NCBI RefSeq assembly: GCF_001509795.1
Contig: NZ_LLZN01000127.1
Location: forward strand, 1 to 64,000
DNA length: 64,000 bases
Direction of reading: 5' to 3'
Source of the DNA: Streptomyces sp. NRRL WC-3605
Lineage (GTDB): Bacteria > Actinomycetota > Actinomycetes > Streptomycetales > Streptomycetaceae
Numbering within the stretch: position 1 is the first letter of the stretch; every line of letters starts with the position of its first letter. The notes under the pieces are model-generated. The model was given only the letters and a program-made list of their open reading frames with translations. It did not search any database and had not been told where the DNA came from. Of this stretch, positions 1 to 64,000 are shown piece after piece. Both the position numbers and the translations under genes were made by a program.

Positions 1-979
1 CCCCGGCCGGGCCCCCCCCGCCCGCCCGGCGGGGCTGGGCCGGGGCCGGGGACACGCCGGGGGGGCCCCCGGCCTTCTCGTCCGCGGCGGAGTTGCGGGC
101 CGGCGGCGGGGCGGGCGGCGGGGCGGGCGGCTCCGAGCGCGCGGGTCCGGGCAGGGCGTCGTGATCGCCGAGGCGCTGCCGCAGGTCGGACGCCCGGCGC
201 CGGGCGTCCCGGACCGTCAGCGGGAGCGGGGACCAGCCGGCCAGCCGGCCCAGGGCCACCACCGGCGGATACACCGGGGACATCGCCATGATCTCCGCCG
301 GGTCGCCGAGGACCGGCGGGTCTCCCGGGGCGGGCAGCAGGACGACACGGTCCGCGTACTGCACGACGCGTTCCAGGCGGTGCTCGGCCATCAGCACCGT
401 CGTGCCCAGGTCGTGGACGAGGCGCTGAAGGACGGCCAGGACCTCCTCGGCGGCGGCCGGGTCCAGCGCCGACGTCGGCTCGTCCAGCACCAGCACCCTC
501 GGGTGGGGGGTCAGGACCGAGCCGATCGCGACGCGCTGCCGCTGCCCGCCGGACAGGGTGGCGATCGACCGGTCCCGCAGATCCGCCAGACCCAGCAGGT
601 CCAGCGTCTCCTCGACCCGGCGCCGCATCACGTCCGGGGCCAGGCCCAGCGACTCCATGCCGTAGGCCAGCTCCTCCTCCACCGTGTCGGTCACGAAGTG
701 GGAGAGCGGGTCCTGGCCCACCGTGCCCACCACGTCGGCGAGTTCACGCGGCTTGTGGGTACGGGTGTCCCGCCCGGCCACCGTGACCCGGCCGCGCAGG
801 GTGCCGCCCGTGAAGTGCGGCACGAGTCCGCTGACCGCGTTCAGCACGGTCGACTTGCCGACCCCCGACGGCCCGACGAGCAGCACCAGCTCCCCCTCGG
901 GCACCACGAAGTCCACCCCGTCGACGGTGGGCGCGGCGGCCCCGTCGTAGGTCACGGAGACGTTCTCGAAGCGGATCAC
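1..979 (-). CDS. ECF-type ABC transporter ATPase (EcfA), 3' end beyond window
   Basis: ATP-binding subunit of an energy-coupling-factor importer, acting on the inner face of the membrane. The visible 326 residues hold one full ATPase domain: Walker A GPSGVGKST near residue 37, signature LSGGQRQRVA near 138 and Walker B LVLDEPTSALD near 160. After about residue 265 comes a Pro/Ala/Gly linker, and the frame is still open at the left edge, so a second ATPase domain may follow, as in fused EcfA-EcfA' proteins. The GTG start overlaps the stop of the T-subunit gene by four bases (GTGA), showing translational coupling. It is the last visible gene of the riboswitch-led operon. The family call is firm; the substrate is inferred from context. 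Confidence 0.88.
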   Translation of the reverse strand, partial: MIRFENVSVTYDGAAAPTVDGVDFVVPEGELVLLVGPSGVGKSTVLNAVSGLVPHFTGGTLRGRVTVAGRDTRTHKPRELADVVGTVGQDPLSHFVTDTVEEELAYGMESLGLAPDVMRRRVEETLDLLGLADLRDRSIATLSGGQRQRVAIGSVLTPHPRVLVLDEPTSALDPAAAEEVLAVLQRLVHDLGTTVLMAEHRLERVVQYADRVVLLPAPGDPPVLGDPAEIMAMSPVYPPVVALGRLAGWSPLPLTVRDARRRASDLRQRLGDHDALPGPARSEPPAPPPAPPPARNSAADEKAGGPPGVSPAPAQPRRAGGGGPAG

Positions 980-2181
980 GACGGCTCCTCGCGGGCGACG
1001 GCACCGCGCGGCGCCGGCTTCCTCGGTGCGGGCTTCCTCGGTGCGGGGCCGACGAACGCCGGGAGCAGCCCGAGCAGGACGGCGGCCGCCGGCCACAGCG
1101 GAAGGGTGGGCGCGACCAGCGGCACCACACCCGGGTTCAGGGCCGCCGGCTCACGGCTCGCGGCCAGGGTCAGCAGGGCGGCGACCGCCGCGCCCGACCC
1201 GGCGACCAGCCACGCGCGCGGACCCCAGCGGTCGGGCCGGTAGCGGGTGCGCGGGGAGCGGCGCCCGCCCAGGCGCAGCCCCGCCAGCGCCGCCGCGAGA
1301 CCGGCGAGCAGCACCGGCAGCCCGTAGGTGCCGCCCGCGGCGGTCAGCAGCCCGTACGTGCCCGCGCACACGCCCAGCAGTCCGCCCAGGGTGAGCGCGG
1401 CCGTCGTGCGACGGACCCGGTCCGGGACGTCGGCGGTCCGGCCGTAGCCGCGCGCGTCCATCGCGGCGGCCAGCGCGACCGAACGCTCCAGCGCGCCCTC
1501 CAGCACCGGCAGGCCGACCTGGACCAGGCCGCGCAACCCCCGGTCCGGCCGTCCGCGCAGCCGGCGGGCGGCCCGCAGGCGCTGCACGTCGGCGATCAGG
1601 TGAGGGGCGTACGTCAGGGCCACCACCACCGCGACACCCATCTCGTACAGGGCGCCCGGCAGGGACTTCAGCAGCCGGGCCGGGTTGGCGAGGGAGTTCG
1701 CCGCGCCCACGCAGATGAGGAGCGTGGCCAGCTTCAGACCCTCGTACAGCGCCCGCACGAGCGTCTCGGCGGTGACCCGGCCGCCCAGCCGGATGCCCTG
1801 CGCCCAGTCGGGCAGGGCCACCTCGGGCAGGGTGACGAGCACATGGGTGCCGGGGATGGGGGAGCCGAGGGCCACCGCGAAGAACAGCCGGATCACGAGG
1901 ACGGCCAGGGCGAGCTTGACGAAGGCACCGTAGGAGCGGGCCCAGGGGGCGTCCGGGCGGCACGCCGCCACCACGTAGGCGGACGTCGCGGCGAGCAGGG
2001 CGAGCAGCAGCGGGTTGGTGGTGCGGGTCGCGGCGGTGCCGAGCGCCAGCGCCCAGACCCACCAGGCGCCGGGGTGGAGGGGGTCGCGAACGGGCCGCTC
2101 GGCGTCGGGCACGGCCGGGCCGGGGGCGATCGCTCCCTCCGGGCCGCCCCCGCTCCGTGTGCCGCCGCGCCCCCCTGCCAT
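976..2181 (-). CDS. ECF transporter transmembrane T subunit (CbiQ/EcfT family)
   Basis: Membrane scaffold of an ECF importer that links a substrate-binding S protein to the ATPases. The 401-residue product has several hydrophobic helices, and near residues 245-260 it carries the conserved EcfT coupling segment AAAMDARGYGR, which matches the family Ala-Arg-Gly motif contacting the ATPase. The ATG at 2181 shares a base with the TGA of the upstream gene (TGATG), and the stop overlaps the ATPase start (GTGA). A longer upstream frame exists but lies inside the preceding gene. The C-terminus is a low-complexity Pro/Arg/Lys tail. No S component is visible in the window; it may lie to the left. Confidence 0.88.
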   Translation of the reverse strand: MAGGRGGTRSGGGPEGAIAPGPAVPDAERPVRDPLHPGAWWVWALALGTAATRTTNPLLLALLAATSAYVVAACRPDAPWARSYGAFVKLALAVLVIRLFFAVALGSPIPGTHVLVTLPEVALPDWAQGIRLGGRVTAETLVRALYEGLKLATLLICVGAANSLANPARLLKSLPGALYEMGVAVVVALTYAPHLIADVQRLRAARRLRGRPDRGLRGLVQVGLPVLEGALERSVALAAAMDARGYGRTADVPDRVRRTTAALTLGGLLGVCAGTYGLLTAAGGTYGLPVLLAGLAAALAGLRLGGRRSPRTRYRPDRWGPRAWLVAGSGAAVAALLTLAASREPAALNPGVVPLVAPTLPLWPAAAVLLGLLPAFVGPAPRKPAPRKPAPRGAVAREEPS

Positions 2182-2816
2182 CAGCCGCGCCGCCGTCGTG
2201 CCTGCCAGACGGCCGCGCCCGCCAGGACCACGACGGCCGCGACACCGGCGACCAGACCGACCGAGGCACCGCCCTCCGCGTCGTCCTCCGGCTCGGTGGC
2301 CGCGGGCTTCTCGCCCTGGGCGACCTGCTCGCCGCAGCCCTTGCGCGGGTAGCCGTCGATCGCGCACAGCAGGGCGTTGGAGTCGTACCGCAGCGGACCG
2401 GCGACGGCCGCCAGAGCGTCCGCGGTCGTGGCGTCCGGGTCGACGCGAGCGCAGACGGTGCGCCGGGCCGGCGGCCTCTCGCCCGAGGGGGCGTCGGCGG
2501 CCGTGCCGAAGTCCAGCACCAGCGCGATCCGCTTCTTGCCGTCCCGCGCCGGTGTACGGGCACAGATCACGGAGAACTCGGCCGCGCCCCGGGGCCGCGT
2601 GGCGTCCTTCGAGTCCTCGCTCACGGCGAAGCGGAAGCCCTGCACATCGCCGTCGTCGGGACGGGACAGCGAGGGGCCCAGGGAGGCGTACGACCAGGAG
2701 CCGCCGTCGCGGTCCCAGAACGACCAGTAGCGGTACCCGGTGGCCTGGGCGGCCTGGGCCGCGCCGGCCGTCAGGACCAGCGCGGCCAGCAGAACCGCGA
2801 GGGCGCGCCGGATCAC
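2181..2816 (-). CDS. Secreted, C-terminally anchored protein of the cobalamin-riboswitch operon (SCO2322-like)
   Basis: A 211-residue protein with a signal peptide at residues 1-22 (IRRALAVLLAALVLTAGAAQA), an extracellular part of about 150 residues, and one membrane helix near 180-203 followed by an Arg-rich tail, so it should sit on the outer face of the membrane. From memory it resembles the streptomycete family NCBI names SCO2322. The stretch around residues 125-150 (ADALAAVAGPLRYDS, then LLCAIDGYPRKGCGE) looks to me like the beta domain (DUF4430 type) of transcobalamin and intrinsic factor; that is inference. The start GTG overlaps the upstream TGA (GTGA), so it is co-translated with the toroid protein. 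Confidence 0.75.
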   Translation of the reverse strand: MIRRALAVLLAALVLTAGAAQAAQATGYRYWSFWDRDGGSWSYASLGPSLSRPDDGDVQGFRFAVSEDSKDATRPRGAAEFSVICARTPARDGKKRIALVLDFGTAADAPSGERPPARRTVCARVDPDATTADALAAVAGPLRYDSNALLCAIDGYPRKGCGEQVAQGEKPAATEPEDDAEGGASVGLVAGVAAVVVLAGAAVWQARRRRG

Positions 2817-4024
2817 GCCCGGCCGCCCTTGTTGCGGTGGCTCAGCAGGAAGCCGATGCCGATGCCGACGACGAGGAAGACGCCGATGTACCACCAGACG
2901 CCGAACGGGCTGTCGTCGTCCTTGTCCTCCTGGGCGTCCGCGCTCTTCCCGGCCGCCTTCTGCGGCGCCGGGCCGGTCGCGTTCAGCTTCGCGACCAGGT
3001 CGGTGCCGCCGAAGTCGCGCGGGTCGGTGCCGGTGGCGTGCGCGGCGAAGATCAGCTGGGCGTAGGCGGCGGGGCCGTTCTGCGCGGCCCACTTCGCGGC
3101 GTTGCCCTCCAGCCAGCTCAGGGGCTTCGCGGCGGCGCCGGCCCCGCCCTGCGCGGCGAGCGCGACCACCGCGTCGGCCGTGTTGCCGTAGTCCGGCTGG
3201 TCGTCGGCGCCGGGCAGCGCGGAGACCAGGTGCCCGTCCTTGCCGAGCACCCGCGTCAGGTAGGCGGCGCCGTTGGCGGCGGCCTGCTCCGGGGAGCCGG
3301 CCTTCGCGCAGGTGGCGCCCGCCTTCTCGCCGGCGCTCGCGACGAGCCCCTTGCCGAGTGCGCCGATCACGCCGGCCGCGGTGGCGTCGGCGTTGGCGGC
3401 CAGCTCGCCCTTCTTGTCCGGCTGGTAGGCGAAGGCGCCCGCGTCGTCGCCCTCGCAGGGCAGGGCGAGGGAGAGCAGGGCGTCGTAGGGCGACTTGCCG
3501 TCCTTGGTGACCTCGGCCGGCTTCTCGCCCGCGGCGGCCAGTGCGCCGACGACGACCGACGTCGAGTTGGTGTCGCTGGCCCCGCCCGGGGTGTAGCCCC
3601 AGCCGCCGTCCTTGTTCTGGACGGACTTCAGCCAGGTCACGGCCTTGCCGGTGACGGTGTCGTGGCCGCCGAGCGCCGTCAGGGCCTGCACGGCGGCGGC
3701 GGTGCTGTTGCTGTCGACCATCACCTTGGCGTCGCACGCCTTGGCGGTGTCGGCGCGGTACGCGGCGAACGCGCCGTTCGCGCACTGCTGCCCGGTCAGC
3801 CAGTCCACGGCCGACGCGGCGGGCCGCACCTTCGCGGTGTGCTGGGCGAGCAGGGCGAGGGACTGCCGCCAGACCCCGTCGTACGTCGGGTCGGTGGTGC
3901 CGTACAGCCCCTTGGGGAGGGCCGCAGACGGCGACGGGGACGGTGAGTCGGCGGCCATGGCGGGCGCGGTCGCGCCGAGCACGACGGTGGCGGCCAGGGC
4001 CGCGGCGCTGCGGCGGACGTTCAT
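2813..4024 (-). CDS. Secreted membrane-anchored alpha/alpha-toroid (prenyltransferase/squalene oxidase repeat) protein
   Basis: First gene of the riboswitch-led operon; 403 residues. A signal peptide ends near residue 24 (ATAPAMAADS), followed by a Ser/Pro stretch. Repeats of the toroid type run from about 30 to 345, including NKDGGWGYTPGG near 145 and repeated AVQALTALGG-like helices, and one membrane helix (WWYIGVFLVVGIGIGFLL) lies near 375-393. This is the fold of terpene cyclases and of the alpha domain of intrinsic factor and transcobalamin. With a cobalamin riboswitch upstream and an ECF importer downstream, a corrinoid-binding surface role fits better than cyclase chemistry, and I saw no DxDD cyclase motif. 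ATG at 4024 was chosen because it starts the signal peptide; the longer frame to 4135 runs into the riboswitch. Confidence 0.85.
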   Translation of the reverse strand: MNVRRSAAALAATVVLGATAPAMAADSPSPSPSAALPKGLYGTTDPTYDGVWRQSLALLAQHTAKVRPAASAVDWLTGQQCANGAFAAYRADTAKACDAKVMVDSNSTAAAVQALTALGGHDTVTGKAVTWLKSVQNKDGGWGYTPGGASDTNSTSVVVGALAAAGEKPAEVTKDGKSPYDALLSLALPCEGDDAGAFAYQPDKKGELAANADATAAGVIGALGKGLVASAGEKAGATCAKAGSPEQAAANGAAYLTRVLGKDGHLVSALPGADDQPDYGNTADAVVALAAQGGAGAAAKPLSWLEGNAAKWAAQNGPAAYAQLIFAAHATGTDPRDFGGTDLVAKLNATGPAPQKAAGKSADAQEDKDDDSPFGVWWYIGVFLVVGIGIGFLLSHRNKGGRA

Positions 4025-4149
4025 GATCGGCGGGTGCCCTCTCCCTGTGGGGAGCCGGACAGCACGGGAGGACCCCCGGGCGGCTCGGCTCCGTATACCT
4101 CGACGGTGCCGTGCTCCGGCAGGCTGCCGGGACACGTGAGCCGGTCACG

Positions 4150-4310
4150 TCCGTCCAGGGCGGTCCGGCTCACCGGCCTCGGACCGTCCGCCACGGGGGC
4201 GGGGACGCGGGGACCGGTTCACGGTTGCGGGTCAGCGCCGGAATTGCACCGGCTTTCCCCTGAACGGGTGAGTGATGACGACCGGGACACTGTACCCGGC
4301 CGTAACCCGG
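4150..4310 (-). promoter_or_regulatory. Cobalamin riboswitch
   Basis: On the minus strand, 4260-4221 carries the conserved aptamer core: GGGGAAAGCCGGTGCAATTC followed by CGGCGCTGACCCGCAACCGT, which matches the family pattern GGGAA..GGTGxAAxTCC..CxGxCCCGCxAC. The 3' B12-box-like element (GGTGAGCCGGACCGCCC) is at 4174-4158, and a GC-rich hairpin region leads to the ATG at 4024. The element lies 130-280 bases upstream of the toroid gene. The 5' and 3' limits are approximate. In this family adenosylcobalamin binding lowers expression, usually by hiding the start region or forming a terminator. Confidence 0.93.
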
Positions 4311-4366
4311 GCTCTCCGGGGCACCTCGCACCGGGTACCGTCCTGCCGACGCGAGGGGGCAGGACG

Positions 4367-5020
4367 ATGGGGCGACTGATCGGTTCGGGGCGGACCGCCG
4401 ACGTGTACGAGGTCGACCGGCACTGGGTGCTGCGCCGGGACCGGGAGGGGTACGGCGACGCACTCGCCGAGGGCGAGGTGATGGCGCACGTGCGCGGCCA
4501 CGGCTTCCCGGCGCCCCGCGTCCGCCTCGACGGCTCCTCGCGGACCGAGCTGGTGATGGAGCGCCTCACGGGGCCGACGATGCTGGGCGCGCTCGTGGCG
4601 GGCACCCTCGGCCCGGACGAGGCGGGTGCGGAACTCGCCCGTCTGCTGCGGCGGCTGCACGGCCTGCCCGGACGCCGCCCCGGGACCCGCGTCCTCCACC
4701 TGGACCTGCACCCCGACAACGTGATCCTCACCCCGGACGGGCCGTACGTCATCGACTGGAGCAACGCCCGTGACGGCGACCCCGGTCTCGACTGGGGCGC
4801 CTCCGCGGTGATCCTCGCCCAGGTCGCCGTCGGCGACGAGGTCCTGGCGGCGAGTGCCCACGCACTGCTCGCCGCCCTGCTGGCCGACCCCTCGGACCTC
4901 ACCGACGCCGGGCTGTCCCAGGCCCTGCGCGAACGGGCGGCCAACCCGACGATGACCGAGCGGGAGACCGGCCTCCTGGGCGCCGCCGAGAAGCTGATCC
5001 GCACGTTCCTTCCCGGGTAG
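4367..5020 (+). CDS. Small aminoglycoside phosphotransferase-like kinase
   Basis: A 217-residue protein with an APH/choline-kinase fold. A Gly-rich ATP loop lies at 4-12 (LIGSGRTAD), the Brenner catalytic motif HLDLHPDN at about 118-125, and the metal-binding IDWSNARDGDPGLDWG near 134-149. It is shorter than the usual 250-300 residues of antibiotic kinases because the N-lobe is compact, and it resembles the small phosphotransferases common in Streptomyces whose substrates are unknown. A GGGGGCAGGACG ribosome site precedes the ATG. It diverges from the riboswitch operon and its stop lies one base from the stop of the convergent MBL gene. No resistance role can be inferred from sequence alone. 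Confidence 0.82.
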   Translation: MGRLIGSGRTADVYEVDRHWVLRRDREGYGDALAEGEVMAHVRGHGFPAPRVRLDGSSRTELVMERLTGPTMLGALVAGTLGPDEAGAELARLLRRLHGLPGRRPGTRVLHLDLHPDNVILTPDGPYVIDWSNARDGDPGLDWGASAVILAQVAVGDEVLAASAHALLAALLADPSDLTDAGLSQALRERAANPTMTERETGLLGAAEKLIRTFLPG

Positions 5021-5021
5021 G

Positions 5022-6050
5022 TCAGACCGCCACGTACGCCACCGGCTCGCTCCCCGTCACCGCCTCCGCCCGCCCCAGCTTCACCAGGCGGCGCAGGTGG
5101 GCCTCCGCCTCCGCGACCGCGATGGTGCGGGAGCCCGGTGGGATCCGGACCCAGGGGCGGTTCCACTCCATGCGTTCGGCGAGCTGCCACGGGGTCAGCG
5201 GGGTGGTGAGCAGCGCCAGCAGACCCGTCAGCCGTGCCTCGTGGTGGTCGAGCAACTCCCGTACGCGCGCCGGGGCGTCGGTGAACGCGTGCTGGTGTGC
5301 CGGCAGGACCTCGGCGGGGCCGAGGGCGGCGACGCGTTCCAGTGAGGCCAGGTAGTCGCCGAGGGGGTCGGTGGCCGTGGTGTCGTCGGGGTCCTCGTAC
5401 AGGCCGATGTGCGGGGTGATCCCGGGCAGCAGGTGGTCGCCGGAGAACAGCCGGCCGTGGCCCGGGAGTCCGGCCGGGTGGTCCTCCTCCAGGTGCAGGC
5501 AGACGTGGCCCGGGGTGTGGCCCGGCGTCCAGACCGCGCGCAGCCGGCGGCCCGGGAGGTCCAGCAGCTCGCCCGGGACGATCTCCCGGTCGGGGTCGGC
5601 GGGGGAGAAGCCCGGCAGGGAGCCGGGGCGGCGGGCGGCGCGCAGCGGGGCCACGTGCTCCTCGGGGGCGCCGGCCGCCGCGAGTTTGCCGGCCATGTAC
5701 GCGAACCAGGTCTCGGGGCGTGTCGCCCGGGTGCGCCGGACGATCGCCGCGTCCGCCGCGTGCATCGCGATCCAGGCGCCGGACGCCTCACGCACCCGGC
5801 CGGACAGGCCGTGGTGGTCGGGGTGGTGGTGGGTGACGACCACGCCGACGACATCCGCGGGCGTGGTGCCGCAGGCCGCGAGGCCGTCGGTGAGGGTGTC
5901 CCAGGAGGCCGGGTCGTCCCAGCCGGTGTCGACGAGCACGGGGCCGCGGTCGGTGTCGACGACGTGCACGAGGGTGTGGCCGAGGGGGTTGTCCGGGATC
6001 GGGACCCGGAGGGACCGCACCCCGCCGCCGTGGTCGTACACCTGCGTCAT
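5022..6050 (-). CDS. MBL-fold metallo-hydrolase
   Basis: A 342-residue member of the metallo-beta-lactamase superfamily. The zinc motif THHHPDHHG is near residue 70, a second ligand region GHTPGH near 178, and an SGDHLLPG segment near 210. A C-terminal winged-helix-like domain follows (HLRRLVKLGRAEAV), as in hydrolases that act on thioesters or glutathione adducts. The start at 6050 has GGGGAG eight bases upstream; an in-frame ATG at 6062 is possible. A minus-strand -10 (TACTAT, 6107-6102) sits beside the KstR-type site at 6110-6123, so it is probably controlled with the neighbouring aldehyde dehydrogenase. The exact substrate is unknown. Confidence 0.85.
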   Translation of the reverse strand: MTQVYDHGGGVRSLRVPIPDNPLGHTLVHVVDTDRGPVLVDTGWDDPASWDTLTDGLAACGTTPADVVGVVVTHHHPDHHGLSGRVREASGAWIAMHAADAAIVRRTRATRPETWFAYMAGKLAAAGAPEEHVAPLRAARRPGSLPGFSPADPDREIVPGELLDLPGRRLRAVWTPGHTPGHVCLHLEEDHPAGLPGHGRLFSGDHLLPGITPHIGLYEDPDDTTATDPLGDYLASLERVAALGPAEVLPAHQHAFTDAPARVRELLDHHEARLTGLLALLTTPLTPWQLAERMEWNRPWVRIPPGSRTIAVAEAEAHLRRLVKLGRAEAVTGSEPVAYVAV

Positions 6051-6109
6051 GGGCTCCCCCATCGCCGCGACCGTCGCGCGGCACGGACCGGCCGCCCGGC
6101 CATAGTAAC

Positions 6110-6123
6110 TAGAACGAGTTTCG
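6110..6123. promoter_or_regulatory. KstR-type operator 1
   Basis: TAGAACGAGTTTCG fits TnnAACnnGTTnnA, the mycobacterial KstR consensus, except for the last base. It lies in the divergent region between the MBL hydrolase (start 6050) and the aldehyde dehydrogenase (start 6275), next to a good minus-strand -10. Confidence 0.6.
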
Positions 6124-6189
6124 ATGGGAGCCCGAGTCATCCATCCGCCCGTCGGTCCGGTCGTGCACGGTCCGTGGACTCCTCTGGGT

Positions 6190-6207
6190 GGAACTGGTAT
6201 CAGTTCC
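6190..6207. repeat. Inverted repeat upstream of the aldehyde dehydrogenase
   Basis: GGAACTG-GTAT-CAGTTCC, perfect 7-base arms with a 4-base centre, 68 bases before the aldehyde dehydrogenase start. Size and position suit a repressor or activator site; the binding protein is unknown. Confidence 0.45.
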
Positions 6208-6274
6208 CCTGTATCTGATGGGTCGTCAGGGTGCCTGGCGCGTTCAGGGTGCGGCTCCGGGGAGGCAGTCGGTC

Positions 6275-7732
6275 ATGACCGAACTCGTGGAACACGGACA
6301 GCTGTTCATCGGCGGGCAGTGGGCCGACCCCCTGGGCGGTGACGTCATCGAGGTGGTCTCACCGCACACCGAGGAGGTCATCGGCCGGGTGCCGCACGCC
6401 TCCCGGGCCGACGTGGACCGGGCCGTCGGCGCGGCCCGCCGGGCCTTCGACGAGGGGCCCTGGCCCCGCACGAGCCTGGACGAGCGCATCGAGGTCGTCG
6501 GCCGGATCAAGGACGGGATCGCCGCCCGGCACGAGGAGATCGCCCGCGTCATCTCCGCCCAGAACGGCTCCCCCTACTCCTGGAGCGTCCTCGCCCAGGC
6601 CCTCGGCGCGATGATGGTGTGGGACGCGGCGATCACCGTCGCGCGCGGCTTCCCCTACGAGGAGCCACGCGACGGCGTCCTCGGGCGGATCCTCGTGCGC
6701 CGCGAGCCGGTCGGCGTCGTGGCGGCCGTCGTCCCCTGGAACGTCCCGCAGTTCGTCGCCGCCGCCAAGCTCGCGCCCGCCCTGCTCGCCGGATGCACGG
6801 TCGTCCTCAAACCGTCCCCCGAGTCGCCGCTCGACGCCTACCTGCTCGCGGAGATCGCGGCCGAGGCCGGGCTGCCCGAGGGCGTGCTGTCGGTCCTGCC
6901 CGCCGACCGCGAGGTCAGCGAGTATCTGGTCGGGCACCCCGGCGTCGACAAGGTCTCCTTCACCGGATCCGTCGCCGCCGGCAAGCGCGTCATGGAGGTC
7001 GCCGCCCGCAACCTGACCCGCGTCACCCTCGAACTCGGCGGCAAGTCCGCGGCCGTGGTCCTGCCCGACGCGGACGTCGAGGCGACGGTGGCCGGCGTGG
7101 TCCCGGCGGCCTGGATGAACAACGGCCAGGCGTGCGTGGCCCAGACCCGCATCCTGCTCCCGCGCTCCCGCTACGACGAGTTCGCCGAGGCGTTCGCCGC
7201 CGCGGCCGGCGCCCTCCTGGTCGGCGACCCGCTGGACCCCGCCACCCAGGTCGGCCCGCTCGTGGCGCGGCGCCAGCAGCGGCGCAGCCTCGACTACATA
7301 CGGATCGGGCAGGAGGAGGGCGCGAAGATCCTCACCGGCGGCGGACGCCCCGCCGGCCTGGAGAAGGGCTGGTACGTAGAGCCGACCCTCTTCGGTGACG
7401 TCGACAACGCGATGCGCGTCGCCCGCGAGGAGATCTTCGGCCCGGTCGTCTGCCTGCTGCCGTACGGCGACCAGGACGAGGCCGTGAGGATCGCCGACGA
7501 CTCGGAGTACGGGCTGTCCGGCAGCGTGTGGACCGGCGACGTCGAGCGCGGCATCGAGGTCGCCCGGCGGGTCCGTACCGGGACCTACTCCGTCAACACC
7601 TTCAGCCTCGACATGCTCGGCCCCTTCGGCGGCTACAAGAACTCCGGGCTGGGACGGGAGTTCGGGCCCGAGGGCTTCGGCGAGTACTTCGAGCAGAAGA
7701 TGATCCATCTGCCCGCCGGCTGGGAGGCGTGA
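6275..7732 (+). CDS. NAD(P)-dependent aldehyde dehydrogenase
   Basis: A 485-residue enzyme of the classical ALDH superfamily that oxidises an aldehyde to an acid in the cytosol. The NAD-site PWN motif (VVPWNVPQF) lies near residue 153. The catalytic region includes VTLELGGKS (general-base Glu near 253) and NNGQACVAQTR (nucleophilic Cys near 287), and the C-terminal EEIFGPV near 386 is typical. Length is normal. The ATG at 6275 has GGGGAGG nine bases upstream; the earlier in-frame start at 6188 would consume the inverted repeat. It is followed after two bases by a ferredoxin gene and flanked by KstR-type operators, which suggests oxidation of a lipid- or steroid-derived aldehyde. Confidence 0.92.
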   Translation: MTELVEHGQLFIGGQWADPLGGDVIEVVSPHTEEVIGRVPHASRADVDRAVGAARRAFDEGPWPRTSLDERIEVVGRIKDGIAARHEEIARVISAQNGSPYSWSVLAQALGAMMVWDAAITVARGFPYEEPRDGVLGRILVRREPVGVVAAVVPWNVPQFVAAAKLAPALLAGCTVVLKPSPESPLDAYLLAEIAAEAGLPEGVLSVLPADREVSEYLVGHPGVDKVSFTGSVAAGKRVMEVAARNLTRVTLELGGKSAAVVLPDADVEATVAGVVPAAWMNNGQACVAQTRILLPRSRYDEFAEAFAAAAGALLVGDPLDPATQVGPLVARRQQRRSLDYIRIGQEEGAKILTGGGRPAGLEKGWYVEPTLFGDVDNAMRVAREEIFGPVVCLLPYGDQDEAVRIADDSEYGLSGSVWTGDVERGIEVARRVRTGTYSVNTFSLDMLGPFGGYKNSGLGREFGPEGFGEYFEQKMIHLPAGWEA

Positions 7733-7734
7733 CG

Positions 7735-7968
7735 ATGGGCGACCGCTGGCACGTCGAGGTCGACCGGTCGCTGTGCGTCGGCTCGGCCCAGTGCCTCCAC
7801 CGCGCCCCCGGCGGCTTCCGCCTCGACCGCGCCCGCCAGTCCCATCCGGCCGACCCGGAGACCGACGCCGACGAGTCGGTCCTCGCGGCGGCCGAGAGCT
7901 GTCCCGTGGAGGCCATCGCGATCACCCTGCTGGGCACCGGGGAACCCGTCTTCCCGCCCGAGGAGTAA
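7735..7968 (+). CDS. Single-cluster ferredoxin, [3Fe-4S] type
   Basis: A 77-residue electron carrier. The cluster ligands are Cys15 and Cys21 in CVGSAQC and the Cys of ESCPVEAI near residue 62. The x5 spacing with no fourth ligand in the first motif fits the [3Fe-4S] ferredoxins that feed actinobacterial cytochromes P450. It starts two bases after the aldehyde dehydrogenase stop, so the two are co-transcribed, but there is no P450 in the window. Its likely partner is a P450 or oxygenase elsewhere that produces the aldehyde's precursor. Confidence 0.88.
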   Translation: MGDRWHVEVDRSLCVGSAQCLHRAPGGFRLDRARQSHPADPETDADESVLAAAESCPVEAIAITLLGTGEPVFPPEE

Positions 7969-7996
7969 CCCCTCAGCGGCGCCGCGGCTCCTCGGG
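7957..7996. terminator. Possible bidirectional terminator hairpin
   Basis: Arms CCCGAGGAG (7957-7965) and CTCCTCGGG (7988-7996) are perfectly complementary, with a GCGGCGCCGC palindrome in the loop. It spans the ends of the convergent ferredoxin and kstR-like genes and has no U-tract, so it is only a candidate. Confidence 0.35.
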
Positions 7997-8599
7997 GGCC
8001 GTCAGGTCGATCAGCCGGCAGACCGTCTCGATGTCGATCTTCACCTGGGCGATCGAGGCGCGCCCCGACAGCCAGGTGATCAGGGCCGAGTGCCAGGTGT
8101 GCTCGATGACGCGGACGGCGGACAGCTGCTGCGGCGTCGGGTCCTCCAGACCCATCGCGTCCAGGATGATCATCGTGGTCTGCCGGGAGACCTGGTCGAC
8201 CTCCGGGGAGACGCTGCGGTCCGCGAACGTCAGCGCCCGCACCATCGCGTCCGCCAGATGCGGCTCGCGCTGCAGTGCGCGGAACGCCCGCATCAGGGTC
8301 TCCGCGACCCGCTCGGCCGCCGTCGCGCCCTGCGGCGGCTTCTTGCGCAGCGTGCCGTGCATGTGCTCCAACTGGGCCTGCATCGTGGCGACCAGCAGAT
8401 GCACCTTGGACGGGAAGTAGCGGTACAGCGTGCCGAGCGCCACCTGGGAGGACTCCGCGACCTCGCGCATCTGCACGGCGTCGAAGCCGCCCCGGCTCGC
8501 GAGCTGCGCGCTGGCGTGCAGGATGCGTCGGCGGCGGGCCTCCTGCCGCTCGGTGAGAGGCGGTGAGGGAGGGCTCGCGCTACTGACTTCCGCAGGCAT
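7973..8599 (-). CDS. kstR: TetR-family regulator, KstR-like
   Basis: A 208-residue repressor with a helix-turn-helix at about residues 20-65 and an all-helical ligand domain. The DNA-binding part (GGFDAVQMREVAESSQVALG then TLYRYFPSKVHLLV) matches what I recall of Mycobacterium KstR (GGYEAVQMRAVADRADVAVG, TLYRYFPSKVHLLV) almost word for word, and DRSVSPEVDQV also has its counterpart. KstR represses cholesterol catabolism genes and is released by steroid CoA thioesters. Three KstR-type sites in the window support the call. Start 8599 gives the normal KstR N-terminus; a TTG at 8737 would add 46 unlike residues. The symbol is by similarity, not proof of ligand. Confidence 0.82.
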   Translation of the reverse strand: MPAEVSSASPPSPPLTERQEARRRRILHASAQLASRGGFDAVQMREVAESSQVALGTLYRYFPSKVHLLVATMQAQLEHMHGTLRKKPPQGATAAERVAETLMRAFRALQREPHLADAMVRALTFADRSVSPEVDQVSRQTTMIILDAMGLEDPTPQQLSAVRVIEHTWHSALITWLSGRASIAQVKIDIETVCRLIDLTAPEEPRRR

Positions 8600-8740
8600 G
8601 GATCCCGTTCCGTGACAGTCGGTGAGGGTGGGTGACCGGACAGAGCATGCCAGGGGTCGGCCGTGGCGTGAATCACCTGATCCATCGCTCACAGCGGCGC
8701 TACCTGCCGGTAGATTCAGAGCCTCCTGAACGATCAAGTC

Positions 8741-8754
8741 TGAAACTTGTTCTA
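8741..8754. promoter_or_regulatory. KstR-type operator 2
   Basis: TGAAACTTGTTCTA is an exact TnnAACnnGTTnnA match inside a longer dyad (8739-8756). It lies between the kstR-like gene and the glycosyltransferase operon. A plus-strand -10 (TAGATT, 8753-8758) overlaps it, so it could control both directions. Confidence 0.72.
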
Positions 8755-8808
8755 GATTAACGTCCCGGCGTAACCTCGCGGGACAGAGCAGGGAGAGAGG
8801 GGCCCGGA

Positions 8809-10245
8809 GTGACCGCTGAGGCCAGGGAGGCCGGGTCTCCGACGGACCTTGCCGCCGACGGCGGGCGACCGCTCGACATCGCGCTTCTCACCTACAAAGG
8901 GAACCCGTTCTGTGGCGGTCAGGGCGTCTACGTACGGCACCTCTCCCGCGAACTCGCCCGCCTCGGCCACCGCGTCGAGGTCATCGGCTCCCAGCCCTAT
9001 CCGGTGCTCGACGAACACGAGGACTACGCGGGCCGCCTCACCCTCACCGAGCTGCCCAGCCTCGACCTGTACCGCCAGCCCGACCCCTTCCGCACCCCCG
9101 GGCGCGACGAGTACCGCGACTGGGTCGACGCGCTGGAAGTGGCGACCATGTGGACCGGCGGCTTCCCCGAGCCGCTGACGTTCTCGCTGCGCGCCCGCCG
9201 CCTGCTGCGCGCCCGCCGCGGCGACTTCGACGTCGTGCACGACAACCAGACCCTCGGCTACGGCCTCCTCGGCGACGTCGGCGCCCCCCTCGTCACCACC
9301 ATCCACCACCCCATCACGGTGGACCGCCGGCTGGAGTTGGACGCCGCCACGACCTGGCAGCGGCGGATGTCGGTCCGCCGGTGGTACGCCTTCACCCGGA
9401 TGCAGAAGCGGGTCGCGCGCCGCCTGCCGTCCGTCCTCACCGTCTCCGGCACCTCCCGGGGGGAGATCGTCGACGACCTCGGCGTACGGCGGGACCGCAT
9501 CCACGTCGTCCACATCGGCGCCGACACCGACCTGTTCTCGCCGGATCCGTCGGTCCGGCGGGTGCCCGGCCGGATCGTGACGACGTCCAGCGCCGACGTG
9601 CCGCTGAAGGGCCTGGTGTTCCTCGTCGAGGCGCTCGCCAAGGTCCGCACCGAACACCCCGACGCCCATCTCGTCGTCGTCGGCAAGCGCCCCGAGGACG
9701 GCCCGGTCGCCCGCGCCGTCGAGCGCTACGGCCTCGAAGGCGCCGTCGACTTCGTCAAGGGCATCTCCGACGCCGAACTCGTCGACCTGGTCCGCTCGGC
9801 GGAGGTGGCCTGCGTGCCGTCGCTGTACGAGGGCTTCTCGCTGCCCGCCGCCGAGGCCATGGCCACCGGCACCCCCCTGGTCGCCACGACCGGCGGGGCG
9901 ATCCCCGAGGTCGCCGGACGCGACGGCGAGACCTGCCTCGCGGTGCCGCCCGGCGACCCCGGTGCGCTGGCCGCCGGGCTGACCCGGCTGCTGGGCGACG
10001 CCGGCCTGCGCGACCGGCTCGGAGCGGCCGGACGCGAGCGGGTCCTCCAGCACTTCACCTGGGCCAAGGCCGCCGAGGGCACGGTGGCGCGGTACCGCGA
10101 GGCGATCGCCGCCGGCCGGCACCCCCGCGCCACGGCCGCGGACACCGCTCCGGCCACCCCCGTCCGCTCCACGACCCCACCCGTCACCGCCCCGGCCTCC
10201 CCCCTCGTCGAGGGCGCCGACACCGAAAGCAGGGCCACGTGCTGA
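8809..10245 (+). CDS. GT4-family glycosyltransferase
   Basis: A 478-residue retaining glycosyltransferase of the GT-B fold. The N-terminal Rossmann domain starts at DIALLTYKGNPFCGGQGVYV (residues 24-43), whose Gly-Gly-Gln/Gly-Val loop is typical of GT4 acceptor sites. The C-terminal nucleotide-sugar domain holds the EGFSLPAAEAMATGTPLV motif near 344-361, with the E-x7-E donor signature. A low-complexity tail follows residue 435. The GTG at 8809 follows an AGGGAGAGAGG site. It overlaps the next gene by seven bases and forms a three-gene coupled operon with a methyltransferase and a toroid protein. Product and acceptor are unknown; a glycolipid or polysaccharide is plausible. Confidence 0.9.
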   Translation: MTAEAREAGSPTDLAADGGRPLDIALLTYKGNPFCGGQGVYVRHLSRELARLGHRVEVIGSQPYPVLDEHEDYAGRLTLTELPSLDLYRQPDPFRTPGRDEYRDWVDALEVATMWTGGFPEPLTFSLRARRLLRARRGDFDVVHDNQTLGYGLLGDVGAPLVTTIHHPITVDRRLELDAATTWQRRMSVRRWYAFTRMQKRVARRLPSVLTVSGTSRGEIVDDLGVRRDRIHVVHIGADTDLFSPDPSVRRVPGRIVTTSSADVPLKGLVFLVEALAKVRTEHPDAHLVVVGKRPEDGPVARAVERYGLEGAVDFVKGISDAELVDLVRSAEVACVPSLYEGFSLPAAEAMATGTPLVATTGGAIPEVAGRDGETCLAVPPGDPGALAAGLTRLLGDAGLRDRLGAAGRERVLQHFTWAKAAEGTVARYREAIAAGRHPRATAADTAPATPVRSTTPPVTAPASPLVEGADTESRATC

Positions 10246-10973
10246 CCGTCGACTTCTCCCGGTTCCCGCTCGCCCCGGGCGACCGTGTCCTGGACCTCGG
10301 CTGCGGTGCCGGACGGCACGCGTTCGAGTGCTACCGGCGCGGAGCCCAGGTCGTCGCGCTGGACCAGAACGGCGAGGAGATCCGCGAGGTCGCGAAGTGG
10401 TTCGCGGCGATGAAGGAGGCCGGCGAGGCCCCCGAGGGCGCCACCGCCACCGCCATGGAGGGCGACGCGCTCGCGCTGCCCTTCCCGGACGAGTCCTTCG
10501 ACGTCGTGATCATCTCCGAGGTCATGGAGCACATCCCCGACGACAAGGGCGTCCTCGCCGAGATGGTCCGGGTCCTCAAGCCCGGCGGCCGCATCGCCAT
10601 CACCGTTCCGCGCTACGGCCCCGAGAAGGTCTGCTGGGCGCTGTCCGACGCCTACCACGAGGTCGAGGGCGGCCACATCCGCATCTACAAGGCGGACGAG
10701 CTGCTGGGGAAGATCCGCGAGGCGGGCCTGAGGCCGTACGGCACCCACCACGCGCACGCGCTGCACTCGCCGTACTGGTGGCTGAAGTGCGCGTTCGGCG
10801 TGGACAACGACAAGGCGCTGCCCGTGAAGGCGTACCACAAGCTCCTCGTCTGGGACATCATGAAGAAGCCGCTGGCCACCCGGGTCGCCGAACAGGCGCT
10901 GAACCCGCTGATCGGCAAGAGCTTCGTGGCGTACGCGACCAAGCCGCACCTGCCCCGGGTGGACGCGCGGTGA
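10239..10973 (+). CDS. SAM-dependent methyltransferase
   Basis: A 244-residue class I methyltransferase. Motif I VLDLGCGAGRHAFE lies at about residues 15-28, the acidic SAM-ribose contact VVALDQN near 37-43, and VVIISEVMEHIPDD near 89-102, resembling the UbiE/Methyltransf_11 group. The GTG start at 10239 lies inside the glycosyltransferase gene (7-base overlap), and its own stop overlaps the next start (GTGA), so expression is coupled. A modified glycan or lipid product of the glycosyltransferase is a natural substrate, but this is inferred from position only. Confidence 0.88.
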   Translation: MLTVDFSRFPLAPGDRVLDLGCGAGRHAFECYRRGAQVVALDQNGEEIREVAKWFAAMKEAGEAPEGATATAMEGDALALPFPDESFDVVIISEVMEHIPDDKGVLAEMVRVLKPGGRIAITVPRYGPEKVCWALSDAYHEVEGGHIRIYKADELLGKIREAGLRPYGTHHAHALHSPYWWLKCAFGVDNDKALPVKAYHKLLVWDIMKKPLATRVAEQALNPLIGKSFVAYATKPHLPRVDAR

Positions 10974-12040
10974 CCACTCCCCGGACAGAACACCTCGTCC
11001 TGCCCGGGGTCCTCACCGCCGAGCAGGCCGCCGCGACCGTGGCCGGCATCCTCGCGGTGCAGCGGGAGGACGGGGCGATCCCGTGGTTCCGCGGACACCA
11101 CCTCGACCCGTGGGACCACGTCGAGGCCGCCATGGCGCTGGACGCCGCCGGTGAACACACCGCCGCCGAGCGGGCGTACACCTGGCTGGCCACCCATCAG
11201 AACGACGACGGCTCCTGGTACGCCGCCTACCGCGACGGCGCCCACGACGACGTCACCGACACCGGGCGCGAGACCAACTTCGTCGCCTACATGGCGGTGG
11301 GCGTCTGGCACCACTACCTGTCCACGGGCGACGACACGTTCCTGGACCGCATGTGGCCCAGCGTGTACGCCGCGATCGAGTTCGTGCTGCGGCTCCAGCA
11401 GCCCGGCGGGCAGATCGGCTGGCGGCGCGACGACGACGGCACCCCCACCGTGGACGCCCTGCTCACCGGCTCCTCGTCGATCCACCACGCACTGCGGTGC
11501 GCGCTGGCCATCGCCGAGCAGCGCGAGGAGCCCCAGCCGGACTGGGAGCTCGCGGCGGGCGCGCTGCGCCACGCCATCCGCCGGCACCCCGAGCGGTTCC
11601 TCGACAAGGACCGCTACTCGATGGACTGGTACTACCCGGTGCTCGGCGGAGCGCTCACCGGCGCCGAGGCCGAGGCCCGGATGCGCGGGGGCTGGGGCCG
11701 GTTCGTCGTGCCCGGCCTCGGCGTGCGGTGCGTCGTGCCCAACCCGTGGGTCACCGGCGGCGAGTCCGCCGAACTCGCCCTCGCGCTGTGGGCGATGGGC
11801 GAGTCCGACCGCGCGCTGGAGATCCTCCAGTCCATCCAGCACCTGCGGGACGCCGAGAGCGGGCTGTACTGGACCGGGTACGTCTTCGAGGACGACGCCA
11901 TCTGGCCGCGCGAACTCACCACGTGGACAGCGGGATCCGTCCTGCTGGCCGTCGCCGCGCTCGGCGGGCACGAGGCCACGTGCGCGGTGTTCGGCGGGGA
12001 CCGCCTGCCGGCCGGACTGGACCCGGACTGCTGCGCCTGA
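10970..12040 (+). CDS. Alpha/alpha-toroid protein (prenyltransferase-repeat family), third gene of the GT operon
   Basis: A 356-residue cytosolic protein with no signal peptide. Repeats of the toroid type are seen at VQREDGAIPWF (about 28-38), THQNDDGSWYAAY (about 72-84) and a long helical middle; LTTWTAGSVLLAVAAL lies near 315. Such proteins are usually annotated as prenyltransferase, but the IPWF and DPWDHVEAAMAL motifs and the acidic clefts also recall six-hairpin glycosidases. Cyclase DxDD and zinc ligands of protein prenyltransferases are not evident. The four-base GTGA overlap couples it to the methyltransferase. The activity is open: glycan hydrolase-like or lipid-binding are both possible. 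Confidence 0.7.
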   Translation: MTTPRTEHLVLPGVLTAEQAAATVAGILAVQREDGAIPWFRGHHLDPWDHVEAAMALDAAGEHTAAERAYTWLATHQNDDGSWYAAYRDGAHDDVTDTGRETNFVAYMAVGVWHHYLSTGDDTFLDRMWPSVYAAIEFVLRLQQPGGQIGWRRDDDGTPTVDALLTGSSSIHHALRCALAIAEQREEPQPDWELAAGALRHAIRRHPERFLDKDRYSMDWYYPVLGGALTGAEAEARMRGGWGRFVVPGLGVRCVVPNPWVTGGESAELALALWAMGESDRALEILQSIQHLRDAESGLYWTGYVFEDDAIWPRELTTWTAGSVLLAVAALGGHEATCAVFGGDRLPAGLDPDCCA

Positions 12041-12056
12041 CGGCCGGGGCCGGGTG

Positions 12057-12347
12057 TCAGTGGCGGTGCACCCGGCCGGCGATGGCGTGGCCGACGAACA
12101 GGTAGACCACGGCGGCCAGGCCGTACCCGGCCACCACGCGGGCCCACTCCTCGTCGAAGGTGAACAGGTCGTGCGACCAGCCCGCCAGCCAGCGGGCGGC
12201 GTCGTGGACGAACTGCACGAAGTCGTTGCCGGGGTTGGCATCCAGCAGGTACATGAGGATCCACAGGCCCAGGATGAGGGCCATGACATCGGCGACGATC
12301 GCGATGACCGTGCCGGCCTGGTTGGCGCCGCGATATCTAGAGGACAT
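12057..12347 (-). CDS. Small two-helix membrane protein
   Basis: A 96-residue protein with membrane helices near residues 14-35 (AIVADVMALILGLWILMYLL) and 70-88 (VAGYGLAAVVYLFVGHAIAG). The loop between them is aromatic and acidic. I do not recognise a named family; similar small membrane proteins are common in Streptomyces. The ATG at 12347 has GAGGAG immediately upstream, a better site than the earlier in-frame start at 12392. It converges with the toroid gene and lies alone between that operon and the LLM oxidoreductase. No function can be assigned. Confidence 0.72.
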   Translation of the reverse strand: MSSRYRGANQAGTVIAIVADVMALILGLWILMYLLDANPGNDFVQFVHDAARWLAGWSHDLFTFDEEWARVVAGYGLAAVVYLFVGHAIAGRVHRH

Positions 12348-12392
12348 GCTCCTCGCTTGACCCCGGAACCCGGCTTGAAACCCGCCCCGCAC

Positions 12393-13403
12393 CTATGAGT
12401 TGAGCCCGGCCAGCACCCGCAGGCTGTGGGGGTCCGGGGCCAGCGCCAGCAGATCCGTCACCGGGCCCTCGCGCCACAACTCCAGTCGCTCCCTGATCCG
12501 TTCGCGCGGGCCGACCAGGGAGATCTCGTCGGCGAAGGCGTCCGGCACCGCCCGCACGGCCTCCTCCCGGCGCCCCTCCAGGAACAGCCGCTGGACGCGC
12601 CGGGCCTCCTCCTCGTACCCCATGCGCGCCATGAGGTCGGCGTGGAAGTTGCGGGCCGCGTGGCCCATGCCGCCGATGTAGAACCCCAGCATGGCCTTCA
12701 CCGGGAGCAGCCCCTCGGCCACGTCGTCGCAGACCCGCACCTGGGCCAGGGGAGCGACCCGGAACCCGGGCGGGAGGTCGCGCACCGCGTCCCCGTACAC
12801 CTCGGGCCGGCCAGGCGCCCAGTACAACGGCAGCCACCCGTCGGCCATGTGAACCGTCTGCGCCACGTTCTTCGGCCCCTCGGCGCCCAGCAGGACCGGC
12901 AGGTGGCGGCGGAGAGGATGGGTGATGGACTTCAGCGCCCTGCCGAGTCCGGTGGCGTCCGGCCCCCGGTACGGGTGCGCGTGGAACCGCCCGTCGAGCT
13001 CCACCGGAGCCTCGCGCCGCAGCACCTGCCGTACGACGTCGACGTACTCGCGGGTCGCGGTGAGCGGCGAGGCGGGGAACGGCCGCCCGTACCACCCTTC
13101 CACGACCTGCGGCCCCGACAGCCCGAGCCCCAGCAGCACCCGCCCGCCCGAGAGGTGGTCCAGGGTCAGGGCGTGCATGGCGGTGGCCGTGGGGGAGCGG
13201 GCGGCCATCTGCGCGACGGCGGTCCCCAGTCCGATCCTCGACGTGTGCGCGGCGATCCAGGTCAGGGGAGTGAAGGCGTCGGACCCCCAGGACTCCGCCG
13301 TCCACACCGTGGCGTACCCCAGCCGCTCGGCCTCCACGGCGAGCGGCACGTGGTCGGCGGAGGGGCCGCGGCCCCAGTATCCGAGAGCGAGCCCGAGTCG
13401 CAT
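12393..13403 (-). CDS. LLM-class F420-dependent oxidoreductase
   Basis: A 336-residue TIM-barrel flavin-type enzyme of the luciferase-like family, most likely using reduced F420 as in other actinobacteria. Typical segments are MRLGLALGYWG at the N-terminus, VPLAVEAERLGYATVWTAES near 20-39, a core strand RIGLGTAVAQMAARSP near 57-72, and LDHLSGGRVLLGLGLSG near 82-98. The start has AGGAGG six bases upstream. The window also encodes an F420:NADPH oxidoreductase (55788-56513) that could supply the cofactor. The substrate is not visible from sequence. Confidence 0.88.
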   Translation of the reverse strand: MRLGLALGYWGRGPSADHVPLAVEAERLGYATVWTAESWGSDAFTPLTWIAAHTSRIGLGTAVAQMAARSPTATAMHALTLDHLSGGRVLLGLGLSGPQVVEGWYGRPFPASPLTATREYVDVVRQVLRREAPVELDGRFHAHPYRGPDATGLGRALKSITHPLRRHLPVLLGAEGPKNVAQTVHMADGWLPLYWAPGRPEVYGDAVRDLPPGFRVAPLAQVRVCDDVAEGLLPVKAMLGFYIGGMGHAARNFHADLMARMGYEEEARRVQRLFLEGRREEAVRAVPDAFADEISLVGPRERIRERLELWREGPVTDLLALAPDPHSLRVLAGLNS

Positions 13404-13449
13404 ACCAGCCTCCTGACGCTCCGTCAGTCGAGACGGTGAGGGTACGGCA

Positions 13450-13481
13450 ACGGCCCCCCGCCCGGAAGGGCGAGGGGCCGT
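13450..13481 (-). terminator. Strong hairpin terminator
   Basis: ACGGCCCCCCGCCC / GGGCGAGGGGCCGT: a 13-base-pair stem with one mismatch and a GGAA loop, just after the stop of the membrane-protein gene ending at 13498. It separates that gene from the LLM oxidoreductase. Confidence 0.75.
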
Positions 13482-13497
13482 CGTACGGCGTGGGGAC

Positions 13498-14244
13498 TCA
13501 GCCGCGCTGGATGCCGCTCGTGTCCTGGAGGACACCGCGACGGCCGTCCTGCGTCTGCGCGACCAGGGCCGCGCCGCGCTGCTCGACGGCCAGGTACCAG
13601 GTGCCCGGCGCCAGTTCGGCGATCGGGTTGGGCGAGCCGTCCTCCGCGAAGAGGGGACGCGCCACCGGCACGGCGAACCAGAACGGGGAGAAGTCACCGG
13701 CCGGCGCGGGCGCGGGCGCCTGCGGCTGACCGCCCCCGAACGGCTGCTGCTGCCCCGGCGCACCCGGGTAGCCGTAACCGCCCTGCGGCTGCCCGCCGTA
13801 GGGCTGCGGCGCGGCCGGACGCGGCGCCGGCACGAGCGCGGCCTGCAACGCCGGCACGAGCGGCGTCGCGACGGCGGCGGCGGCGAGGATCAGGGCGGCG
13901 AGGAAGCCGAGGATGAAGCCGGCCGCCGCGCTCGCGCGGTCGTCGACGCCCACCAGGGACCAGAACAGGGCCCATGCGGTCAGGATGGCGAAGCCCGTGC
14001 CGACGGTGCCGAGGTCGAGACCGGCGACCTTGCGCGGCTGCGGCAGAAGGCGGTTCACGACGATCAGGGCGGCGCCGATGACCCCGCCCATGTACACGCC
14101 GAGTCCGAGGCCGAGGGAGTCCCACGCGTTCTGGTCCACGTCGAACCCGGAGACGGTGTAGAGGTCGAGGAACGACGCGATGAAGAGCAACACCGCTGCT
14201 CCGATCACCACGCCGTCGCCTCGAGTGAGGGAGCGGATATTCAC
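13498..14244 (-). CDS. Membrane protein with Pro/Gly/Gln-rich tail (DUF5336-like)
   Basis: A 248-residue protein with four hydrophobic segments near residues 13-31, 48-63, 84-98 and 108-128. A flexible linker rich in Pro, Gln, Gly and Tyr (about 135-180) follows, then a soluble C-terminal part holding FSPFWFAVPVARPLF and GTWYLAVEQRGAALVAQ. The arrangement resembles what is annotated as DUF5336 in Streptomyces; I am unsure of that name. The C-terminal module looks like a small beta domain found in many streptomycete membrane proteins. The gene is monocistronic, ending in a strong hairpin. Function unknown. Confidence 0.75.
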   Translation of the reverse strand: MNIRSLTRGDGVVIGAAVLLFIASFLDLYTVSGFDVDQNAWDSLGLGLGVYMGGVIGAALIVVNRLLPQPRKVAGLDLGTVGTGFAILTAWALFWSLVGVDDRASAAAGFILGFLAALILAAAAVATPLVPALQAALVPAPRPAAPQPYGGQPQGGYGYPGAPGQQQPFGGGQPQAPAPAPAGDFSPFWFAVPVARPLFAEDGSPNPIAELAPGTWYLAVEQRGAALVAQTQDGRRGVLQDTSGIQRG

Positions 14245-14408
14245 TTCAGATCCTTCGTCAGTCGTCTCAACATCGGCATCGCTGGAGGCGTCGCTGTCAC
14301 CATGTCGCCGTCTGGCCCCGGTGTGAAGCGTGGGGGTGGCCCCTCATCGTAAGGACGACCTTATCGTCCGTCCGACACGTCTGTCCGCCGGGATCCACCC
14401 GAAGACCA

Positions 14409-15329
14409 CTACCCTCGCAGGAAACTCACGATTCCCTCAGAGATTCCCTGCGCCGCCTTCTGACGCCAGGCGCCGCTGGTGAGCAGTGCCGCGTCCTTGC
14501 TATCGCGCATGTTGCCGCACTCGATGAAGACCTTGGGAACCGTTGACAGATTGAGACCGCCCAGATCCTGACGCGTGACGAGACCGGTGCCGTCGCCCAC
14601 ATAGTCGGAGGCCGCGCTTCCGGTCACGCGGACGAACGCGCCCGCGACGCGCTCGCCGAGAGCCCGCGAAGGGGCCACGATCGGGCCGGTGTTCGCGTCG
14701 CCCTCGGCCACCTTGCCGGGCAGGATGACGTGGAAGCCGCGCTGTCCGGCGCCCGCGCCGTCCGCGTGGATCGAGACGACGGCGTCCGCGTGCGCCTTGT
14801 TGCCGATCCGGGCCCGCTCGTCCACGCACGGGCCCCACGGCCGGTCGCCGTCCTGCGTGAACTCCACGGTGGCGCCCTGCTTCTCCAGCAGCGCGCGCAT
14901 CCGGCGGGCGACGTCGAGCGTGAACTCGGCCTCCCGGTAACCGGCGTTGGTGGACGTCCCCGTGGTGTCGCACTCCTTGCGGTTGGTGCCGATGTCCACC
15001 TGGCGGTTGATCTCGGCCGTGTGCCGGAAGTTGCCGGGGTTGTGGCCCGGGTCGACGACGACGACCTTGCCGGCGAGCGGTGCCGAGTCCGAGGCGGAGG
15101 GGGACGGGCTCGGCTTCTCGTCGTCGGTGGGGGGCGCCGCCGGGCGGGTGTTCGCCTGGGACGGCCGTACCGCCGCCTCGCCGGAGCCGCCTCCGTCGTC
15201 GCCCACCGTCGCGTACACCAGCCAGCCGAGCAGCGCCCCCGGGACGAGGGCGGCGGTGGCCACGGTCAGGGCGCGGCGACGGCCGCGGCGGGGCTGCGGA
15301 GGATCGAGGTCCGGACCTAGGTACGACAC
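14409..15329 (-). CDS. N-acetylmuramoyl-L-alanine amidase, Amidase_3 family
   Basis: A 306-residue zinc cell-wall hydrolase that cuts the MurNAc-L-Ala bond of peptidoglycan. It has a short basic N-terminus, a membrane anchor or uncleaved signal near residues 21-40, a Ser/Pro/Asp linker, and the catalytic domain from about 87. Zinc ligands are His in VVDPGHNPGN, Glu in AGYREAEFTL and His in VVSIHADG; the catalytic Glu is in VFIECGNM. Start GTG 15329 has AAGGTGG upstream and excludes an unlikely Cys/Ser/Thr-rich N-terminus in the longer frame. It probably acts outside the membrane in wall remodelling. Confidence 0.92.
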   Translation of the reverse strand: MSYLGPDLDPPQPRRGRRRALTVATAALVPGALLGWLVYATVGDDGGGSGEAAVRPSQANTRPAAPPTDDEKPSPSPSASDSAPLAGKVVVVDPGHNPGNFRHTAEINRQVDIGTNRKECDTTGTSTNAGYREAEFTLDVARRMRALLEKQGATVEFTQDGDRPWGPCVDERARIGNKAHADAVVSIHADGAGAGQRGFHVILPGKVAEGDANTGPIVAPSRALGERVAGAFVRVTGSAASDYVGDGTGLVTRQDLGGLNLSTVPKVFIECGNMRDSKDAALLTSGAWRQKAAQGISEGIVSFLRG

Positions 15330-15375
15330 GGCTGCCACCTTACGGGCCGGTTCCGGGCCGTGCCCTCGCGGCACA

Positions 15376-16026
15376 TCAGAGGCCGTCACCCGTCCGCCGC
15401 AGCACCCGCAGCGAGTCGGTGGCCGACACCTCCGTGAAGGCGCCGGAGGCGAGGGCCCGCAGGTAGACGCGGTACGGCGCCTGGCCGGTGAACTCGTCGA
15501 CCGGGTCCGGGAACACGTCGTGGATGACGAGCAGACCGCCCTCGGCGACATGCGGAGCCCAGCCCTCGTAGTCGGCGTTGGCGTGCTCGTCGGTGTGACC
15601 GCCGTCGACGAAGACCAGCCCGAGAGGCGTGCCCCACACCTTCGCGACCTGCGGGGAGCGGCCCACCAGGGCGACCACGTGCTCCTCCAGACCCGCCCGG
15701 TGCAGGGTGCGGCGGAACGTCGGCAGCGTGTCCATCAGGCCCAGCTCGGGGTCGACGGTCTCCGGGTCGTGGTAGTCCCAGCCCGGCTGCTGTTCCTCGC
15801 TGCCGCGGTGGTGGTCGACCGTGAGGGCCGTCACCCCGGCCGCGCGGGCCGCGTCGGCGAGCAGGATCGTGGAGCGCCCGCAGTACGTGCCGACCTCCAG
15901 CAGGGGGAGCCCCAGCCGTCCGGCCTCCACGGCCGCCGCGTACAGGGCCAGGCCCTCACCCGTCGGCATGAAGCCCTTCGCGGCCTCGAAGGCGGCCAGG
16001 ATGTCGGGCTCGGGGGCCGGGGCCAT
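15376..16026 (-). CDS. Class I SAM-dependent methyltransferase
   Basis: A 216-residue methyltransferase of the CmcI/Methyltransf_24 type. Motif I LLEVGTYCGRSTILLADAA lies near residues 42-60, the DHHRGSEEQQPGWDYHDP loop near 71-88, and the metal/SAM-contact LVFVDGGHTDEHANAD near 137-152. Tested relatives often methylate hydroxyl groups on small molecules or sugars; the substrate here is unknown. ATG 16026 has GAGAGGA upstream. The gene is alone, with a 12-base palindrome in its promoter region. Confidence 0.87.
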   Translation of the reverse strand: MAPAPEPDILAAFEAAKGFMPTGEGLALYAAAVEAGRLGLPLLEVGTYCGRSTILLADAARAAGVTALTVDHHRGSEEQQPGWDYHDPETVDPELGLMDTLPTFRRTLHRAGLEEHVVALVGRSPQVAKVWGTPLGLVFVDGGHTDEHANADYEGWAPHVAEGGLLVIHDVFPDPVDEFTGQAPYRVYLRALASGAFTEVSATDSLRVLRRTGDGL

Positions 16027-16052
16027 GGGGGTCCTCTCCGTCGTACGACCGT

Positions 16053-16064
16053 ATGGGCGCCCAT
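16053..16064. repeat. 12-base palindrome upstream of the methyltransferase
   Basis: ATGGGCGCCCAT is self-complementary and lies 27 bases before the methyltransferase start. It may be an operator or, given its GC core, chance. Confidence 0.3.
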
Positions 16065-16126
16065 GGTGCACCACACCCCCCGTCACCTGGGCGACGGGGG
16101 GTGCGGGCGGGCCGGGGAGGCGGGTG

Positions 16127-17869
16127 TCAGGCGGTGACGGCCTCGCCCGGCAGCGCGAGGTCGACGTCCACCGCGCCGTCCTCGCCGGGATGCGTGGCCG
16201 CCGAGGCGAGCGGCGCGTGCCCCTCGGCGCGGGCGGCCAGGACGTAGGCGCCCTGGGCCGGGACCGCGAGGGCGTAGCTGCCGTCCTGGGCGGACAGGGT
16301 GGCGCCGGCCTGCCGGCCGCGGCGGTCGATCAGGGTGACCTTGGCGCGGGCCACCGGGGCGCCGGCGGCGTCCAGGACGCGCCCGCGGAAGCCGTGCAGG
16401 GCCTCCGCGGCGCGCTCCAGGTTGGCGTCCTCCTCGCTGCTGGCGCGCAGCTGCGGGTGGGCGGAGGGGCGCTGCCGGGGCAGGAGCAGGGCGAACGCGA
16501 GGCCGAGGACGACGGCGCCGGTCGCGATCAGGAAGGAGAGCCGGAAGCCGTGCATGGTGGGGATCGCGACCCCGCCGACGTCGTTCGCCGTGTTGGCCAG
16601 CACCATGCCGATGACGGCGCTGGACACGGACGTGCCGATGGACCGCATCAGGGTGTTCAGGCCGTTCGCCGCACCCGTCTCCGAGACCGGCACCGCGCCG
16701 ACGATCAGAGCGGGCAGCGACGAGTACGCGAGGCCGATGCCCGCGCCGAGGACCACAGCGATCACCAGGCTCTGCCAGGCGGCGCTCATCAGGCCGAGGC
16801 CGGCGCCGTAGCCGATCGCGATGACGAGCATGCCGAGGATGAGGGTGGTCTTGGGGCCGTACCGCGCCGACAGCCGGGCGTAGACCGGGGCCGTCACCAT
16901 CATGGTCAGGCCGAGCGGGGCGACGAGCAGGCCCGCGACGACCATCGACTGGCCGAGGCCGTAGCCGGTCGACGTCGGCAGCTGGAGCAGCTGGGGCAGG
17001 ACCAGCGAGACGACGTAGAAGCTGACGCCGACCATGATCGACGCGAGGTTGGTGAACAGGACGGCCGGGCGGGCCGTGGTGCGCAGGTCGACCAGTGGCG
17101 CCTTGACGCGCAGCTCGTACACGCCCCACAGGAGGAGGACCGCCGCCGCGGCGCCGAACAGCCCGAGCGTCGTGCCGGACGTCCAGCCCCAGTCGCTGCC
17201 CTTGGTGATGGGCAGCAGGAACAGCACGAGACCCGCGGAGAGGCCCAGCGCCCCCGGGAGGTCGAAGGTGCCCTGCGCGCGGACCTCGGACTCCGGGACG
17301 ACGAGGAGGGTCAGCGCGATGGAGAGGACGCCGAGGGCGGCGGCGCCGTAGAAGAGGGCGTGCCAGTTCGCGTGCTGGGCGACCAGGGCCGCGGCCGGCA
17401 GGGCGAGACCGCCGCCGACGCCGATCGAGGAGCTCATCAGGGCCATCGCCGAGCCGAGCCGCTCGCGAGGCAGCATGTCCCGCATCAGGCCGATGCCGAG
17501 CGGGATGGCGCCCATCGCGAAGCCCTGGAGGGTCCGGCCCACGATCATGGGGAGCAGGGCGCTGGTGACGGCGCTCAGCAGGGCGCCGGCCACCATCACG
17601 GAGAGGCTGGCCATGAGCATGCGCCGCTTGCCGAAGAGGTCGCCGAGGCGGCCCATGATGGGGGTGGCGACGGCGCCGGAGAGCAGGGTCGAGGTCAGAA
17701 CCCAGGTGGCGTTGCTGGGCGTGGTGTCCAGCAGCTGCGGCAGGTCCTTGATGACCGGGACGAGCAGGGTCTGCATCACCGCGACCACGATGCCCGCGAA
17801 GGCCAGGACGGGGACCAGGGCCCCGGAGGTCGCTCTGCCGGCGGGCCGGTCGATGGTCGTTCGTGTCAT
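16127..17869 (-). CDS. MFS drug exporter with C-terminal carboxypeptidase-regulatory-like domain
   Basis: A 580-residue fusion. Residues 1-470 form a 14-helix-type major facilitator, with GRLGDLFGKRRMLM (loop 2-3 motif A) near 77-90 and GRTLQGFAMGAIPLGIGLMRD near 113-133, as in proton-driven multidrug exporters. From about 490 a soluble tail FRGRVLDAAGAPVARAKVTL then DGSYALAVPAQGAYVLAARA has the beta-sandwich pattern of CarboxypepD_reg domains and should lie in the cytosol or at the membrane face. The ATG at 17869 was preferred to TTG 17899. It is divergent from the sigma factor gene; the substrate is unknown. Confidence 0.88.
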   Translation of the reverse strand: MTRTTIDRPAGRATSGALVPVLAFAGIVVAVMQTLLVPVIKDLPQLLDTTPSNATWVLTSTLLSGAVATPIMGRLGDLFGKRRMLMASLSVMVAGALLSAVTSALLPMIVGRTLQGFAMGAIPLGIGLMRDMLPRERLGSAMALMSSSIGVGGGLALPAAALVAQHANWHALFYGAAALGVLSIALTLLVVPESEVRAQGTFDLPGALGLSAGLVLFLLPITKGSDWGWTSGTTLGLFGAAAAVLLLWGVYELRVKAPLVDLRTTARPAVLFTNLASIMVGVSFYVVSLVLPQLLQLPTSTGYGLGQSMVVAGLLVAPLGLTMMVTAPVYARLSARYGPKTTLILGMLVIAIGYGAGLGLMSAAWQSLVIAVVLGAGIGLAYSSLPALIVGAVPVSETGAANGLNTLMRSIGTSVSSAVIGMVLANTANDVGGVAIPTMHGFRLSFLIATGAVVLGLAFALLLPRQRPSAHPQLRASSEEDANLERAAEALHGFRGRVLDAAGAPVARAKVTLIDRRGRQAGATLSAQDGSYALAVPAQGAYVLAARAEGHAPLASAATHPGEDGAVDVDLALPGEAVTA

Positions 17870-18009
17870 GTGTACGTCGAACTCCGTCTGCCTGGGCAAC
17901 TATTCCGATGCTTTGGCACACTAACGAAATCTTGACCTTCTCTTGGGGAAGGGGCCGCCGGGGAAGGAGGCCGCCGACGGAGGGCTGCGAAAATCCGTTC
18001 CGGCCGGGA

Positions 18010-18045
18010 GGCAACGGTTCCAGGGGCTCGTGGACTCCTTTGGAC
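18010..18045 (+). promoter_or_regulatory. Possible autoregulated ECF promoter
   Basis: GGCAACG at 18010-18016 resembles the -35 of SigE-family promoters, with a GTGGACTC stretch from about 18030 as a possible -10. An excellent AAGGAGGTG ribosome site follows at 18049. The match is by eye and weak. Confidence 0.3.
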
Positions 18046-18060
18046 ATCAAGGAGGTGCCC

Positions 18061-18603
18061 ATGGGGGAACGCAAGGCGGTCCGGGACGCGGAGTTCCAGA
18101 GCTTCGTCACCAGCCGCTGGCCGCGCCTGCTGCGGACGGCTTTTCTCCTCACCGGTGAGCAGCACGCCGCGGAGGACCTGACGCAGACGACACTGGAACA
18201 GGCCTACGTGGCCTGGCGCAGGGTGGGGACGGCGGACGACCCGGAAGCCTACGTACGGCGCGTGATGATCAACGCGCACGCGCGAAGACACCGGCGGCGG
18301 CTCAGGGAGTTCCTGGCGCCGAAGGACGACTCCGGCCTGGCCCGCGAGGTGCCGGACACCGGCGACCGCATCGCCCAGGCCGACGACCGCGGCGCCCTGC
18401 TCGCGGCGCTGGCCCAGCTGCCGCCCCGGCAGCGGGAGGCCGTGGTGCTGCGCTACTGGGAGGACCTGACCGAGACGCAGACGGCCGAGGCGATGGGCTG
18501 TTCCGTCGGCGCCGTGAAGAGCAACGCGGCCAGGGGCATCGCGAAACTCCGCGCCCTGCCGGGACTGGCGGAGATGGTCACGCAGGGAGGGCGGAGCCGA
18601 TGA
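18061..18603 (+). CDS. SigE-family ECF RNA polymerase sigma factor
   Basis: A 180-residue alternative sigma factor. Region 2 spans about 10-75 (FVTSRWPRLLRTAFLLTGEQ then HAAEDLTQTTLEQAYVAWRR), and region 4 about 115-170 (LPPRQREAVVLRYWEDLTET and MGCSVGAVKSNAARGIAKLR) holds the helix-turn-helix that reads the -35. These are features of the actinobacterial SigE-family ECF group. The start has a near-perfect AAGGAGGTG. Its stop overlaps the next ATG (ATGA), so sigma and membrane partner are made together, and the partner probably holds the sigma inactive. Confidence 0.9.
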   Translation: MGERKAVRDAEFQSFVTSRWPRLLRTAFLLTGEQHAAEDLTQTTLEQAYVAWRRVGTADDPEAYVRRVMINAHARRHRRRLREFLAPKDDSGLAREVPDTGDRIAQADDRGALLAALAQLPPRQREAVVLRYWEDLTETQTAEAMGCSVGAVKSNAARGIAKLRALPGLAEMVTQGGRSR

Positions 18604-19511
18604 GCGCGAAGCGGGAGACGAACCACCACATGTCGATCGACGGCCTGACCGTCCACGAGCCGGGGGACTCCGAGCGCACCCCCTCCGACATCGCGCTGCT
18701 GCTCGCCGACGCCACTGACGGCGTCGAGGTCGGTACGGCCCCGTACGCGGCGGTGCTGCGCGGCGGGCGCCGCCGCAAGGCCCGCCGCTGGGCCGCGGCG
18801 TCGGCGACCGCCCTGGCCCTGGTCGCCTCGGCCGGCACCCTCGCGGTGGCGGGGCTGCCCGCCGGGGACGGCTCCGGGGACACCTCGGTCGCCACGAACC
18901 CCGCGCCCCCGCCCACACCCCCTGGTCCGGACGTGCGCACGCCCTCGCGGACGCTGCTCGCGAGCGGCACCGACCACGGGCAGCGGTGGCGGGTCCTCGT
19001 AGACCTCTGGGACGCCCCGCGCACCGAGCGTCAGGCCGCCACCGAGCTCGCCGCGATGCGCTCCTTCGGGCAGCGGCCGGCGAACGTGGCCGACGCCGCC
19101 GACCTCGTCGGCAGGAGCACCTACTTCGTGCTGCGCGAGTACGGCGAGACGGACACGGCACGTGTCGTCAGCGAGGGCGCCTTCACGGACGAGCCGGGTT
19201 CGTCCGGCGGGGACATCGAGGCGGTGGCGCTGCCGCTGGTGCCTGGGGCGAAGGACGCCGAGGGCGCGGAACGGCTGGTCGTCGGGAGGGTCGCCCTGGA
19301 CGCCCGGAAGGTCACCTGCACCTGGAAGGACGGGACGACGACGGAGGTGCCGTCGTTCTTCGAGGCGGCCGGCGGGGCCACCCCCACGAAGTCGGTCGAC
19401 ATGGGCGGCGAGAACCCGCTGATCCGGGTCGTGGACGGCTCACCGGATGCCTGGTTCGCCTGTGTGGCGCCCGAGGGCACGGCGTTCAAATCCGTGGCGG
19501 TCACCAAGTAG
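18600..19511 (+). CDS. Membrane partner of the ECF sigma factor, candidate anti-sigma
   Basis: A 303-residue protein with a cytosolic N-terminus of about 58 residues, one membrane helix near 62-84 (WAAASATALALVASAGTLAV), a Pro/Thr linker and an extracytoplasmic domain of about 200 residues with a few Cys. This topology and the ATGA overlap with the sigma gene suit an anti-sigma factor. However, the N-terminus lacks the HxxxCxxC zinc motif of ZAS-type anti-sigmas, so binding would be of another kind. The C-terminal domain is not one I recognise; it could sense an envelope signal. Confidence 0.72.
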   Translation: MSAKRETNHHMSIDGLTVHEPGDSERTPSDIALLLADATDGVEVGTAPYAAVLRGGRRRKARRWAAASATALALVASAGTLAVAGLPAGDGSGDTSVATNPAPPPTPPGPDVRTPSRTLLASGTDHGQRWRVLVDLWDAPRTERQAATELAAMRSFGQRPANVADAADLVGRSTYFVLREYGETDTARVVSEGAFTDEPGSSGGDIEAVALPLVPGAKDAEGAERLVVGRVALDARKVTCTWKDGTTTEVPSFFEAAGGATPTKSVDMGGENPLIRVVDGSPDAWFACVAPEGTAFKSVAVTK

Positions 19512-19544
19512 GGGCGTACGGCGGCGAGGGCGCGGCGGCGGGGG

Positions 19545-20186
19545 TCACAGCCACCCTTGCTGCCGTGCCTCCCGCAGTGCCTCCGTCCGGTTGCGGGTGC
19601 CGGTCTTGCCGATGGCGGAGGACAGGTAGTTGCGGACCGTCGACTCCGACAGATGCAGCCGGGCGGAGACGTCGGCGACCGTCGCGCCGTCCGAGGAGGC
19701 GTTCAGCACCTCGCGCTCCCGTGCGGTGAGCGGGTTGGGGCCGGCGCTGAGTGCGGCGGCGGCCAGGGCCGGATCGATCACCGTCTCACCGGTCAGCACC
19801 CGGCGGACGGCGACCGCCAGCTCCTCCACGGGGCCGTCCTTCACCAGGAAGCCGGCGGCACCGGCCTCCATGGCCCGCCGCAGATAGCCGGGACGGCCGA
19901 AGGTCGTCAGGATCAGCACCCGGCAGTCGGGCACCTGGTCGCGCAGCTCGGCGGCGGCGTCCAGGCCGCTCAGGCCCGGCAGCTCGATGTCGAGGAGGGC
20001 CACGTCGGGCCGGTGCGTGAGGGCGGCGTCCACGATGGCGTCACCGGCCGACACCTGCGCCACCACCTCGATGTCCGGCTCCATCCCGAGCAGTAAGGCG
20101 AGCGCCCCGCGCATCATGCCCTGATCCTCGGCGAGCAGCACCCGGATGTGTTTCCCGGGCCGGCGATCCGACGGCATCTCGTTCAC
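19545..20186 (-). CDS. LuxR/NarL-family response regulator
   Basis: A 213-residue two-component regulator. Receiver domain at 13-130: acidic pair in LLAEDQGMMR, phospho-acceptor Asp in DVALLDIELPG near 65, Thr in LILTTFG near 93 and Lys in GFLVKDGP near 116. The LuxR helix-turn-helix is at about 150-210 (LTAREREVLNASSDGATVAD, LSESTVRNYLSSAIGKTGTR). It lies downstream of its histidine kinase on the same strand. The GTG at 20186 has no strong ribosome site, and the ATG at 20177 is an alternative. The pair resembles DesK/DesR-type systems; targets cannot be read. Confidence 0.92.
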   Translation of the reverse strand: MNEMPSDRRPGKHIRVLLAEDQGMMRGALALLLGMEPDIEVVAQVSAGDAIVDAALTHRPDVALLDIELPGLSGLDAAAELRDQVPDCRVLILTTFGRPGYLRRAMEAGAAGFLVKDGPVEELAVAVRRVLTGETVIDPALAAAALSAGPNPLTAREREVLNASSDGATVADVSARLHLSESTVRNYLSSAIGKTGTRNRTEALREARQQGWL

Positions 20187-20243
20187 GGGCCAAGCGTAGG
20201 GGGGCGGGGGGAGGAAGGCGCCGGTCGTGACGGGGGCGCGGTT

Positions 20244-21461
20244 TCAGCGCGCAGGCGGCCCGGCGGTGACGGGAACGGCTTCCGCGCCCGGGCCCACCGG
20301 CCGGACCACGTGCCCCGGTCCCTCCGTGACGTCCGCCGGGAGATCCGCCGTCACCGTGAAGCCGCCGCGTTCCGGGCCGGCCGTCAGGGTGCCTCCGGCG
20401 GTGGTCAGGCGCTCGGCGAGGCCTCGCAGGCCCGTGCCTCCCGTGGTCCGGGGACGGCCGGTGCCGGTGCCGCGGCCGTCGTCCGTCACCGTCAGCCGGG
20501 CGCGCTCGCCGTCACAGGTCACCGTGATCTCGCACCGGTTCGCGTCGCTGTGCCGGACCACGTTCGTGGCCGCCTCCCTTACCACCCAGCCCAGCAGGGC
20601 CTCCGTCTGCGGGGCGAGCGGCGGCCCCGAGCGGCGTACGACCGGTTCCACGCCGGCCGCCCGCAGGGCCGAGACCGCGCCGTCGATCTCCCGACTCAGA
20701 CTGCCCTCCCGGTAGCCGGTCACGGCCTCGCGGATCTCCGTGAGCGCCTGCCGCCCGACCGACTCGATGTCGGCGAGCTGCGCCTGGGCCGCGTCCACGT
20801 CCCGGGTGGTCAGGCGCCGGGCCGCCTCCGCCTTCACCACGATCACCGACAGCGTGTGCCCGAGCAGGTCGTGCAGATCGCGGGAGAAGCGCAGCCGCTC
20901 CTGCTCGACGGCCCGGTGCGCCAGCTCCTCGCGGGCGGCCCGCAGCTGCCGTACCGCGTCCGAGAGCGACAGGATCGCCGCCGTCACCATCGTCGAGATC
21001 CAGGTCGCGTAGGCGATGCCGAGTCCGCCCCAGCCGTCGCGGGAGACGGCCACCGCACCGGCCAGCACGCCCAGGGCCGCCCCGGTCAGCCGCAGGTGCG
21101 GGAAGCGCACCGCCGCGCCGGTGGCCAGCCCGAGCAGAGGGAAGAACAGCAGCCAGGTGCCGCCGTAGGCCAGCGCCAGCGCACAGGTCACCCCGGTCAT
21201 CAGGACCAGGGCCACCCTGGTCGAGGGTGCTTCCCGCGTCTCCTTCGCGAAAGAGCGGAACGCGACGTAGACGTAGAGCGAGTTGAAGGCCAGCAGCCCC
21301 AGCCCGCCGATCAAGGGGTCCGCCGTCTCACCGCGGAAGAGGTTGGACAGGGAGCCCAGGCCCAGGAGCAGCCAGGGCAGCAGGCTGTAGCCGTTCGGCG
21401 CGCGCGTCTCCTCCCGGGCGCCCGCGCACGAGGTCCCGTGGTGCTTGAACAACCAGGCCAT
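20244..21461 (-). CDS. Sensor histidine kinase, HisKA_3 family
   Basis: A 405-residue membrane kinase. It has about five or six hydrophobic segments between residues 25 and 165, and the dimerisation/phospho-acceptor box RFSRDLHDLLGHTLSVIVVK near 190-209 (His in RDLHD). The ATP domain has the N-box EAATNVVRHSDAN near 292-304 and the G-box DDGRGTGTGRP near 323. No extracellular sensor domain is seen, as in DesK-like kinases that sense membrane state. It is co-directional with, and 57 bases from, the response regulator gene. GGGGA lies eight bases before the ATG. Confidence 0.92.
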   Translation of the reverse strand: MAWLFKHHGTSCAGAREETRAPNGYSLLPWLLLGLGSLSNLFRGETADPLIGGLGLLAFNSLYVYVAFRSFAKETREAPSTRVALVLMTGVTCALALAYGGTWLLFFPLLGLATGAAVRFPHLRLTGAALGVLAGAVAVSRDGWGGLGIAYATWISTMVTAAILSLSDAVRQLRAAREELAHRAVEQERLRFSRDLHDLLGHTLSVIVVKAEAARRLTTRDVDAAQAQLADIESVGRQALTEIREAVTGYREGSLSREIDGAVSALRAAGVEPVVRRSGPPLAPQTEALLGWVVREAATNVVRHSDANRCEITVTCDGERARLTVTDDGRGTGTGRPRTTGGTGLRGLAERLTTAGGTLTAGPERGGFTVTADLPADVTEGPGHVVRPVGPGAEAVPVTAGPPAR

Positions 21462-21570
21462 CTCCGTGTCCCCTGCCGCCGACGTCCGATGTGCACGGTG
21501 CGATGTGCGATGTCATCGACGGTACGGACCCGGGCGGCGGTCCGGCCAGGGGCGGGTGTCCGTCGTCCGG

Positions 21571-21586
21571 CAGGACAAATGTCCTG
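21571..21586. repeat. Inverted repeat CAGGACA-AA-TGTCCTG
   Basis: Perfect 7-base arms around AA, in the 360-base gap (21462-21821) between the histidine kinase and the MaoC operon. Likely a protein-binding site; the protein is unknown. Confidence 0.45.
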
Positions 21587-21589
21587 GCC

Positions 21590-21618
21590 GACTCCTGACT
21601 GACACAGCGTCAGGAGTC
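21590..21618. repeat. Inverted repeat GACTCCTGAC-N9-GTCAGGAGTC
   Basis: Perfect 10-base arms with a 9-base loop, four bases after the previous dyad and 43 before the KstR-type site. There is no T-run, so an operator is as likely as a terminator. The rest of the 360-base gap shows no coding signal. Confidence 0.5.
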
Positions 21619-21660
21619 TTCACAAGTGCCGGGGCCTCGGCTATACAGGGGGCGCCGCAC

Positions 21661-21674
21661 TGGAACGCGTTCTA
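21661..21674. promoter_or_regulatory. KstR-type operator 3
   Basis: TGGAACGCGTTCTA matches TnnAACnnGTTnnA exactly and is followed by a second half-site-like GAACC. It lies 148 bases before the MaoC/dehydrogenase operon. Confidence 0.72.
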
Positions 21675-21821
21675 GAACCGGCTGGTTCCGCGGCCCCGTG
21701 ACGACCTCGGTGCGGCCGACGGTGCGGACGGCCGTACCGAGGTCTCGACCCACCCCGCCCGACCCCGCACGGTCCCGCGCGCGGTCCGCCGCCCGAGCCG
21801 GCCGTCACTGTCAGGAGCCGT

Positions 21822-22679
21822 ATGCCCATCGACGCAGCCAAGGCCCTCGCCGCCGGACCCCGGACCGGCGAGATCTCCTGGAACTCCAAGGACGTCCAGC
21901 TCTACCACCTCGGCATCGGCGCCGGCGTCCCCGCCACCGACCCCGGCGAACTGCGCTACACCCTGGAGTCGAGGCTGCACGTGCTGCCCAGCTTCGCCAC
22001 CGTCGCCGGCTCCGGGGCACCCGGCGTCATCGGCGGACTGTCCATGCCCGGCATCGAGGTCGACCTCGCCCGCGTCCTGCACGGCGGCCAGCACCTCACC
22101 GTCCACCGCCCCCTCCCGGCCGAGGGCACGGCCACCGCCGTCCACCGGATCGCCGGTCTCTACGACAAGGGGAAGGCGGCCGTGCTCGTGCTGCGCACCG
22201 ACGTCGAGGACGCCGACGGGCCGCTGTGGACCAACGACGCCGAGATCTTCATCCGCGGGGAGGGCGGCTTCGGCGGCGACCGCGGCCCCTCGAACCGTCC
22301 CGAACCCCCCACCGGGGAGCCGGACCGCGTCCTGGAACGGCCGCTCCGCGAGGACCAGGCGCTGCTCTACCGCCTCTCCGGCGACTGGAACCCGCTGCAC
22401 GCCGACCCCGACTTCGCCAAGCGCGCCGGGTTCGACCGGCCCATCCTGCACGGGCTGTGCACCTACGGCGTCACGCTCAAGGCCGTCGTCGACACCCTGC
22501 TCGACGGCGACGTGACCCGCGTGCGCTCCTACCGCACCCGTTTCGCCGGGGTCGCCTACCCGGGCGAGACCCTGCACGTCCGCGCCTGGTCCGGGGAGGG
22601 CTCCGTGCGCGTCGCCGTGACCGCGGCCGACCGCGACGACGCACCCGTCCTCACCGACACGGTCGTGGACCACACCTGA
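21822..22679 (+). CDS. MaoC-family (R)-specific enoyl-CoA hydratase
   Basis: A 285-residue double hot-dog enzyme that adds water to trans-2-enoyl-CoA. The C-terminal domain holds the hydratase-2 motif YRLSGDWNPLHADPDFAKRA near 183-202, with catalytic Asp and His, followed by GFDRPILHGLCTYG. The N-terminal half is the usual degenerate domain, and length fits the family. An AGGAG ribosome site precedes the ATG. As first gene of an operon with a Zn-alcohol dehydrogenase and an SDR behind a KstR-type site, it resembles peroxisomal-type beta-oxidation enzymes used on steroid or branched side chains (compare mycobacterial Hsd4B); that substrate is inference. Confidence 0.9.
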   Translation: MPIDAAKALAAGPRTGEISWNSKDVQLYHLGIGAGVPATDPGELRYTLESRLHVLPSFATVAGSGAPGVIGGLSMPGIEVDLARVLHGGQHLTVHRPLPAEGTATAVHRIAGLYDKGKAAVLVLRTDVEDADGPLWTNDAEIFIRGEGGFGGDRGPSNRPEPPTGEPDRVLERPLREDQALLYRLSGDWNPLHADPDFAKRAGFDRPILHGLCTYGVTLKAVVDTLLDGDVTRVRSYRTRFAGVAYPGETLHVRAWSGEGSVRVAVTAADRDDAPVLTDTVVDHT

Positions 22680-22720
22680 CCCGTCCCAGTCCCGCCAGCC
22701 CGCCCGAGGGGAGCCGCACC

Positions 22721-23800
22721 ATGCGCGCAGCCGTCCTGCACGAGACCGGCCAGGACAAGCTCGAGGTCCTCGACGACGTCGAGGCGGTGGGCTTCGGCCC
22801 CGGCAAGGTGAGGGTCCGGGTCCGGGCCACCGGGCTGTGCCACTCCGACCTGTCCGCGATGTCCGGGGTGCTGCCCCAGCCCGCGCCCTTCGTCCCCGGA
22901 CACGAGGGCGCCGGCGAGATCGTCGACGTCGGCGAGGGCGTCCGCGGCCTGAAGCCCGGCGACCGGGTCGTCCTGTGCTGGCTCCCCGCCTGCGGCGCCT
23001 GCCCGGCGTGCCGGCGCGGCCAGACCGAACTGTGCCTGGCCGGTTTCATGAACGCGGGCACCCCCAACTTCCGGCGCCCCGGCGGCGACGTCTTCGGCTT
23101 CGCCGGCACCGGCACCTTCGCCGAGGAGGTCGTCGTCGACGCCGGCTGCGCGGTGCCCATCCCCGACGACGTGCCCTTCGACATCGCCGCGCTGATCGGC
23201 TGCGGCGTCACCACCGGGCTCGGCGCCGCCCTCAACACGGCCGACCTGGAGGCCGGTTCGTCGGTCGCCGTCATCGGCTGCGGAGGCGTCGGTGTCTCCG
23301 TGATCCAGGGCGCGCGGCTGAAGGGCGCCGCCGAGATCGTCGCCGTGGACCCGGTCGCCGCACGCCGTGAGGCCGCGCTGCGGTTCGGGGCCACCCGGGC
23401 CGTCGCCCCGGACCAGCTGGCAGACGCCAAGCAGCAGATCACGGCGGGCGGCGAGGGCTTCGACCACGTCTTCGAGGTCGTCGGGAAGTCGGCCACGGCC
23501 CGCACGGCGTACGACGCGACCCGGCGCGGCGGCACCCTCGTGATCGTCGGCGCCGGGGCCATGGACGACGTCCTCCAGCTCAACATGTTCGAGCTGTTCT
23601 TCGACGAGAAGCGCATCCTGCCGTCCCTGTACGGCGGCGGTGACGTCCTGCGCTCCTACGAACGGGCCATCGCCCTGTGGCGGGCGGGCCGGATCGACCT
23701 CGCGGGTCTGATCACGCACCGGGTGCCGCTCTCCGAGGTCAACGAGGCCCTGGACCAGATGCGCACCGGCAGCGCGCTGCGCACCTGCATAGAGATCTGA
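22721..23800 (+). CDS. Zinc-containing alcohol dehydrogenase
   Basis: A 359-residue medium-chain dehydrogenase. Catalytic zinc ligands are Cys38 (CHSD) and the His of FVPGHEGAGE near 61. The structural zinc site is CGACPACRRGQTELC (about 91-105), and the Rossmann motif VIGCGGVGVSV lies near 184-194. It most resembles the mycobacterial AdhD/AdhB-like NAD enzymes. A GAGGGGAG site is upstream, and it sits 41 bases after the MaoC gene and 22 before the SDR gene. It probably oxidises an alcohol produced in the same side-chain or fatty-acid pathway. Confidence 0.92.
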   Translation: MRAAVLHETGQDKLEVLDDVEAVGFGPGKVRVRVRATGLCHSDLSAMSGVLPQPAPFVPGHEGAGEIVDVGEGVRGLKPGDRVVLCWLPACGACPACRRGQTELCLAGFMNAGTPNFRRPGGDVFGFAGTGTFAEEVVVDAGCAVPIPDDVPFDIAALIGCGVTTGLGAALNTADLEAGSSVAVIGCGGVGVSVIQGARLKGAAEIVAVDPVAARREAALRFGATRAVAPDQLADAKQQITAGGEGFDHVFEVVGKSATARTAYDATRRGGTLVIVGAGAMDDVLQLNMFELFFDEKRILPSLYGGGDVLRSYERAIALWRAGRIDLAGLITHRVPLSEVNEALDQMRTGSALRTCIEI

Positions 23801-23822
23801 ACCGGCCGCGGAAGGGGTGCCG

Positions 23823-24761
23823 ATGTCACTGCCACTGGAGGGGCGCACGGCGATCGTCACGGGTGCGGGGCGTGGCCTGGGCCGCGCCGAGGCACGGGAG
23901 TTGGCCCGGCTGGGCGCGGCCGTCGTCGTCAACGACCACGGGCAGCCCGGCCGGGACGGCACCGGCGCCGCGTCGGCCGGGCCCGCCGAGGAGGTCGCCG
24001 CCGGGATCCGCGCGGCGGGCGGCCGGGCCGTCGCCCACACCGGGGACGTCGCCGACTTCGCGCAGGCGGGCGGACTGGTCGCGACGGCGATCGCCGAGTT
24101 CGGGTCGCTGGACGTCCTCGTCAACAACGCGGGCATCCTGCGCGACCGCATGGTCTTCTCCATGGCGGAGGAGGAGTGGGACGCCGTGATCCGGGTCCAC
24201 CTCAAGGGCCACTTCAACACGGTCCGCCATGCCGCCGCCCACTGGCGGGAGCGGGCCAAGGCGACCGGCGCCCCCGTGTACGGGCGGATCGTGAACACCT
24301 CCTCGGAGGCGTTCCTCGCCGGGTCCGCCGGCCAGCCCAACTACGCGGCGGCCAAGGGCGGGATCGTCGGGCTCACCACGTCCAGCGCGCTCGCGCTCCG
24401 CAAGTACGGCGTCACCGTCAACGCCATCTGCCCGCGCGCCCGCACCCGGATGACCGAGGACGTCTTCGCCGCGCTGGCCCCGCCCGACGACGTGCTCGAC
24501 CCGCTCGCGCCCGAGCACGTCGCCCCGCTCGTCGGCTATCTGGCGTCCCCGTCCGCCGCCCATGTCACCGGGCAGCTCCTCGTCGTCCACGGCGGCATGG
24601 TGGCGGTCGTGGAACGGCCCAGGGTGGCGGCCACGTTCGAGAGCAAGCAGGAGACGTTCACCCACGACGAGCTGGACGCCCTGCTCACCGGGTGGTTCGC
24701 GGACCGGCCGCCCGGCGAGACGTTCGCGGCGGCCGAAGTGCTGGGCCTGCGGCGCGGTTAG
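23823..24761 (+). CDS. Short-chain dehydrogenase, multifunctional-enzyme-2-like
   Basis: A 312-residue SDR. The cofactor motif TGAGRGLGRAEA is near residues 14-25, NNAG near 103, and the catalytic Ser and Tyr-x-x-x-Lys lie in NTSSEAF and YAAAKGG near 160-180. The insertion VVVNDHGQPGRDGTGAASAG near 34-53 and the long C-terminal tail are typical of (3R)-hydroxyacyl-CoA dehydrogenases of the HSD17B4 type, which oxidise the product of hydratase 2; MaoC plus this SDR would complete that step. ATG 23823 has GAAGGGG upstream; the GTG at 23817 is less likely. Confidence 0.9.
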   Translation: MSLPLEGRTAIVTGAGRGLGRAEARELARLGAAVVVNDHGQPGRDGTGAASAGPAEEVAAGIRAAGGRAVAHTGDVADFAQAGGLVATAIAEFGSLDVLVNNAGILRDRMVFSMAEEEWDAVIRVHLKGHFNTVRHAAAHWRERAKATGAPVYGRIVNTSSEAFLAGSAGQPNYAAAKGGIVGLTTSSALALRKYGVTVNAICPRARTRMTEDVFAALAPPDDVLDPLAPEHVAPLVGYLASPSAAHVTGQLLVVHGGMVAVVERPRVAATFESKQETFTHDELDALLTGWFADRPPGETFAAAEVLGLRRG

Positions 24762-24779
24762 CGGACTGTGCGGACAGGG

Positions 24780-24815
24780 GTACGGCCCCGACCCTCCGGG
24801 AGGATCGGGGCCGTA
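24780..24815. terminator. Bidirectional hairpin terminator
   Basis: A perfect 12-base stem, GTACGGCCCCGA / TCGGGGCCGTAC, around a CTCC-GGGAGG inner stem. It is placed between the SDR gene and the convergent small peptide gene and can serve both. Confidence 0.8.
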
Positions 24816-24834
24816 CGCCGTGCCCGGTGCGGCC

Positions 24835-25002
24835 TCAGGCCGCCGTCCCGTTCTCCTCGGCCGGCTTGCGGTGACGGCCGCGGGGGGCCGTCTGGTACTC
24901 GCTCGCCGAGACGTCACTGGCCGAGACCGGGCCCCGGTGCCGGCCGTGACCGGCGGCCTCCTGGACCTCGGACGACGGCTCGGTCGTGATGGCGTTGCTC
25001 AT
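24835..25002 (-). CDS. Small 55-residue hydrophilic peptide with two Gly-Arg-His-Arg motifs
   Basis: A short gene whose product begins MSNAITTEPSSEVQEAAGHG and holds GHGRHRGP near 18-25 and PRGRHRKP near 40-47, separated by an acidic, Ser-rich stretch. There is no signal peptide, Cys or membrane segment. It ends 20 bases from a strong bidirectional terminator and has high third-position GC, which supports a real gene. No clear Shine-Dalgarno is seen (ACCTTACCG precedes ATG). It could be a conserved small Streptomyces protein or a peptide precursor, but I see no modifying enzyme nearby. Confidence 0.6.
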   Translation of the reverse strand: MSNAITTEPSSEVQEAAGHGRHRGPVSASDVSASEYQTAPRGRHRKPAEENGTAA

Positions 25003-25097
25003 CGGTAAGGTTCACCCCGTAAACATGATCTTTCCAACAGCCGGGTGAGTCTAACCAACCCCGTGAGGGCCGGATCCACGCGTCGCGCCGACCGGCA

Positions 25098-26252
25098 CTA
25101 GTTCGTTACAAGACCGCCCAAGGGTGCTTGCTGCAACGGCACGGGACGCGTCACGACGGGACCCGGAGGCTCCGTTTCCCGGGCCGCCGACGGCGCCGGT
25201 TCCGGTTCCGTCCGCGCGTCCACGGGGGCGGCCGGCGCCTCCACGCGGGCCACCCCGCACGGGACGTCCGCGGTGGCGTACGGCAGCCGCAGCTCGCCCT
25301 CCCGTGTCCACACCCCGGCGCCCGCCAGCCAGCCCTCCGGCGCCGCGAAGTGACGGACCGTCCGCTCGGCGGGCCGCCACACCCCGACCCAGCCGCCGAC
25401 CGGCCCGTCGACGCGCAGCGCCACCCCGCAGCTCTCCGGCGTCAGCACCTGGCCCGGCTGGATCGCGAACGGCGTGACCTCGTGGTCCGGCATCCGCAGC
25501 GACTCCGGGAAACGCACCGGCAGGGTGCTGCCGAGGACGCCCCAGCCCAGCCGCGGCCGCCCCGGCGACGGGGCGTCCGAGCGGATCAGCAGCAGCCCGC
25601 TGTCCGGGTCGGCGAGCAGGACCCGGTCGTCGCTGTCCGCCGTGATCTGCAGCAGCGGCGACACCTCGCCGTCCCGCCCCAGATCCACCACGACCGCCTT
25701 CGTCCGCCCGCCGGACTCCCGGTCGAGGGCCAGCATCCGCCCCTCCCGGTCCAGCCACACCCCGCCCGAGCAGCGCCCCGGGATCTGCGCGAGCCGCTCC
25801 GGCCCGAAGGCGCCGCCGGCCACCAGCCACACCGTGCTGGAGCGCCGCCCCACCGCCAGCGCGTACGCCCGCTCCCCGCCCGGCGCCGGGGGCAGCATCC
25901 GCAGCCGGGTCCCGTCGTCCGGGCACTCGACCGCGCCCAGCAGCAGCTCGCCGGTGCCGGGGCCGGTGGGGTACAGCAGGGAGAAGACATGGCGTCCGTC
26001 GGTCGGGCGGCGGACGAGGACCCGCCCGTCGCCCATCGGCTGCACCTGCGTGCCCGGCTCCTCCGGCTGGTGGCCGGGCAGGGGCACGGCGTAGGGCTCG
26101 GGGCCGTCCAGGGTCCAGCGCTCCGGGAACCAGCAGTCGCCGTCCAGCGCGAGGCGGGCGGCGTAGGAGCCGTCCGCGGTGATGATGCACTCCGTCCGAG
26201 GCGCGTCGCCGCTGTCGGACTCCGCCGCGGACTCGATCGCACAGGCCCTCAT
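25098..26252 (-). CDS. Hypothetical propeller-like protein
   Basis: A 384-residue protein with no signal peptide or membrane helix. It has a repeated strand pattern in which blocks such as GDGRVLVRRPTDGRHVFSLL, GERAYALAVGRRSSTVWLVA and SDDRVLLADPDSGLLLIRSD recur about every 45-50 residues, which suggests a beta-propeller. The C-terminal 40 residues are Pro/Glu-rich and probably disordered. GGAGGTGA lies seven bases before the ATG, and a -10-like TAGCGT about 20 bases further up. It is a single gene between the small peptide and nif3. I do not recognise a named family or function. Confidence 0.7.
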   Translation of the reverse strand: MRACAIESAAESDSGDAPRTECIITADGSYAARLALDGDCWFPERWTLDGPEPYAVPLPGHQPEEPGTQVQPMGDGRVLVRRPTDGRHVFSLLYPTGPGTGELLLGAVECPDDGTRLRMLPPAPGGERAYALAVGRRSSTVWLVAGGAFGPERLAQIPGRCSGGVWLDREGRMLALDRESGGRTKAVVVDLGRDGEVSPLLQITADSDDRVLLADPDSGLLLIRSDAPSPGRPRLGWGVLGSTLPVRFPESLRMPDHEVTPFAIQPGQVLTPESCGVALRVDGPVGGWVGVWRPAERTVRHFAAPEGWLAGAGVWTREGELRLPYATADVPCGVARVEAPAAPVDARTEPEPAPSAARETEPPGPVVTRPVPLQQAPLGGLVTN

Positions 26253-26485
26253 GGTCCGGTCACCTCCGGTCACGACGCTAGTTTTCGCCCGCACAGCCGA
26301 GGCACGAGCAGGTTCCGCTTCACACAAAGGGGTGGCACAGGAACGATTCGCCTGAGGAAACGGGGACCCGTGTGCTGGACGGCGCCGCACGCGGCGCGGG
26401 AGCACCCGGGCGACCGGCGGGAACGGCGGACGCGGACGCCGTACCGGCCGCCCCACAGCCGGTACGGCCCCCGACAACGGCCAGG

Positions 26486-26491
26486 TAGCCT
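26486..26491 (+). promoter_or_regulatory. -10 element of a leaderless nif3-like transcript
   Basis: TAGCCT ends seven bases before the GTG start at 26499, and no ribosome site lies between, so transcription probably begins at the start codon. Confidence 0.5.
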
Positions 26492-26498
26492 GTCCCTC

Positions 26499-27353
26499 GT
26501 GCCCCGTCTGTCTGAAGTCATCGCCGCGCTGGAGACCCTGTGGCCCGCCGAGCGGGCCGAGTCCTGGGACGCGGTCGGCACCGTCGTGGGCGACCCCGGC
26601 CAGGAGGTCTCCCGGGTCCTGTTCGCCGTCGACCCGGTCCAGGAGATCGTGGACGAGGCGGTCGAACTCGGCGCCGACCTGCTGGTCACCCACCACCCGC
26701 TCTATCTGCGCGGGACGACGACCGTCGCGGCCTCCCACTTCAAGGGCCGCGTCGTGCACACCCTGATCAAGAACGACATCGCGCTGCACGTCGCGCACAC
26801 CAACGCCGACACCGCCGACCCGGGCGTGAGCGACGCCCTCGCCGGCGCCCTGGACCTGCGCGTCGTCCGCCCCCTGGTGCCCGACCCGACGGACCCCGAC
26901 GGCCGCCGGGGCCTCGGCCGCGTGTGCGAGCTGGACCAGCCGCTCACCGTGCGCGCCCTGGCCGCCCGTGCCGCCGAGCGGCTGCCCGCCACCGCGCAGG
27001 GCATCCGCGTCGCCGGCGACCCGGAGGCCGTCGTCCGCACGATCGCCGTCAGCGGCGGCTCCGGCGACAGCCTCTTCGACCAGGTGCGGGCCGCCGGGGT
27101 CGACGCCTTCCTCACGGCCGACCTGCGCCACCATCCGGTGTCCGAGGCGGTCGCCCACAGTCCTCTCGCGTTGCTCGACGCGGCGCACTGGGCCACCGAG
27201 TGGCCCTGGTGCGAGCTGGCAGCAGCCCAGCTCGACGAGATCTCCGACCGTCACGGATGGGACCTGCGCGTCCACGTCTCCGCGACGGTCACCGACCCCT
27301 GGACCGCCCACGCGGCGTCCACCACCACCGATTCCACGGGAGCCCCCAACTGA
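26499..27353 (+). CDS. Nif3-like dinuclear metal-centre protein (DUF34)
   Basis: A 284-residue member of the widespread Nif3/YbgI family, related to GTP cyclohydrolase I type 2 domains. Metal ligands are visible as VTHHPLYLRG near 64-73 and VAHTNADTADPG near 98-109, with the C-terminal partner His/Glu region DLRHHPVSEAV near 206. The biochemical role is unsettled; metal insertion or chaperoning is proposed for the family. It appears leaderless from GTG 26499. Its TGA overlaps a CTG start of the zinc-ribbon gene, a pairing conserved in actinobacteria, with RNase H/phosphatase third. Confidence 0.92.
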   Translation: MPRLSEVIAALETLWPAERAESWDAVGTVVGDPGQEVSRVLFAVDPVQEIVDEAVELGADLLVTHHPLYLRGTTTVAASHFKGRVVHTLIKNDIALHVAHTNADTADPGVSDALAGALDLRVVRPLVPDPTDPDGRRGLGRVCELDQPLTVRALAARAAERLPATAQGIRVAGDPEAVVRTIAVSGGSGDSLFDQVRAAGVDAFLTADLRHHPVSEAVAHSPLALLDAAHWATEWPWCELAAAQLDEISDRHGWDLRVHVSATVTDPWTAHAASTTTDSTGAPN

Positions 27354-28093
27354 ACGCCGCGCCCGCCGACCAGATCCGCCTCCTGGACGTCCAGGATCTC
27401 GACGTCCGCCTCCAGCAGCTCGCGCACAGGCGGAAGTCGCTTCCCGAGCACGCCGAGATCGAGTCCCTCAGCAAGGACCACACCCAGCTGCGCGACCTGC
27501 TCGTCGCCGCGCAGACCGAGGAGAGCGACTGCGCCCGCGAGCAGACCAAGGCCGAGCAGGACGTGGACCAGGTGCGCCAGCGCGCCGCCCGCGACCAGCA
27601 GCGCCTGGACTCCGGTGCCGTCACCTCCCCGAAGGACCTGGAGAACCTCCAGCGCGAGATCGTCTCCCTCGCCAAGCGCCAGGGCGACCTCGAGGACGTC
27701 GTCCTGGAGGTCATGGAGCGCCGCGAGTCCGCCCAGGAGCGCGTCGCCGAGCTGACCGAGCGCGTCGGCTCCGTGCAGGGCAAGGTCGACGACGCCGTCG
27801 CCCGCCGGGACGCCGCGTTCGAGGAGATCGACGCCGAGGTGGCCACGGTGACGAAGGAGCGCGAGGTCGTCGCCGCCGCCGTCCCGGCCGACCTGCTGAA
27901 GCTGTACGAGAAGCTGCGCGAGCAGCAGGGCGGCGTCGGCGCGGCCAAGCTGTACCAGCGCACCTGCCAGGGCTGCCGACAGGAGCTCGCCATCACCGAG
28001 CTCAACGAGATCCGCGCGGCCGCCCCCGACACCGTGGTGCGCTGCGAGAACTGCCGCCGCATCCTGGTCCGCACGGCCGAGTCCGGCCTCTAG
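27350..28093 (+). CDS. Coiled-coil zinc-ribbon protein (C4-type), CTG start
   Basis: A 247-residue protein. Long coiled coil at about 15-175 (heptads in LRDLLVAAQTEESDCAREQT and following), then a C-terminal zinc ribbon: CQGCRQE near 206 and CENCRRI near 231, giving four Cys. Family members are thought to bind nucleic acid or ribosome-linked partners; function is unknown. The frame has no ATG, GTG or TTG until about residue 73, deep in the coil. The CTG at 27350 overlaps the nif3 stop (CTGA), has GGGAG eight bases upstream, and gives the conserved N-terminus NAAPADQIRLLDVQ. Confidence 0.85.
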   Translation: MNAAPADQIRLLDVQDLDVRLQQLAHRRKSLPEHAEIESLSKDHTQLRDLLVAAQTEESDCAREQTKAEQDVDQVRQRAARDQQRLDSGAVTSPKDLENLQREIVSLAKRQGDLEDVVLEVMERRESAQERVAELTERVGSVQGKVDDAVARRDAAFEEIDAEVATVTKEREVVAAAVPADLLKLYEKLREQQGGVGAAKLYQRTCQGCRQELAITELNEIRAAAPDTVVRCENCRRILVRTAESGL

Positions 28094-28104
28094 GAGCCGG
28101 TGCC

Positions 28105-29370
28105 GTGCGGGAGTTCATCGTCGAGGCCGACGGCGGGTCACGGGGCAATCCGGGGCCCGCGGGCTACGGCGCGGTCGTGATCGACGCGGCCACGGGCCAG
28201 ACCCTGGCCGAGCGGGCCGAGTACCTCGGCGTCGCCACCAACAACGTCGCCGAGTACCGGGGCCTCGTGGCCGGGCTGCGCGCCGCGCACGAACTGGACC
28301 CGTCGGCCACGGTGCACGTCCGCATGGACTCCAAGCTCGTCATCGAGCAGATGTCGGGCCGCTGGAAGATCAAGCACCCGGACATGAAGCCGCTGGCGTT
28401 CGAGGCGGCACGGATCTTCCCGCCCGCCCAGGTGACGTACGAGTGGATCCCGCGCGAGCGGAACAAGCACGCGGACCGCCTCGCCAACGAGGCCATGGAC
28501 GCGGGCAGGCGCGGGGAGCGGTGGAGCCCGCAGGACTCCACGGCGGAGCTGGAGGCGGCCGACGCGAGGGCTGCCGCCGGTACGGCCTCCGGGGGAGCCG
28601 TGGATGCAGGTACGGCCTCCGGGGGTGCCCGGGATACCGATACGGCCTCCGGGGGTGCCCGGGATACCGATACGGCCTCCGGGGGTGCCCGGGACGCCGG
28701 TACGGCCGCGCCCCCCTCGGCCGGCTGGGCCCCCGCCGACATGGGCGCACCCGCCACCTTCGTCCTGCTGCGGCACGGCGAGACCCCCCTCACCCCGCAG
28801 AAGCGTTTCTCGGGCAGCGGCGGCACCGACCCGGCGCTGTCCGCCGCCGGCCGGGAGCAGGCCGAGCGCGTGGGCGCCGCCCTCGCCCGGCGCGGCACGA
28901 TCCAGGCGGTCGTGGCCTCGCCGCTCGCCCGCACCCGGGAGACCGCCGCCATCGTCGCCGGCCGCCTCGGCCTGGACGTCACCGTCGAAGAGGACCTGCG
29001 CGAGACCGGCTTCGGCGCCTGGGAGGGCCTCACCTTCGGCGAGGTCCGCGAGCGGTACCCCGACGACCTGACCGCCTGGCTGGCCGACCCCGAGGCCCGC
29101 CCCACCGGCGGCGGCGAGAGCTTCGTGGCGACGGCGGAACGGGTCGCCGCCGCCCGAGACAAGCTGATCGCGGCCTACGCGGGCCGCACGGTCCTGCTCG
29201 TCACGCACGTCACGCCGATCAAGACGCTCGTCCGCCTGGCCCTGGGTGCGCCGCCGGAGTCCCTGTTCCGCATGGAGCTGTCGGCGGCCTCGCTGTCCGC
29301 GATCGCGTACTACGCGGACGGCAATGCGAGCGTGCGGCTCTTCAACGACACCTCACACCTGCGCGGCTGA
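28105..29370 (+). CDS. Bifunctional RNase H / acid (alpha-ribazole-type) phosphatase
   Basis: A 421-residue fusion like mycobacterial Rv2228c. The N-terminal RNase H domain (1-135) has acidic residues in IVEADGGSRGNPG, NNVAEYRG and RMDSKLV and should cut RNA in RNA:DNA hybrids. The C-terminal histidine phosphatase domain (about 215-421) has LLRHGETPLT, ETGFGAWEGL and VTHVTPIK; this group can act on alpha-ribazole phosphate in cobalamin assembly. The domains are joined by a linker of ten-residue repeats. TAGGAGCC precedes GTG 28105. Its 3' end overlaps the convergent eda gene by 18 bases. Confidence 0.93.
   Translation: MREFIVEADGGSRGNPGPAGYGAVVIDAATGQTLAERAEYLGVATNNVAEYRGLVAGLRAAHELDPSATVHVRMDSKLVIEQMSGRWKIKHPDMKPLAFEAARIFPPAQVTYEWIPRERNKHADRLANEAMDAGRRGERWSPQDSTAELEAADARAAAGTASGGAVDAGTASGGARDTDTASGGARDTDTASGGARDAGTAAPPSAGWAPADMGAPATFVLLRHGETPLTPQKRFSGSGGTDPALSAAGREQAERVGAALARRGTIQAVVASPLARTRETAAIVAGRLGLDVTVEEDLRETGFGAWEGLTFGEVRERYPDDLTAWLADPEARPTGGGESFVATAERVAAARDKLIAAYAGRTVLLVTHVTPIKTLVRLALGAPPESLFRMELSAASLSAIAYYADGNASVRLFNDTSHLRG
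28581..28700 (+). repeat. 30-base tandem repeat coding the linker
   Basis: Four 30-base units start at 28581, 28611, 28641 and 28671, each beginning TACGGCCTCCGGGGG. The second and third are identical, the others differ at a few bases. In frame they code (TASGGARDTD)-type repeats and keep the reading frame when copy number changes. Confidence 0.92.
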
Positions 29371-29985
29371 CCGGCCGAGACCAGCCGCCTCGCGGGCCAG
29401 CGCCTCCACCCGCCCCCAGTCCCGGGCCGCCACCGCGTCCGCCGGGAGCATCCAGCTGCCGCCCACACAGGCCACGTTGGGCAGGGCGAGGTAGTCCGGA
29501 GCCGACGCGGGACCGATGCCGCCCGTCGGGCAGAACCGCACCTGGGGCAGCGGCCCGTACAGCGACCTGAGGTACGCCGTGCCGCCCGCCGCCTCCGCCG
29601 GGAAGAACTTCAGCTCCCGCACCCCGCGCTCCAGCAGCGCCACCACCTCCGACGCCGTCGACACCCCCGGCAGATACGGCACCCCGGACGCCCGCATGGC
29701 GTCGAGCAGGGCGTCCGTCCAGCCGGGGCTGACCAGGAACCGCGCCCCCGCCTCCGCCGACCGCGTCACCTGCTCGGGCGTGAGCACGGTGCCGGCCCCG
29801 ACCACGGCGTCCGGCACGGCGTCCGCGACGGCCCGGATCGCGTCGAGCGCGGCCGGGGTCCGCAGGGTCACCTCGATCGCGCGCAGCCCGCCGGCGACCA
29901 GCGCCCGGGCCAGCGGTACGGCGTCGGAGGGGTTGTCGACCACGACCACGGGGACGACGGGTGCGAGATCCAGGACCGATGTCAT
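29353..29985 (-). CDS. eda: KDPG/KHG aldolase
   Basis: A 210-residue class I aldolase that splits 2-keto-3-deoxy-6-phosphogluconate into pyruvate and glyceraldehyde 3-phosphate. Characteristic segments are AIEVTLRTPAAL near 36-47 with the catalytic Glu, VVGAGTVLTPEQ near 62-73, and the Schiff-base Lys in ELKFFPAE near 125; CPTGGIGP lies near 150. Length fits. Its 3' end lies inside the convergent RNase H/phosphatase gene. A strong dyad upstream (30009-30042) suggests sugar-acid-responsive control. No Edd dehydratase is in the window. Confidence 0.92.
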   Translation of the reverse strand: MTSVLDLAPVVPVVVVDNPSDAVPLARALVAGGLRAIEVTLRTPAALDAIRAVADAVPDAVVGAGTVLTPEQVTRSAEAGARFLVSPGWTDALLDAMRASGVPYLPGVSTASEVVALLERGVRELKFFPAEAAGGTAYLRSLYGPLPQVRFCPTGGIGPASAPDYLALPNVACVGGSWMLPADAVAARDWGRVEALAREAAGLGRSAAQV

Positions 29986-30008
29986 GGCGCACATCCTGCC
30001 GACGGGAA

Positions 30009-30042
30009 GCAGTCTGCGCAAAGCCCGTTGCATAGACTGCAA
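30009..30042. promoter_or_regulatory. Candidate operator of eda
   Basis: Two overlapping dyads. GCAGTCTGCGCAA (30009-30021) pairs with TTGCATAGACTGC (30028-30040) at 11 of 13 positions, and TTGCATAGACTGCAA (30028-30042) has perfect 5-base arms TTGCA/TGCAA. The latter resembles sites of IclR- or GntR-type sugar-acid regulators. Confidence 0.5.
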
Positions 30043-30069
30043 TGCGACGGTGCGACATGCAGGTGCGCG

Positions 30070-30852
30070 CTAGTGAACCTCGTCCACGAGCACGTCCAGC
30101 GCCCACGGCTTTCCAGCCCCGGCCGGTGCCTCGGCCTCCACCTCGTACCCGAGGTCCCGCAGCGCCTCGACCAGCTCGGCCGGGCCCTTCGGCGCCGCCC
30201 CCTCCGTCAGCAGGCTCCGCACGATCCGGCCCTTCGTCGCCTTGTTGAAGTGGCTGACGACCTTCCGGGTCGGCGCGTGCAGCACCCGGACCGTCGCCGT
30301 CCGCCCGGCCACCTCGCCCTTCGGCTTCCACGCCGCCGCGTACGCAGCCGACCGCAGGTCCAGCACCAGCCCGTTCCCGGCGGCCTCCGGCAGCACCTCG
30401 GCCATCGGCGCCCGCCAGTGCCCCGCGAGCGCGCCCAGCCCGGGCAGCTTCACGCCCATCGAGCAGCGGTAGGAGGGAATGCGGTCGGTGACCCGCACAG
30501 CACCCCACAGCCCCGAGAACACCAGCAGCGACCGGGCCGCCCGCCGCTTCGCCGCCGCGTCCAGGGAGGCGAGGCCGAGCGCGTCGTAGAGCACCCCGGT
30601 GTAGATCTCCCCGGCCGGCCGGGCACCCGCCATGAGCAGACCGGCGTTCTTCGCGACCTCGCCGCGCAGCCCCTCGCTGAGCCCGAGCACGTCCCGCGCC
30701 TTGTCCTCGTCACCCGCGCACAGGTCGACCAGCTCGGTCAGCACGGCCTCCCGTGCCCCGGCCAGCCCCGGCAGGGACAGCGACTCCGGCTTCAGCGGCG
30801 CACCCCGGCCGGACGCGGCCTTGCCTTCGGACGGCGGCAGCAGGACAAGCAC
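30070..30852 (-). CDS. yaaA: Peroxide-stress protein YaaA family
   Basis: A 260-residue DUF328/YaaA protein. Conserved features are the N-terminal LLPPSEGK, a central IPSYRCSMGVKLPGLGALAG near 135-154, LVLDLRSAAYAAAW near 172-185, and SHFNKATKGRIVR near 210-222 in the family C-terminal motif. In E. coli YaaA limits iron-dependent damage during peroxide stress; the molecular activity is DNA-binding-like but not fully known. GTG 30852 is five bases after AAGGAG and matches the usual MLxLLPPSEG start; GTG 30858 overlaps the ribosome site and is less likely. Confidence 0.9.
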   Translation of the reverse strand: MLVLLPPSEGKAASGRGAPLKPESLSLPGLAGAREAVLTELVDLCAGDEDKARDVLGLSEGLRGEVAKNAGLLMAGARPAGEIYTGVLYDALGLASLDAAAKRRAARSLLVFSGLWGAVRVTDRIPSYRCSMGVKLPGLGALAGHWRAPMAEVLPEAAGNGLVLDLRSAAYAAAWKPKGEVAGRTATVRVLHAPTRKVVSHFNKATKGRIVRSLLTEGAAPKGPAELVEALRDLGYEVEAEAPAGAGKPWALDVLVDEVH

Positions 30853-30912
30853 AGACACTCCTTCGATCGAACCCCGCTCAGGGTACGGCGTGCCCGCCGG
30901 GCCCCCTCGCCC

Positions 30913-30918
30913 TACGCT
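30913..30918 (+). promoter_or_regulatory. -10 element of a leaderless RNB-gene transcript
   Basis: TACGCT, six bases before ATG 30925, with no ribosome site between. Confidence 0.45.
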
Positions 30919-30924
30919 CGACTC

Positions 30925-32361
30925 ATGCCCCGCCGCCACATCCGCGTGACCGGCGCCCCCGAGGCCCCCCTGCGCGCCGCCCTCACGGCGTTGCGCACCC
31001 GGCTCGACATCCCCGCGAGCTTCCCGCCCGAGGTCCTGGCCGAGGCCGAACGCGCCGCGAAGGCCCCCGTCCTCCCCGCACGCGACGCCACCGACGTCCC
31101 CTTCCTCACCATCGACCCGCCCGGCTCCACCGACCTCGACCAGGCCCTGCACCTGTCCCGGCGGGACACCGGCTACCGCGTCCGGTACGCCATCGCCGAC
31201 GTCGCCGCCTTCGTCGTACCGTCGGGCGCGCTCGACCGGGAGGCGCACCGGCGGGTGACGACCCTCTACTTCCCCGACACCCGCGTCCCGCTGCACCCCG
31301 CCCAGCTCGGCGAGGACGCCGCGAGCCTGCTACCGGACCGGGACCGCCCCGCCGTCCTCTGGACGATCGACCTGGACGCGGAGGGCCGTACGGTCGCCGT
31401 CGACGTCCACCGCGCCCTGGTGCGCAGCCGGGCCCAGTTGGACTACGCGGGTGTGCAACGGCAGATCGACACGGGGACCGCCGAGGAACCCCTGGCCCTG
31501 CTCAAGGAGATCGGCGAACTGCGCGAGCGCCTGGAGCTGGAACGCGGCGGAATCTCCCTGAACGTCCCCGAACAGGAGATCGTCGAGCACGACCACACCT
31601 ACGAGCTCGCCTACCGCGCACCCCACCCCGCCGACGCCTGGAACGCTCAGCTCTCCCTGCTCACCGGCATGGCCGCCGCGGAGCTGATGCTGGCCCACGG
31701 CACCGGCGTCCTGCGCACCCTGCCCACCGCCCCCGACGGCGCGGTGGGCCGGCTGCGCCGCACCGCCCGCGCCCTGCACATCGAGTGGCCGCACCACGTG
31801 TCGTACGCGGCGCTCGTCCGCTCGCTCGACCCGCACCGGCCGCACCACGCGGCCTTCCTCCAGGAGTGCACGACCCTGCTGCGCGGCGCCGGCTACACCC
31901 CGTTCCGCGACGGAGAGCTGCCCGCCCTCACCACCCATGCCGCGGTGGCCGCCCCCTACGCCCACTGCACGGCGCCCCTGCGCCGCCTGGTCGACCGCTA
32001 CGCCTCGGAGATCTGCCTCGCGGCCACCGCGAGGGACCCCGTCCCCGACTGGGTCCTGGAGGCCCTCGACACCCTCCCCTCCCGTATGACCGAAGGCGCC
32101 CGGCGCGCGGGCACGGTCGAGCGGGAGTGCGTCGACCTGGTGGAGGCGGCACTGCTGAAGGACCGGGTGGGGGAGGAGTTCGACGCCTGCGTGATCGAGG
32201 TGGACGACCACCGCCCCACCACCGGCGTGGTCCAGCTCCACACCCCCGCGGTCATCGGCCGCGTCGACGGCCCATCCCCCCTCCCTCTCGGCGACCCTCT
32301 CCGCGTCCGCCTCACCCAGGCCGACCCGACGACGGCGAAGGTGCGCTTCGAGCCGGTGTGA
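30925..32361 (+). CDS. RNB-domain ribonuclease (RNase II family)
   Basis: A 478-residue 3'-5' exoribonuclease-type protein. The RNB domain starts near 50, with the metal-binding FLTIDPPGSTDLDQALHLSR near 59-78 (Asp cluster), YAIADVAAFV near 88-97, YFPDTRVPLHPAQLGEDAAS near 116-135, and the late RNB motif TAPLRRLVDRYA near 350. Cold-shock and S1 domains are reduced compared with E. coli RNase II (644 residues), typical of the short actinobacterial form. It appears leaderless. Its 3' end overlaps the convergent membrane-protein gene by 50 bases. Confidence 0.9.
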   Translation: MPRRHIRVTGAPEAPLRAALTALRTRLDIPASFPPEVLAEAERAAKAPVLPARDATDVPFLTIDPPGSTDLDQALHLSRRDTGYRVRYAIADVAAFVVPSGALDREAHRRVTTLYFPDTRVPLHPAQLGEDAASLLPDRDRPAVLWTIDLDAEGRTVAVDVHRALVRSRAQLDYAGVQRQIDTGTAEEPLALLKEIGELRERLELERGGISLNVPEQEIVEHDHTYELAYRAPHPADAWNAQLSLLTGMAAAELMLAHGTGVLRTLPTAPDGAVGRLRRTARALHIEWPHHVSYAALVRSLDPHRPHHAAFLQECTTLLRGAGYTPFRDGELPALTTHAAVAAPYAHCTAPLRRLVDRYASEICLAATARDPVPDWVLEALDTLPSRMTEGARRAGTVERECVDLVEAALLKDRVGEEFDACVIEVDDHRPTTGVVQLHTPAVIGRVDGPSPLPLGDPLRVRLTQADPTTAKVRFEPV

Positions 32362-32914
32362 GGCCGCTGACGAGCCCGGCGGCGTCCTCGGCGTACAGCC
32401 GGACCAGCCCCACCTCCCGCCGCCGCCCGAGGAGACCGGTGTGGACGACGGGCTCCGCGAGCTCCAGTGTCACGTTGGTCTGCGAGCCGACGGCCAGATT
32501 CAGCTCGCCCTCGGCGGCCGCGTGGGTGGTCCGCAGCTCACGCCGCACCCGCGCGACACGGTCCACCGGTATCCGCAGATCGACATGCCCGGCCTGCCGG
32601 ACCCGCAGTACGCCGGGGAGGAGCACATGGGGCCGTACGACGGAAGCGGCATGCATCCCGAGCACGAGCACCAGCGTGTAGACGTCGACCGCGAACCACA
32701 CCCCCCGCACGACCGGATGGCCGCGCAGCAGCACGGACATCATCACCGACTCGATCACGACCACGAACCCGAAGCCGAGCAGCATCACCCCCTGCCCCCG
32801 CGCGTAGGGGAACGCGACCCCGCCCCGCACCCCGTGCCGCCGACGGGCCACCCACAACCCGATGCTGACCAGCAGCCGCAGCTCATGCCGCATCAAGGCG
32901 GCGACGGCCCTCAC
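32312..32914 (-). CDS. Membrane protein coupled to a MerR regulator
   Basis: A 200-residue protein with hydrophobic segments near residues 43-62 (VMLLGFGFVVVIESVMMSVLL) and 73-90 (WFAVDVYTLVLVLGMHAASV), followed by a soluble part of about 100 residues rich in strands (VDLRIPVDRVARVRRELRTT, then LNLAVGSQTNVTLELAEPV). No family recognised. Its GTG overlaps the stop of the MerR gene (GTGA), so it is co-translated and probably a target or effector of that regulator. The 3' end overlaps the RNB gene by 50 bases. Confidence 0.75.
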   Translation of the reverse strand: MRAVAALMRHELRLLVSIGLWVARRRHGVRGGVAFPYARGQGVMLLGFGFVVVIESVMMSVLLRGHPVVRGVWFAVDVYTLVLVLGMHAASVVRPHVLLPGVLRVRQAGHVDLRIPVDRVARVRRELRTTHAAAEGELNLAVGSQTNVTLELAEPVVHTGLLGRRREVGLVRLYAEDAAGLVSGLTPARSAPSPSSGRPG

Positions 32915-33663
32915 CCCTGCTCCATGACCAGCGCCAGCGCACGACGGACAGCCTCGGCCTGGGCGGGCGGGAAATCGGCGTAGAAGGCCCGCAGAAAACC
33001 GTCGTCGGAGTCGATCTCGAGCGTCTCCGGCAGCACCCCACGGGGCAGACAGTCCACGAGGGCACGGGCCGCCTCGTCCACCCGGGGATCGGCCGGATCG
33101 GCGTCGGCGAGGTCGTCGAGCAGGGCGTAGGCGGCGAGGGCCCGCTCCTGCCCACCCGGCACGGCGAGCGCGTCGCCCAGCGCGGCCATGACGGCCTCGC
33201 CGGTCTCGTCCCCCGCCGCGGTCTCGATGAGAGCGAGCAGCTCACGGTCCTTGGCGGCCATCGGGGAGTCGGTGACCTGGGACATGTCCCGGAACAGCGC
33301 CGCCAGCCGGGGCGACACGGGCCCCTCGGCGGGCAGCCCGCCCTCCGTGTCCAGCAGGGCCTTCAGCCGCGCCCGCCGCTCCCGTATGGCGGCCTCCTGC
33401 CGGGCGAGGTCCGCGTCGAGCTCGCCCAGCACCTCGGCGAGGTCCTTCCCGGCATCCTCGGCCAGCACGTCCCGCACCTCCGCGAGCCCCAGCCCCAACT
33501 CCGTCAGCCGCCGGATCCGCGCCAGCACGACGGCGTGCCGCAGGGTGTAGTCCCGATACCCGTTGGCCAGCCGCTCCGGCTCGGGCAACAGCCCCTGATG
33601 GTGGTAGTGCCGCACGGCCCGCGTGGTGACGCCGACCGCGGCGGCGAGTTCTCCGATCCGCAT
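32911..33663 (-). CDS. MerR-family transcriptional regulator
   Basis: A 250-residue regulator. The winged helix at 1-70 begins MRIGELAAAVGVTTRAVRHY and includes the wing GYRDYTLRHAVVLARIRRL; a coiled-coil dimer helix follows near 80-105, then a long helical C-terminal domain of about 140 residues resembling the TipAL/TCR-type ligand region. It has no Cys cluster for metals. The ATG directly follows a MerR-type promoter whose -10 ends six bases before it, so the transcript should be leaderless and self-controlled. It is coupled to the membrane-protein gene downstream. Confidence 0.9.
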   Translation of the reverse strand: MRIGELAAAVGVTTRAVRHYHHQGLLPEPERLANGYRDYTLRHAVVLARIRRLTELGLGLAEVRDVLAEDAGKDLAEVLGELDADLARQEAAIRERRARLKALLDTEGGLPAEGPVSPRLAALFRDMSQVTDSPMAAKDRELLALIETAAGDETGEAVMAALGDALAVPGGQERALAAYALLDDLADADPADPRVDEAARALVDCLPRGVLPETLEIDSDDGFLRAFYADFPPAQAEAVRRALALVMEQG

Positions 33664-33669
33664 GGGACC

Positions 33670-33700
33670 AGTAGAGACGTTGACGTCGCGGCAGGGTCAA
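33670..33700 (-). promoter_or_regulatory. MerR-type long-spacer promoter
   Basis: Minus strand: -35 TTGACC (33700-33695), a 19-base spacer, -10 TCTACT (33675-33670). The spacer holds a dyad GACGT-CA-ACGTC (33687-33676). A 19-base spacer with a central dyad is the hallmark of promoters that MerR proteins untwist. Confidence 0.75.
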
Positions 33701-33810
33701 GGGACGGCGGGGCGGGCGCTGTGCCACGATCGAGGGAACGGTTTCCGATCTCCCGGACAGGTGATCTTCCGATGTCCCAGTCTGACGGGCGACAGAAGGA
33801 GGGGCGTGAC

Positions 33811-34389
33811 ATGACCGCCATGGCCCACGAGCCGCTCACACAGGAAGACGTCCTGCTGGAGGGCTTTCTCGCCCTGGACACTCCGGAGGGTTTCCGGGCC
33901 GAGCTGGTCGAGGGGGAGATTGTTGTGACGCCGCCGCCGGACGGGGATCACGAGGACTGCATCGGGTTGATCGTGGAGCAGGTGATACTGCACTCCCGTA
34001 CGAAGATGCAGTTCGCCGGGACCAAAGGGTTGGTGCTGCGGAGCGGAGAGGGTTCCCCGAGGGACCGGGTAATCCCCGACGCCACATTCGCCCCCAGGGA
34101 AAGGCGCCTGTACCGAGGTGCGGACCCATGGATGCCGGGCGACGGCGTGAGCATGGTGCTCGAGGTGACATCGACCAAACCCAGAGCCGATCGGGAAGCC
34201 AAGCGGCGCTCTTACGCCCGTGGCGGTATCCCGCTCTATCTGCTCGTCGATCGTGAAGCGGGCTCGATCACGCTGTTCAGCGATCCGGTGCAGGACGATT
34301 ACCGAGGGCACTGCACCCGCCCGCTCGGCAAACCCCTCGCCCTCCCCGCCCCGTTTGCATTCGAACTGGAGACGACGGACCTGCTCTGA
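33811..34389 (+). CDS. Uma2-family endonuclease-like protein (DUF820)
   Basis: A 192-residue PD-(D/E)xK-fold protein. Features are LVEGEIVVTPPPDGDHE near 32-48, VIPDATFAP near 85-93 (catalytic Asp), and the E-x-K-like core MVLEVTSTKPRADREAKR near 113-130, followed by YARGGIPLYLLVDREAGSIT. Uma2 proteins are abundant in streptomycetes and cyanobacteria; real nuclease activity is rarely shown. AAGGAGG lies eight bases before ATG 33811. Third-position GC looks a little lower than in neighbours. It stands alone upstream of rnpB. Confidence 0.85.
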   Translation: MTAMAHEPLTQEDVLLEGFLALDTPEGFRAELVEGEIVVTPPPDGDHEDCIGLIVEQVILHSRTKMQFAGTKGLVLRSGEGSPRDRVIPDATFAPRERRLYRGADPWMPGDGVSMVLEVTSTKPRADREAKRRSYARGGIPLYLLVDREAGSITLFSDPVQDDYRGHCTRPLGKPLALPAPFAFELETTDLL

Positions 34390-34422
34390 CGCCGCACGGC
34401 GACGGCGGCCCCGACCGCCCGG

Positions 34423-34428
34423 TACCAT
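34423..34428 (+). promoter_or_regulatory. -10 element of rnpB
   Basis: TACCAT ends nine bases before the predicted 5' end of the RNase P RNA. Confidence 0.5.
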
Positions 34429-34437
34429 AGTCGACAC

Positions 34438-34849
34438 GGCAGACGAGCCGGGCGGGCGGCCGCGTGGAGTCCCTCAGGGGGCTTCCCGAGGAACGTCCGG
34501 GCTCCACAGGGCAGGGTGGTGGCTAACGGCCACCCGGGGTGACCCGCGGGACAGTGCCACAGAAAGCAGACCGCCCGGCACTCAGGTGCCGGGTAAGGGT
34601 GAAACGGTGGTGTAAGAGACCACCAGTGCCTGGGGTGACTCAGGCAGCTAGGTAAACCCCACCCGGAGCAAGGTCAAGAGGAGCGCTGTAAAAGGCGCTC
34701 TGCGCGGACGATCGAGGGCTGCCCGCCCGAGTCCGCGGGTAGACCGCACGAGGCCGGTGGCAACACCGGCCCTAGATGGATGGCCGTCGCCGACGGGCCC
34801 GCGAGGACCCGTCGGAACAGAACCCGGCGTACAGCCCGACTCGTCTGCC
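34438..34849 (+). ncRNA. rnpB: RNase P RNA, class A
   Basis: Catalytic RNA that matures tRNA 5' ends. The terminal P1 helix is seen as GGCAGACGAG (34438-34447) pairing perfectly with CTCGTCTGCC (34840-34849). The conserved P4 5' strand with flanks, GAGGAACGTCCGGGCTCCA, starts near 34489, and its later partner region ACAGAACCCGGCGTACAG near 34817. CRII/CRIII-type segments such as GGGTAAGGGTGAAACGGTGG and TAAACCCCACCCGGAGCAAG are also clear. Total length of about 412 nt fits actinobacterial type A RNA. Confidence 0.96.
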
Positions 34850-34866
34850 GCCCCCGTTCCCCGGGC

Positions 34867-35502
34867 TCAGCCGCCCAGCGCCGCGATCGTGTTCGGCTCC
34901 TTCTCCAGGAGGGCGGAGATTCCCGCCTGTTCGGCCAGGGCCCGGCGCCCGGGGTCGGCCTCGTCGCGCTCGGTCTCGTACTTCCGCCACTCGGCGGGCT
35001 GAAGGAACAGCATGTCCCCCGTGTCGGGGACGACCATGACGCCGCCGAACGCCGGGTCTCCCGCGAACCAGGCGCCGCTCGCGGCACCTTCGGGCCAGCG
35101 CCGGGTCAGGGAGGCGTTCAGCGCGCGCATCGTGTGGGCGCCGTGCCCGCCGCGGACCGGCAGCTTCAGCGTGTGGACCGTACCCAGCAGCAGCCAGTCG
35201 GAGCCGCGCCGGTCCACCCGGTCCCGGTACTCCAGGGGGTACGTCCGCAGCACCCGCTCGCAGACGTCGAGGCGCCGGCCGTGGCGGACCTGGAGGAGAA
35301 GGAGGAGCAGGATGAACAGGCCGGGCACGATCGGCAGGACCGTCAGGAACGTGTTCGGTACGCCCGCCCCGGTCAGGGCGAAGGGCAGTGCGATCAGGAC
35401 CGAGCCCAGGGCGGCTCGAAGAAGCACGTGCCGGGATCGGGCCGATCTGTTGTGCGCGACGATCTCCGTCACCTCGGGCGTCCGGCGCGGCGGCTGTGGC
35501 AT
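34867..35502 (-). CDS. Membrane-associated hypothetical protein
   Basis: A 211-residue protein with two adjacent membrane helices near residues 27-45 (LLRAALGSVLIALPFALTG) and 50-70 (TFLTVLPIVPGLFILLLLLL), then a cytosolic domain of about 140 residues with no recognised motif (GSDWLLLGTVHTLKLPV; GVMVVPDTGDMLFLQ). AGGAG lies upstream of ATG 35502; the longer frame to 35550 is less likely. It converges with rnpB, with 17 bases between. Similar two-helix proteins occur in other Streptomyces, and no role can be read. Confidence 0.72.
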   Translation of the reverse strand: MPQPPRRTPEVTEIVAHNRSARSRHVLLRAALGSVLIALPFALTGAGVPNTFLTVLPIVPGLFILLLLLLQVRHGRRLDVCERVLRTYPLEYRDRVDRRGSDWLLLGTVHTLKLPVRGGHGAHTMRALNASLTRRWPEGAASGAWFAGDPAFGGVMVVPDTGDMLFLQPAEWRKYETERDEADPGRRALAEQAGISALLEKEPNTIAALGG

Positions 35503-35603
35503 GGGGTGTCTCCTCGGGTGGGGGCAGCCGTCAGGGTAGGGCGGGTTCACCCTCGCGGGTGTCCCCGCGGGCGCCCGGGCCCCGCTTCGGCTAGGCAGGA
35601 GAC

Positions 35604-37130
35604 GTGACCCGTCCCCTGGAGGTTGCCGTGGACGACCCCCGCCGTCTTCCCCTCGTCTACGTCCGCGGCTTCGCCGGAGGGACGTCCGGGATCGACAAGG
35701 CCGTCGGTGATCCCTTCTACGGGTTCAACGAGGGGTCCACCCATGTGCGGGTCGGCGCGCACGATCAGCCGTTGTTCCATCAGTTCGAGAGCCCTCTGCT
35801 GCGGCTCATCCGCGAGGAGGGGTACGAGCTGCTCGTCGAGGGGAGCCAGGAGACCTACCTCGACCAGCACACGCAGGTCCCCGCCAACTCCGTGTGGGTG
35901 CACCGCTTCTACGACCGGTCGTCCACCACCTGGGGCGGGCAGCCCGGCGAGTACCGGCTGGAGCGGGCCGCCGCCGATCTGCTCGACCTCGTCGACCGGC
36001 TGCGGGAGAAGACCGGCGCCCCCGCCGTCCACCTCGTGGCCCACTCCATGGGCGGGCTGATCTGCCGGTGCCTGCTGCAGAAGGTGCTGCCGGACCGCGG
36101 GCGCGACGCCGCCGAGTGCATCGGCAAACTCTTCACCTACGGCACCCCGCACGGCGGCATCTCCTTCGACGTCGGCGGTGGATGGCTGGAACGGATCCGC
36201 GACGCCGTCGGGATCCAGGGCGCCGACATCTTCGGGCCCCGGCGGATGTACGAGTATCTGACCCCGCAGGCCGAGTTCGACCCTGACGGCCCGCCCGAGG
36301 GGTGGGACGCCCGCCGGATGCCCCCGGAGCCCGGGGCGCTGCCACTGGAGCGGGTCTTCTGCCTCGTGGGCACCGACCCCGGCGACTACGACGTCGCCTT
36401 CGGGCTGTCCTCCGCCGCCGTCGGGCCGCACAGTGACGGGCTCGTGCAGATCGATCGGGCCTACGTGCCCGGCGCGCACCGGGCGTATGTGCACCGCAGC
36501 CACAGCGGGCGGTACGGGATGGTCAACTCGGAGGAGGGGTACCAGAACCTGCGGCGGTTCCTGTTCGGGGACACCCGGATCGAGGCGTCGCTGGTCGGGC
36601 ACCGGCTGCCCGATGACGACGACCTCGTGTGGCAGGCCGAGACGCGGCTGTCGGTGCGCGGGCTGCCCGTCGTCATGCACGAGCGGCTGGCCGCCCATTG
36701 GTGCCCCGTCCAGCTCGACCCGCCCGCGGACGGCACGGAGGCCGCCGTCCCGCTCGCCACCACCTTCCTCAACAGCGGGCTGCGGCCGGCGGCCGGCGGG
36801 CCGATGAGGTTCATCCTCATGCTGCGGCTTCTCTCGCTGCGCGAGCACCGGGGCATCCTCAGCCTCGGTGACCACATCGAGCGCACCGCCGACTTCTCCG
36901 ACACCCTCGTCATCGACGTGGGCACCCCGGACGCCGGGCCCGGTATCTGGGCCGCCTGGAACTCGGAGATCGAGGGCGCCATCCGCGACCACCAGGTCGC
37001 CGGTGCGCCACGGTCGGACGAGGACCCCGCCCCCGGGCGGTGGGTCGCGCACATCCCGTTGCCCGAGAGCGCCCTCCCGCTGGTCGGCCACGACGCCCGC
37101 ATCCGGCTCGTCGCCACGCCGTGGAGCTGA
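35604..37130 (+). CDS. Alpha/beta-hydrolase, PGAP1/lipase-like
   Basis: A 508-residue serine hydrolase with no signal peptide. The nucleophile elbow is HLVAHSMGGLICR near 140-152 (Ser in AHSMGG), an N-terminal strand LPLVYVRGFAGGTSG near 15-29 carries the oxyanion region, and the late His is probably in VHRSHSGRYG near 295. Residues 330-508 form an extra domain rich in strands, absent from simple lipases. Related long cytosolic esterases exist in actinobacteria, and the substrate is unknown. The GTG at 35604 has GGCAGGAG eight bases upstream. Single gene between the membrane protein and the MazG-like gene. Confidence 0.82.
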   Translation: MTRPLEVAVDDPRRLPLVYVRGFAGGTSGIDKAVGDPFYGFNEGSTHVRVGAHDQPLFHQFESPLLRLIREEGYELLVEGSQETYLDQHTQVPANSVWVHRFYDRSSTTWGGQPGEYRLERAAADLLDLVDRLREKTGAPAVHLVAHSMGGLICRCLLQKVLPDRGRDAAECIGKLFTYGTPHGGISFDVGGGWLERIRDAVGIQGADIFGPRRMYEYLTPQAEFDPDGPPEGWDARRMPPEPGALPLERVFCLVGTDPGDYDVAFGLSSAAVGPHSDGLVQIDRAYVPGAHRAYVHRSHSGRYGMVNSEEGYQNLRRFLFGDTRIEASLVGHRLPDDDDLVWQAETRLSVRGLPVVMHERLAAHWCPVQLDPPADGTEAAVPLATTFLNSGLRPAAGGPMRFILMLRLLSLREHRGILSLGDHIERTADFSDTLVIDVGTPDAGPGIWAAWNSEIEGAIRDHQVAGAPRSDEDPAPGRWVAHIPLPESALPLVGHDARIRLVATPWS

Positions 37131-37157
37131 GGGGCCCCGAGTTCAGCCCTCGAGTTC

Positions 37158-37496
37158 TTACGCCCCCGCCCCCAGCGACCGTTCCGTCACCCGCGCCACG
37201 TGGCGTGTGAAGACCTCCCGCGCGTCAGGGGTCAGAGTGCGCAGGGCCACCAGGGCCGTGATCACCACGTCGCACAGTTCGGACTGCACGTCGTCCCACG
37301 TGTGGGTGACGCCCTTGCGCGGGTTCTGGCCGGTCGCCCCGATGACGGCCTGGGCGACCTCGCCGACCTCCTCCGACAGCTTCAGCATCCGCAGGAGCAG
37401 GCCCTCCGTGCCGCCATGCGGTTGCCCGGCCTCCAGCCACGCCCACAGGGCGTCGACGTCGTTCCACAGGTCGGCGGTGGCCTCGTCAGTCGTCAT
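37158..37496 (-). CDS. MazG-like NTP pyrophosphohydrolase
   Basis: A 112-residue all-alpha protein of the MazG/dUTPase-like superfamily. The metal motif ExxE...ExxD is visible as LSEEVGEVAQAV near 40-51 and SELCDVVITALVAL near 72-85. Such small enzymes cut nucleoside triphosphates to monophosphates and pyrophosphate, clearing damaged or excess nucleotides. Length fits single-domain MazG-like proteins. It converges with the hydrolase gene. Specificity cannot be told from sequence. Confidence 0.85.
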   Translation of the reverse strand: MTTDEATADLWNDVDALWAWLEAGQPHGGTEGLLLRMLKLSEEVGEVAQAVIGATGQNPRKGVTHTWDDVQSELCDVVITALVALRTLTPDAREVFTRHVARVTERSLGAGA

Positions 37497-37540
37497 GCGG
37501 GCAGCTTAGGCACCGCACCCGTGCGGTACCGGCGCCCGGT

Positions 37541-38098
37541 TCACTCCTCGAACAGCGTCTCCTGGTCCGCGAACTCGCCGTCCTTGTCCGGGCGGTCGAG
37601 GCGCCGGTTGCGGGCGCCCACCACCAGCGCGGTCGCCGCCGCCGTCACACCGAGGGCCGTCGGGACCATCCAGCCCCGGTCCAGGACGTGACCCAGCGCG
37701 TGGTCCAGGGAGAGCCGGCCGGGGCCCGTGATCGCGAGGCTGGTCGCGGCGAGGCCGAGGATGGCGGCGTGCTCGTAGCCGCCCTCCTGGTTGAAGAAGC
37801 CGTTCGGGGCGTGCACGGCCGCCGCGCCCGCCATACCGCCGGCGGCCGCCGCGCCCGCGGCGGGAGTCGCGAGGCCCAGCGCCAGCAGGGCGCCGCCGCC
37901 CGTCTCCGCCAGGCCCGACGCCGTCGCGCTGGCCTTGCCCGGCTTGTAGCCGATCGACTCCATGAACTGGCCGGTGCCCTCGATGCCGTGGCCGCCGAAC
38001 CAGCCGAACAACTTCTGTGCTCCGTGCGCCATCAGGACGCCGCCGGCTCCCAGCCGGAGCAGGAGCAGACCCACGTCGTGTCGGTTGAAAGCAGTCAC
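37541..38098 (-). CDS. DoxX-family membrane protein
   Basis: A 185-residue four-helix membrane protein. The DoxX pattern is seen as VGLLLLRLGAGGVLMAHGAQ then KLFGWFGGHGIEGTGQFMES near 9-50, followed by ASGLAETGGGALLALGLATP near 60-79 and helices near 82-100 and 108-125. A C-terminal extension adds a further helix (about 143-163) and an acidic tail. DoxX proteins take part in redox homeostasis at the membrane in mycobacteria; the role here is inferred from family only. GTG 38098 has GGGAG eight bases upstream. Confidence 0.87.
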   Translation of the reverse strand: MTAFNRHDVGLLLLRLGAGGVLMAHGAQKLFGWFGGHGIEGTGQFMESIGYKPGKASATASGLAETGGGALLALGLATPAAGAAAAGGMAGAAAVHAPNGFFNQEGGYEHAAILGLAATSLAITGPGRLSLDHALGHVLDRGWMVPTALGVTAAATALVVGARNRRLDRPDKDGEFADQETLFEE

Positions 38099-38239
38099 AG
38101 CGACTCCCGGAAACAGGTCGGCGGGGACAGGCCCGGCGGGGAGCTCCCGCCCTTCCACCGTGACACCGGGGGCCCCCGTCCGCCCCGCCGCGGCGCCGTT
38201 CGGGTGGCGGGCCGGTGGGGCCGGTGTGACGCTGCCGGT

Positions 38240-38566
38240 ATGACCATTCAGACGTCCAAGCTCAGCGACCCCACGGTCCGTGCCTTCGTCACGGCGGTCA
38301 ACGCCCATGACCGCGACGCCTTCATGGGCGTCCTCGCGCCGGGCGCGACCATGGCCGACGACGGCACCGACCGCGATCTGACCGACTGGGTGGACCGGGA
38401 GATCTTCTCGTCCAACGGGCACCTGGAGGTGGACAACGAGTCCAACCGGGGCCGCGACCTCATCGCCTCGTACCGCAACGACACGTATGGCGAGATGCGG
38501 ACCCGCTGGCACTTCGAGGTCGAGGACGACGGCCGGATCTCCCGCTTCGAGACGGGTCAGGCCTGA
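38240..38566 (+). CDS. NTF2-like/SnoaL-like small protein
   Basis: A 108-residue cone-shaped alpha+beta protein. VRAFVTAVNAHDRDAFMGVL (about 13-32) is the usual opening helix of SnoaL-like domains, followed by strands TDRDLTDWVDREIFSS and the late TRWHFEVEDDGRISRFETGQ. Members act as small cyclases, isomerases or ligand binders; catalytic residues are not clear here. The start may be leaderless: GACGCT, a loose -10, ends six bases before ATG 38240. The stop overlaps a doubtful antisense small frame. Confidence 0.8.
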   Translation: MTIQTSKLSDPTVRAFVTAVNAHDRDAFMGVLAPGATMADDGTDRDLTDWVDREIFSSNGHLEVDNESNRGRDLIASYRNDTYGEMRTRWHFEVEDDGRISRFETGQA

Positions 38567-38739
38567 GCGCCCTCGGCGTACGCACGACAGCCGTCCCACC
38601 CACCGGTGCGTCCCTCGCGGTCCCACGCGAGGTCCACCCCCACCCGGTGCGGTGGAACGGCTGCCGCGTCCCCCCTCGGTATGGCATGCGAACCCTGCTG
38701 CTCCGAATGTGAAGCTCTCGTGCAGAGTGATCTGAGCAT
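38557..38739 (-). CDS. Doubtful 60-residue reading frame
   Basis: The frame codes a peptide starting MLRSLCTRASHSEQQGSHAI and ending with VDLAWDREGRTGGWDGCRAY. The C-terminal two thirds has third-position GC near 80 percent, while the first 20 codons do not look coding. A start further in, or no gene, is possible. The surrounding gap (38567-38842, 276 bases) is lower in GC than its neighbours and has an inverted repeat at 38766-38780. Confidence 0.25.
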   Translation of the reverse strand: MLRSLCTRASHSEQQGSHAIPRGDAAAVPPHRVGVDLAWDREGRTGGWDGCRAYAEGAQA

Positions 38740-38765
38740 AAGCCGCCTACCGGGGGCGATGTAGC

Positions 38766-38780
38766 GGAATCACAGATTCC
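38766..38780. repeat. Inverted repeat GGAATC-ACA-GATTCC
   Basis: Perfect 6-base arms in the gap between the NTF2-like gene and the SDR gene; possible operator for a minus-strand promoter. Confidence 0.4.
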
Positions 38781-38842
38781 AGTTGTGCACATCGTGAAGA
38801 CGCGCGCACCCTCGGGATCGCCCCGGCCCGTCCCGGCTCCCC

Positions 38843-39607
38843 TCAGCCCCGCCCGACGTACGGCATCGCCGTCGCCAGCACCGTCGCGAACTGGACGTTC
38901 GCCGCCAGCGGCAGCTCCGCCATGTGCCGCACCGTGCGGGCCACGTCCGCAACGTCCATCACCGGCTCCGGCACCACCGAGCCGTCCGCCTGGAGCGCGC
39001 CCTGCCGCATACGGGCGGTCATGTCGGTCGCCGCGTTGCCGATGTCGATCTGCCCCACCGCGATGCCGTACGGCCGCCCGTCCAGCGACAGCGACTTCGT
39101 CAGCCCGGTCAGCGCGTGCTTCGTCGCCGTGTACGCCACCGAGTGCGGGCGGGGCGTGTGCGCCGAGATCGAGCCGTTGTTGATGATCCGGCCGCCCTGC
39201 GGATCCTGCTCCTTCATCTGCCGGTACGCCGCCTGCGCGCACAGGAACGCCCCGTTGAGGTTGGTGTCCACCACGTGCCGCCATGCGTCGTACGGCAGCT
39301 CCTCGACCGGCACCCCGCCGGGGCCGAACGTGCCGGCGTTGTTGAACAGCAGGTCCACCCGGCCGAACCGCTCCACCGTGGCCGCGAACAGCGCGGTGAC
39401 GTCCTCCTGCCGCGCCACGTCCGTCCGTACGGCGAGCGAGGCGGCCTCCGGCGCCAGGTCCGCCGTCGCCTCCAGAGTCTCCACGCGCCGGCCGGCCAGC
39501 GCCACGGACCAGCCCGCGCGCAGCAGTTCCACGGCGACCGCGCGGCCGATGCCCGAGCCTGCACCGGTCACCACGGCGATCCTCGTCCCCGTCTGCTTGT
39601 CGTCCAT
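38843..39607 (-). CDS. Short-chain dehydrogenase/reductase
   Basis: A 254-residue classical SDR using NAD(P). Cofactor motif [12 protein letters not shown] at about 14-25, GRR at 40-42 (the Arg pair suggests NADP), NNAGTFG near 89, and catalytic Ser-Tyr-Lys in NNGSISAHT and [10 protein letters not shown] near 140-165. An ATG at 39607 is used; the longer frame lacks homology. It is divergent from phoD and single, so its substrate is unknown. Confidence 0.88.
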
Positions 39608-39628
39608 GGAGCGGCAGCGTAGGGGACG

Positions 39629-39663
39629 GTCCGCCATTCGGAACCCGCCTGTCCGCCATCCGG
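39629..39663 (+). repeat. Direct repeat upstream of phoD, possible PHO box
   Basis: GTCCGCCATTCGG (39629-39641) and GTCCGCCATCCGG (39651-39663) start 22 bases apart, twice the 11-base period of Streptomyces PHO boxes. Each matches GTTCACC at five of seven bases. Confidence 0.45.
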
Positions 39664-39741
39664 GTGTTGTGTACGCGCCAAGCTCGTGTCGTCCCGGCCC
39701 GTCCCGGCGCCCCGTGCCTCCATCGGGCAGGGGAGGACCGG

Positions 39742-41379
39742 ATGACCACCACGAACGACCTGACCCAGCACAGCCCCGAACTGCGCGCGGCGGCCCGGCA
39801 CATCGGCCGCCGCCGCTTTCTGACCCTCACCGGCGCGGCCGCCGCGCTGGCCTTCTCCGTGCAGCTGCCCGCCCCGGTCGCCGCGAGCGCGGCCGCGCGC
39901 GGCGCCCGCCGGATCGCCGAGAACCCCTTCACCCTCGGCGTCGCCTCCGGCGACCCGCTGCCCGACTCCGTGGTCCTGTGGACCCGCCTCGCGCCCGTGC
40001 CGTTCCAGGCGGACGGCGGGATGACCGCGGAACCGGTCGCCGTGCGATGGGAGGTGGCACACGACGAGGCGTTCACACAGGTCGCCGCGAGCGGCGAGAC
40101 CGTCGCCCACCCCGAGTACCACCACTCCGTCCACGTCGACGTCCCCGGCCTGGAGGCCGGCCGCGTCTACCACTACCGCTTCCGCACCGGCACCTGGATC
40201 AGCGAGACCGGTCGCACCCGCACCGCCCCGGCGGCCTCGGCGACGACCCCGCTGACCTTCGCCGCCGTCTCCTGCCAGGCGTACGCCGACGGCTACTACA
40301 CGGCGTACCGGCATCTCGCGCAGGACGACGTGGACGTCGTGCTCCACCTGGGCGACTACCTGTACGAGTACGCCGTCAACTCCGTCGGCGGCTACCGCAA
40401 CTACACCGACCGCACGCTGCCCGCCGTGTTCAACCGGGAGACCGTGACCCTGGAGGACTACCGGCTGCGCTACGCCCTGTTCAAGTCCGACCCGGACCTC
40501 AGGGCCGCGCACGCCGCGCACCCCTTCGTCGTCACCTGGGACGACCACGAGACCGAGAACAACTACGCCGGCGACACCCCGGAGAACAGCGTCCCGCCCG
40601 CCGAGTTCCTGCTGCGCCGGGCATCCGCCTACCGCGCCTACTGGGAGAACCAGCCGCTGCGCCTGCCGCAGCGGCCCACCGGCCCCGACATGCGGCTGTA
40701 CCGGCGGCTGCACTGGGGCCGAATGGCCCAGCTCGACGTCCTCGACACCCGCCAGTACCGCTCCAACCAGGCGTACGGCGACGGCGCCCAGGTCCCCGGA
40801 CCGGAGATCGACGACCCCGCGCGCACGATCACCGGCGCCACGCAGGAGCGGTGGCTGCTCGACGGCTGGCGCTCCTCCACCGCCCTGTGGAACGTCGTCC
40901 CGCAGCAGGTGACGTTCTCCCAGCGCAGGTTCGACCCGACCGAGCCGTCACGGGTGTCCATGGACGCCTGGGACGGCTACCGCGCCTCGCGGCGCCGGGT
41001 GCTGGACGGCGCGAAGGCCGCCGGCGTCGAGAACCTCATGGTGCTCACCGGGGACGTCCACGTCGGCTACGCCTTCGACATCAAGGACGACTTCGACGAC
41101 GCCACGTCCGCCACCCTGGGCACGGAGATCGTGGCGACGTCGATCGCCAGCGGCCGGGACGGCACCGACAGGCCCGCCAACTGGGACACGTACATGAAGG
41201 CCAACCCGCACCTGCGGTTCTACAACGGCCGGCGCGGCTATGCGCGGGTGGCGCTGGGGGAGCGGCTGGCGCGGGCCGACTTCCGGACCGTGCCGTACGT
41301 GACCACGCCGGGGGCGCCGGTCACGACGGCCGCGTCCTTCGTCACCCAGGTCGGCGGCCAGGGGCTCACGCCGGCGTGA
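39742..41379 (+). CDS. phoD: Secreted alkaline phosphatase, PhoD family
   Basis: A 545-residue phosphodiesterase/phosphatase exported by the Tat route: twin-arginine [10 protein letters not shown] near 22-31, hydrophobic run, and AxA-type site near 50. A fibronectin-like PhoD N-domain follows ([20 protein letters not shown] near 63-82), then the metallophosphatase core with HLGDYLYEY near 204-212, [10 protein letters not shown] near 265-274 and LTGDVHVGY near 435-443, which bind the Fe/Ca centre. ATG 39742 has GGGGAGG upstream. It likely frees phosphate from organic esters outside the cell. The 3' end overlaps the convergent Gfo/Idh gene by 14 bases. Confidence 0.93.
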
Positions 41380-42400
41380 GCGCGGACGTCCGGTCCTCCT
41401 CGGGGGCCTCGCCCGGGTAGCGGACGCCCACGCGGTCCCGGATCGCGTCGAGCGTCCGCATCACGGCGAGGGTGCCCTCCAACGGGACCAGCGGGGACTC
41501 CGTCTCCCCGGCGCGCAGGGCCCGCATCACCTCGATCGCCTCGTGCCGCATGCTGGTGCGGGGCCCGTCCGCCGGGTCGGCCGTGAACTCCTCGGGGTCA
41601 CGGCCGTCGCGGTGCAGCACGAACCGCTCCGGGTGGAAGAAGCCCTCCGGCACGTCGATACGGCCCGCGGAACCGGTCACGGACGCTACGGTCGGCGTAC
41701 CGCCCGAGATCGAGCAGTGCAGGGAGGCGAGCGCGCCGCCGTCCCACGACAGCAGGGCGCCGGTCTGCAGGTCGACGCCCTCCGGGGACAGCGTCGCGCG
41801 GGCCGTCACGTCCGACGGCTCCCCGAGCAGCAGCTGTGCGAAGGCCACCGGGTACACGCCGAGGTCCAGCAGGGCGCCGCCGCCCTGCGCCGGGTCGCGC
41901 AGCCGGTGCGCGGGCGGGAAGGGACCGGCCAGCCCGAAGTCGGCCTGGACGTGCCGGACCTCGCCGATGGCCCCGTCGTCTACGAGGGCCTTGAGGCGCC
42001 GCACCAGCGGGTTGCAGTACATCCACATGGCCTCCATGAGGAAGCCGCCGTGCTTCCTGGCCAGCGCGACCAGTTCCCCGGCCTCGCGGACGTTCAGCGT
42101 GAACGGCTTCTCGCAGAGGACGTTGCGGCCGGCCTCCAGGCACAGCCCGGCGGCCTCGCGGTGCGCGGCGTGCGGGGTCGCGACGTAGACGACATCGATG
42201 TCCTCGTCCCGCGCGAGGGACGCCCAGTCGCCGTAGGCGCGCGGGATGCCGAACCGCTCGGCGAACGCGTCCGCCGAGGCCCGGGTCCGCGACGCGACCG
42301 CGACCACCTCGGCGTCCGGCAGATCCACCAGGTCCGCCGTGAAGGCGGCCGCGATCCCGCCGGTCGCCAGAATCCCCCACCGCACGCTCTGTTCCGCCAC
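41366..42400 (-). CDS. Gfo/Idh/MocA-family oxidoreductase
   Basis: A 344-residue NAD(P)-dependent sugar or inositol-type dehydrogenase. Rossmann domain at 1-120: GILATGGIAAAF near 9-20, VVYVATPHAAH near 70, and the family signature CEKPFTLN near 95. The C-terminal domain has MEAMWMYCNPLV near 120-131, as in xylose/trans-dihydrodiol dehydrogenases, and DLGVYPVAFAQLLLGEP near 178-194 with the usual catalytic His replaced by the Tyr/Pro context of this subgroup. GTG start at 42400. Single gene; its 3' end lies within phoD. Confidence 0.9.
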   Translation of the reverse strand: MAEQSVRWGILATGGIAAAFTADLVDLPDAEVVAVASRTRASADAFAERFGIPRAYGDWASLARDEDIDVVYVATPHAAHREAAGLCLEAGRNVLCEKPFTLNVREAGELVALARKHGGFLMEAMWMYCNPLVRRLKALVDDGAIGEVRHVQADFGLAGPFPPAHRLRDPAQGGGALLDLGVYPVAFAQLLLGEPSDVTARATLSPEGVDLQTGALLSWDGGALASLHCSISGGTPTVASVTGSAGRIDVPEGFFHPERFVLHRDGRDPEEFTADPADGPRTSMRHEAIEVMRALRAGETESPLVPLEGTLAVMRTLDAIRDRVGVRYPGEAPEEDRTSALTPA

Positions 42401-42488
42401 TGCGGCCCCGCCCCTCGCTCATGTCGCACTCGGCACTCTGTTCGAGCTGAGAGCATAGAGGGCGGATCACTCGGAGAGGGAGGGGCTC

Positions 42489-43832
42489 ATGAGCGACGGT
42501 GGGGGACCGGCACGGGACACGGCACGGCCGCCGGCGCCGCCCGCGCGGCGACCGGCCGTCGCGGCACAGCGCCGCACCGGACTGCTCGTCACGTTCGTCC
42601 TGGGCGGGCTGACGGCGACGCCCCCGCTGGCGATGGACATGTACCTCCCCGCGCTGCCGGAGGTCACCCGCTCGCTGCACGCGCCCGCCGCCACCGTCCA
42701 GCTCACGCTCACCGCGTGCCTGGCCGGCATGGCGTTCGGGCAGCTGCTGGTCGGCCCGATGAGCGACCGCTGGGGCCGCCGGCGCCCGCTGCTCGCAGGG
42801 CTCGCCGTGTACGTCGTCGCCACCGCGCTCTGCGCGTTCGCGCCCACCGTCGAGGCGCTGATCGCCTGCCGGATCGCCCAGGGCCTCGCCGGGGCGGCGG
42901 GCATCGTCATCGCGCGGGCGGTCGTCCGCGACCTGCACGACGGCGTGGCCATGGCCCGCTTCTTCTCCACCCTCATGCTGATCTCCGGGGTCGCCCCGAT
43001 CGTGGCCCCGCTCATCGGCGGGCAGATCCTGCGGGTGACGGACTGGCGGGGCGTGTTCGTCGTCCTGACCGTCGTCGGGGTGCTGCTGGGCGCCCTCGTT
43101 TTTCTCCGGCTCCCCGAGACCCTGCCCGAGCGGGACCGGCACGCCGGAGGCATGGGCGAGACCCTGCACGCGATGCGCGGGCTGCTCGCCGACCGCGCCT
43201 TCACCGGGTACGCGCTCACCGGCGGCTTCGCCTTCGCCGCGCTCTTCGCCTACATCTCCGCCTCGCCCTTCGTGATCCAGGAGATATACGGCGCCTCGCC
43301 CCAGACGTTCAGCCTGCTGTTCGGGCTCAACTCGGTCGGCCTGGTGATCGTCGGCCAGATCAACGGCAAGGTGCTGGTGGGCCGGGTCAGCCTGGACCGG
43401 GTGCTCGGCATCGGCCTCGTGGTCGTCGTCCTCGCCGCCACCGCGTTGCTGCTGATGTCCCTGGGCGTCTTCGGCGAGACCGGGCTCGCCCCCGTGGCCG
43501 CCGCGCTGTTCGTCCTGATGTCCGCGATGGGTGTCACGATGCCCAACACCCAGGCGCTCGCGCTGCAGCGCACCAGGCGCGCCGCCGGCTCCGCCTCCGC
43601 GCTCCTCGGCACCTCCTCCTTCCTCATCGGCGCGATCGCCTCGCCCCTGGTGGGCGTCGCCGGCGAGGACACCGCCGTCCCGATGGCCGTCGTCCAACTG
43701 GCCGCGGGCCTGGTGGCGCTCGCCTGCTTCATGGGAATGTGCCGTCCCTGGAGGACACCACCAGGTCCGGCCGCACGGGACGGGGCCACCCCCGCCTCCG
43801 GCACGGCCGCGAGCACGGGGGAGGACAGCTGA
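42489..43832 (+). CDS. Bcr/CflA-type MFS multidrug exporter
   Basis: A 447-residue 12-helix transporter. Motif D-like MDMYLPALPEVTRSLHAPAA near 48-67, loop motif A VGPMSDRWGRRRPLLAG near 88-104, and RIAQGLAGAAGIVIARAVVR near 126-145 identify the drug:proton antiporter group that includes Bcr and CmlA. The C-terminus after about 415 is a low-complexity tail. GAGAGGGAGGGGC precedes the ATG. The stop overlaps the CTG start of the serine hydrolase gene, so the two are coupled. Substrate unknown. Confidence 0.9.
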   Translation: MSDGGGPARDTARPPAPPARRPAVAAQRRTGLLVTFVLGGLTATPPLAMDMYLPALPEVTRSLHAPAATVQLTLTACLAGMAFGQLLVGPMSDRWGRRRPLLAGLAVYVVATALCAFAPTVEALIACRIAQGLAGAAGIVIARAVVRDLHDGVAMARFFSTLMLISGVAPIVAPLIGGQILRVTDWRGVFVVLTVVGVLLGALVFLRLPETLPERDRHAGGMGETLHAMRGLLADRAFTGYALTGGFAFAALFAYISASPFVIQEIYGASPQTFSLLFGLNSVGLVIVGQINGKVLVGRVSLDRVLGIGLVVVVLAATALLLMSLGVFGETGLAPVAAALFVLMSAMGVTMPNTQALALQRTRRAAGSASALLGTSSFLIGAIASPLVGVAGEDTAVPMAVVQLAAGLVALACFMGMCRPWRTPPGPAARDGATPASGTAASTGEDS

Positions 43833-44959
43833 GCGCGCCGAGACTGCGCGGGGACGCACCGGAGAAGGCCGGACTCGACCCCGAGGAGATCCGCCTGCTC
43901 GTCGGCGAGGTCCGCGACCTCAGCACCGGCCCGCGCCCCTGGGCCGCCGGGACGGTGCTGGTCGTCGGGCGGGGCCCCTACCTGGCCGTCGAGGAGGCGG
44001 CCGGCTGGGCGGTGCGGTACGCGTCCTACGACGAGCGCACGGACTCCGGTGTCGAACTGCCCCCCGGGGCCCGCGTGCCGATGACCACCGCCACCCCGTT
44101 CGACCTGGCCTCCCTCACCAAGCTGTTCACCTCGGTGGCCGCCGTGCAGCAGATCGAGCGCGGCACGCTCGGCATCGACGCGCGCGTCGGGGCGTACCTG
44201 CCGGACTTCCGGGCCGCCGCACGGCACGACGTCACCGTGCGGCAGCTGCTCACCCACACCTCCGGGCTGCGCCCCGAACTGCCGCTGTACGACTGCGCGG
44301 ACGACGCCGAGCGCCTGGACCGGCTGCGCGCCGAGGCGCCCATCGGGGTGCCCGGCACGTACTGCTACTCCGACCTGAACATGCTGCTGCTCCAACACGT
44401 CCTGGAACGCATCACGGGCCGCCCGCTGGACGTCCTGGTCCACGACGGCATCACCCGCCCCCTGGGGATGACCGCGACCCGGTTCGGCCCCTGCCCGGGC
44501 GCCGCCGCGACCGAGGACCAGCGGCGGCCCTGGGCGAAGGCCGACCGCGGGATGCTGCGGGGCGTCGTCCACGACGAGAACGCCTGGGCGCTGGGCGGGG
44601 TGGCCGGGCACGCCGGCCTGTTCTCCACGGGCCGCGACCTCGCCGTCCTCTGCCGCGCCCTGCTGTCCGGCGGCGCCTACGGGCCCGCCCGCATCCTCGG
44701 CCCGGACTTCGTGGAGCTGCTGCTGACGCCGCCCGGCCTGGGCTTCGCGGTCGACCAGCCGTGGTTCATGGGGGAGCTGGCGGGGCGGGGCGCGGCCGGC
44801 CACACCGGCTTCACGGGCACGTCGCTGGTGCTCGACCCGGCGCGGGACACCTTCCTGGTCCTGCTGGCGAACACCGTCCACCCGCGCCGCCGGCGCCCCG
44901 ACAGCGGACCGAGGGCGGCGGCCGGGACCCGCGTGGCGCGGGCCCTGCGGGGGCGGTAG
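43829..44959 (+). CDS. Serine hydrolase, beta-lactamase class C family, CTG start
   Basis: A 376-residue penicillin-recognising hydrolase without signal peptide. The SxxK nucleophile is in FDLASLTKLFTSV near 92-100, the Tyr motif in YCYSDLN near 176, and the third-box HTG in GHTGFTGTSLVLDP near 325. Esterase or peptidase activity is more likely than lactam resistance, given the cytosolic location. No ATG or GTG lies near the 5' end apart from a GTG deep in the exporter gene (about 43739) and one at about codon 42. CTG 43829 overlaps the upstream TGA (CTGA) with GGGGGAGG just before it. Confidence 0.85.
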   Translation: MSAPRLRGDAPEKAGLDPEEIRLLVGEVRDLSTGPRPWAAGTVLVVGRGPYLAVEEAAGWAVRYASYDERTDSGVELPPGARVPMTTATPFDLASLTKLFTSVAAVQQIERGTLGIDARVGAYLPDFRAAARHDVTVRQLLTHTSGLRPELPLYDCADDAERLDRLRAEAPIGVPGTYCYSDLNMLLLQHVLERITGRPLDVLVHDGITRPLGMTATRFGPCPGAAATEDQRRPWAKADRGMLRGVVHDENAWALGGVAGHAGLFSTGRDLAVLCRALLSGGAYGPARILGPDFVELLLTPPGLGFAVDQPWFMGELAGRGAAGHTGFTGTSLVLDPARDTFLVLLANTVHPRRRRPDSGPRAAAGTRVARALRGR

Positions 44960-44979
44960 GGAGCCCGTCCGGGGCCTCG

Positions 44980-44985
44980 TAGAAT
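44980..44985 (+). promoter_or_regulatory. -10 element of a leaderless Rsm22-like transcript
   Basis: TAGAAT, six bases before GTG 44992; an almost ideal -10 placed for transcription to begin at the start codon. Confidence 0.6.
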
Positions 44986-44991
44986 CTCCGG

Positions 44992-45996
44992 GTGAACGCC
45001 CCAGCCCCGCCGTCCGCCGAGACCCTGCGCGCGGCCCTCGCCGCCCTGCTCGACGGGCTTCCGCCGCGCCGGGCCGCGCAGGCCGTCGAGCGGCTGATCG
45101 CCGCGTACCGGGGCGCCACCCCGACCGACAGCCCCATCCTGCGGGACCGCGCCGACGTGGCCGCCTACGCCGCGTACCGGATGCCCGCCACCTACGCGGC
45201 CGTCCGCTCCGCCCTGGAGGCGTTCGCGCGGACCGTGCCCGGCTGGGCGCCGGAGCGGCACATCGACGTCGGCGGCGGCACCGGCGCGGCGACCTGGGCG
45301 GTCGGCGCGACCTGGCCGGGCCGGCGCGAGGTCACGGTGCTGGACTGGGCCGAGCCCGCCCTGGCCGTCGGCCGGGAGATCGCCCAGGCCGACCCGGCGC
45401 TGCGCGAAGCCCGCTGGCAGCGCGCCCGGATCGGCGCGGGACTCACCCTCGACGCCGCCGACCTCGTCACCGTCTCCTACGTCCTCAACGAGCTCACCGC
45501 CGCCGACCGGGGCACCCTCGTGGACACCGTCGCGGACGCCGCGCAGACGGTCGTGATCGTCGAGCCCGGCACCCCGGACGGCTACGCCCGCGTCATCGAG
45601 GCCCGCGACCGGCTGATCGCCGCCGGGTTCCGCGTCGCCGCGCCCTGCCCGCACAGCGCCGCGTGCCCCATCGTGCCCGGCACGGACTGGTGCCACTTCT
45701 CGGCGCGGGTGAGCCGCTCCTCGCTGCACCGCCAGATCAAGGGCGGCTCCCTCGCCTACGAGGACGAGAAGTTCAGCTACGTCGCCGCCACCCGGCTGCC
45801 CGCCGGCCCGGCCCCCGCCCGGGTCGTGCGCAGGCCCCAGATCCGCAAGGGGCAGGTCCTGCTCGACCTGTGCGAGAGCGAGCCGGCGCTGCGCCGGGCC
45901 ACGGTCACCAAGCGCCACGGCGACCTCTACCGTGCGGCCCGCGACACGGACTGGGGCGACGCCTGGCCGCCGGCCCCCGACGAGACGGCCTCCTGA
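44992..45996 (+). CDS. Rsm22-family small-ribosomal-subunit methyltransferase-like protein
   Basis: A 334-residue SAM-binding protein. Motif I HIDVGGGTGAATWAVGATWP near 92-111 and VLDWAEPALAVGREIA near 118-133 form the SAM pocket; VSYVLNELTAADR near 165-177. The Rsm22 signature follows: CPHSAACPI near 220 and DWCHFSARVSRSSLHRQIKG near 233-252, then GSLAYEDEKFSYVAATR. The Cys group may bind an Fe-S cluster, as in mitochondrial METTL17. It probably acts in ribosome assembly. The transcript appears leaderless from GTG 44992. Confidence 0.88.
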   Translation: MNAPAPPSAETLRAALAALLDGLPPRRAAQAVERLIAAYRGATPTDSPILRDRADVAAYAAYRMPATYAAVRSALEAFARTVPGWAPERHIDVGGGTGAATWAVGATWPGRREVTVLDWAEPALAVGREIAQADPALREARWQRARIGAGLTLDAADLVTVSYVLNELTAADRGTLVDTVADAAQTVVIVEPGTPDGYARVIEARDRLIAAGFRVAAPCPHSAACPIVPGTDWCHFSARVSRSSLHRQIKGGSLAYEDEKFSYVAATRLPAGPAPARVVRRPQIRKGQVLLDLCESEPALRRATVTKRHGDLYRAARDTDWGDAWPPAPDETAS

Positions 45997-46037
45997 GCCC
46001 TTCCCTCCGTCAGGTCTCCTCCGTCGGTTCTCCTCCG

Positions 46038-46229
46038 TCAATTCCCTTCCGTACGGGCCTCCTCGGCCCGCCGCTCCCGCAGCCGGCGCAACAGCTCCCG
46101 CTTCTGCGCCGCCGGGTCGGTCCCGCCGCCGACGCGGCCGTTCCGCGCGCCGCCGCGCAGCGCCGTACGGCCGAGGCGGCGACGGGTCCCGCCGACGCCC
46201 AGCATGTCTCCTGCTCCACCGCGGGTCAT
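46038..46229 (-). CDS. Small basic protein, DUF6243-like
   Basis: A 63-residue Gly/Arg-rich protein, opening TRGGAGDMLGVGGTRRRLGR and closing with a charged helix (AQKRELLRRLRERRAEEART). It resembles, as I recall, the small streptomycete family DUF6243. A GAAGGGAA ribosome site lies six bases before the ATG. It is divergent from the TetR gene at 46349, with two matching palindromes between them, so it may be the regulator's target. Its function is unknown; the C-terminal helix suggests binding to nucleic acid or a partner. Confidence 0.72.
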   Translation of the reverse strand: MTRGGAGDMLGVGGTRRRLGRTALRGGARNGRVGGGTDPAAQKRELLRRLRERRAEEARTEGN

Positions 46230-46270
46230 GTGAGGTTCCCTTCGTCCTGGCCGTCGAACCGAATGAGGAA

Positions 46271-46287
46271 CGAGACGTATCGTCTCG
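46271..46287. promoter_or_regulatory. TetR operator copy 1
   Basis: CGAGACG-TAT-CGTCTCG, perfect 7-base arms, between the divergent small gene and the TetR gene. Confidence 0.65.
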
Positions 46288-46311
46288 CTTCCTGACCGCC
46301 TCAGGATCTGG

Positions 46312-46328
46312 CGAGACGCAGCGTCTTG
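46312..46328. promoter_or_regulatory. TetR operator copy 2
   Basis: CGAGACG-CAG-CGTCTTG, the same site with one arm mismatch, 41 bases (about four helical turns) from copy 1 and just upstream of the tetR -10. Confidence 0.65.
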
Positions 46329-46336
46329 TCAACTGA

Positions 46337-46342
46337 TAAGTT
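46337..46342 (+). promoter_or_regulatory. -10 element of the leaderless TetR gene
   Basis: TAAGTT, six bases before ATG 46349; operator copy 2 covers the -35 region. Confidence 0.5.
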
Positions 46343-46348
46343 CAGGCC

Positions 46349-46984
46349 ATGCCAGCACGTGAAACCCCCCCGCCCGCGCCCAACGCCGGCCGCCGCAGCG
46401 AACGGTCCCGGCGGGCCATCTACGACGCCGCCCTCGCCCTGGTCGTGGAGGTCGGCTACCCCCGCACCACCATCGAGGGCATCGCCGCCCGCGCCGGCGT
46501 CGGCAAGCAGACGATCTACCGCTGGTGGCCCTCCAAGGCGGAGGTGCTGATGGAGGCGTTCCTCGACCTCGCCGAGCGCTCCGCGCGGGAGGCGGGGGAG
46601 CAGCCCTACACCTTCCCCGACACCGGCGACCTCGCCGCCGATCTGAAGGCCGTCCTGCGCGCCACCGTCGACGAGCTCCAGGACCCCCGCTTCGACGCAC
46701 CCTCCCGAGCCCTCGCCGCCGAGGGCCTGGTCAACGAGGAGCTGGGCCGGCAGTACGTGGCCAAGCTGCTGGAACCCTCGCTCCAGCTCTACGTCGAGCG
46801 GCTGCGCTCCGCCCAGGACGCCGGCCAGGTGCGCCCCGACGTCGACCCGCGCATCGCGCTGGAGCTGTTCGTCTCCCCGCTGGCCCAGCGCTGGCTCCAG
46901 TACACCGGACCGATCTCCCACGACTACACGGACACCCTGGTCGAGTACGCGCTGTACGGCATCGCCCCCCGCCCGAAGGCGTGA
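46349..46984 (+). CDS. TetR-family transcriptional regulator
   Basis: A 211-residue repressor. Helix-turn-helix at about 20-68: RAIYDAALALVVEVGYPRTT then IEGIAARAGVGKQTIYRWWP, with the KQTIYRWW recognition helix; then a C-terminal ligand domain (TetR_C-type, with a WLQYTGPIS segment near 190). Two matching palindromes upstream, one over its own promoter, indicate autorepression and joint control of the divergent small gene. The transcript appears leaderless. The ligand is unknown. Confidence 0.9.
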   Translation: MPARETPPPAPNAGRRSERSRRAIYDAALALVVEVGYPRTTIEGIAARAGVGKQTIYRWWPSKAEVLMEAFLDLAERSAREAGEQPYTFPDTGDLAADLKAVLRATVDELQDPRFDAPSRALAAEGLVNEELGRQYVAKLLEPSLQLYVERLRSAQDAGQVRPDVDPRIALELFVSPLAQRWLQYTGPISHDYTDTLVEYALYGIAPRPKA

Positions 46985-47136
46985 CGAAAAACGCGTCCGC
47001 GACCTCATTACCCCTGATCACGGCGTTGTGCGCGGCTCGCCCCACCTGGCCTTCTTGTCCGCTACGGCCCCCCGGGGCGCACGATGGTGGGACCATAGGG
47101 CATGCTGTTCCGCACGACGGCGAGGCAAGGGGATAG

Positions 47137-47868
47137 ATGAGCGCGGAGTTGGGCGGCCGGTCCGGCCTTCGGGGCAAGATCTCCCAGTGGCTGCGAGGCC
47201 GCCCCTTGGAGGACACCGCCGGTGACGGCGGCCGGGAGGCCCTGCTGCTCGCCGCCGCCGAGGCGGGACTGCCCCTCGCGCCCGCCGCGCACCCGGCCGG
47301 ATACCGCTGTTCCTGCGACCGCGTCGGCTGCCCCACCCCCGCCCGGCACCCGGTGTCGTTCGCCTGGCAGACGCAGTCCACCACCGACCGCGGTCAGATC
47401 GAGCGCTGGGCCCGCCACCACCCGCAGGCCAACTTCATCACCGCGACCGGCATGATCCACGACGTCCTCGACGTGCCCCTCGAACCCGGGCGCGAGGCGC
47501 TGGAGCGGCTGCTCGCCGCCGGCATCGAGGTCGGGCCGGTCGCCGAGAGCGACGACGGACGCCTGCTGTTCTTCACCCTCACCCGGGGCACCCCCGAGGA
47601 CGAGGACGAGTGGTGGCCCTGCGAGCTGGACTGCCACCCCGAGACCATGGACGAGCACCCGGGACTGCGCTGGCACTGCCGCGGCTCCTACGTCCTGATG
47701 CCGCCCTCCCGGCTGCCCGGCGAGGGCCGGTCCGTTCACTGGGTGCGCGGCCCCGAGCACCCGCTGCCCGACCCGCTCAGCATCCTCGAGGTCCTCACCG
47801 ACGCCTGCGCCCGCCATGTCGGCGAGGAGCCCGACCACGCCTCCGCGTCCTGGCCCCTGCGCCGCTGA
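47137..47868 (+). CDS. Prim-Pol-like (bifunctional DNA primase/polymerase N-terminal) protein
   Basis: A 243-residue protein related to the archaeo-eukaryotic primase-like domain seen in plasmid and phage replication proteins. Typical features are GYRCSCDRVGCPTPARHPVS near 55-74 with its Cys/His pairs, the W-x-R-x-H-P-x-A-N segment RWARHHPQANFITATG near 90-105, and a late GLRWHCRGSYVLMPPS near 188-203. No helicase domain follows. Such stand-alone copies are common in Streptomyces chromosomes. AAGGGGATAG precedes the ATG. Polymerase activity is doubtful: the DxD pair is not evident. Confidence 0.75.
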   Translation: MSAELGGRSGLRGKISQWLRGRPLEDTAGDGGREALLLAAAEAGLPLAPAAHPAGYRCSCDRVGCPTPARHPVSFAWQTQSTTDRGQIERWARHHPQANFITATGMIHDVLDVPLEPGREALERLLAAGIEVGPVAESDDGRLLFFTLTRGTPEDEDEWWPCELDCHPETMDEHPGLRWHCRGSYVLMPPSRLPGEGRSVHWVRGPEHPLPDPLSILEVLTDACARHVGEEPDHASASWPLRR

Positions 47869-47880
47869 CCGCGCCGCGCG

Positions 47881-48873
47881 CTACTCGCCCTTCGCGGACG
47901 TCATGCCCTGGATACGGCCCAGGACGTCCACCTTGCCCGAGCCCTTCGGGACCAGCGCCACCTCGTTGGAGACGAACTCCAGCGTCAGCGACTGCTTGAT
48001 CTCGCCCTCCGTCAGGGCCTGCACCGACTTGCCCGGCACCGGCACGGACGCGCCCGGCGCCGCGGTCTGCTTCTCGAAGTGCCGCGAGGCGAAGAACGCC
48101 AGCGCGCCGCCGTCGGCCGTCCGCAGCGCGAGCGGGGCGAAGTCGCCGCCGGTCATCGGCTCGTCGATGAACTGCCGGACCAGACCCGGGCGTTCGGCCT
48201 GCTTCTTGCGAGTCTGCCGCCACTTACTGGTCTGGCCGCCGGCCGCGAAGGCGTCCCCGCCGTCCTTGAGGTAGGACACGTACCGCTCGCTCAGATCCCC
48301 GGGCGGCACGGCCAGTTGACGCGAGTCCGCCGGGACGTCCTCGGCGTAGCCGTCCGCGTCCGTCTTGAACTCGGGCACGTCCGCCGGGGCCATCAGCGTC
48401 AGATACGCGGCCTTCCACGGCTTGTCCAGGTCGTGGCGGGTGAACACGAAGACCCAGCGCGCCCGGCCGCCCTTGTTCGCGGCCGCGTCGGCGACGAACC
48501 AGCGGGGCCAGCCCGCCTTCTTGGGAATGGCGAACTTGGTGTCCGACAGCTCCAGCGGGCTGTGCGCCGGGTTGCCGCCGGGGTTCGTCGCCCGGCCCGC
48601 CTTCAGCCGTGCCGCGTCGATCGCGCCCAGGGCGCCCGTGACCCGGCCGGCGTCCAGCGCGCTGTCGTAGGCCTTGTCCGCCGCGTTGTACGCGGTGGTG
48701 AACTCCTTCAGCGCCTTCGCGGCCTCCGCCCTGGTCGCCGAGGGAAGGACCTCCTTCTCCCCGTGGACCACCACACATCCGCTCGCCGTCAACGACAAAG
48801 CGGTCAAGGAGGCCGCAATCAGCGCGCTCCGGTCAAGCCTGCGGAGCCTTCGAGGGCCGCGATCCCTGCTCAT
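47881..48873 (-). CDS. Lipoprotein at the end of the efe iron operon
   Basis: A 330-residue secreted lipoprotein. A basic N-terminus and hydrophobic run (ALIAASLTALSLTASGC) end in the lipobox LTASGC with Cys near 33. The mature part has no family I can name with certainty; it contains RARWVFVFTRHDLDKPWKAA and a late strand-rich domain, as in DUF8094-like proteins. Its start lies 41 bases inside efeU, so it belongs to the iron-regulated operon. AAGGAACCGG precedes ATG. It may help ferric uptake or be a bystander. Confidence 0.78.
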   Translation of the reverse strand: MSRDRGPRRLRRLDRSALIAASLTALSLTASGCVVVHGEKEVLPSATRAEAAKALKEFTTAYNAADKAYDSALDAGRVTGALGAIDAARLKAGRATNPGGNPAHSPLELSDTKFAIPKKAGWPRWFVADAAANKGGRARWVFVFTRHDLDKPWKAAYLTLMAPADVPEFKTDADGYAEDVPADSRQLAVPPGDLSERYVSYLKDGGDAFAAGGQTSKWRQTRKKQAERPGLVRQFIDEPMTGGDFAPLALRTADGGALAFFASRHFEKQTAAPGASVPVPGKSVQALTEGEIKQSLTLEFVSNEVALVPKGSGKVDVLGRIQGMTSAKGE

Positions 48874-49705
48874 CCGGTTCCTTCACCTTCCCCTTCCCGG
48901 AGGCGAACCCTACCGGGGCGAGGAACAGCGCGAGCGTCGGGATCAGGTACAGCAGCCACACCGTGACCTGGAGGACGGTCGGGTCGGGCTGGAAGTTGAA
49001 CACGCCCTTCAGCAGGGTGCCGTACCAGCTGGCCGGATCGACGGTGTCACTGATGTCGAACGCCTTGTTCCCGAGCCCCGGCAGCCAGCGCGCCTCCTGC
49101 AGGTCGTGCAGGCCGTAGGCGAGCACGCCCGCGGCGACGACCACCAGCATGCCGCCGGTCCAGGTGAAGAACTTGGCGAGGTTGATGCGCAGGGCCCCGC
49201 GGTAGAACAGCCAGCCCAGCACGACGGCCGTGGCGATGCCGAGCGCGACTCCTACCAGCGGGCGCGGGGTGCCGTCCCCGGCCGCCCGCACCGACGCCCA
49301 CACGAACAGGGCCGTCTCCAGGCCCTCCCGGCCGACGGCCAGGAACGCGGTGGCGACCAGGGCGCCCGTGCCCATCCGCAGGGCCGCGTCCAGCTTGCCG
49401 TGCAGCTCGCTGCGCAGATTCCGGGCGGTGCGCCGCATCCAGAAGACCATCCACGTCACCAGGCCGACCGCGAGGATCGACAGGGAGCCGCCGAGCGCCT
49501 CCTGCGCCTCGAACGTCAGCTCCTGCGAGCCGAACTCGAGCGCGCAGCCGAAGCCCAGCGCGAGGGCGACCGCGACGCCGATGCCGGCCCAGACCGGCCG
49601 CAGGGCGTCCCGGCGGCCGGTCTTCACCAGGTAGGCGATGAGGATGCAGACGACGAGGCTGGCCTCCAGCCCCTCGCGCAGACCGATCAGGTAGTTGGAG
49701 AACAC
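48833..49705 (-). CDS. efeU: Iron permease EfeU (FTR1 family)
   Basis: A 290-residue seven-helix membrane permease for iron. Two REGLE motifs, LREGLEASLVVCILIAYLV near 9-27 and VGREGLETALFVWASV near 124-139, are the FTR1 iron-translocation signatures. It ends in a basic cytosolic tail. GTG 49705 lies three bases after the efeB stop. Iron oxidised or delivered by EfeO/EfeB would pass through it. The operon is controlled by the iron box at 52187-52205. Confidence 0.95.
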   Translation of the reverse strand: MFSNYLIGLREGLEASLVVCILIAYLVKTGRRDALRPVWAGIGVAVALALGFGCALEFGSQELTFEAQEALGGSLSILAVGLVTWMVFWMRRTARNLRSELHGKLDAALRMGTGALVATAFLAVGREGLETALFVWASVRAAGDGTPRPLVGVALGIATAVVLGWLFYRGALRINLAKFFTWTGGMLVVVAAGVLAYGLHDLQEARWLPGLGNKAFDISDTVDPASWYGTLLKGVFNFQPDPTVLQVTVWLLYLIPTLALFLAPVGFASGKGKVKEPDEQGSRPSKAPQA

Positions 49706-49708
49706 GCC

Positions 49709-50968
49709 TCACGCCTCCTTGCCGAACAGCGTGCTGCCCCACCAGTCGTCCTTGTCGCGGACGCCCGGCGGGACGGCGAACAGCGCCGAACCCACATGCT
49801 GGATGTACTCGTTGAGCGCGTCCTTCGCCAGGTTGCGCTGGATCCGGATGAACCCGGTGCGCGGGTCGCGCTGGTAGGCGAGGAAGAACAGGCCCGCGTC
49901 CAGGCGGCCGAGGCCGTCGGTGCCGTCCGTGAAGGAGTAGCCGCGGCGCAGGATCGTCGCGCCGCCGTTGGAGTCGGGGTGCGCGAGCCGGACGTGCGCG
50001 TCGGGCATCATCGCCTTCAGGAACGGCTTGTCGCGCTCCTTCGCCCTGCCGACCGGCGCGCCCTCGCCCTTGCTGCGGCCGAAGATGTCCTCCTGCTCCT
50101 GCAGGGAGGTGCGGTCCCAGGTCTCGATGTGCATGCGGATGCGCCGGGCGACGAGGTAGGAGCCGCCGGCCATCCACTGCGGCCCGTCCTTCTCGCCGAC
50201 CCACACGAACTCGTCCAGGCGGTCGGTCTCGGTCCCCGCGATGTTGCGGGTGCCGTCCTTGAAGCCGAACAGGTTGCGCGGGGTCTGCGCGTCGGGCGTC
50301 GTCGACGAGGTCTTGCCGAAGCCGAGCTGCGACCAGCGCACCACGACCTTGCCGAACCCGATGCGGGCCAGGTTGCGGATGGCGTGCACGGCGACCTGCG
50401 GGTCGTCGGCGCACGCCTGGACGCACAGGTCTCCACCGCTGCGGCCGCGGTCCAGGTTGTCGCCGGCGAACTGCGGCAGCTCGGTGAGGGCCTCCGGGCG
50501 CGCGTCCGCGATGCCGAACCGCTCCCCGAACTTGTCGAAGAACGACGGCCCGAAGCCGATCGTCAGGGTGAGCCGGGAGGGCTTCAGGCCCAGCGCCTCA
50601 CCGGTGTCGTCCGGCGGGGCCTCGGCGAGACCGCCGTACGCGCCGTCGCCGACCGCGTGCCCCGCGGTCATCCGGCGCGCGGCCTCCGTCCACTCCTTCA
50701 GCATCTCGACGAACGCGTCCCGGTCCTCGGTCCGCACGTCGAACGCGGCGAAGTGCAGCCGGTCCTGGACCGGGGTGGCGACACCGGCCTGCCGCTCCCC
50801 GTGGAAGGGGATCGCGGCGCCGGTGCCGGCGCCGGCCGGCTCGGCGTCGTCGCCCGCCCGGGTCGCCGCGACGGCCCCGCCGGCCGCGACGGCACCGAGC
50901 GCCAGCCCGGCGCCGCCCCAGCCGAGCAGCGCACGCCGGGAGGTGGTCTTCTCGGACGGTTCCGTCAT
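49709..50968 (-). CDS. efeB: Deferrochelatase/peroxidase EfeB (DyP type)
   Basis: A 419-residue heme peroxidase exported folded by Tat: SRRALLGWGGAGLALGAV near 10-27. The DyP signature GFKDGTRN near 237-244 carries the distal Asp; the proximal heme His is probably in VARRIRMHIETWDR near 273-286, and a late FLAYQRDPRTGFIRIQRN segment completes the fold. In the EfeUOB system it oxidises ferrous iron or acts on heme at the outer membrane face. It sits between efeO (10-base gap) and efeU (3-base gap). Confidence 0.95.
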   Translation of the reverse strand: MTEPSEKTTSRRALLGWGGAGLALGAVAAGGAVAATRAGDDAEPAGAGTGAAIPFHGERQAGVATPVQDRLHFAAFDVRTEDRDAFVEMLKEWTEAARRMTAGHAVGDGAYGGLAEAPPDDTGEALGLKPSRLTLTIGFGPSFFDKFGERFGIADARPEALTELPQFAGDNLDRGRSGGDLCVQACADDPQVAVHAIRNLARIGFGKVVVRWSQLGFGKTSSTTPDAQTPRNLFGFKDGTRNIAGTETDRLDEFVWVGEKDGPQWMAGGSYLVARRIRMHIETWDRTSLQEQEDIFGRSKGEGAPVGRAKERDKPFLKAMMPDAHVRLAHPDSNGGATILRRGYSFTDGTDGLGRLDAGLFFLAYQRDPRTGFIRIQRNLAKDALNEYIQHVGSALFAVPPGVRDKDDWWGSTLFGKEA

Positions 50969-50978
50969 GACGGCGTCC

Positions 50979-52130
50979 CTACTTGACGACGACGGCGGCG
51001 GCGAGCTTGGACAGCGGCTCCGCCAGGGCGTTGACCCCGTCCGAGAGCTGCTTGCGGTCGGCGTCGCCGACCTTGTCGTACGAGGTGAACGCGTACGAGT
51101 CCTTGTCGGCGCGGTACTTGTCCAGCAGGCCGTCCAGCGCGGCGAACTGCCGGTCGAGTTCGGTGACGAGCTCCGGCTCGTTGGCCTGGGCGACGGGCTT
51201 CAGCAGCTCGTACGCCTTCTCCGCGCCCTCGACGTTGGCCTTGAAGTCGACCAGGTCGGTGTGGGAGTAGCGCTCCTCCTCGCCGGTGACCTTGCCGGTG
51301 GCGACCTCGTCGAGGAGTTCCTTCGCGCCGTTGGCCATGGAGGTCGGGGTGATCTCGGCCTTGCCGACCCGGTTCTGCCAGTCCTTCAGGTCCTTGATCA
51401 GCAGGTCGGCGAGCTCCTTCTCCCGGTCGCCGATCTTCTTGTCCTTCCACAGCGACTTCTCCAGCCGGTGCCAGCCGGTCCAGTCGGTCGCCGGGTCCTG
51501 GCCGTCCTCCAGGCCGTCCTCGCGGACGTCGACCTTCGGGTCGATGTCGCCGAAGGACTCCGCGACCGGCTCGGTGCGCTCCCAGCCGAGGCGGGACGGG
51601 GCGTACGCCTTCTTCGCGGCCTCGACGTCCCCGGACCTGACGGCCGCGGCGAACTTCTCGGCGAGCGGCAGCGTCTCGTCGGCCTGCTGCTGGACGTACT
51701 CGCGGTAGGCGGCCACGGCCTTGTCCAGCCGGGGGTCGCGCTTGGCGGCCGAGCCGCCGGTGGCCTTGACGGACTGGCGGATGCCGTCGCCCTTCATACC
51801 GGGCTTGCAGGCGATGGTGTAGTCGCCGGCCTTCACCTCGGCGGTGACGGTCTGCTTGGTGCCGGGGCCTATGTTCTCGCGCTCGGTGACGATGCGGTCG
51901 TCGGGGAAGAGGACGTAGACCTCGGTCACCTTCGAGCCCTTGTTCTCCACGGCGAGCTCGATGTGCCCGGCCGGGAACTCCTTCTTCGACACCTCGCACT
52001 TGTCGTCCGTCGCGGTCACCCGGACGACCCGGTCCGATCCGGCCGAACTGCCCTTCTCGGTGCAACCGGTGACGGCGGTCAGGGCGGCCACGGTGGTGGC
52101 GGCGGCCACGGACAGTCTGACGGGTCGCAT
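50979..52130 (-). CDS. efeO: Iron-uptake lipoprotein EfeO (cupredoxin plus M75 imelysin-like)
   Basis: A 383-residue first gene of the operon. A signal with lipobox AVTGC (Cys near 23) anchors it outside. The N-terminal cupredoxin domain (about 35-125) contains the DDKCEVSKKEFPAGHIEL start and IACKPGMKG near 107-115. The M75 domain (about 130-380) has the metal motif HxxE in GWHRLEKSLW near 218-227. It is thought to bind and hand iron to EfeB/EfeU. GGAGCC precedes the ATG, and an iron box lies 57 bases upstream. Confidence 0.95.
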   Translation of the reverse strand: MRPVRLSVAAATTVAALTAVTGCTEKGSSAGSDRVVRVTATDDKCEVSKKEFPAGHIELAVENKGSKVTEVYVLFPDDRIVTERENIGPGTKQTVTAEVKAGDYTIACKPGMKGDGIRQSVKATGGSAAKRDPRLDKAVAAYREYVQQQADETLPLAEKFAAAVRSGDVEAAKKAYAPSRLGWERTEPVAESFGDIDPKVDVREDGLEDGQDPATDWTGWHRLEKSLWKDKKIGDREKELADLLIKDLKDWQNRVGKAEITPTSMANGAKELLDEVATGKVTGEEERYSHTDLVDFKANVEGAEKAYELLKPVAQANEPELVTELDRQFAALDGLLDKYRADKDSYAFTSYDKVGDADRKQLSDGVNALAEPLSKLAAAVVVK

Positions 52131-52186
52131 GAAGGCTCCAAATCGAGGGTGGCCGGAAAGGACGCATGACGTGCCTCACAGGCCAG

Positions 52187-52205
52187 CAAGGTGAGGCTCA
52201 CCTAA
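52187..52205. promoter_or_regulatory. Iron box (DmdR/IdeR) of the efe operon
   Basis: CAAGGTGAGGCTCACCTAA matches TTAGGTTAGGCTAACCTAA at 15 of 19 positions, 57 bases before efeO. Confidence 0.82.
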
Positions 52206-52378
52206 CGAAGCTAAGGATGGCCTAAGTGGCCAAAAACGTCCCCATGGGGAGGTCAAAGGAAAGTCAAAGGTTCGGGCGGGGCGCCACCAGGACGGCTCCC
52301 GCGGGGGTGAGGTCGCGGCGCGCGACGCAGGGCGGCCCCCTCCGGCAGGCGCCCGGCGTCCGGCGTGGGCGGCGGTGC

Positions 52379-52384
52379 TTCAAT
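52379..52384 (+). promoter_or_regulatory. -10 element of a leaderless PhzF-like transcript
   Basis: TTCAAT, six bases before GTG 52391. Confidence 0.45.
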
Positions 52385-52390
52385 GCCCTC

Positions 52391-53035
52391 GTGACTGACT
52401 ACGACGTCCTCCGCGTGTTCTGCGGGCCCAGGGGCGGATACGGCAACGAACTCGGCGTCGTGCGCGACGGCTCGGTGCTCCCGGACGGCCGGGACCGGCA
52501 GGCGCTGGCCGCGAAACTCGGGTTCAGCGAGACGGTGTTCGTGGACGACCCCGAGCGCGGGGTCGTCGACATCTACACGCCGTCCAACCGGCTGCCCTTC
52601 GCCGGACACCCCTGCGTCGGCGCCGCCTGGCTGCTGGACGTGCCCGAACTGGTCACGCCCGCCGGGGTCGTGGGCACCCGGATCGACGGGGAGTTCTGCT
52701 GGATCGAGGCCCGCCCCGAGTGGGCCCCGCCGCGCACGCTGCGGCAGTACGCCTCCGCCGCCGAGGTCGACGACCTGGAGGTGCCGCCGCCGGGGGAGTG
52801 GATCTACGCCTGGGCCTGGGAGGACGAGGCCGCCGGGCGGATCCGTGCCCGAGGCTTCCCCGGCCGGGGCGACGGGATCGAGGAGGACGAGGCGACGGGC
52901 GCGGCGGCCATGCAGCTCACCCATCGCCTCGGCCGCGCCCTCAACATCACCCAGGGCGCCGGCTCCCAGCTGCTGACCGCACCCCAGCCGGGGGACTGGG
53001 TGGAGCTGGGGGGCCGGGTCGTCCTGGAGCGCTGA
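52391..53035 (+). CDS. Short PhzF-family isomerase-like protein
   Basis: A 214-residue relative of PhzF/diaminopimelate epimerase-fold enzymes. Recognisable parts are the GGYGNELGVV N-terminal loop near 15-24, the catalytic-Glu segment LGFSETVFVDDP near 43-54, FAGHPCVGAAWLL near 71-83, and the late DEATGAAAMQLTHRL near 168-182. PhzF proteins usually have about 260-290 residues, so part of the second domain is missing or reduced. GTG 52391 is the natural leaderless start; an upstream frame to 52226 lacks similarity. Substrate unknown. Confidence 0.82.
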   Translation: MTDYDVLRVFCGPRGGYGNELGVVRDGSVLPDGRDRQALAAKLGFSETVFVDDPERGVVDIYTPSNRLPFAGHPCVGAAWLLDVPELVTPAGVVGTRIDGEFCWIEARPEWAPPRTLRQYASAAEVDDLEVPPPGEWIYAWAWEDEAAGRIRARGFPGRGDGIEEDEATGAAAMQLTHRLGRALNITQGAGSQLLTAPQPGDWVELGGRVVLER

Positions 53036-53041
53036 GCCGGC

Positions 53042-53689
53042 TCAGGCGCTCAGCGGGAACTCGTCGCCGAGCGCCCGGAACATCGCGGTGTTCAGCGCGA
53101 ACGCCTTCTTGCACTCGGCGACGATCCGCTGCTTCTCCAGGTCGTCCACCGGGACGCCGTCCAGCAGCGCGCGGTACTCCCGCTTGAACGCGGCGGGGTT
53201 CGGGATCCCCTCGAAGACGTAGAACCGGACCCCGTCGCCCTTGCGTGCGAAGCCCCAGGTCCGCTCCGCACGGTCGCGGATGATCTGGCCGCCGGAGAGG
53301 TCGCCGAGGTAGCGGGTGTAGTGGTGGGCGAGATAGCCGCCCGGCCACCTCTCCACGCAGGAGCGCACCCGGTCCGCGTACGCCCGCGTCGCGGGCAGGG
53401 CCGTCAGACCGGCCCGCCACTCGGGCCCCCGCAGATGGGCCAGGTCCCGTTCGAGCGCCGGGAGCCGGAACAGCTCCGGGCGGACGAAGGGGCCGGCCAC
53501 CGGGTCCGCCGCGATGCTGCCGGCGTCCGTCTCCAGCGCCTCGTAGACGAACCACAGCTGTTCCGTGTAGCGCGCGTACGCGTCCACGCCGAGTTTCCCG
53601 CCCAGCAGGTCGCTCATGAACGTCGAGGTCTCGGCCTCGGTGTGCTGCTCCTGGGACGCGGTGCGGATGACGCTGGAGAAGGATTCCAT
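53042..53689 (-). CDS. Heme oxygenase (biliverdin-producing)
   Basis: A 215-residue all-helical heme oxygenase (HmuO type) that opens heme to biliverdin, CO and iron. Proximal His in ASQEQHTEAETSTFM near 16, distal helix YTRYLGDLSGGQIIRD near 123-138 with the Gly-Gly kink, and FYVFEGIPNP near 155. Length fits. An iron box at 53702-53720, just upstream of the ATG, shows control by an IdeR/DmdR repressor, so it should be made when iron is short to recover heme iron. It converges with phzF. Confidence 0.95.
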   Translation of the reverse strand: MESFSSVIRTASQEQHTEAETSTFMSDLLGGKLGVDAYARYTEQLWFVYEALETDAGSIAADPVAGPFVRPELFRLPALERDLAHLRGPEWRAGLTALPATRAYADRVRSCVERWPGGYLAHHYTRYLGDLSGGQIIRDRAERTWGFARKGDGVRFYVFEGIPNPAAFKREYRALLDGVPVDDLEKQRIVAECKKAFALNTAMFRALGDEFPLSA

Positions 53690-53701
53690 GGTGGCATTTT
53701 C

Positions 53702-53720
53702 TGAAGTTAGGCTTACCTAA
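53702..53720. promoter_or_regulatory. Iron box (DmdR/IdeR) of heme oxygenase
   Basis: TGAAGTTAGGCTTACCTAA matches the consensus at 16 of 19 positions and ends 13 bases from the heme oxygenase start codon. Confidence 0.87.
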
Positions 53721-53760
53721 GTCAATAGGTTTGCCGACGCCATGTCGGTAAAAGCGTACA

Positions 53761-53790
53761 GAGAAAACCCGCCCTCCGCAGAGGACGGGT
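53761..53790 (-). terminator. Intrinsic terminator of map
   Basis: Minus strand: ACCCGTCCTC-TGCG-GAGGGCGGGT (10-base stem with one G-U pair) followed by TTTTCTC, 30 bases after the map stop. Confidence 0.85.
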
Positions 53791-53819
53791 CGTGGACGGA
53801 CGCGCGGCGCCGGGCCGGG

Positions 53820-54677
53820 TCAGGGCAGGGTGAGGATCTCCGTGCCCGTCTCCGTCACCACCAGCGTGTGCTCGAACTGCGCGGTGCGCTTGCGGTCCTT
53901 CGTGACGACGGTCCAGCCGTCGTCCCACATGTCGTACTCGTGGGTGCCCAGCGTCAGCATCGGCTCGATCGTGAAGGTCATCCCGGGCTGGATCACCGTC
54001 GTCGCGTGCGGGCTGTCGTAGTGCGGGATGATCAGGCCCGAGTGGAACGACGAGTTGATGCCGTGACCCGTGAAGTCCCGCACCACGCCGTAGCCGAAGC
54101 GCTTGGCGTACGACTCGATGACCCGGCCGATGACGTTGATCTGCCGGCCCGGCCTGACCGCCTTGATGGCGCGGTTCAGCGACTCGCGGGTGCGCTCGAC
54201 CAGCAGCCGGCTCTCCTCGTCGACGTCGCCGACCAGGTACGTGGCGTTGTTGTCGCCGTGCACACCGCCGATGTACGCCGTCACGTCGAGGTTGACGATG
54301 TCGCCGTCGCGCAGCACCGTCGAGTCCGGGATGCCGTGGCAGATGACCTCGTTGACGCTGGTGCACAGCGACTTGGGGAAACCGCGGTAGCCGAGCGTGG
54401 AGGGGTAGGCGCCGTGGTCGCACATGTACTCGTGCGCCACCTTGTCCAACTCGTCCGTCGTCACGCCGGGCGCGATCAGTTTCGCCGCCTCGGCCATCGC
54501 GCGGGCGGCGATGCGGCCGGCGACCCGCATCGCCTCGATGGTCTCCGGCGTCTGCACCTCCGGCCCCGTGTACGGGGTCGGCGCGGGCTTGCCGACGTAC
54601 TCGGGGCGGCGGATGTTGCCGGGTACGGAACGGGTGGGGGACAGCTCCCCGGGAACGAGCAGCGACTGGCCAGACAT
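53820..54677 (-). CDS. map: Methionine aminopeptidase, type I
   Basis: A 285-residue metalloprotease that removes initiator Met. Pita-bread fold with metal ligands Asp in [10 protein letters not shown] near 138, Asp in [13 protein letters not shown] near 149, His in [12 protein letters not shown] near 213, and Glu in TIEPMLTLG near 246 and QFEHTLVV near 276. The 30-40 residue Pro-rich N-terminal extension ([20 protein letters not shown]) contains the SH3-like binding motif of actinobacterial MetAP-c. ATG 54677 is preceded by -10 TAGACT at seven bases, so it is probably leaderless; the longer frame is not needed. Confidence 0.95.
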
Positions 54678-54684
54678 GCCAGCG

Positions 54685-54690
54685 AGTCTA
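54685..54690 (-). promoter_or_regulatory. -10 element of leaderless map
   Basis: Minus-strand TAGACT, seven bases before ATG 54677. Confidence 0.55.
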
Positions 54691-54735
54691 ACCAGCGGCC
54701 ATGGGGGAACATGTCGGTGGCGAGAGGAGCTGGTC

Positions 54736-54966
54736 ATGGCCTTGTTCAAGAAGCGCACGGTCGGCAAGCCCGGCGAGTGGTACTACTGCCTGGTCCACAA
54801 GAAGGTCGAGGAGGGGCCGGACTGCCCGGCCAAGGACCGTTTCGGGCCCTACACCTCGCGTGAGGAGGCCCAGCACGCCATGGACCTCGCCCGCGAGCGC
54901 AACCTGGAGTGGGAGAACGACCCCCGCTGGCACGACTCCCGGTCGGGTCAGGCGGACGGCGGCTGA
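54736..54966 (+). CDS. Small SPOR-like protein
   Basis: A 76-residue hydrophilic protein. [21 protein letters not shown] and [20 protein letters not shown] follow the strand-helix pattern of one SPOR repeat, in which the FGPYxSxEEA turn is characteristic. With no membrane anchor, peptidoglycan binding is unlikely, and many Streptomyces carry this short cytosolic form. AGGAG lies upstream of the ATG. It diverges from map. Function unknown. Confidence 0.8.
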
Positions 54967-54988
54967 CCGGCCGCCCGGCGAAGGGTTC

Positions 54989-55639
54989 TCACCAGCGCGG
55001 GGGCGGCGGCGCCGTCAGGGCGTCCGCGAGGCGCGACAGGCGGTCCCGCAGGCGGCGCCGCCCCCGGCGGGACGGCAGCGGGTTCTCGCCGGCCGCCGCG
55101 CTCACCAGGTGCTGCACGGTGTCCAGGTCCAACTCGGCGCCCTCCGGCACGATGAGCCGCTCGTGGGACATCGCCGTCAGCTCGCCCTCACCGGTGCCGA
55201 GCACCAGTACCGTCGCGCCCGCCCGCCGGGCGTCGTACACCCGCTCGAGCAGCGGCGCCCCCGGCCCGGGACGCGGCCCCGGCACCTGCCCGGACCCGTC
55301 CGGGCGGGGCGCCGCCGAGGGCGCCACCACCAGCAGCGTCTCCCCGCGCCGGGCCGCCGCCAGCCGGCCGAGCCCGACCGCCAGATGCGCCGGGTCCGAG
55401 GCGCGCGCGTCGTGCCGCACCAGGGTCGGCGCCAGCTCGGGCGTCCCCGACCACGCGGCCTCGTCCACCAGGTGCGCGGCCAGGTGCCACGGTTCGTACT
55501 CCCGCGTCCCGACCAGCAGCAGCCCGCCGCCGTGCGCCACCGCGGACGTCCGCAGCGTCCCGGCGAACCGCCGCGTCGCCCCCAACCACTCGGTCCCGGC
55601 GAGCACTTCCCGCAGCAACGCGACCCGTACGGCATCCAT
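54989..55639 (-). CDS. Hypothetical Rossmann-like protein
   Basis: A 216-residue cytosolic protein. Alternating strands and helices are seen at GGGLLLVGTREYEPWHLAAH near 38-57, GETLLVVAPSAAPRP near 98-112 and GATVLVLGTGEGELTAM near 138-154, a layout reminiscent of SIS or other Rossmann-like folds without their sugar-phosphate motifs. The C-terminus is Arg-rich. It is monocistronic, and I do not recognise a family. It could bind a nucleotide-type ligand; that is only structural guesswork. Confidence 0.7.
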   Translation of the reverse strand: MDAVRVALLREVLAGTEWLGATRRFAGTLRTSAVAHGGGLLLVGTREYEPWHLAAHLVDEAAWSGTPELAPTLVRHDARASDPAHLAVGLGRLAAARRGETLLVVAPSAAPRPDGSGQVPGPRPGPGAPLLERVYDARRAGATVLVLGTGEGELTAMSHERLIVPEGAELDLDTVQHLVSAAAGENPLPSRRGRRRLRDRLSRLADALTAPPPPRW

Positions 55640-55775
55640 GGGGCCGCATCCTGCCCCAGCGGCCCCCGCGTGACCCGCCGTTCACCCCGAATTCGCCCGA
55701 CCCGGGGGCATCCGCCCGCACACGTGCCCGACCCCGCCTCGCCGCCCTCGCCCGTCGCGGCGCGCGTGGCGGACG

Positions 55776-55781
55776 TAAAGT
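55776..55781 (+). promoter_or_regulatory. -10 element of leaderless npdG
   Basis: TAAAGT, six bases before ATG 55788. Confidence 0.55.
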
Positions 55782-55787
55782 CGGCCC

Positions 55788-56513
55788 ATGACCTCTAGCG
55801 ACAGCGCACAGCAGTCCGCCGGGACCCCCGCCAAGGCACCGGCCAAGGACCCCTGGGACCTCCCCGACGTCTCCGGACTCGTCGTCGGTGTGCTCGGCGG
55901 CACCGGACCGCAGGGCAAGGGCCTCGCGTACCGGCTCGCCCTGGCCGGCCAGAAGGTGATCATCGGCTCCCGGGCCGCCGAGCGCGCCCAGGCCGCCGCC
56001 GGGGAACTGGGACACGGCGTCGAGGGCGCCGACAACGCCGAGACAGCGCGCCGCAGCGACATCGTGATCGTCGCCGTGCCGTGGGAGGGACACGGCAAGA
56101 CGCTGGAGTCCCTGCGCGAGGAGCTGGCCGGCAAGCTCGTCGTCGACTGCGTCAACCCGCTCGGCTTCGACAAGAAGGGCGCCTACGCCCTCAAGCCCGA
56201 GGAGGGCAGCGCCGCCGAGCAGGCCGCCGCCCTGCTCCCGGACTCCCGGGTCGCCGCGGCCTTCCACCACCTGTCGGCCGTCCTCCTGCAGGACCCGGAG
56301 ATCGACCGCATCGACACCGACGTGATGGTCCTCGGCGAGGAGCGCGCCGACGTCGAGATCGTCCAGGCGCTGGCGGGCCGTATCGCCGGCATGCGGGGCG
56401 TCTTCGCGGGGCGGCTGCGCAACGCCCACCAGGTGGAGTCGCTGGTCGCCAACCTGATCTCGGTGAACCGCCGCTACAAGGCGCACGCGGGACTCCGCGT
56501 CACGGACGTATGA
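55788..56513 (+). CDS. npdG: NADPH-dependent F420 reductase
   Basis: A 241-residue enzyme (Fno/NpdG) that shuttles hydride between NADPH and coenzyme F420. Rossmann motif VVGVLGGTGPQGKGLAYRLA near 32-51, the NADP-phosphate contact IIGSRAAERA near 58-67, then VVDCVNPLGFDKKG near 118-131 and FHHLSAVLLQDPE near 160-172 that line the F420 site. An N-terminal Ala/Pro stretch of about 25 residues is typical of actinobacteria. It could serve the LLM oxidoreductase at 12393-13403. Followed by a perfect 11-base hairpin. Confidence 0.94.
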   Translation: MTSSDSAQQSAGTPAKAPAKDPWDLPDVSGLVVGVLGGTGPQGKGLAYRLALAGQKVIIGSRAAERAQAAAGELGHGVEGADNAETARRSDIVIVAVPWEGHGKTLESLREELAGKLVVDCVNPLGFDKKGAYALKPEEGSAAEQAAALLPDSRVAAAFHHLSAVLLQDPEIDRIDTDVMVLGEERADVEIVQALAGRIAGMRGVFAGRLRNAHQVESLVANLISVNRRYKAHAGLRVTDV

Positions 56514-56519
56514 GGAGAT

Positions 56520-56548
56520 GGGGGACACTGGGCACAGCAGTGTCCCCC
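56520..56548 (+). terminator. Perfect hairpin between npdG and a small membrane gene
   Basis: GGGGGACACTG / CAGTGTCCCCC with a 7-base loop, six bases after the npdG stop and 17 before the next ATG. No U-run; may end npdG or limit read-through. Confidence 0.6.
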
Positions 56549-56565
56549 GACCAGGAGCCGACCCC

Positions 56566-56751
56566 ATGCCCCGCCTCGCCTACTACACCCTCGTCGTCTG
56601 CGTGCTCGCCGTGGCCGCGGCGGTCGTCTCCTTCGTCCAGGGCAGCTGGCTCGGGATCGTGTGGATCCTGCTGGCGGGGCTCTCGTCGAACATGACCTGG
56701 TACTACGGGAAGCGCGCCCGGGACGCCCGGCGGGACTCCGTCACCGGATGA
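56566..56751 (+). CDS. Small membrane protein, two helices
   Basis: A 61-residue protein with hydrophobic helices near 5-25 (AYYTLVVCVLAVAAAVVSFV) and 28-46 (WLGIVWILLAGLSSNMTWYY), then a basic tail KRARDARRDS. It is not a family I can name. CAGGAG lies eleven bases before the ATG. Downstream of npdG past a strong hairpin, so it may be partly uncoupled from it. Its 3' end overlaps the M50 peptidase gene by 11 bases. Confidence 0.7.
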   Translation: MPRLAYYTLVVCVLAVAAAVVSFVQGSWLGIVWILLAGLSSNMTWYYGKRARDARRDSVTG

Positions 56752-57541
56752 CCGAGCACAGCTCGTTCCCGTCCCGCCAGAAGCGGAACAGGTCGTAGCC
56801 GCAGTAGGTGTCGATCTCGCCGATGCCCAGGCCGCGCAGCACCGCGTCGACCATGTCGAAGAACCCGCTGTTGATCTCCGGCACCCACAGCAGCGCGAAG
56901 ACGAACAGCAGGCCGAACGGGGCGAACGGCTCCACCTGGCGCCGGACGTCCCGCGACAGCCAGGGCTCGATCACGCCGTACCCGTCCAGCCCCGGCACCG
57001 GCAGGAAGTTCAGGATCGCCGCCGTCACCTGGAGCAGGGCGAGGAACGCCAGCGCGTACCGGAAGTCCCGGGGGACGCCGTCGAGCGCGCCCAGCCAGAA
57101 CGGGGCCGTGCACACGACGGCGAACAGCACGTTGGTCAGCGGCCCGGCCGCCGAGATCAGGCTGTGCCGCCAGCGGCCCCTGATCCGCCCGCGCTCGATG
57201 AACACCGCGCCACCGGGCAGACCGATGCCGCCCATGATCACGAAGACGACCGGCAGGACGATGCTGAGCAGCGCGTGCGTGTACTTCAGCGGGTTCAGCG
57301 TGAGGTAGCCCTTCGCGCCGACCGAGATGTCACCGCTGTGCAGGGCGGTGCGCGCGTGCGCGTACTCGTGCAGGCACAGCGACACGATCCAGGCGGCCGT
57401 CACGAACAGGAACACCGCGAGGCCCGGCTGCTCCGCGAAGCCGGTCCAGGTGGCCCACCCCGTCACCGCGGTGACCGCGACGATCCCGAGGAACACGGGG
57501 CTGATCCGCCGTTCGCTGTGGCGGCTGAGGGCGGTGGTCAA
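56741..57541 (-). CDS. Site-2-protease-like M50 zinc metallopeptidase
   Basis: A 266-residue membrane protease with about six helices. Zinc motif LHEYAHARTA near 56-65 (HExxH), and the second ligand region NFLPVPGLDGYG near 184-195, as in the short bacterial M50B group (compare mycobacterial Rv2625c/Rip3 cores, but without CBS domains). Such enzymes cut proteins within the membrane, often anti-sigma factors. The likely start is TTG 57541, with GGGAG eight bases upstream; an upstream open frame lacks similarity. Substrate unknown. Confidence 0.88.
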   Translation of the reverse strand: MTTALSRHSERRISPVFLGIVAVTAVTGWATWTGFAEQPGLAVFLFVTAAWIVSLCLHEYAHARTALHSGDISVGAKGYLTLNPLKYTHALLSIVLPVVFVIMGGIGLPGGAVFIERGRIRGRWRHSLISAAGPLTNVLFAVVCTAPFWLGALDGVPRDFRYALAFLALLQVTAAILNFLPVPGLDGYGVIEPWLSRDVRRQVEPFAPFGLLFVFALLWVPEINSGFFDMVDAVLRGLGIGEIDTYCGYDLFRFWRDGNELCSVIR

Positions 57542-57733
57542 GGCGGCTCCCTGGATGGTCGTGCGCGCAGGCCCGCGCGGCGATCTGCCCGACCGTACCG
57601 GGCGCGGGCCGTGTCTGTCGGAAAACGTCTCGCGGTGGGGCGGTGGTTCCAGGGAGGCTGGGCCCCGGCCCCCGCACCCCGGGGCCGCCACGCCTCGTCC
57701 GACGGCCCCGTGACCGCCCCCGAGCCCACCAGA

Positions 57734-57739
57734 GACAAT
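57734..57739 (+). promoter_or_regulatory. -10 element of the leaderless SARP gene
   Basis: GACAAT, seven bases before GTG 57747; an ATG at 57738 overlaps it and is therefore the less likely start. Confidence 0.5.
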
Positions 57740-57746
57740 GGACCCC

Positions 57747-60700
57747 GTGCGCTATCGCATTCTCGGCACCACCCAGGCACTCCGCCCCGACGGCCGGGCC
57801 GTCCCGCTCGGCGGGGCCCGGCTGCGGGCCCTGCTCACCGTGCTCGCGCTCCGCGCCGGCCGGACCGTGCCCGTGGGGCTGCTCGTCGACGAGGTGTGGG
57901 GCGCCGAACCGCCCGCCGACGCCACCGGGGCGCTCCAGGCCCTCGTGGGCCGGCTGCGGCGGGCCCTGGGCGCCGACGCCGTACGGTCCGAGGACGGCGG
58001 GTACCGGCTCGCCGCCGCGCCCGACGACGTCGACCTGCACCGGTTCGAACGGCTCACCGGCGAGGGCCTGCGCGCCCTCGCCGACGACGACCCCGCCAAG
58101 GCGGCCGGCGTCCTCGACGACGCCCTCGCCCTGTGGCACGGCCCCGCCCTCGCCGACCTGCCCGACCGCACCGCCGAGGCGGCCCGCGTACGGACCCGGC
58201 ACCTCGACGCGCTGCGCGCCCGGCACACGGCGGCCCTGGCCCTCGGCCGCGCCGAGCAGGCGCTGCCCGAGCTGACCGCCCTGTGCGACGCCCACCCCCT
58301 CGACGAGCCCCTCCAGGCGCTGCGGCTGCGCGCCCTGCGCGACACCGGCCGCCCCGCCGAGGCCCTGGCCGCCTACGACGACGTACGCCGGCTGCTGGCC
58401 ACCCGCCTCGGCTCCGACCCCGGACCCGAACTGCGCTCCCTGCACGCCGAGTTGCTGCGCCCCGAAGAGGACACCCGGCCCGCCGCGCCGCTCGGCGGCG
58501 CCCCGCGTCCGCCGGCCGCCCCGGCCGGCAACCTCCGGGCCCGGCTCACCTCCTTCGTCGGACGCGAGCCGGACATCGCGGCCATCCGCGGGGACCTGGC
58601 CGGTGCCCGGCTCGTCACCCTGCTCGGCCCCGGCGGCGCCGGGAAGACCCGGCTGTCCCAGGAGGCCGCCGAGAGCGTGCGCGGCGCCGCCCCGGACGGG
58701 GTGTGGCTGGCCGAGCTCGCCCCGGTCGACGACCCCCGGGCCGTCCCCGAGGCCGTCCTCACCGCGCTCGGCGCCCGCGAGACCGTCCTGTACGGCGCCG
58801 GCGCCGAGGCCATGCGGGCCGGCACCGAACGGCACGACGACCCCCTCGACCGGCTCTCCGAGTACTGCGCCCCCCGCCGCATGCTGCTCATCCTCGACAA
58901 CTGCGAGCACGTCGTCGACGCCGCCGCCCGCCTCGTGGAACGGCTGCTGGAGCACTGTCCCGGACTGACCGTGATCGCCACCAGCCGTGAACCCCTGGGC
59001 GTCCCCGGCGAGTTGCTGCGCCCCGTCGAACCGCTGCCCGAGCCGTTCGCGCTGCGCCTGCTTGCCGACCGGGGAGCCTCCGCACACCCCGGCTTCAGCG
59101 TCGACGCCGACGAGGAGACCGCCGCGGCCTGCGCCGAGATCTGCCGGCGCCTGGACGGCCTGCCCCTCGCGATCGAACTCGCCGCCGCCCGGCTGCGAAT
59201 GCTCACCCCCCGCCAGATCGCCGACCGGCTCGACGACCGCTTCCGGCTGCTCACCTCCGGCAGCCGTACCGTGCTGCCCCGCCAGCAGACCCTGCGGGCC
59301 GTCGTCGACTGGTCCTGGGAGCTTCTGGACGACGACGAACGCGAGGTACTGGGCCGCCTGTCGGTCTTCGCGGGCGGCTGCGACCTCGCCGCCGCCGAGG
59401 CCGTGTGCGGTCCCGTGGCACTGGAGGCACTGGGCTCGCTCGTCGACAAGTCCCTCGTGGTGGCGTCCGCCACGGACGACGGGGAGATGCGGTACCGGCT
59501 GCTGGAGACCGTCGCCGAGTACGCCGCCGAACGGCTCGACGAGACCGGCCGGCGGGCCGAGGCCGAACGCGCGCACCTGACGTACTTCCGGGAGCTGGCC
59601 CGCACCACCGAGACGTCGCTGCGCGGCCACGGCCAGCTCGCCGCCATCGCCCGGCTGGAACGCGAGAGCGAGAACATCCGGGCCGCCCTCCACCACGCGG
59701 TCGCCGCGCGGGACGAACAGGAGGCGCTGTGCCTGGTGCTGGCCATGTCCTGGTACTGGCAGATGCGCGACCTGCGGATCGTCGCCCGCAACTGGTCGCG
59801 CGAGGTGCAGGACCTCGGGCCCGACCCGTTCACCGAACCGGTCCGCCGCGCCGAGCCCCTGTGGGAGCGCTGCGTCGACACCCCGCCGCCCTGGACGGAC
59901 CAGGTCCGCGACGAGGCGCGGCGCGAGGTGCACCTGATCCACCTCGCCTGCATGGACACCGAGCTGGACGCCTGGCAGACCCCCGAGGCGCAGGCCAAGC
60001 TGCGGATCATCGCCCGGACCTACGAGCCGGGCCTCCCGCAGGTCTGCCGCTCCCCGGGCTCCCTGTGGTTCTTCGCCGTCATGCTCACCGGCGACATGGC
60101 CCGCCTGCGGACCGTCGTCGACGCCGCGATCCGCACCTGCCGTGAGCACCCCGGCTACCGGTGGGACCTCGCCGCGGGCCTCACGATGCGGGCCAACCTG
60201 CTGGCCAACCGCGCCGACTGGGCGGGCGACGCCATCGCCGACGCCGACGAGGCGCTGGAGATCGTCGAGGACCTCGGCGACCTGTGGGGGACCGCCGAGG
60301 CGTACTCGGCGCGGGCCGAGGCCCACGAGCGCCAGGGTGCCTACCTGCGGGCCGCCGCCGACTACGAGGCGGGCATCGACCACGCCGAGCGGCTCGGCGC
60401 CCACGCCCAGGTGGGCGTGCTCAGGGCCCGGCTCGCCAGCGCCCTGATCGAGGCGGGGCAGGGCGAGCGGGGGGAGAGCCTGCTGCGCCGGGTCATCGCG
60501 CAGGGGAGCGGGGTGGGCGAGCACGCCATGCCGTTCGCCCGGCTCATCCTGGCCGGGCGGCTCAGCCTCACCGACCGGGTCCCCGAGGCCCGGGAGGAGC
60601 TGCGGCTGCTGCGCGAGGAGTTCAAGATCGCACACTTCGTCGTCTTCGACGCGTTCATCCTCGGTTCCGAGGCCTGGCTGGACGCCCTCGAAGGGCGGAC

Positions 60701-61034
60701 CGAGGAGGCCCTGGAGACGGTCAGGAAGGCGCTGGAACGCGCCGAGGACCCACTCGCCCAGGCCATCGCGCCCCAGATGCGGGCCGCCTACCTGACCACC
60801 GCCGCGTTCGCCCTGGCCCGCGCCGACGGCGGACGCCGGGCCGGGGACGCCGCCCGCTGCCTCGGCGCCGCCGACCGGCTCCAGCCGGACCGGCACGTCC
60901 CGAGCCACCAGGAGCGGGAGGTGCGGGGAAGAGCGACGGCGCAAGCGCGTGCCGTGCTCGGCGACGCCGCCTACGAGGAGGCGTACGCCGAGGGCGGCCG
61001 CCTCTCCCCGCGGGAGGCCGCCGCCCTCGTGTGA
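57747..61034 (+). CDS. Large SARP/AfsR-type regulator
   Basis: A 1095-residue transcription activator. Winged-helix DNA-binding domain at 1-95 (RYRILGTTQALRPDGRAVPL; LVGRLRRALG), bacterial transcriptional-activation domain (BTAD) at about 98-245, NB-ARC-like ATPase at about 270-520 with Walker A LLGPGGAGKTRLS near 290 and LLILDNCEHVVDAAARLVER near 380, then TPR-like helices to the C-terminus (EDLGDLWGTAEAYSARAEAH). It resembles AfsR and other large SARPs that switch on secondary metabolism. No biosynthetic cluster is adjacent, but the ABC exporter follows on the other strand. Start GTG 57747 suits a leaderless mRNA; ATG 57738 is three codons earlier. Confidence 0.92.
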   Translation: MRYRILGTTQALRPDGRAVPLGGARLRALLTVLALRAGRTVPVGLLVDEVWGAEPPADATGALQALVGRLRRALGADAVRSEDGGYRLAAAPDDVDLHRFERLTGEGLRALADDDPAKAAGVLDDALALWHGPALADLPDRTAEAARVRTRHLDALRARHTAALALGRAEQALPELTALCDAHPLDEPLQALRLRALRDTGRPAEALAAYDDVRRLLATRLGSDPGPELRSLHAELLRPEEDTRPAAPLGGAPRPPAAPAGNLRARLTSFVGREPDIAAIRGDLAGARLVTLLGPGGAGKTRLSQEAAESVRGAAPDGVWLAELAPVDDPRAVPEAVLTALGARETVLYGAGAEAMRAGTERHDDPLDRLSEYCAPRRMLLILDNCEHVVDAAARLVERLLEHCPGLTVIATSREPLGVPGELLRPVEPLPEPFALRLLADRGASAHPGFSVDADEETAAACAEICRRLDGLPLAIELAAARLRMLTPRQIADRLDDRFRLLTSGSRTVLPRQQTLRAVVDWSWELLDDDEREVLGRLSVFAGGCDLAAAEAVCGPVALEALGSLVDKSLVVASATDDGEMRYRLLETVAEYAAERLDETGRRAEAERAHLTYFRELARTTETSLRGHGQLAAIARLERESENIRAALHHAVAARDEQEALCLVLAMSWYWQMRDLRIVARNWSREVQDLGPDPFTEPVRRAEPLWERCVDTPPPWTDQVRDEARREVHLIHLACMDTELDAWQTPEAQAKLRIIARTYEPGLPQVCRSPGSLWFFAVMLTGDMARLRTVVDAAIRTCREHPGYRWDLAAGLTMRANLLANRADWAGDAIADADEALEIVEDLGDLWGTAEAYSARAEAHERQGAYLRAAADYEAGIDHAERLGAHAQVGVLRARLASALIEAGQGERGESLLRRVIAQGSGVGEHAMPFARLILAGRLSLTDRVPEAREELRLLREEFKIAHFVVFDAFILGSEAWLDALEGRTEEALETVRKALERAEDPLAQAIAPQMRAAYLTTAAFALARADGGRRAGDAARCLGAADRLQPDRHVPSHQEREVRGRATAQARAVLGDAAYEEAYAEGGRLSPREAAALV

Positions 61035-61051
61035 CGTGTTCCGCCGCGGCG

Positions 61052-61879
61052 TCAGGTCTTGGTGCGGAACTTGTGGATCGCGACCGGCGCCATCACCGCC
61101 GTGATGAGCGCCGACCAGCCGAGCGTCACCCACAGGTCGTGGGCGACCGGCCCGCCCACCATGAGTCCGCGCGCCGCGTCGGCGAGCGTGGACAGCGGGT
61201 TGTAGTCGGTGAACGTCTGGAGCCAGCCCGGCATCGACGTGGGCGGCGCGAAGATCGACGAGCCGAACTGGAGCGGGAACAGCACCAGGAAGCCCATCGC
61301 CTGCACGGACTGCGCGCTCTTCATCACCACGCCCAGGGTGAGGAACACCCACATGATGGACGAGGCGAACACGGTGGACAGGGCGACCGCCGCGAACAGC
61401 CCGGCCCAGTGGTTGATCTCGAAGCCGACCAGGACCGACACGACCATCAGCACGGCCGTCGCGAACAGCATCCGCAGCAGCTCCACGGAGATCTTCGCGA
61501 ACAGCACCGAGCCGCGCCCGATCGGCAGCGACCGGAAGCGGTCCATGACACCGGAGTTGAAGTCCTGGCTGAACCCGGTGCCTACGCCCTGCGACAGCGT
61601 CATGCTCATCATCGCGATCATGCCCGGGATGACGTACTGGACGTACCTGTCCTGCCCGCCGCCCAGGGCCTGCCCGATCGAGCCGCCGAAGACGAACACG
61701 AACAGCAGGGTGAAGATGACCGGCATCAGCAGCGCGTCGGCCATCGACTCCGGGTCCTGCCGGATCCACAGCAGGTTGCGGCGGACGAGCGCGCCGGTGT
61801 GCCGCAGATGCCCGCGCAGCGGGATCCGCGCGTCGTCGCCGGCGGGACGGGTCTCGGGGGTGACGGTGGCGGCGCTCAT
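61052..61879 (-). CDS. ABC-2 type exporter permease, DrrB-like
   Basis: A 275-residue permease with six membrane helices (about 50-70, 87-105, 130-155, 165-190, 195-215, 245-262). Typical parts are RNLLWIRQDPESMADALLMP near 34-53 and DRFRSLPIGRGSVLFAKISV near 112-131, the DrrB/ABC2 signature. It is coupled to the ATPase gene by an ATGA overlap. Together they form a two-gene exporter of the daunorubicin-resistance type, moving lipophilic compounds out. The real substrate is unknown. Confidence 0.92.
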   Translation of the reverse strand: MSAATVTPETRPAGDDARIPLRGHLRHTGALVRRNLLWIRQDPESMADALLMPVIFTLLFVFVFGGSIGQALGGGQDRYVQYVIPGMIAMMSMTLSQGVGTGFSQDFNSGVMDRFRSLPIGRGSVLFAKISVELLRMLFATAVLMVVSVLVGFEINHWAGLFAAVALSTVFASSIMWVFLTLGVVMKSAQSVQAMGFLVLFPLQFGSSIFAPPTSMPGWLQTFTDYNPLSTLADAARGLMVGGPVAHDLWVTLGWSALITAVMAPVAIHKFRTKT

Positions 61880-62901
61880 ACGGCGACCTCCTCGCGGTCG
61901 TCGGCGGGCACGGCGTCCTGCGGCGCACTGGCACGGTGGCCGGTGAGCGAGAGGAACACCTCGTCCAGGCTGGGCAGTTCGGTGGTGATGGAGGCGAGGG
62001 TGACCCCGCGCGCGGTGACGGCGCCGACGATCGCGGTCAGCTGCTCGTCGCTGAGGACGGGGACGAGCAGCGTGCCCGCCTCGGCGTCGACGGTGGTGCT
62101 GGCGAGCCCGGTGATGCCGAGGTCGTCCAGATACCCGGCCAGCGGCCGCAGTTCGAGGGCGTCGGCCGGCCGGATCCGCAGGGTGCGGCCCCCCACCCTC
62201 GCCTTGAGCTCGTCGATCCCGCCGCCCGCGATGACCTTGCCGCGGTCCACGACCGTCAGCTCCGAGGCGAGCTGCTCCGCCTCCTCCATGTACTGGGTGG
62301 TCAGCAGAACGGTCACGCCGTCCCCGACCATCGCCTTGACCTCGTCCCACACCTCGTTGCGGGTGCGCGGGTCGAGGCCCGTCGTCGGCTCGTCGAGGAA
62401 CAGCACGGCCGGCCGGCCGATCATGGAGGCCGCCAGGTCGAGCCGGCGGCGCATACCGCCCGAGTAGGTGGAGGCGGGCCGCTTGGCCGCCTCCGTCAGC
62501 GAGAAGCGCTCCAGGAGCTCGTCGGCGCGCCTGCGGGCCTCCTTGCGGGGCAGGTCCAGCAGCCGTCCGATGAGGTACAGGTTCTCCCAGCCGGGGAGCT
62601 TCTCGTCCACGGAGGCGTACTGCCCGGTCAGGCCGATGACCCGGCGCAGCTGCCGGGGCTGGCGTACGACGTCGTAGCCCGCCACGGTGGCCTGCCCGGA
62701 GTCCGGGGTCAGCAGCGTGGACAGGATGCGTACGAGGGTCGTCTTGCCGGCGCCGTTCGGCCCCAGCACGCCCATGACGGTGCCCTCGCGGACCTCCAGG
62801 TCCACACCGTCCAGTGCCTTGGTCTCGCCGTAGTGCTTGACCATCCCCCGTACGGAGACGGCGCCGCTCGCGCCGCCCGGCGTGTTGTCGTTTCGCTTCA
62901 T
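61876..62901 (-). CDS. ABC exporter ATPase, DrrA-like
   Basis: A 341-residue ATPase. Walker A GVLGPNGAGKTTLVRI near 43-58, Q-loop GLTGQYASVDEKLPGWENL near 90-108, signature YSGGMRRRLDLAASM near 145-159, and Walker B AVLFLDEPTTGLDPRTRNEV near 164-183. A C-terminal DUF4162 regulatory domain (about 225-310) contains LPSLDEVFLSLTGH, as in DrrA. ATG 62901 starts MKRNDNTPGG; a longer frame adds ten residues. It is translated ahead of the permease, whose start overlaps its stop. Confidence 0.93.
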   Translation of the reverse strand: MKRNDNTPGGASGAVSVRGMVKHYGETKALDGVDLEVREGTVMGVLGPNGAGKTTLVRILSTLLTPDSGQATVAGYDVVRQPRQLRRVIGLTGQYASVDEKLPGWENLYLIGRLLDLPRKEARRRADELLERFSLTEAAKRPASTYSGGMRRRLDLAASMIGRPAVLFLDEPTTGLDPRTRNEVWDEVKAMVGDGVTVLLTTQYMEEAEQLASELTVVDRGKVIAGGGIDELKARVGGRTLRIRPADALELRPLAGYLDDLGITGLASTTVDAEAGTLLVPVLSDEQLTAIVGAVTARGVTLASITTELPSLDEVFLSLTGHRASAPQDAVPADDREEVAV

Positions 62902-62988
62902 GGCACCGACAGTGGCAGACCCCACCGACAAACCGCCGACAGCCCGCCTACACCCCGCCCGCAGCGCTGCCGGCGGTGCGGGCCCCGC

Positions 62989-64000
62989 TCAGGAGGCGGA
63001 CGGGCCGACCTCGACGCGCGCCGCGACCGGCAGGTGGTCGCTCCCGGTCCTGGGCAGCGTCCACGAGCTCGACGGCTCCACGCCCTTGACCATGATCTGG
63101 TCGATCCGGGCCATCGGGAACCGCGCCGGCCAGCTGAACCCCATCCCGGTGCCGGACGCGCCCTGCGTCGAGCGCATCTGGGCGGTGACCGCGTTGAGCG
63201 CGCGGTCGTTCATCGTGCCGTTCAGATCGCCGAGCAGAACGATCTTGTCCACCCGCTCGTCGGCGATGGCCTCGCCCAGCGCGTCGGCGCTCTTGTCGCG
63301 CTGCCGGGCGGTGAACCCGGCCTCCATCTTCACGCGCACCGAGGGCAGATGGGCGACGTACACGGCGACCTGGCCGGACGGCGTGTCCACCACCCCGCGC
63401 ATGGCGCGGGTCCAGCCCAGCCGGATGTCGACGGGCCGCACCCCGGTCAGCGGGTATTTGCTCCACAGCCCGACCGTGCCCTGCACCGAGTGGTACGGGT
63501 AGGTCGAGGCGAGCGCCTTCTCGTACGTCGGCACCGCCGAGGCCGTCAGCTCCTCCAGGGCCACCACGTCCGCGCCGGACGCGGCGACGTCCCGGGCGGT
63601 GCCGGACGGGTCGGGGTTCTCGGCGTTGACGTTGTGCGTGGCGACCGTCAGATCGCCGCCGGTGCCGGTCTTGTCGGTGAGCTGGCCGCCGAAGAGGTTC
63701 AGCCAGACGATCGCCGGGACCAGCACGGCGATCAGCGCGGTCGCCGACCGGCGCACCACGCCCAGCACCAGCAGCAGCGGGACGAACACGCCGAGCCAGG
63801 GCAGGAACGTCTCGGTGAGACTGCCGAGGTTCCCGATCGCGTTGGGGATCTGCGCGTGCAGCACCATGACCAGGGCCAGCGCGAGCGCCAGGACGGCCGG
63901 CACCAGCCCGCGGCGCCACACGCCCGGGTCGCGCCACCAGCCGGAGGCCAGGCGGTGGATCAGGCGTCGAAGCCCGGGCCTGCGGCGCTCGGACCCCGGG
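62989..64000 (-). CDS. Endonuclease/exonuclease/phosphatase-family membrane protein, 5' end possibly beyond window
   Basis: Membrane-anchored EEP protein. From GTG 63921 it has 310 residues: hydrophobic helices near 7-22, 40-57 and 62-78, then an extracellular EEP domain with THNVNAENPDPSG near 95, VVALEELTASAV near 119-130, LLGDLNGTMNDRAL near 229-242 and GSDHLPVAARV near 294-304, which hold the metal and catalytic residues. The frame stays open to the right edge with plausible codons (RRLIHRL, SGWWRDPG), so the true start is probably outside the window. Substrate unknown; relatives cut phosphodiesters or sphingomyelin. Confidence 0.87.
   Translation of the reverse strand, partial: PGSERRRPGLRRLIHRLASGWWRDPGVWRRGLVPAVLALALALVMVLHAQIPNAIGNLGSLTETFLPWLGVFVPLLLVLGVVRRSATALIAVLVPAIVWLNLFGGQLTDKTGTGGDLTVATHNVNAENPDPSGTARDVAASGADVVALEELTASAVPTYEKALASTYPYHSVQGTVGLWSKYPLTGVRPVDIRLGWTRAMRGVVDTPSGQVAVYVAHLPSVRVKMEAGFTARQRDKSADALGEAIADERVDKIVLLGDLNGTMNDRALNAVTAQMRSTQGASGTGMGFSWPARFPMARIDQIMVKGVEPSSSWTLPRTGSDHLPVAARVEVGPSAS

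Follow-up and report, generated by a model that had tools for sequence, protein, structure and literature searches.

The operon at the beginning of the window (the whole 64,000-nt stretch analysed here, which is the start of contig C126) probably encodes a corrinoid-repressed uptake system, in which a two-chain, transcobalamin-like receptor feeds a dedicated ECF transporter. Direct reading of the minus strand established the order of its parts, with a cobalamin aptamer followed by the genes for an alpha/alpha toroid protein, a 211-aa protein, EcfT and EcfA (Table 1). The four genes overlap: the toroid gene meets the 211-aa gene in a GTGA junction with a 4-nt overlap, the 211-aa gene meets the EcfT gene in a TGATG junction, and EcfT and EcfA are joined by a second GTGA junction, exactly the coupled chain that the initial annotation had read. 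The contig edge falls inside EcfA. The operon was found repeatedly across Actinomycetota and is common in Streptomyces and its kin.

Table 1 Features of the predicted corrinoid uptake operon (positions within the window)
Feature	Position	Strand	Basis
Riboswitch aptamer core and B12-box-like GAGCCGGACCGCC	4158..4262	-	Rfam match 4255-4170; box 4171-4159
Alpha/alpha toroid protein of the SCO2321 family, 403 aa, secreted and membrane-anchored	2813..4024	-	NF053823, PF13243
Toroid protein C-terminal membrane anchor, residues 376-394	2843..2899	-	Hydropathy
SCO2322-family secreted, anchored protein, 211 aa, permuted SLBB beta-grasp	2181..2816	-	NF040672, profile matches
Permuted domain half 1, residues 27-66 (ordinary-order strands 4-5)	2619..2738	-	hhalign, AlphaFold2
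Permuted domain half 2, residues 95-161 (ordinary strand 1, strand 2, helix, strand 3)	2334..2534	-	hhalign, AlphaFold2
SCO2322-family protein C-terminal membrane anchor, residues 185-203	2208..2264	-	Hydropathy; helix 186-210
EcfT, CbiQ-type transmembrane component	976..2181	-	PF02361
EcfA, ATPase half 1, frame open at contig edge	2..979	-	PF00005

The RF00174 match upstream of the toroid gene scored 29.0 bits, below the gathering score of 31.5, with an E-value of 1.9e-5 when 701 nt were searched and 4.9e-5 genome-wide, and a scan of the entire window at the gathering threshold returned no match. The whole genome holds five RF00174 matches, and the other four exceed the cut-off whereas that of the operon does not. 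Since 9 of the 12 sampled genomes from the genus (source genome counted) show an RF00174 match at the equivalent position, we do not regard the operon's match as a product of chance. An aptamer core with a B12-box-like element had been proposed at 4260-4158, and both parts were recovered there, the box (GAGCCGGACCGCC), which follows the aptamer match, being spotted by eye; the covariance score formally lies below the threshold, an outcome that the initial annotation had named as a refutation, but four of the 12 orthologous sites pass it. The first-hairpin pattern of the aptamer was seen in 8 of the 10 genus loci searched (window counted), while G023, G193 and G107 possess the operon and lack an RF00174 match upstream of it, even under laxer filters. 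Across the 66 genomes with the small domain, 53 carry a cobalamin riboswitch match no more than 3.5 kb upstream. Through this predicted riboswitch, corrinoid would repress the operon.

The transporter genes were identified by their family matches, EcfT to PF02361 (CbiQ) with 35.8 bits (cut-off 25) and EcfA to PF00005 with 100.4 bits, in agreement with the identities first assigned to them; the NCBIfam ECF ATPase models were the best rows for EcfA, yet stayed under their own cut-offs. A second ATPase half and then an S component sit at the end of contig C54 of the same genome, which would supply the S component of the ECF importer envisaged from the window. This S component (G000:C54:93570-94403, minus strand) shares 78% identity with the S protein of locus L025 and matches PF12822 with 31.5 bits (cut-off 30.7). 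Because of the gene order of relatives we joined the ends of C126 and C54, which would adjoin in the genome, and across this contig gap the genes would make up a dedicated (group I) ECF set of EcfT, two ATPase domains and an S component.

CbiMNQO-type cobalt ECF importers are also under cobalamin riboswitch control, and the operon could in principle import cobalt rather than corrinoids, with the surface proteins as accessories. EcfT and EcfA indeed resemble CbiQ and CbiO, the Pfam family matched by EcfT is titled Cobalt transport protein, and the cbiM cobalt transport genes of Streptomyces lividans are preceded by a cobalamin riboswitch (PMC8079986, accessible part). We nevertheless consider cobalt import improbable, given that the tested S components match PF12822 and no CbiM model is among the matches listed, that a pair of large outer proteins of transcobalamin architecture is ill-suited to a metal ion, and that cobU, a cobC-like histidine-phosphatase gene, cobT, cobS and btuR lie immediately 3' of the operon in L031. 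These genes and the riboswitch frequencies given above bear out the corrinoid context, and the membrane pump of the operon probably takes up B12-type molecules.

The toroid protein matches the NCBIfam SCO2321 family (NF053823) with 636.8 bits and PF13243 (SQHop_cyclase_C) with 36.4 bits (cut-off 26.1). Its hydrophobic stretches lie at residues 7-25 (N-terminal) and 376-394 (C-terminal), and the 211-aa protein likewise has one near each terminus, the C-terminal one at 185-203; in both proteins a short tail containing basic residues comes after the C-terminal stretch, so that the picture of two secreted, anchored surface proteins holds. The closest sequence matches of the toroid protein are squalene-hopene cyclases, and cyclases also gave the highest Z for the toroid of the fusion model described below when taken alone, as would be expected if the toroid were an active terpene cyclase or prenyltransferase in an incidental transporter neighbourhood. 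D-x-D-D is the catalytic motif of class II terpene cyclases. Inside the toroid domain of the window it was not found, the sole D-x-D-D of the protein being DKDD at 367-370, in an acidic linker outside the domain; among the toroid regions of relatives it is absent from 31 of 39 and stands at scattered positions in the remaining 8. Together with the conservation of the operon and the fusions of toroids to the beta domain and to the S component, this makes an enzymatic role very improbable.

The 211-aa protein matches the NCBIfam SCO2322 family (NF040672) with 233.5 bits and, at the level of sequence, is a circular permutant of the transcobalamin-type beta-grasp (SLBB) domain. The ordinary transcobalamin-type strand order of the same domain is seen elsewhere in Actinomycetota, and both forms occupy the same position in the operon. 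When compared in native order with hhalign, columns 6-44 of the SCO2322 family aligned with columns 70-109 of the ordinary-order profile (E 3.4e-15), and columns 74-140 with columns 1-66 (E 6.3e-12); with the halves swapped, a single full-length profile-profile match over 102 columns resulted (E 5.1e-26). The AlphaFold2 model (mean pLDDT 85.5) places strands at 27-37, 40-43 and 57-66 in half 1, strands at 95-102, 119-125, 142-144 and 150-153 and a helix at 131-138 in half 2, and a helix at 186-210 that covers the C-terminal anchor region. Predicted strands and helix agree one by one between the permuted and ordinary orders. Half 2 on its own reached only 6.0-8.5 bits in a single-profile search (six proteins), which might suggest a permutation in appearance only, i.e., a chance likeness of two short motifs; against the crossed and swapped E-values, the agreement of the elements in both orders and the shared operon position, such a coincidence is extremely improbable.

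Fold searches with the permuted protein as query gave no match, the expected outcome because fold aligners are sequential, and its fold link therefore passes via relatives. Transcobalamin was likewise not found when the beta profile was searched against PDB sequences. The DUF4430 (PF14478) model gave no match to protein P0002 at E <= 1, none in the source genome and none to the six ordinary-order proteins in a Pfam scan; at the profile level, the ordinary-order domain aligned with two operon-encoded PF14478-matching proteins, one above and one below the cut-off, with an E-value of 1.8e-5 and a probability of 78%.

Natural fusions indicate which of these parts cooperate. Single-chain fusions of toroid and beta domain occur among relatives, and protein P0159 consists of an ECF S component fused to a toroid, both architectures being established from the protein sequences. 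For an AlphaFold model of the fusion P0127, transcobalamin gave the best PDB matches, which covered both domains with an rmsd of 8.7-12.5 Å, and the domain placement of P0127 therefore differs from that of holo-transcobalamin. The suspected likeness of the surface proteins to the two transcobalamin domains gains from both the fusions and this fold match. Separate action, with either the beta protein or the toroid alone capturing the ligand without a clamp, would accommodate the 14 of 53 groups in which no toroid was found nearby (some at contig ends), the extra beta or small SLBB proteins encoded in several operons, and the individual anchor on each of the two proteins. In a subgroup (L085, L089-L091), no toroid was found nearby, the four genomes are devoid of riboswitch matches throughout, and the groups without a toroid thus imply that it is not always needed or that the ligand differs there. 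We consider separate action unlikely as an account of the operon, as the natural fusions join exactly a toroid and a beta domain, as in transcobalamin.

In the proposed corrinoid uptake by a two-chain receptor, the operon would be repressed by corrinoid and would import cobalamin or cobinamide. Its surface proteins would jointly form a two-chain transcobalamin architecture, in which the alpha/alpha toroid is the larger cup, while the SCO2322-family protein provides the beta-grasp domain with its halves swapped, each tethered to the outside of the membrane by its own C-terminal helix. Together they would close over the corrinoid and pass it to the S component, with transport powered by EcfT and the double-ATPase EcfA. 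The two-piece receptor and ECF importer suggested by the initial annotation is thereby supported in part: its corrinoid context stands, whereas its second piece differs from a plain small beta domain in being permuted.

The animal proteins transcobalamin, intrinsic factor and haptocorrin combine an alpha6/alpha6 toroid with a small beta-grasp domain, the architecture proposed for the operon. The transcobalamin family has one chain, with the toroid followed by the beta domain in ordinary order, while the operon has two tethered chains, a permuted beta domain, an adjoining ECF pump and a ligand that is predicted. The bacterial kin of animal B12 carriers would now include a split, circularly permuted form. 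SCO2321 (NF053823) and SCO2322 (NF040672) are the families of the two surface proteins, with PF28005 taken from precomputed annotation, and both family entries give names without a stated function; these uncharacterised families of Streptomyces and many other actinobacteria gain a testable identity. Rodionov and colleagues may list the operon in their accounts of B12 elements (2003) and ECF transporters (2009).

In low-GC Gram-positives, surface proteins with toroid and SLBB domains encoded beside CbiO/CbiQ have been predicted to scavenge B12 (Burroughs 2007, PMC1796856). As far as the accessible part of that paper goes, these proteins are secreted, carry toroid and SLBB in either order and often have a second SLBB protein, all of which the operon resembles; the operon adds the split chains, the permuted domain, the riboswitch statistics and the S-component fusion. 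The same part names no actinobacterial member of the transcobalamin-like clade and describes no SLBB permutation. Its figure abbreviations include a Mycobacterium, for which no clade is stated. With the idea of B12 scavenging published in 2007, the initial suggestion of a system undescribed in actinobacteria does not extend to the general toroid and SLBB combination, and the new part would be the actinobacterial split and permuted form only. This form is not described in the accessible parts of PMC1796856, PMC4350170, PMC5997447, PMC2667541, PMC1949818, PMC3766115 and PMC8079986, and a term search in PMC11109136 gave no hit. The chances seem to us evenly balanced that Actinobacteria possess a tethered two-chain transcobalamin with a permuted beta domain, which captures corrinoids on the cell surface and passes them on to an ECF transporter.

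Among ECF importers, ECF-CbrT of Lactobacillus delbrueckii relies on an S component and takes up both cobalamin and cobinamide (Santos et al. 2018, PMC5997447); it is a group II system with a shared module, and the accessible text mentions no outer receptor, in contrast to the dedicated T-A-A-S set and two outer proteins of the operon. The same text gives the usual description of ECF importers, with substrate bound by the membrane S component and no outer binding protein, and a receptor-bearing ECF system would therefore alter the usual picture and revise the view that vitamins are bound solely via that component. If the proposal is true, such a system has a dedicated extracellular receptor, and at least one protein, P0159, physically joins this receptor with the S component. 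BtuCDF, an ABC importer for B12, is fed by an outer binding protein as proposed for the operon (PMC5997447, accessible part), and differs from it in the types of both binding protein and importer.

The permuted form would have arisen most simply if the ordinary domain was duplicated in tandem and the pair then lost its outer halves; a tandem domain pair is present in the relative L075. The UFD domain of eukaryotic E1 enzymes offers a precedent of a circularly permuted beta-grasp; according to the accessible part of the source, its strand 1 is relocated to the C-terminus, whereas in the SCO2322-family protein strands 4-5 stand at the N-terminus (PMC1949818).

The toroid, small protein, EcfT and EcfA genes at the start of contig C126 (the window is its first 64 kb, in a genome totalling 7.58 Mb) overlap successively by 4, 1 and 4 bases. 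The first product scored 636.8 bits against the NCBIfam SCO2321 family and is classed as a toroid by such family matches, while the second scored 233.5 bits against the SCO2322 family, its named close homologues being Streptomyces proteins. Both surface proteins carry an N-terminal hydrophobic stretch as well as a C-terminal one, the latter followed by a short tail that contains basic residues. Complete relatives within the genus encode, in this order, toroid, small protein, EcfT, double-ATPase EcfA and S component, and the window lacks the last part of the operon seemingly only because the contig ends there. A candidate for the S component that the initial annotation proposed to look for lies at the end of contig C54 of the same genome, where a second ATPase half is cut by the contig end and the S gene comes directly after it; this S component is 78% identical to that of a relative's locus (L025) and scored 31.5 bits against PF12822 (cut-off 30.7), a model also matched above its cut-off by the S components of L025 and a further locus, L031. 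The divergent neighbour gene (see table) has counterparts with similar N-termini at the same place in two relatives' loci (L027, L037).

Features located in the window and in loci of relatives
Feature	Location	Strand	Detail
Cobalamin riboswitch core, 403-aa toroid protein, 211-aa protein, EcfT, EcfA first half	window, 4.3 kb to contig end	minus	
RF00174 match	window, 4255-4170	minus	
Second conserved leader segment, GACCGGCTCACGTG ... GTCGAGGTATACGGAGCC	window, about 4160-4040		between aptamer and start codon
Divergent neighbour gene	window, 4034-5020	plus	APH phosphotransferase family, PF01636 69.7 bits
RNase P RNA, class A	window, 34444-34847	plus	Rfam 290.3 bits
First aptamer hairpin	L024 (G193), near 3326		
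CobU, histidine phosphatase (cobC-like), CobT, CobS and BtuR genes	L031, 5736-9264		directly after operon
Second system, ordinary-order	L036 (G171), 7134-14137		toroid and DUF4430 protein after S component

The cobalamin aptamer proposed earlier from the sequence was borne out in significance and fell short in score. At the Rfam gathering threshold, RNase P was the sole match in the whole window, with no cobalamin riboswitch; using an E-value threshold, RF00174 matched ahead of the operon at 29.0 bits (cut-off 31.5), with an E-value of 1.9e-5 in 701 bases and 4.9e-5 genome-wide. Four further RF00174 matches in the same genome are all above the cut-off. Across 396 genomes from the phylum, the small domain was found in 66. 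A first listing placed RF00174 on the same strand and no more than 3.5 kb upstream in 51 of these (above cut-off in 32 of the 66), and laxer filters applied to the remaining 15 added G108 and G062 (E 4.1e-4 and 4.6e-4), giving 53/66, plus a weak match in G022 (E 0.003) outside this count. The operon starts at a contig end in five match-less genomes (G002, G242, G322, G335, G362), and no upstream match was found, laxer filters included, in G023, G193 and G107, all of the same genus. The remaining four carry the single-chain ECF treated below. Within this genus RF00174 was matched in 9 of 12 genomes (4 above cut-off), and the pattern of the first aptamer hairpin was found in 8 of 10 loci. In one of the eight, L024 of G193, the hairpin is kept and the conserved part after it has diverged, as if the riboswitch were decaying. 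A second leader segment (see table) is conserved in several loci of the genus and is perhaps the expression platform.

The SCO2322-family small protein is circularly permuted. When domain order was tallied over the 66 genomes, 54 had the ordinary order of strand 1, strand 2, helix and strand 3, then an aromatic part (YWSYW..G.W.YS..G....G.VEGW.F); the match was limited to the aromatic part in 13 genomes (12 of the genus plus G062), and one genome, G171, has both forms. Among SCO2322-family proteins this aromatic part precedes the rest. A search profile built from seven ordinary-order domains gave a two-piece match in all 13 permuted proteins tested, the better piece scoring 38.6-45.8 bits and, in the six shown in full, the second 6.0-8.5 bits in crossed order. 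Comparing profiles of 60 permuted proteins and 45 ordinary domains (E-values are for a single comparison), we obtained two crossed matches in native order (E 3.4e-15 and 6.3e-12) and, with the two parts swapped, one match across 102 columns (E 5.1e-26). The AlphaFold2 model of the 211-aa protein (mean pLDDT 85.5; 80-98 per ten-residue block over residues 31-160) has its elements in permuted order, and that of an ordinary-order fusion has them in ordinary order. Querying 345 genomes of the class with the permuted L029 protein gave matches in 131; of the 117 whose best row was inspected, 115 were collinear across both halves. Streptomyces, Kribbella, Nocardioides and Actinopolymorpha are among the named records of the permuted family. 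In one locus, L075, two ordinary domains stand in tandem, which is the intermediate required if permutation arose through duplication.

No fold match was obtained when the permuted protein itself was the query, and a beta-domain profile did not find transcobalamin among PDB sequences; a structural link to transcobalamin comes from fusions. Toroid and beta domain share one ORF in L070, L074, L075, L083, L102 and also L132, and such fusions made up 19 of 53 proteins from one search, 12 running toroid then beta domain and 7 the other way round (P0142-P0146, P0148 and P0177, recorded sources including Micromonospora for P0177 and Anaerolineae for P0144). Two fusions carry wall-anchoring repeats at the C-terminus, of the CW_binding_2 type in L070 (three copies) and of the SLH type in L083, and L074 and L075 resemble L070 by eye. 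Fusion P0127 (524 aa) was modelled with mean pLDDT 86.9 as a toroid of 12 helices plus a beta-grasp domain. When this model was compared with the PDB by Foldseek, the top eight matches were all transcobalamin, and intrinsic factor and haptocorrin appeared within the first 19. In a second fold comparison terpene cyclases reached higher Z scores (up to 26.6 versus 20.5-22.1 for transcobalamin and intrinsic factor), their rows stopping at about residue 300 with 253-265 residues aligned; the carrier rows extend to residue 454 (335-350 aligned) and therefore cover both domains. The rmsd to the carriers, 8.7-12.5 A, implies that the two domains are placed relative to each other differently than in the ligand-bound carriers. 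Protein P0159 (614 aa) joins an ECF S component (PF07155 above its cut-off, PF12822 just below) to a following alpha/alpha toroid.

At sequence level the link to transcobalamin is made by small proteins encoded in these operons. PF14478 (DUF4430) was matched above cut-off in G171 (36.4 bits) and G040 (25.4 bits) and below it in G006 (16.9 bits), the proteins of G040 and G006 being the first genes after the riboswitch. The ordinary-order domain aligned end-to-end with these two (E 1.8e-5, probability 78%), and once a third small protein was added, one of L095 that DUF4430 does not match, the result was E 3.8e-10 versus 0.026 for the best of 50 column shuffles. G171, a genome of the same genus, carries its ordinary-order system (see table) in addition to the permuted one.

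The system is a variant of the kind described in passages of Burroughs and colleagues 2007 (PMC1796856), in which toroid and SLBB surface proteins of low-GC Gram-positives, encoded with CbiO and CbiQ, were predicted to scavenge B12; it differs from these, as far as those passages go, in being actinobacterial, circularly permuted, made of two separate anchored chains and placed under a cobalamin riboswitch, with the S-component fusion a further link. The literature searched, most subscription journals lying outside it, contained no account of either the split or the permuted form. Judging from the riboswitch class, scarce corrinoid would permit expression of the operon, whereupon toroid and permuted beta protein, tethered separately to the membrane, may close over cobalamin or cobinamide. 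The closed pair would then hand the corrinoid to the S component, and the ECF module would turn this component inward; two tethers instead of one chain might conceivably ease opening and release.

In four genomes (G225, G343, G008 and G268; loci L085, L089, L090 and L091) one reading frame of 1013-1196 codons, counted between stops, holds successive matches to the EcfT, double-ATPase and S profiles, putatively a complete ECF transporter in a single chain, and adjoins a small ordinary-order beta protein. Pfam placed two ABC stretches above cut-off and CbiQ below it in L085, L089 and L091, listing an ECF S match, below cut-off, only for L091. No toroid was found near these four loci and no RF00174 match anywhere in the four genomes; more widely, the toroid profile had no nearby match in 14 of 53 locus groups. 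Directly after the operon, L031 carries CobU-, CobT-, CobS- and BtuR-family genes together with a cobC-like histidine phosphatase gene.
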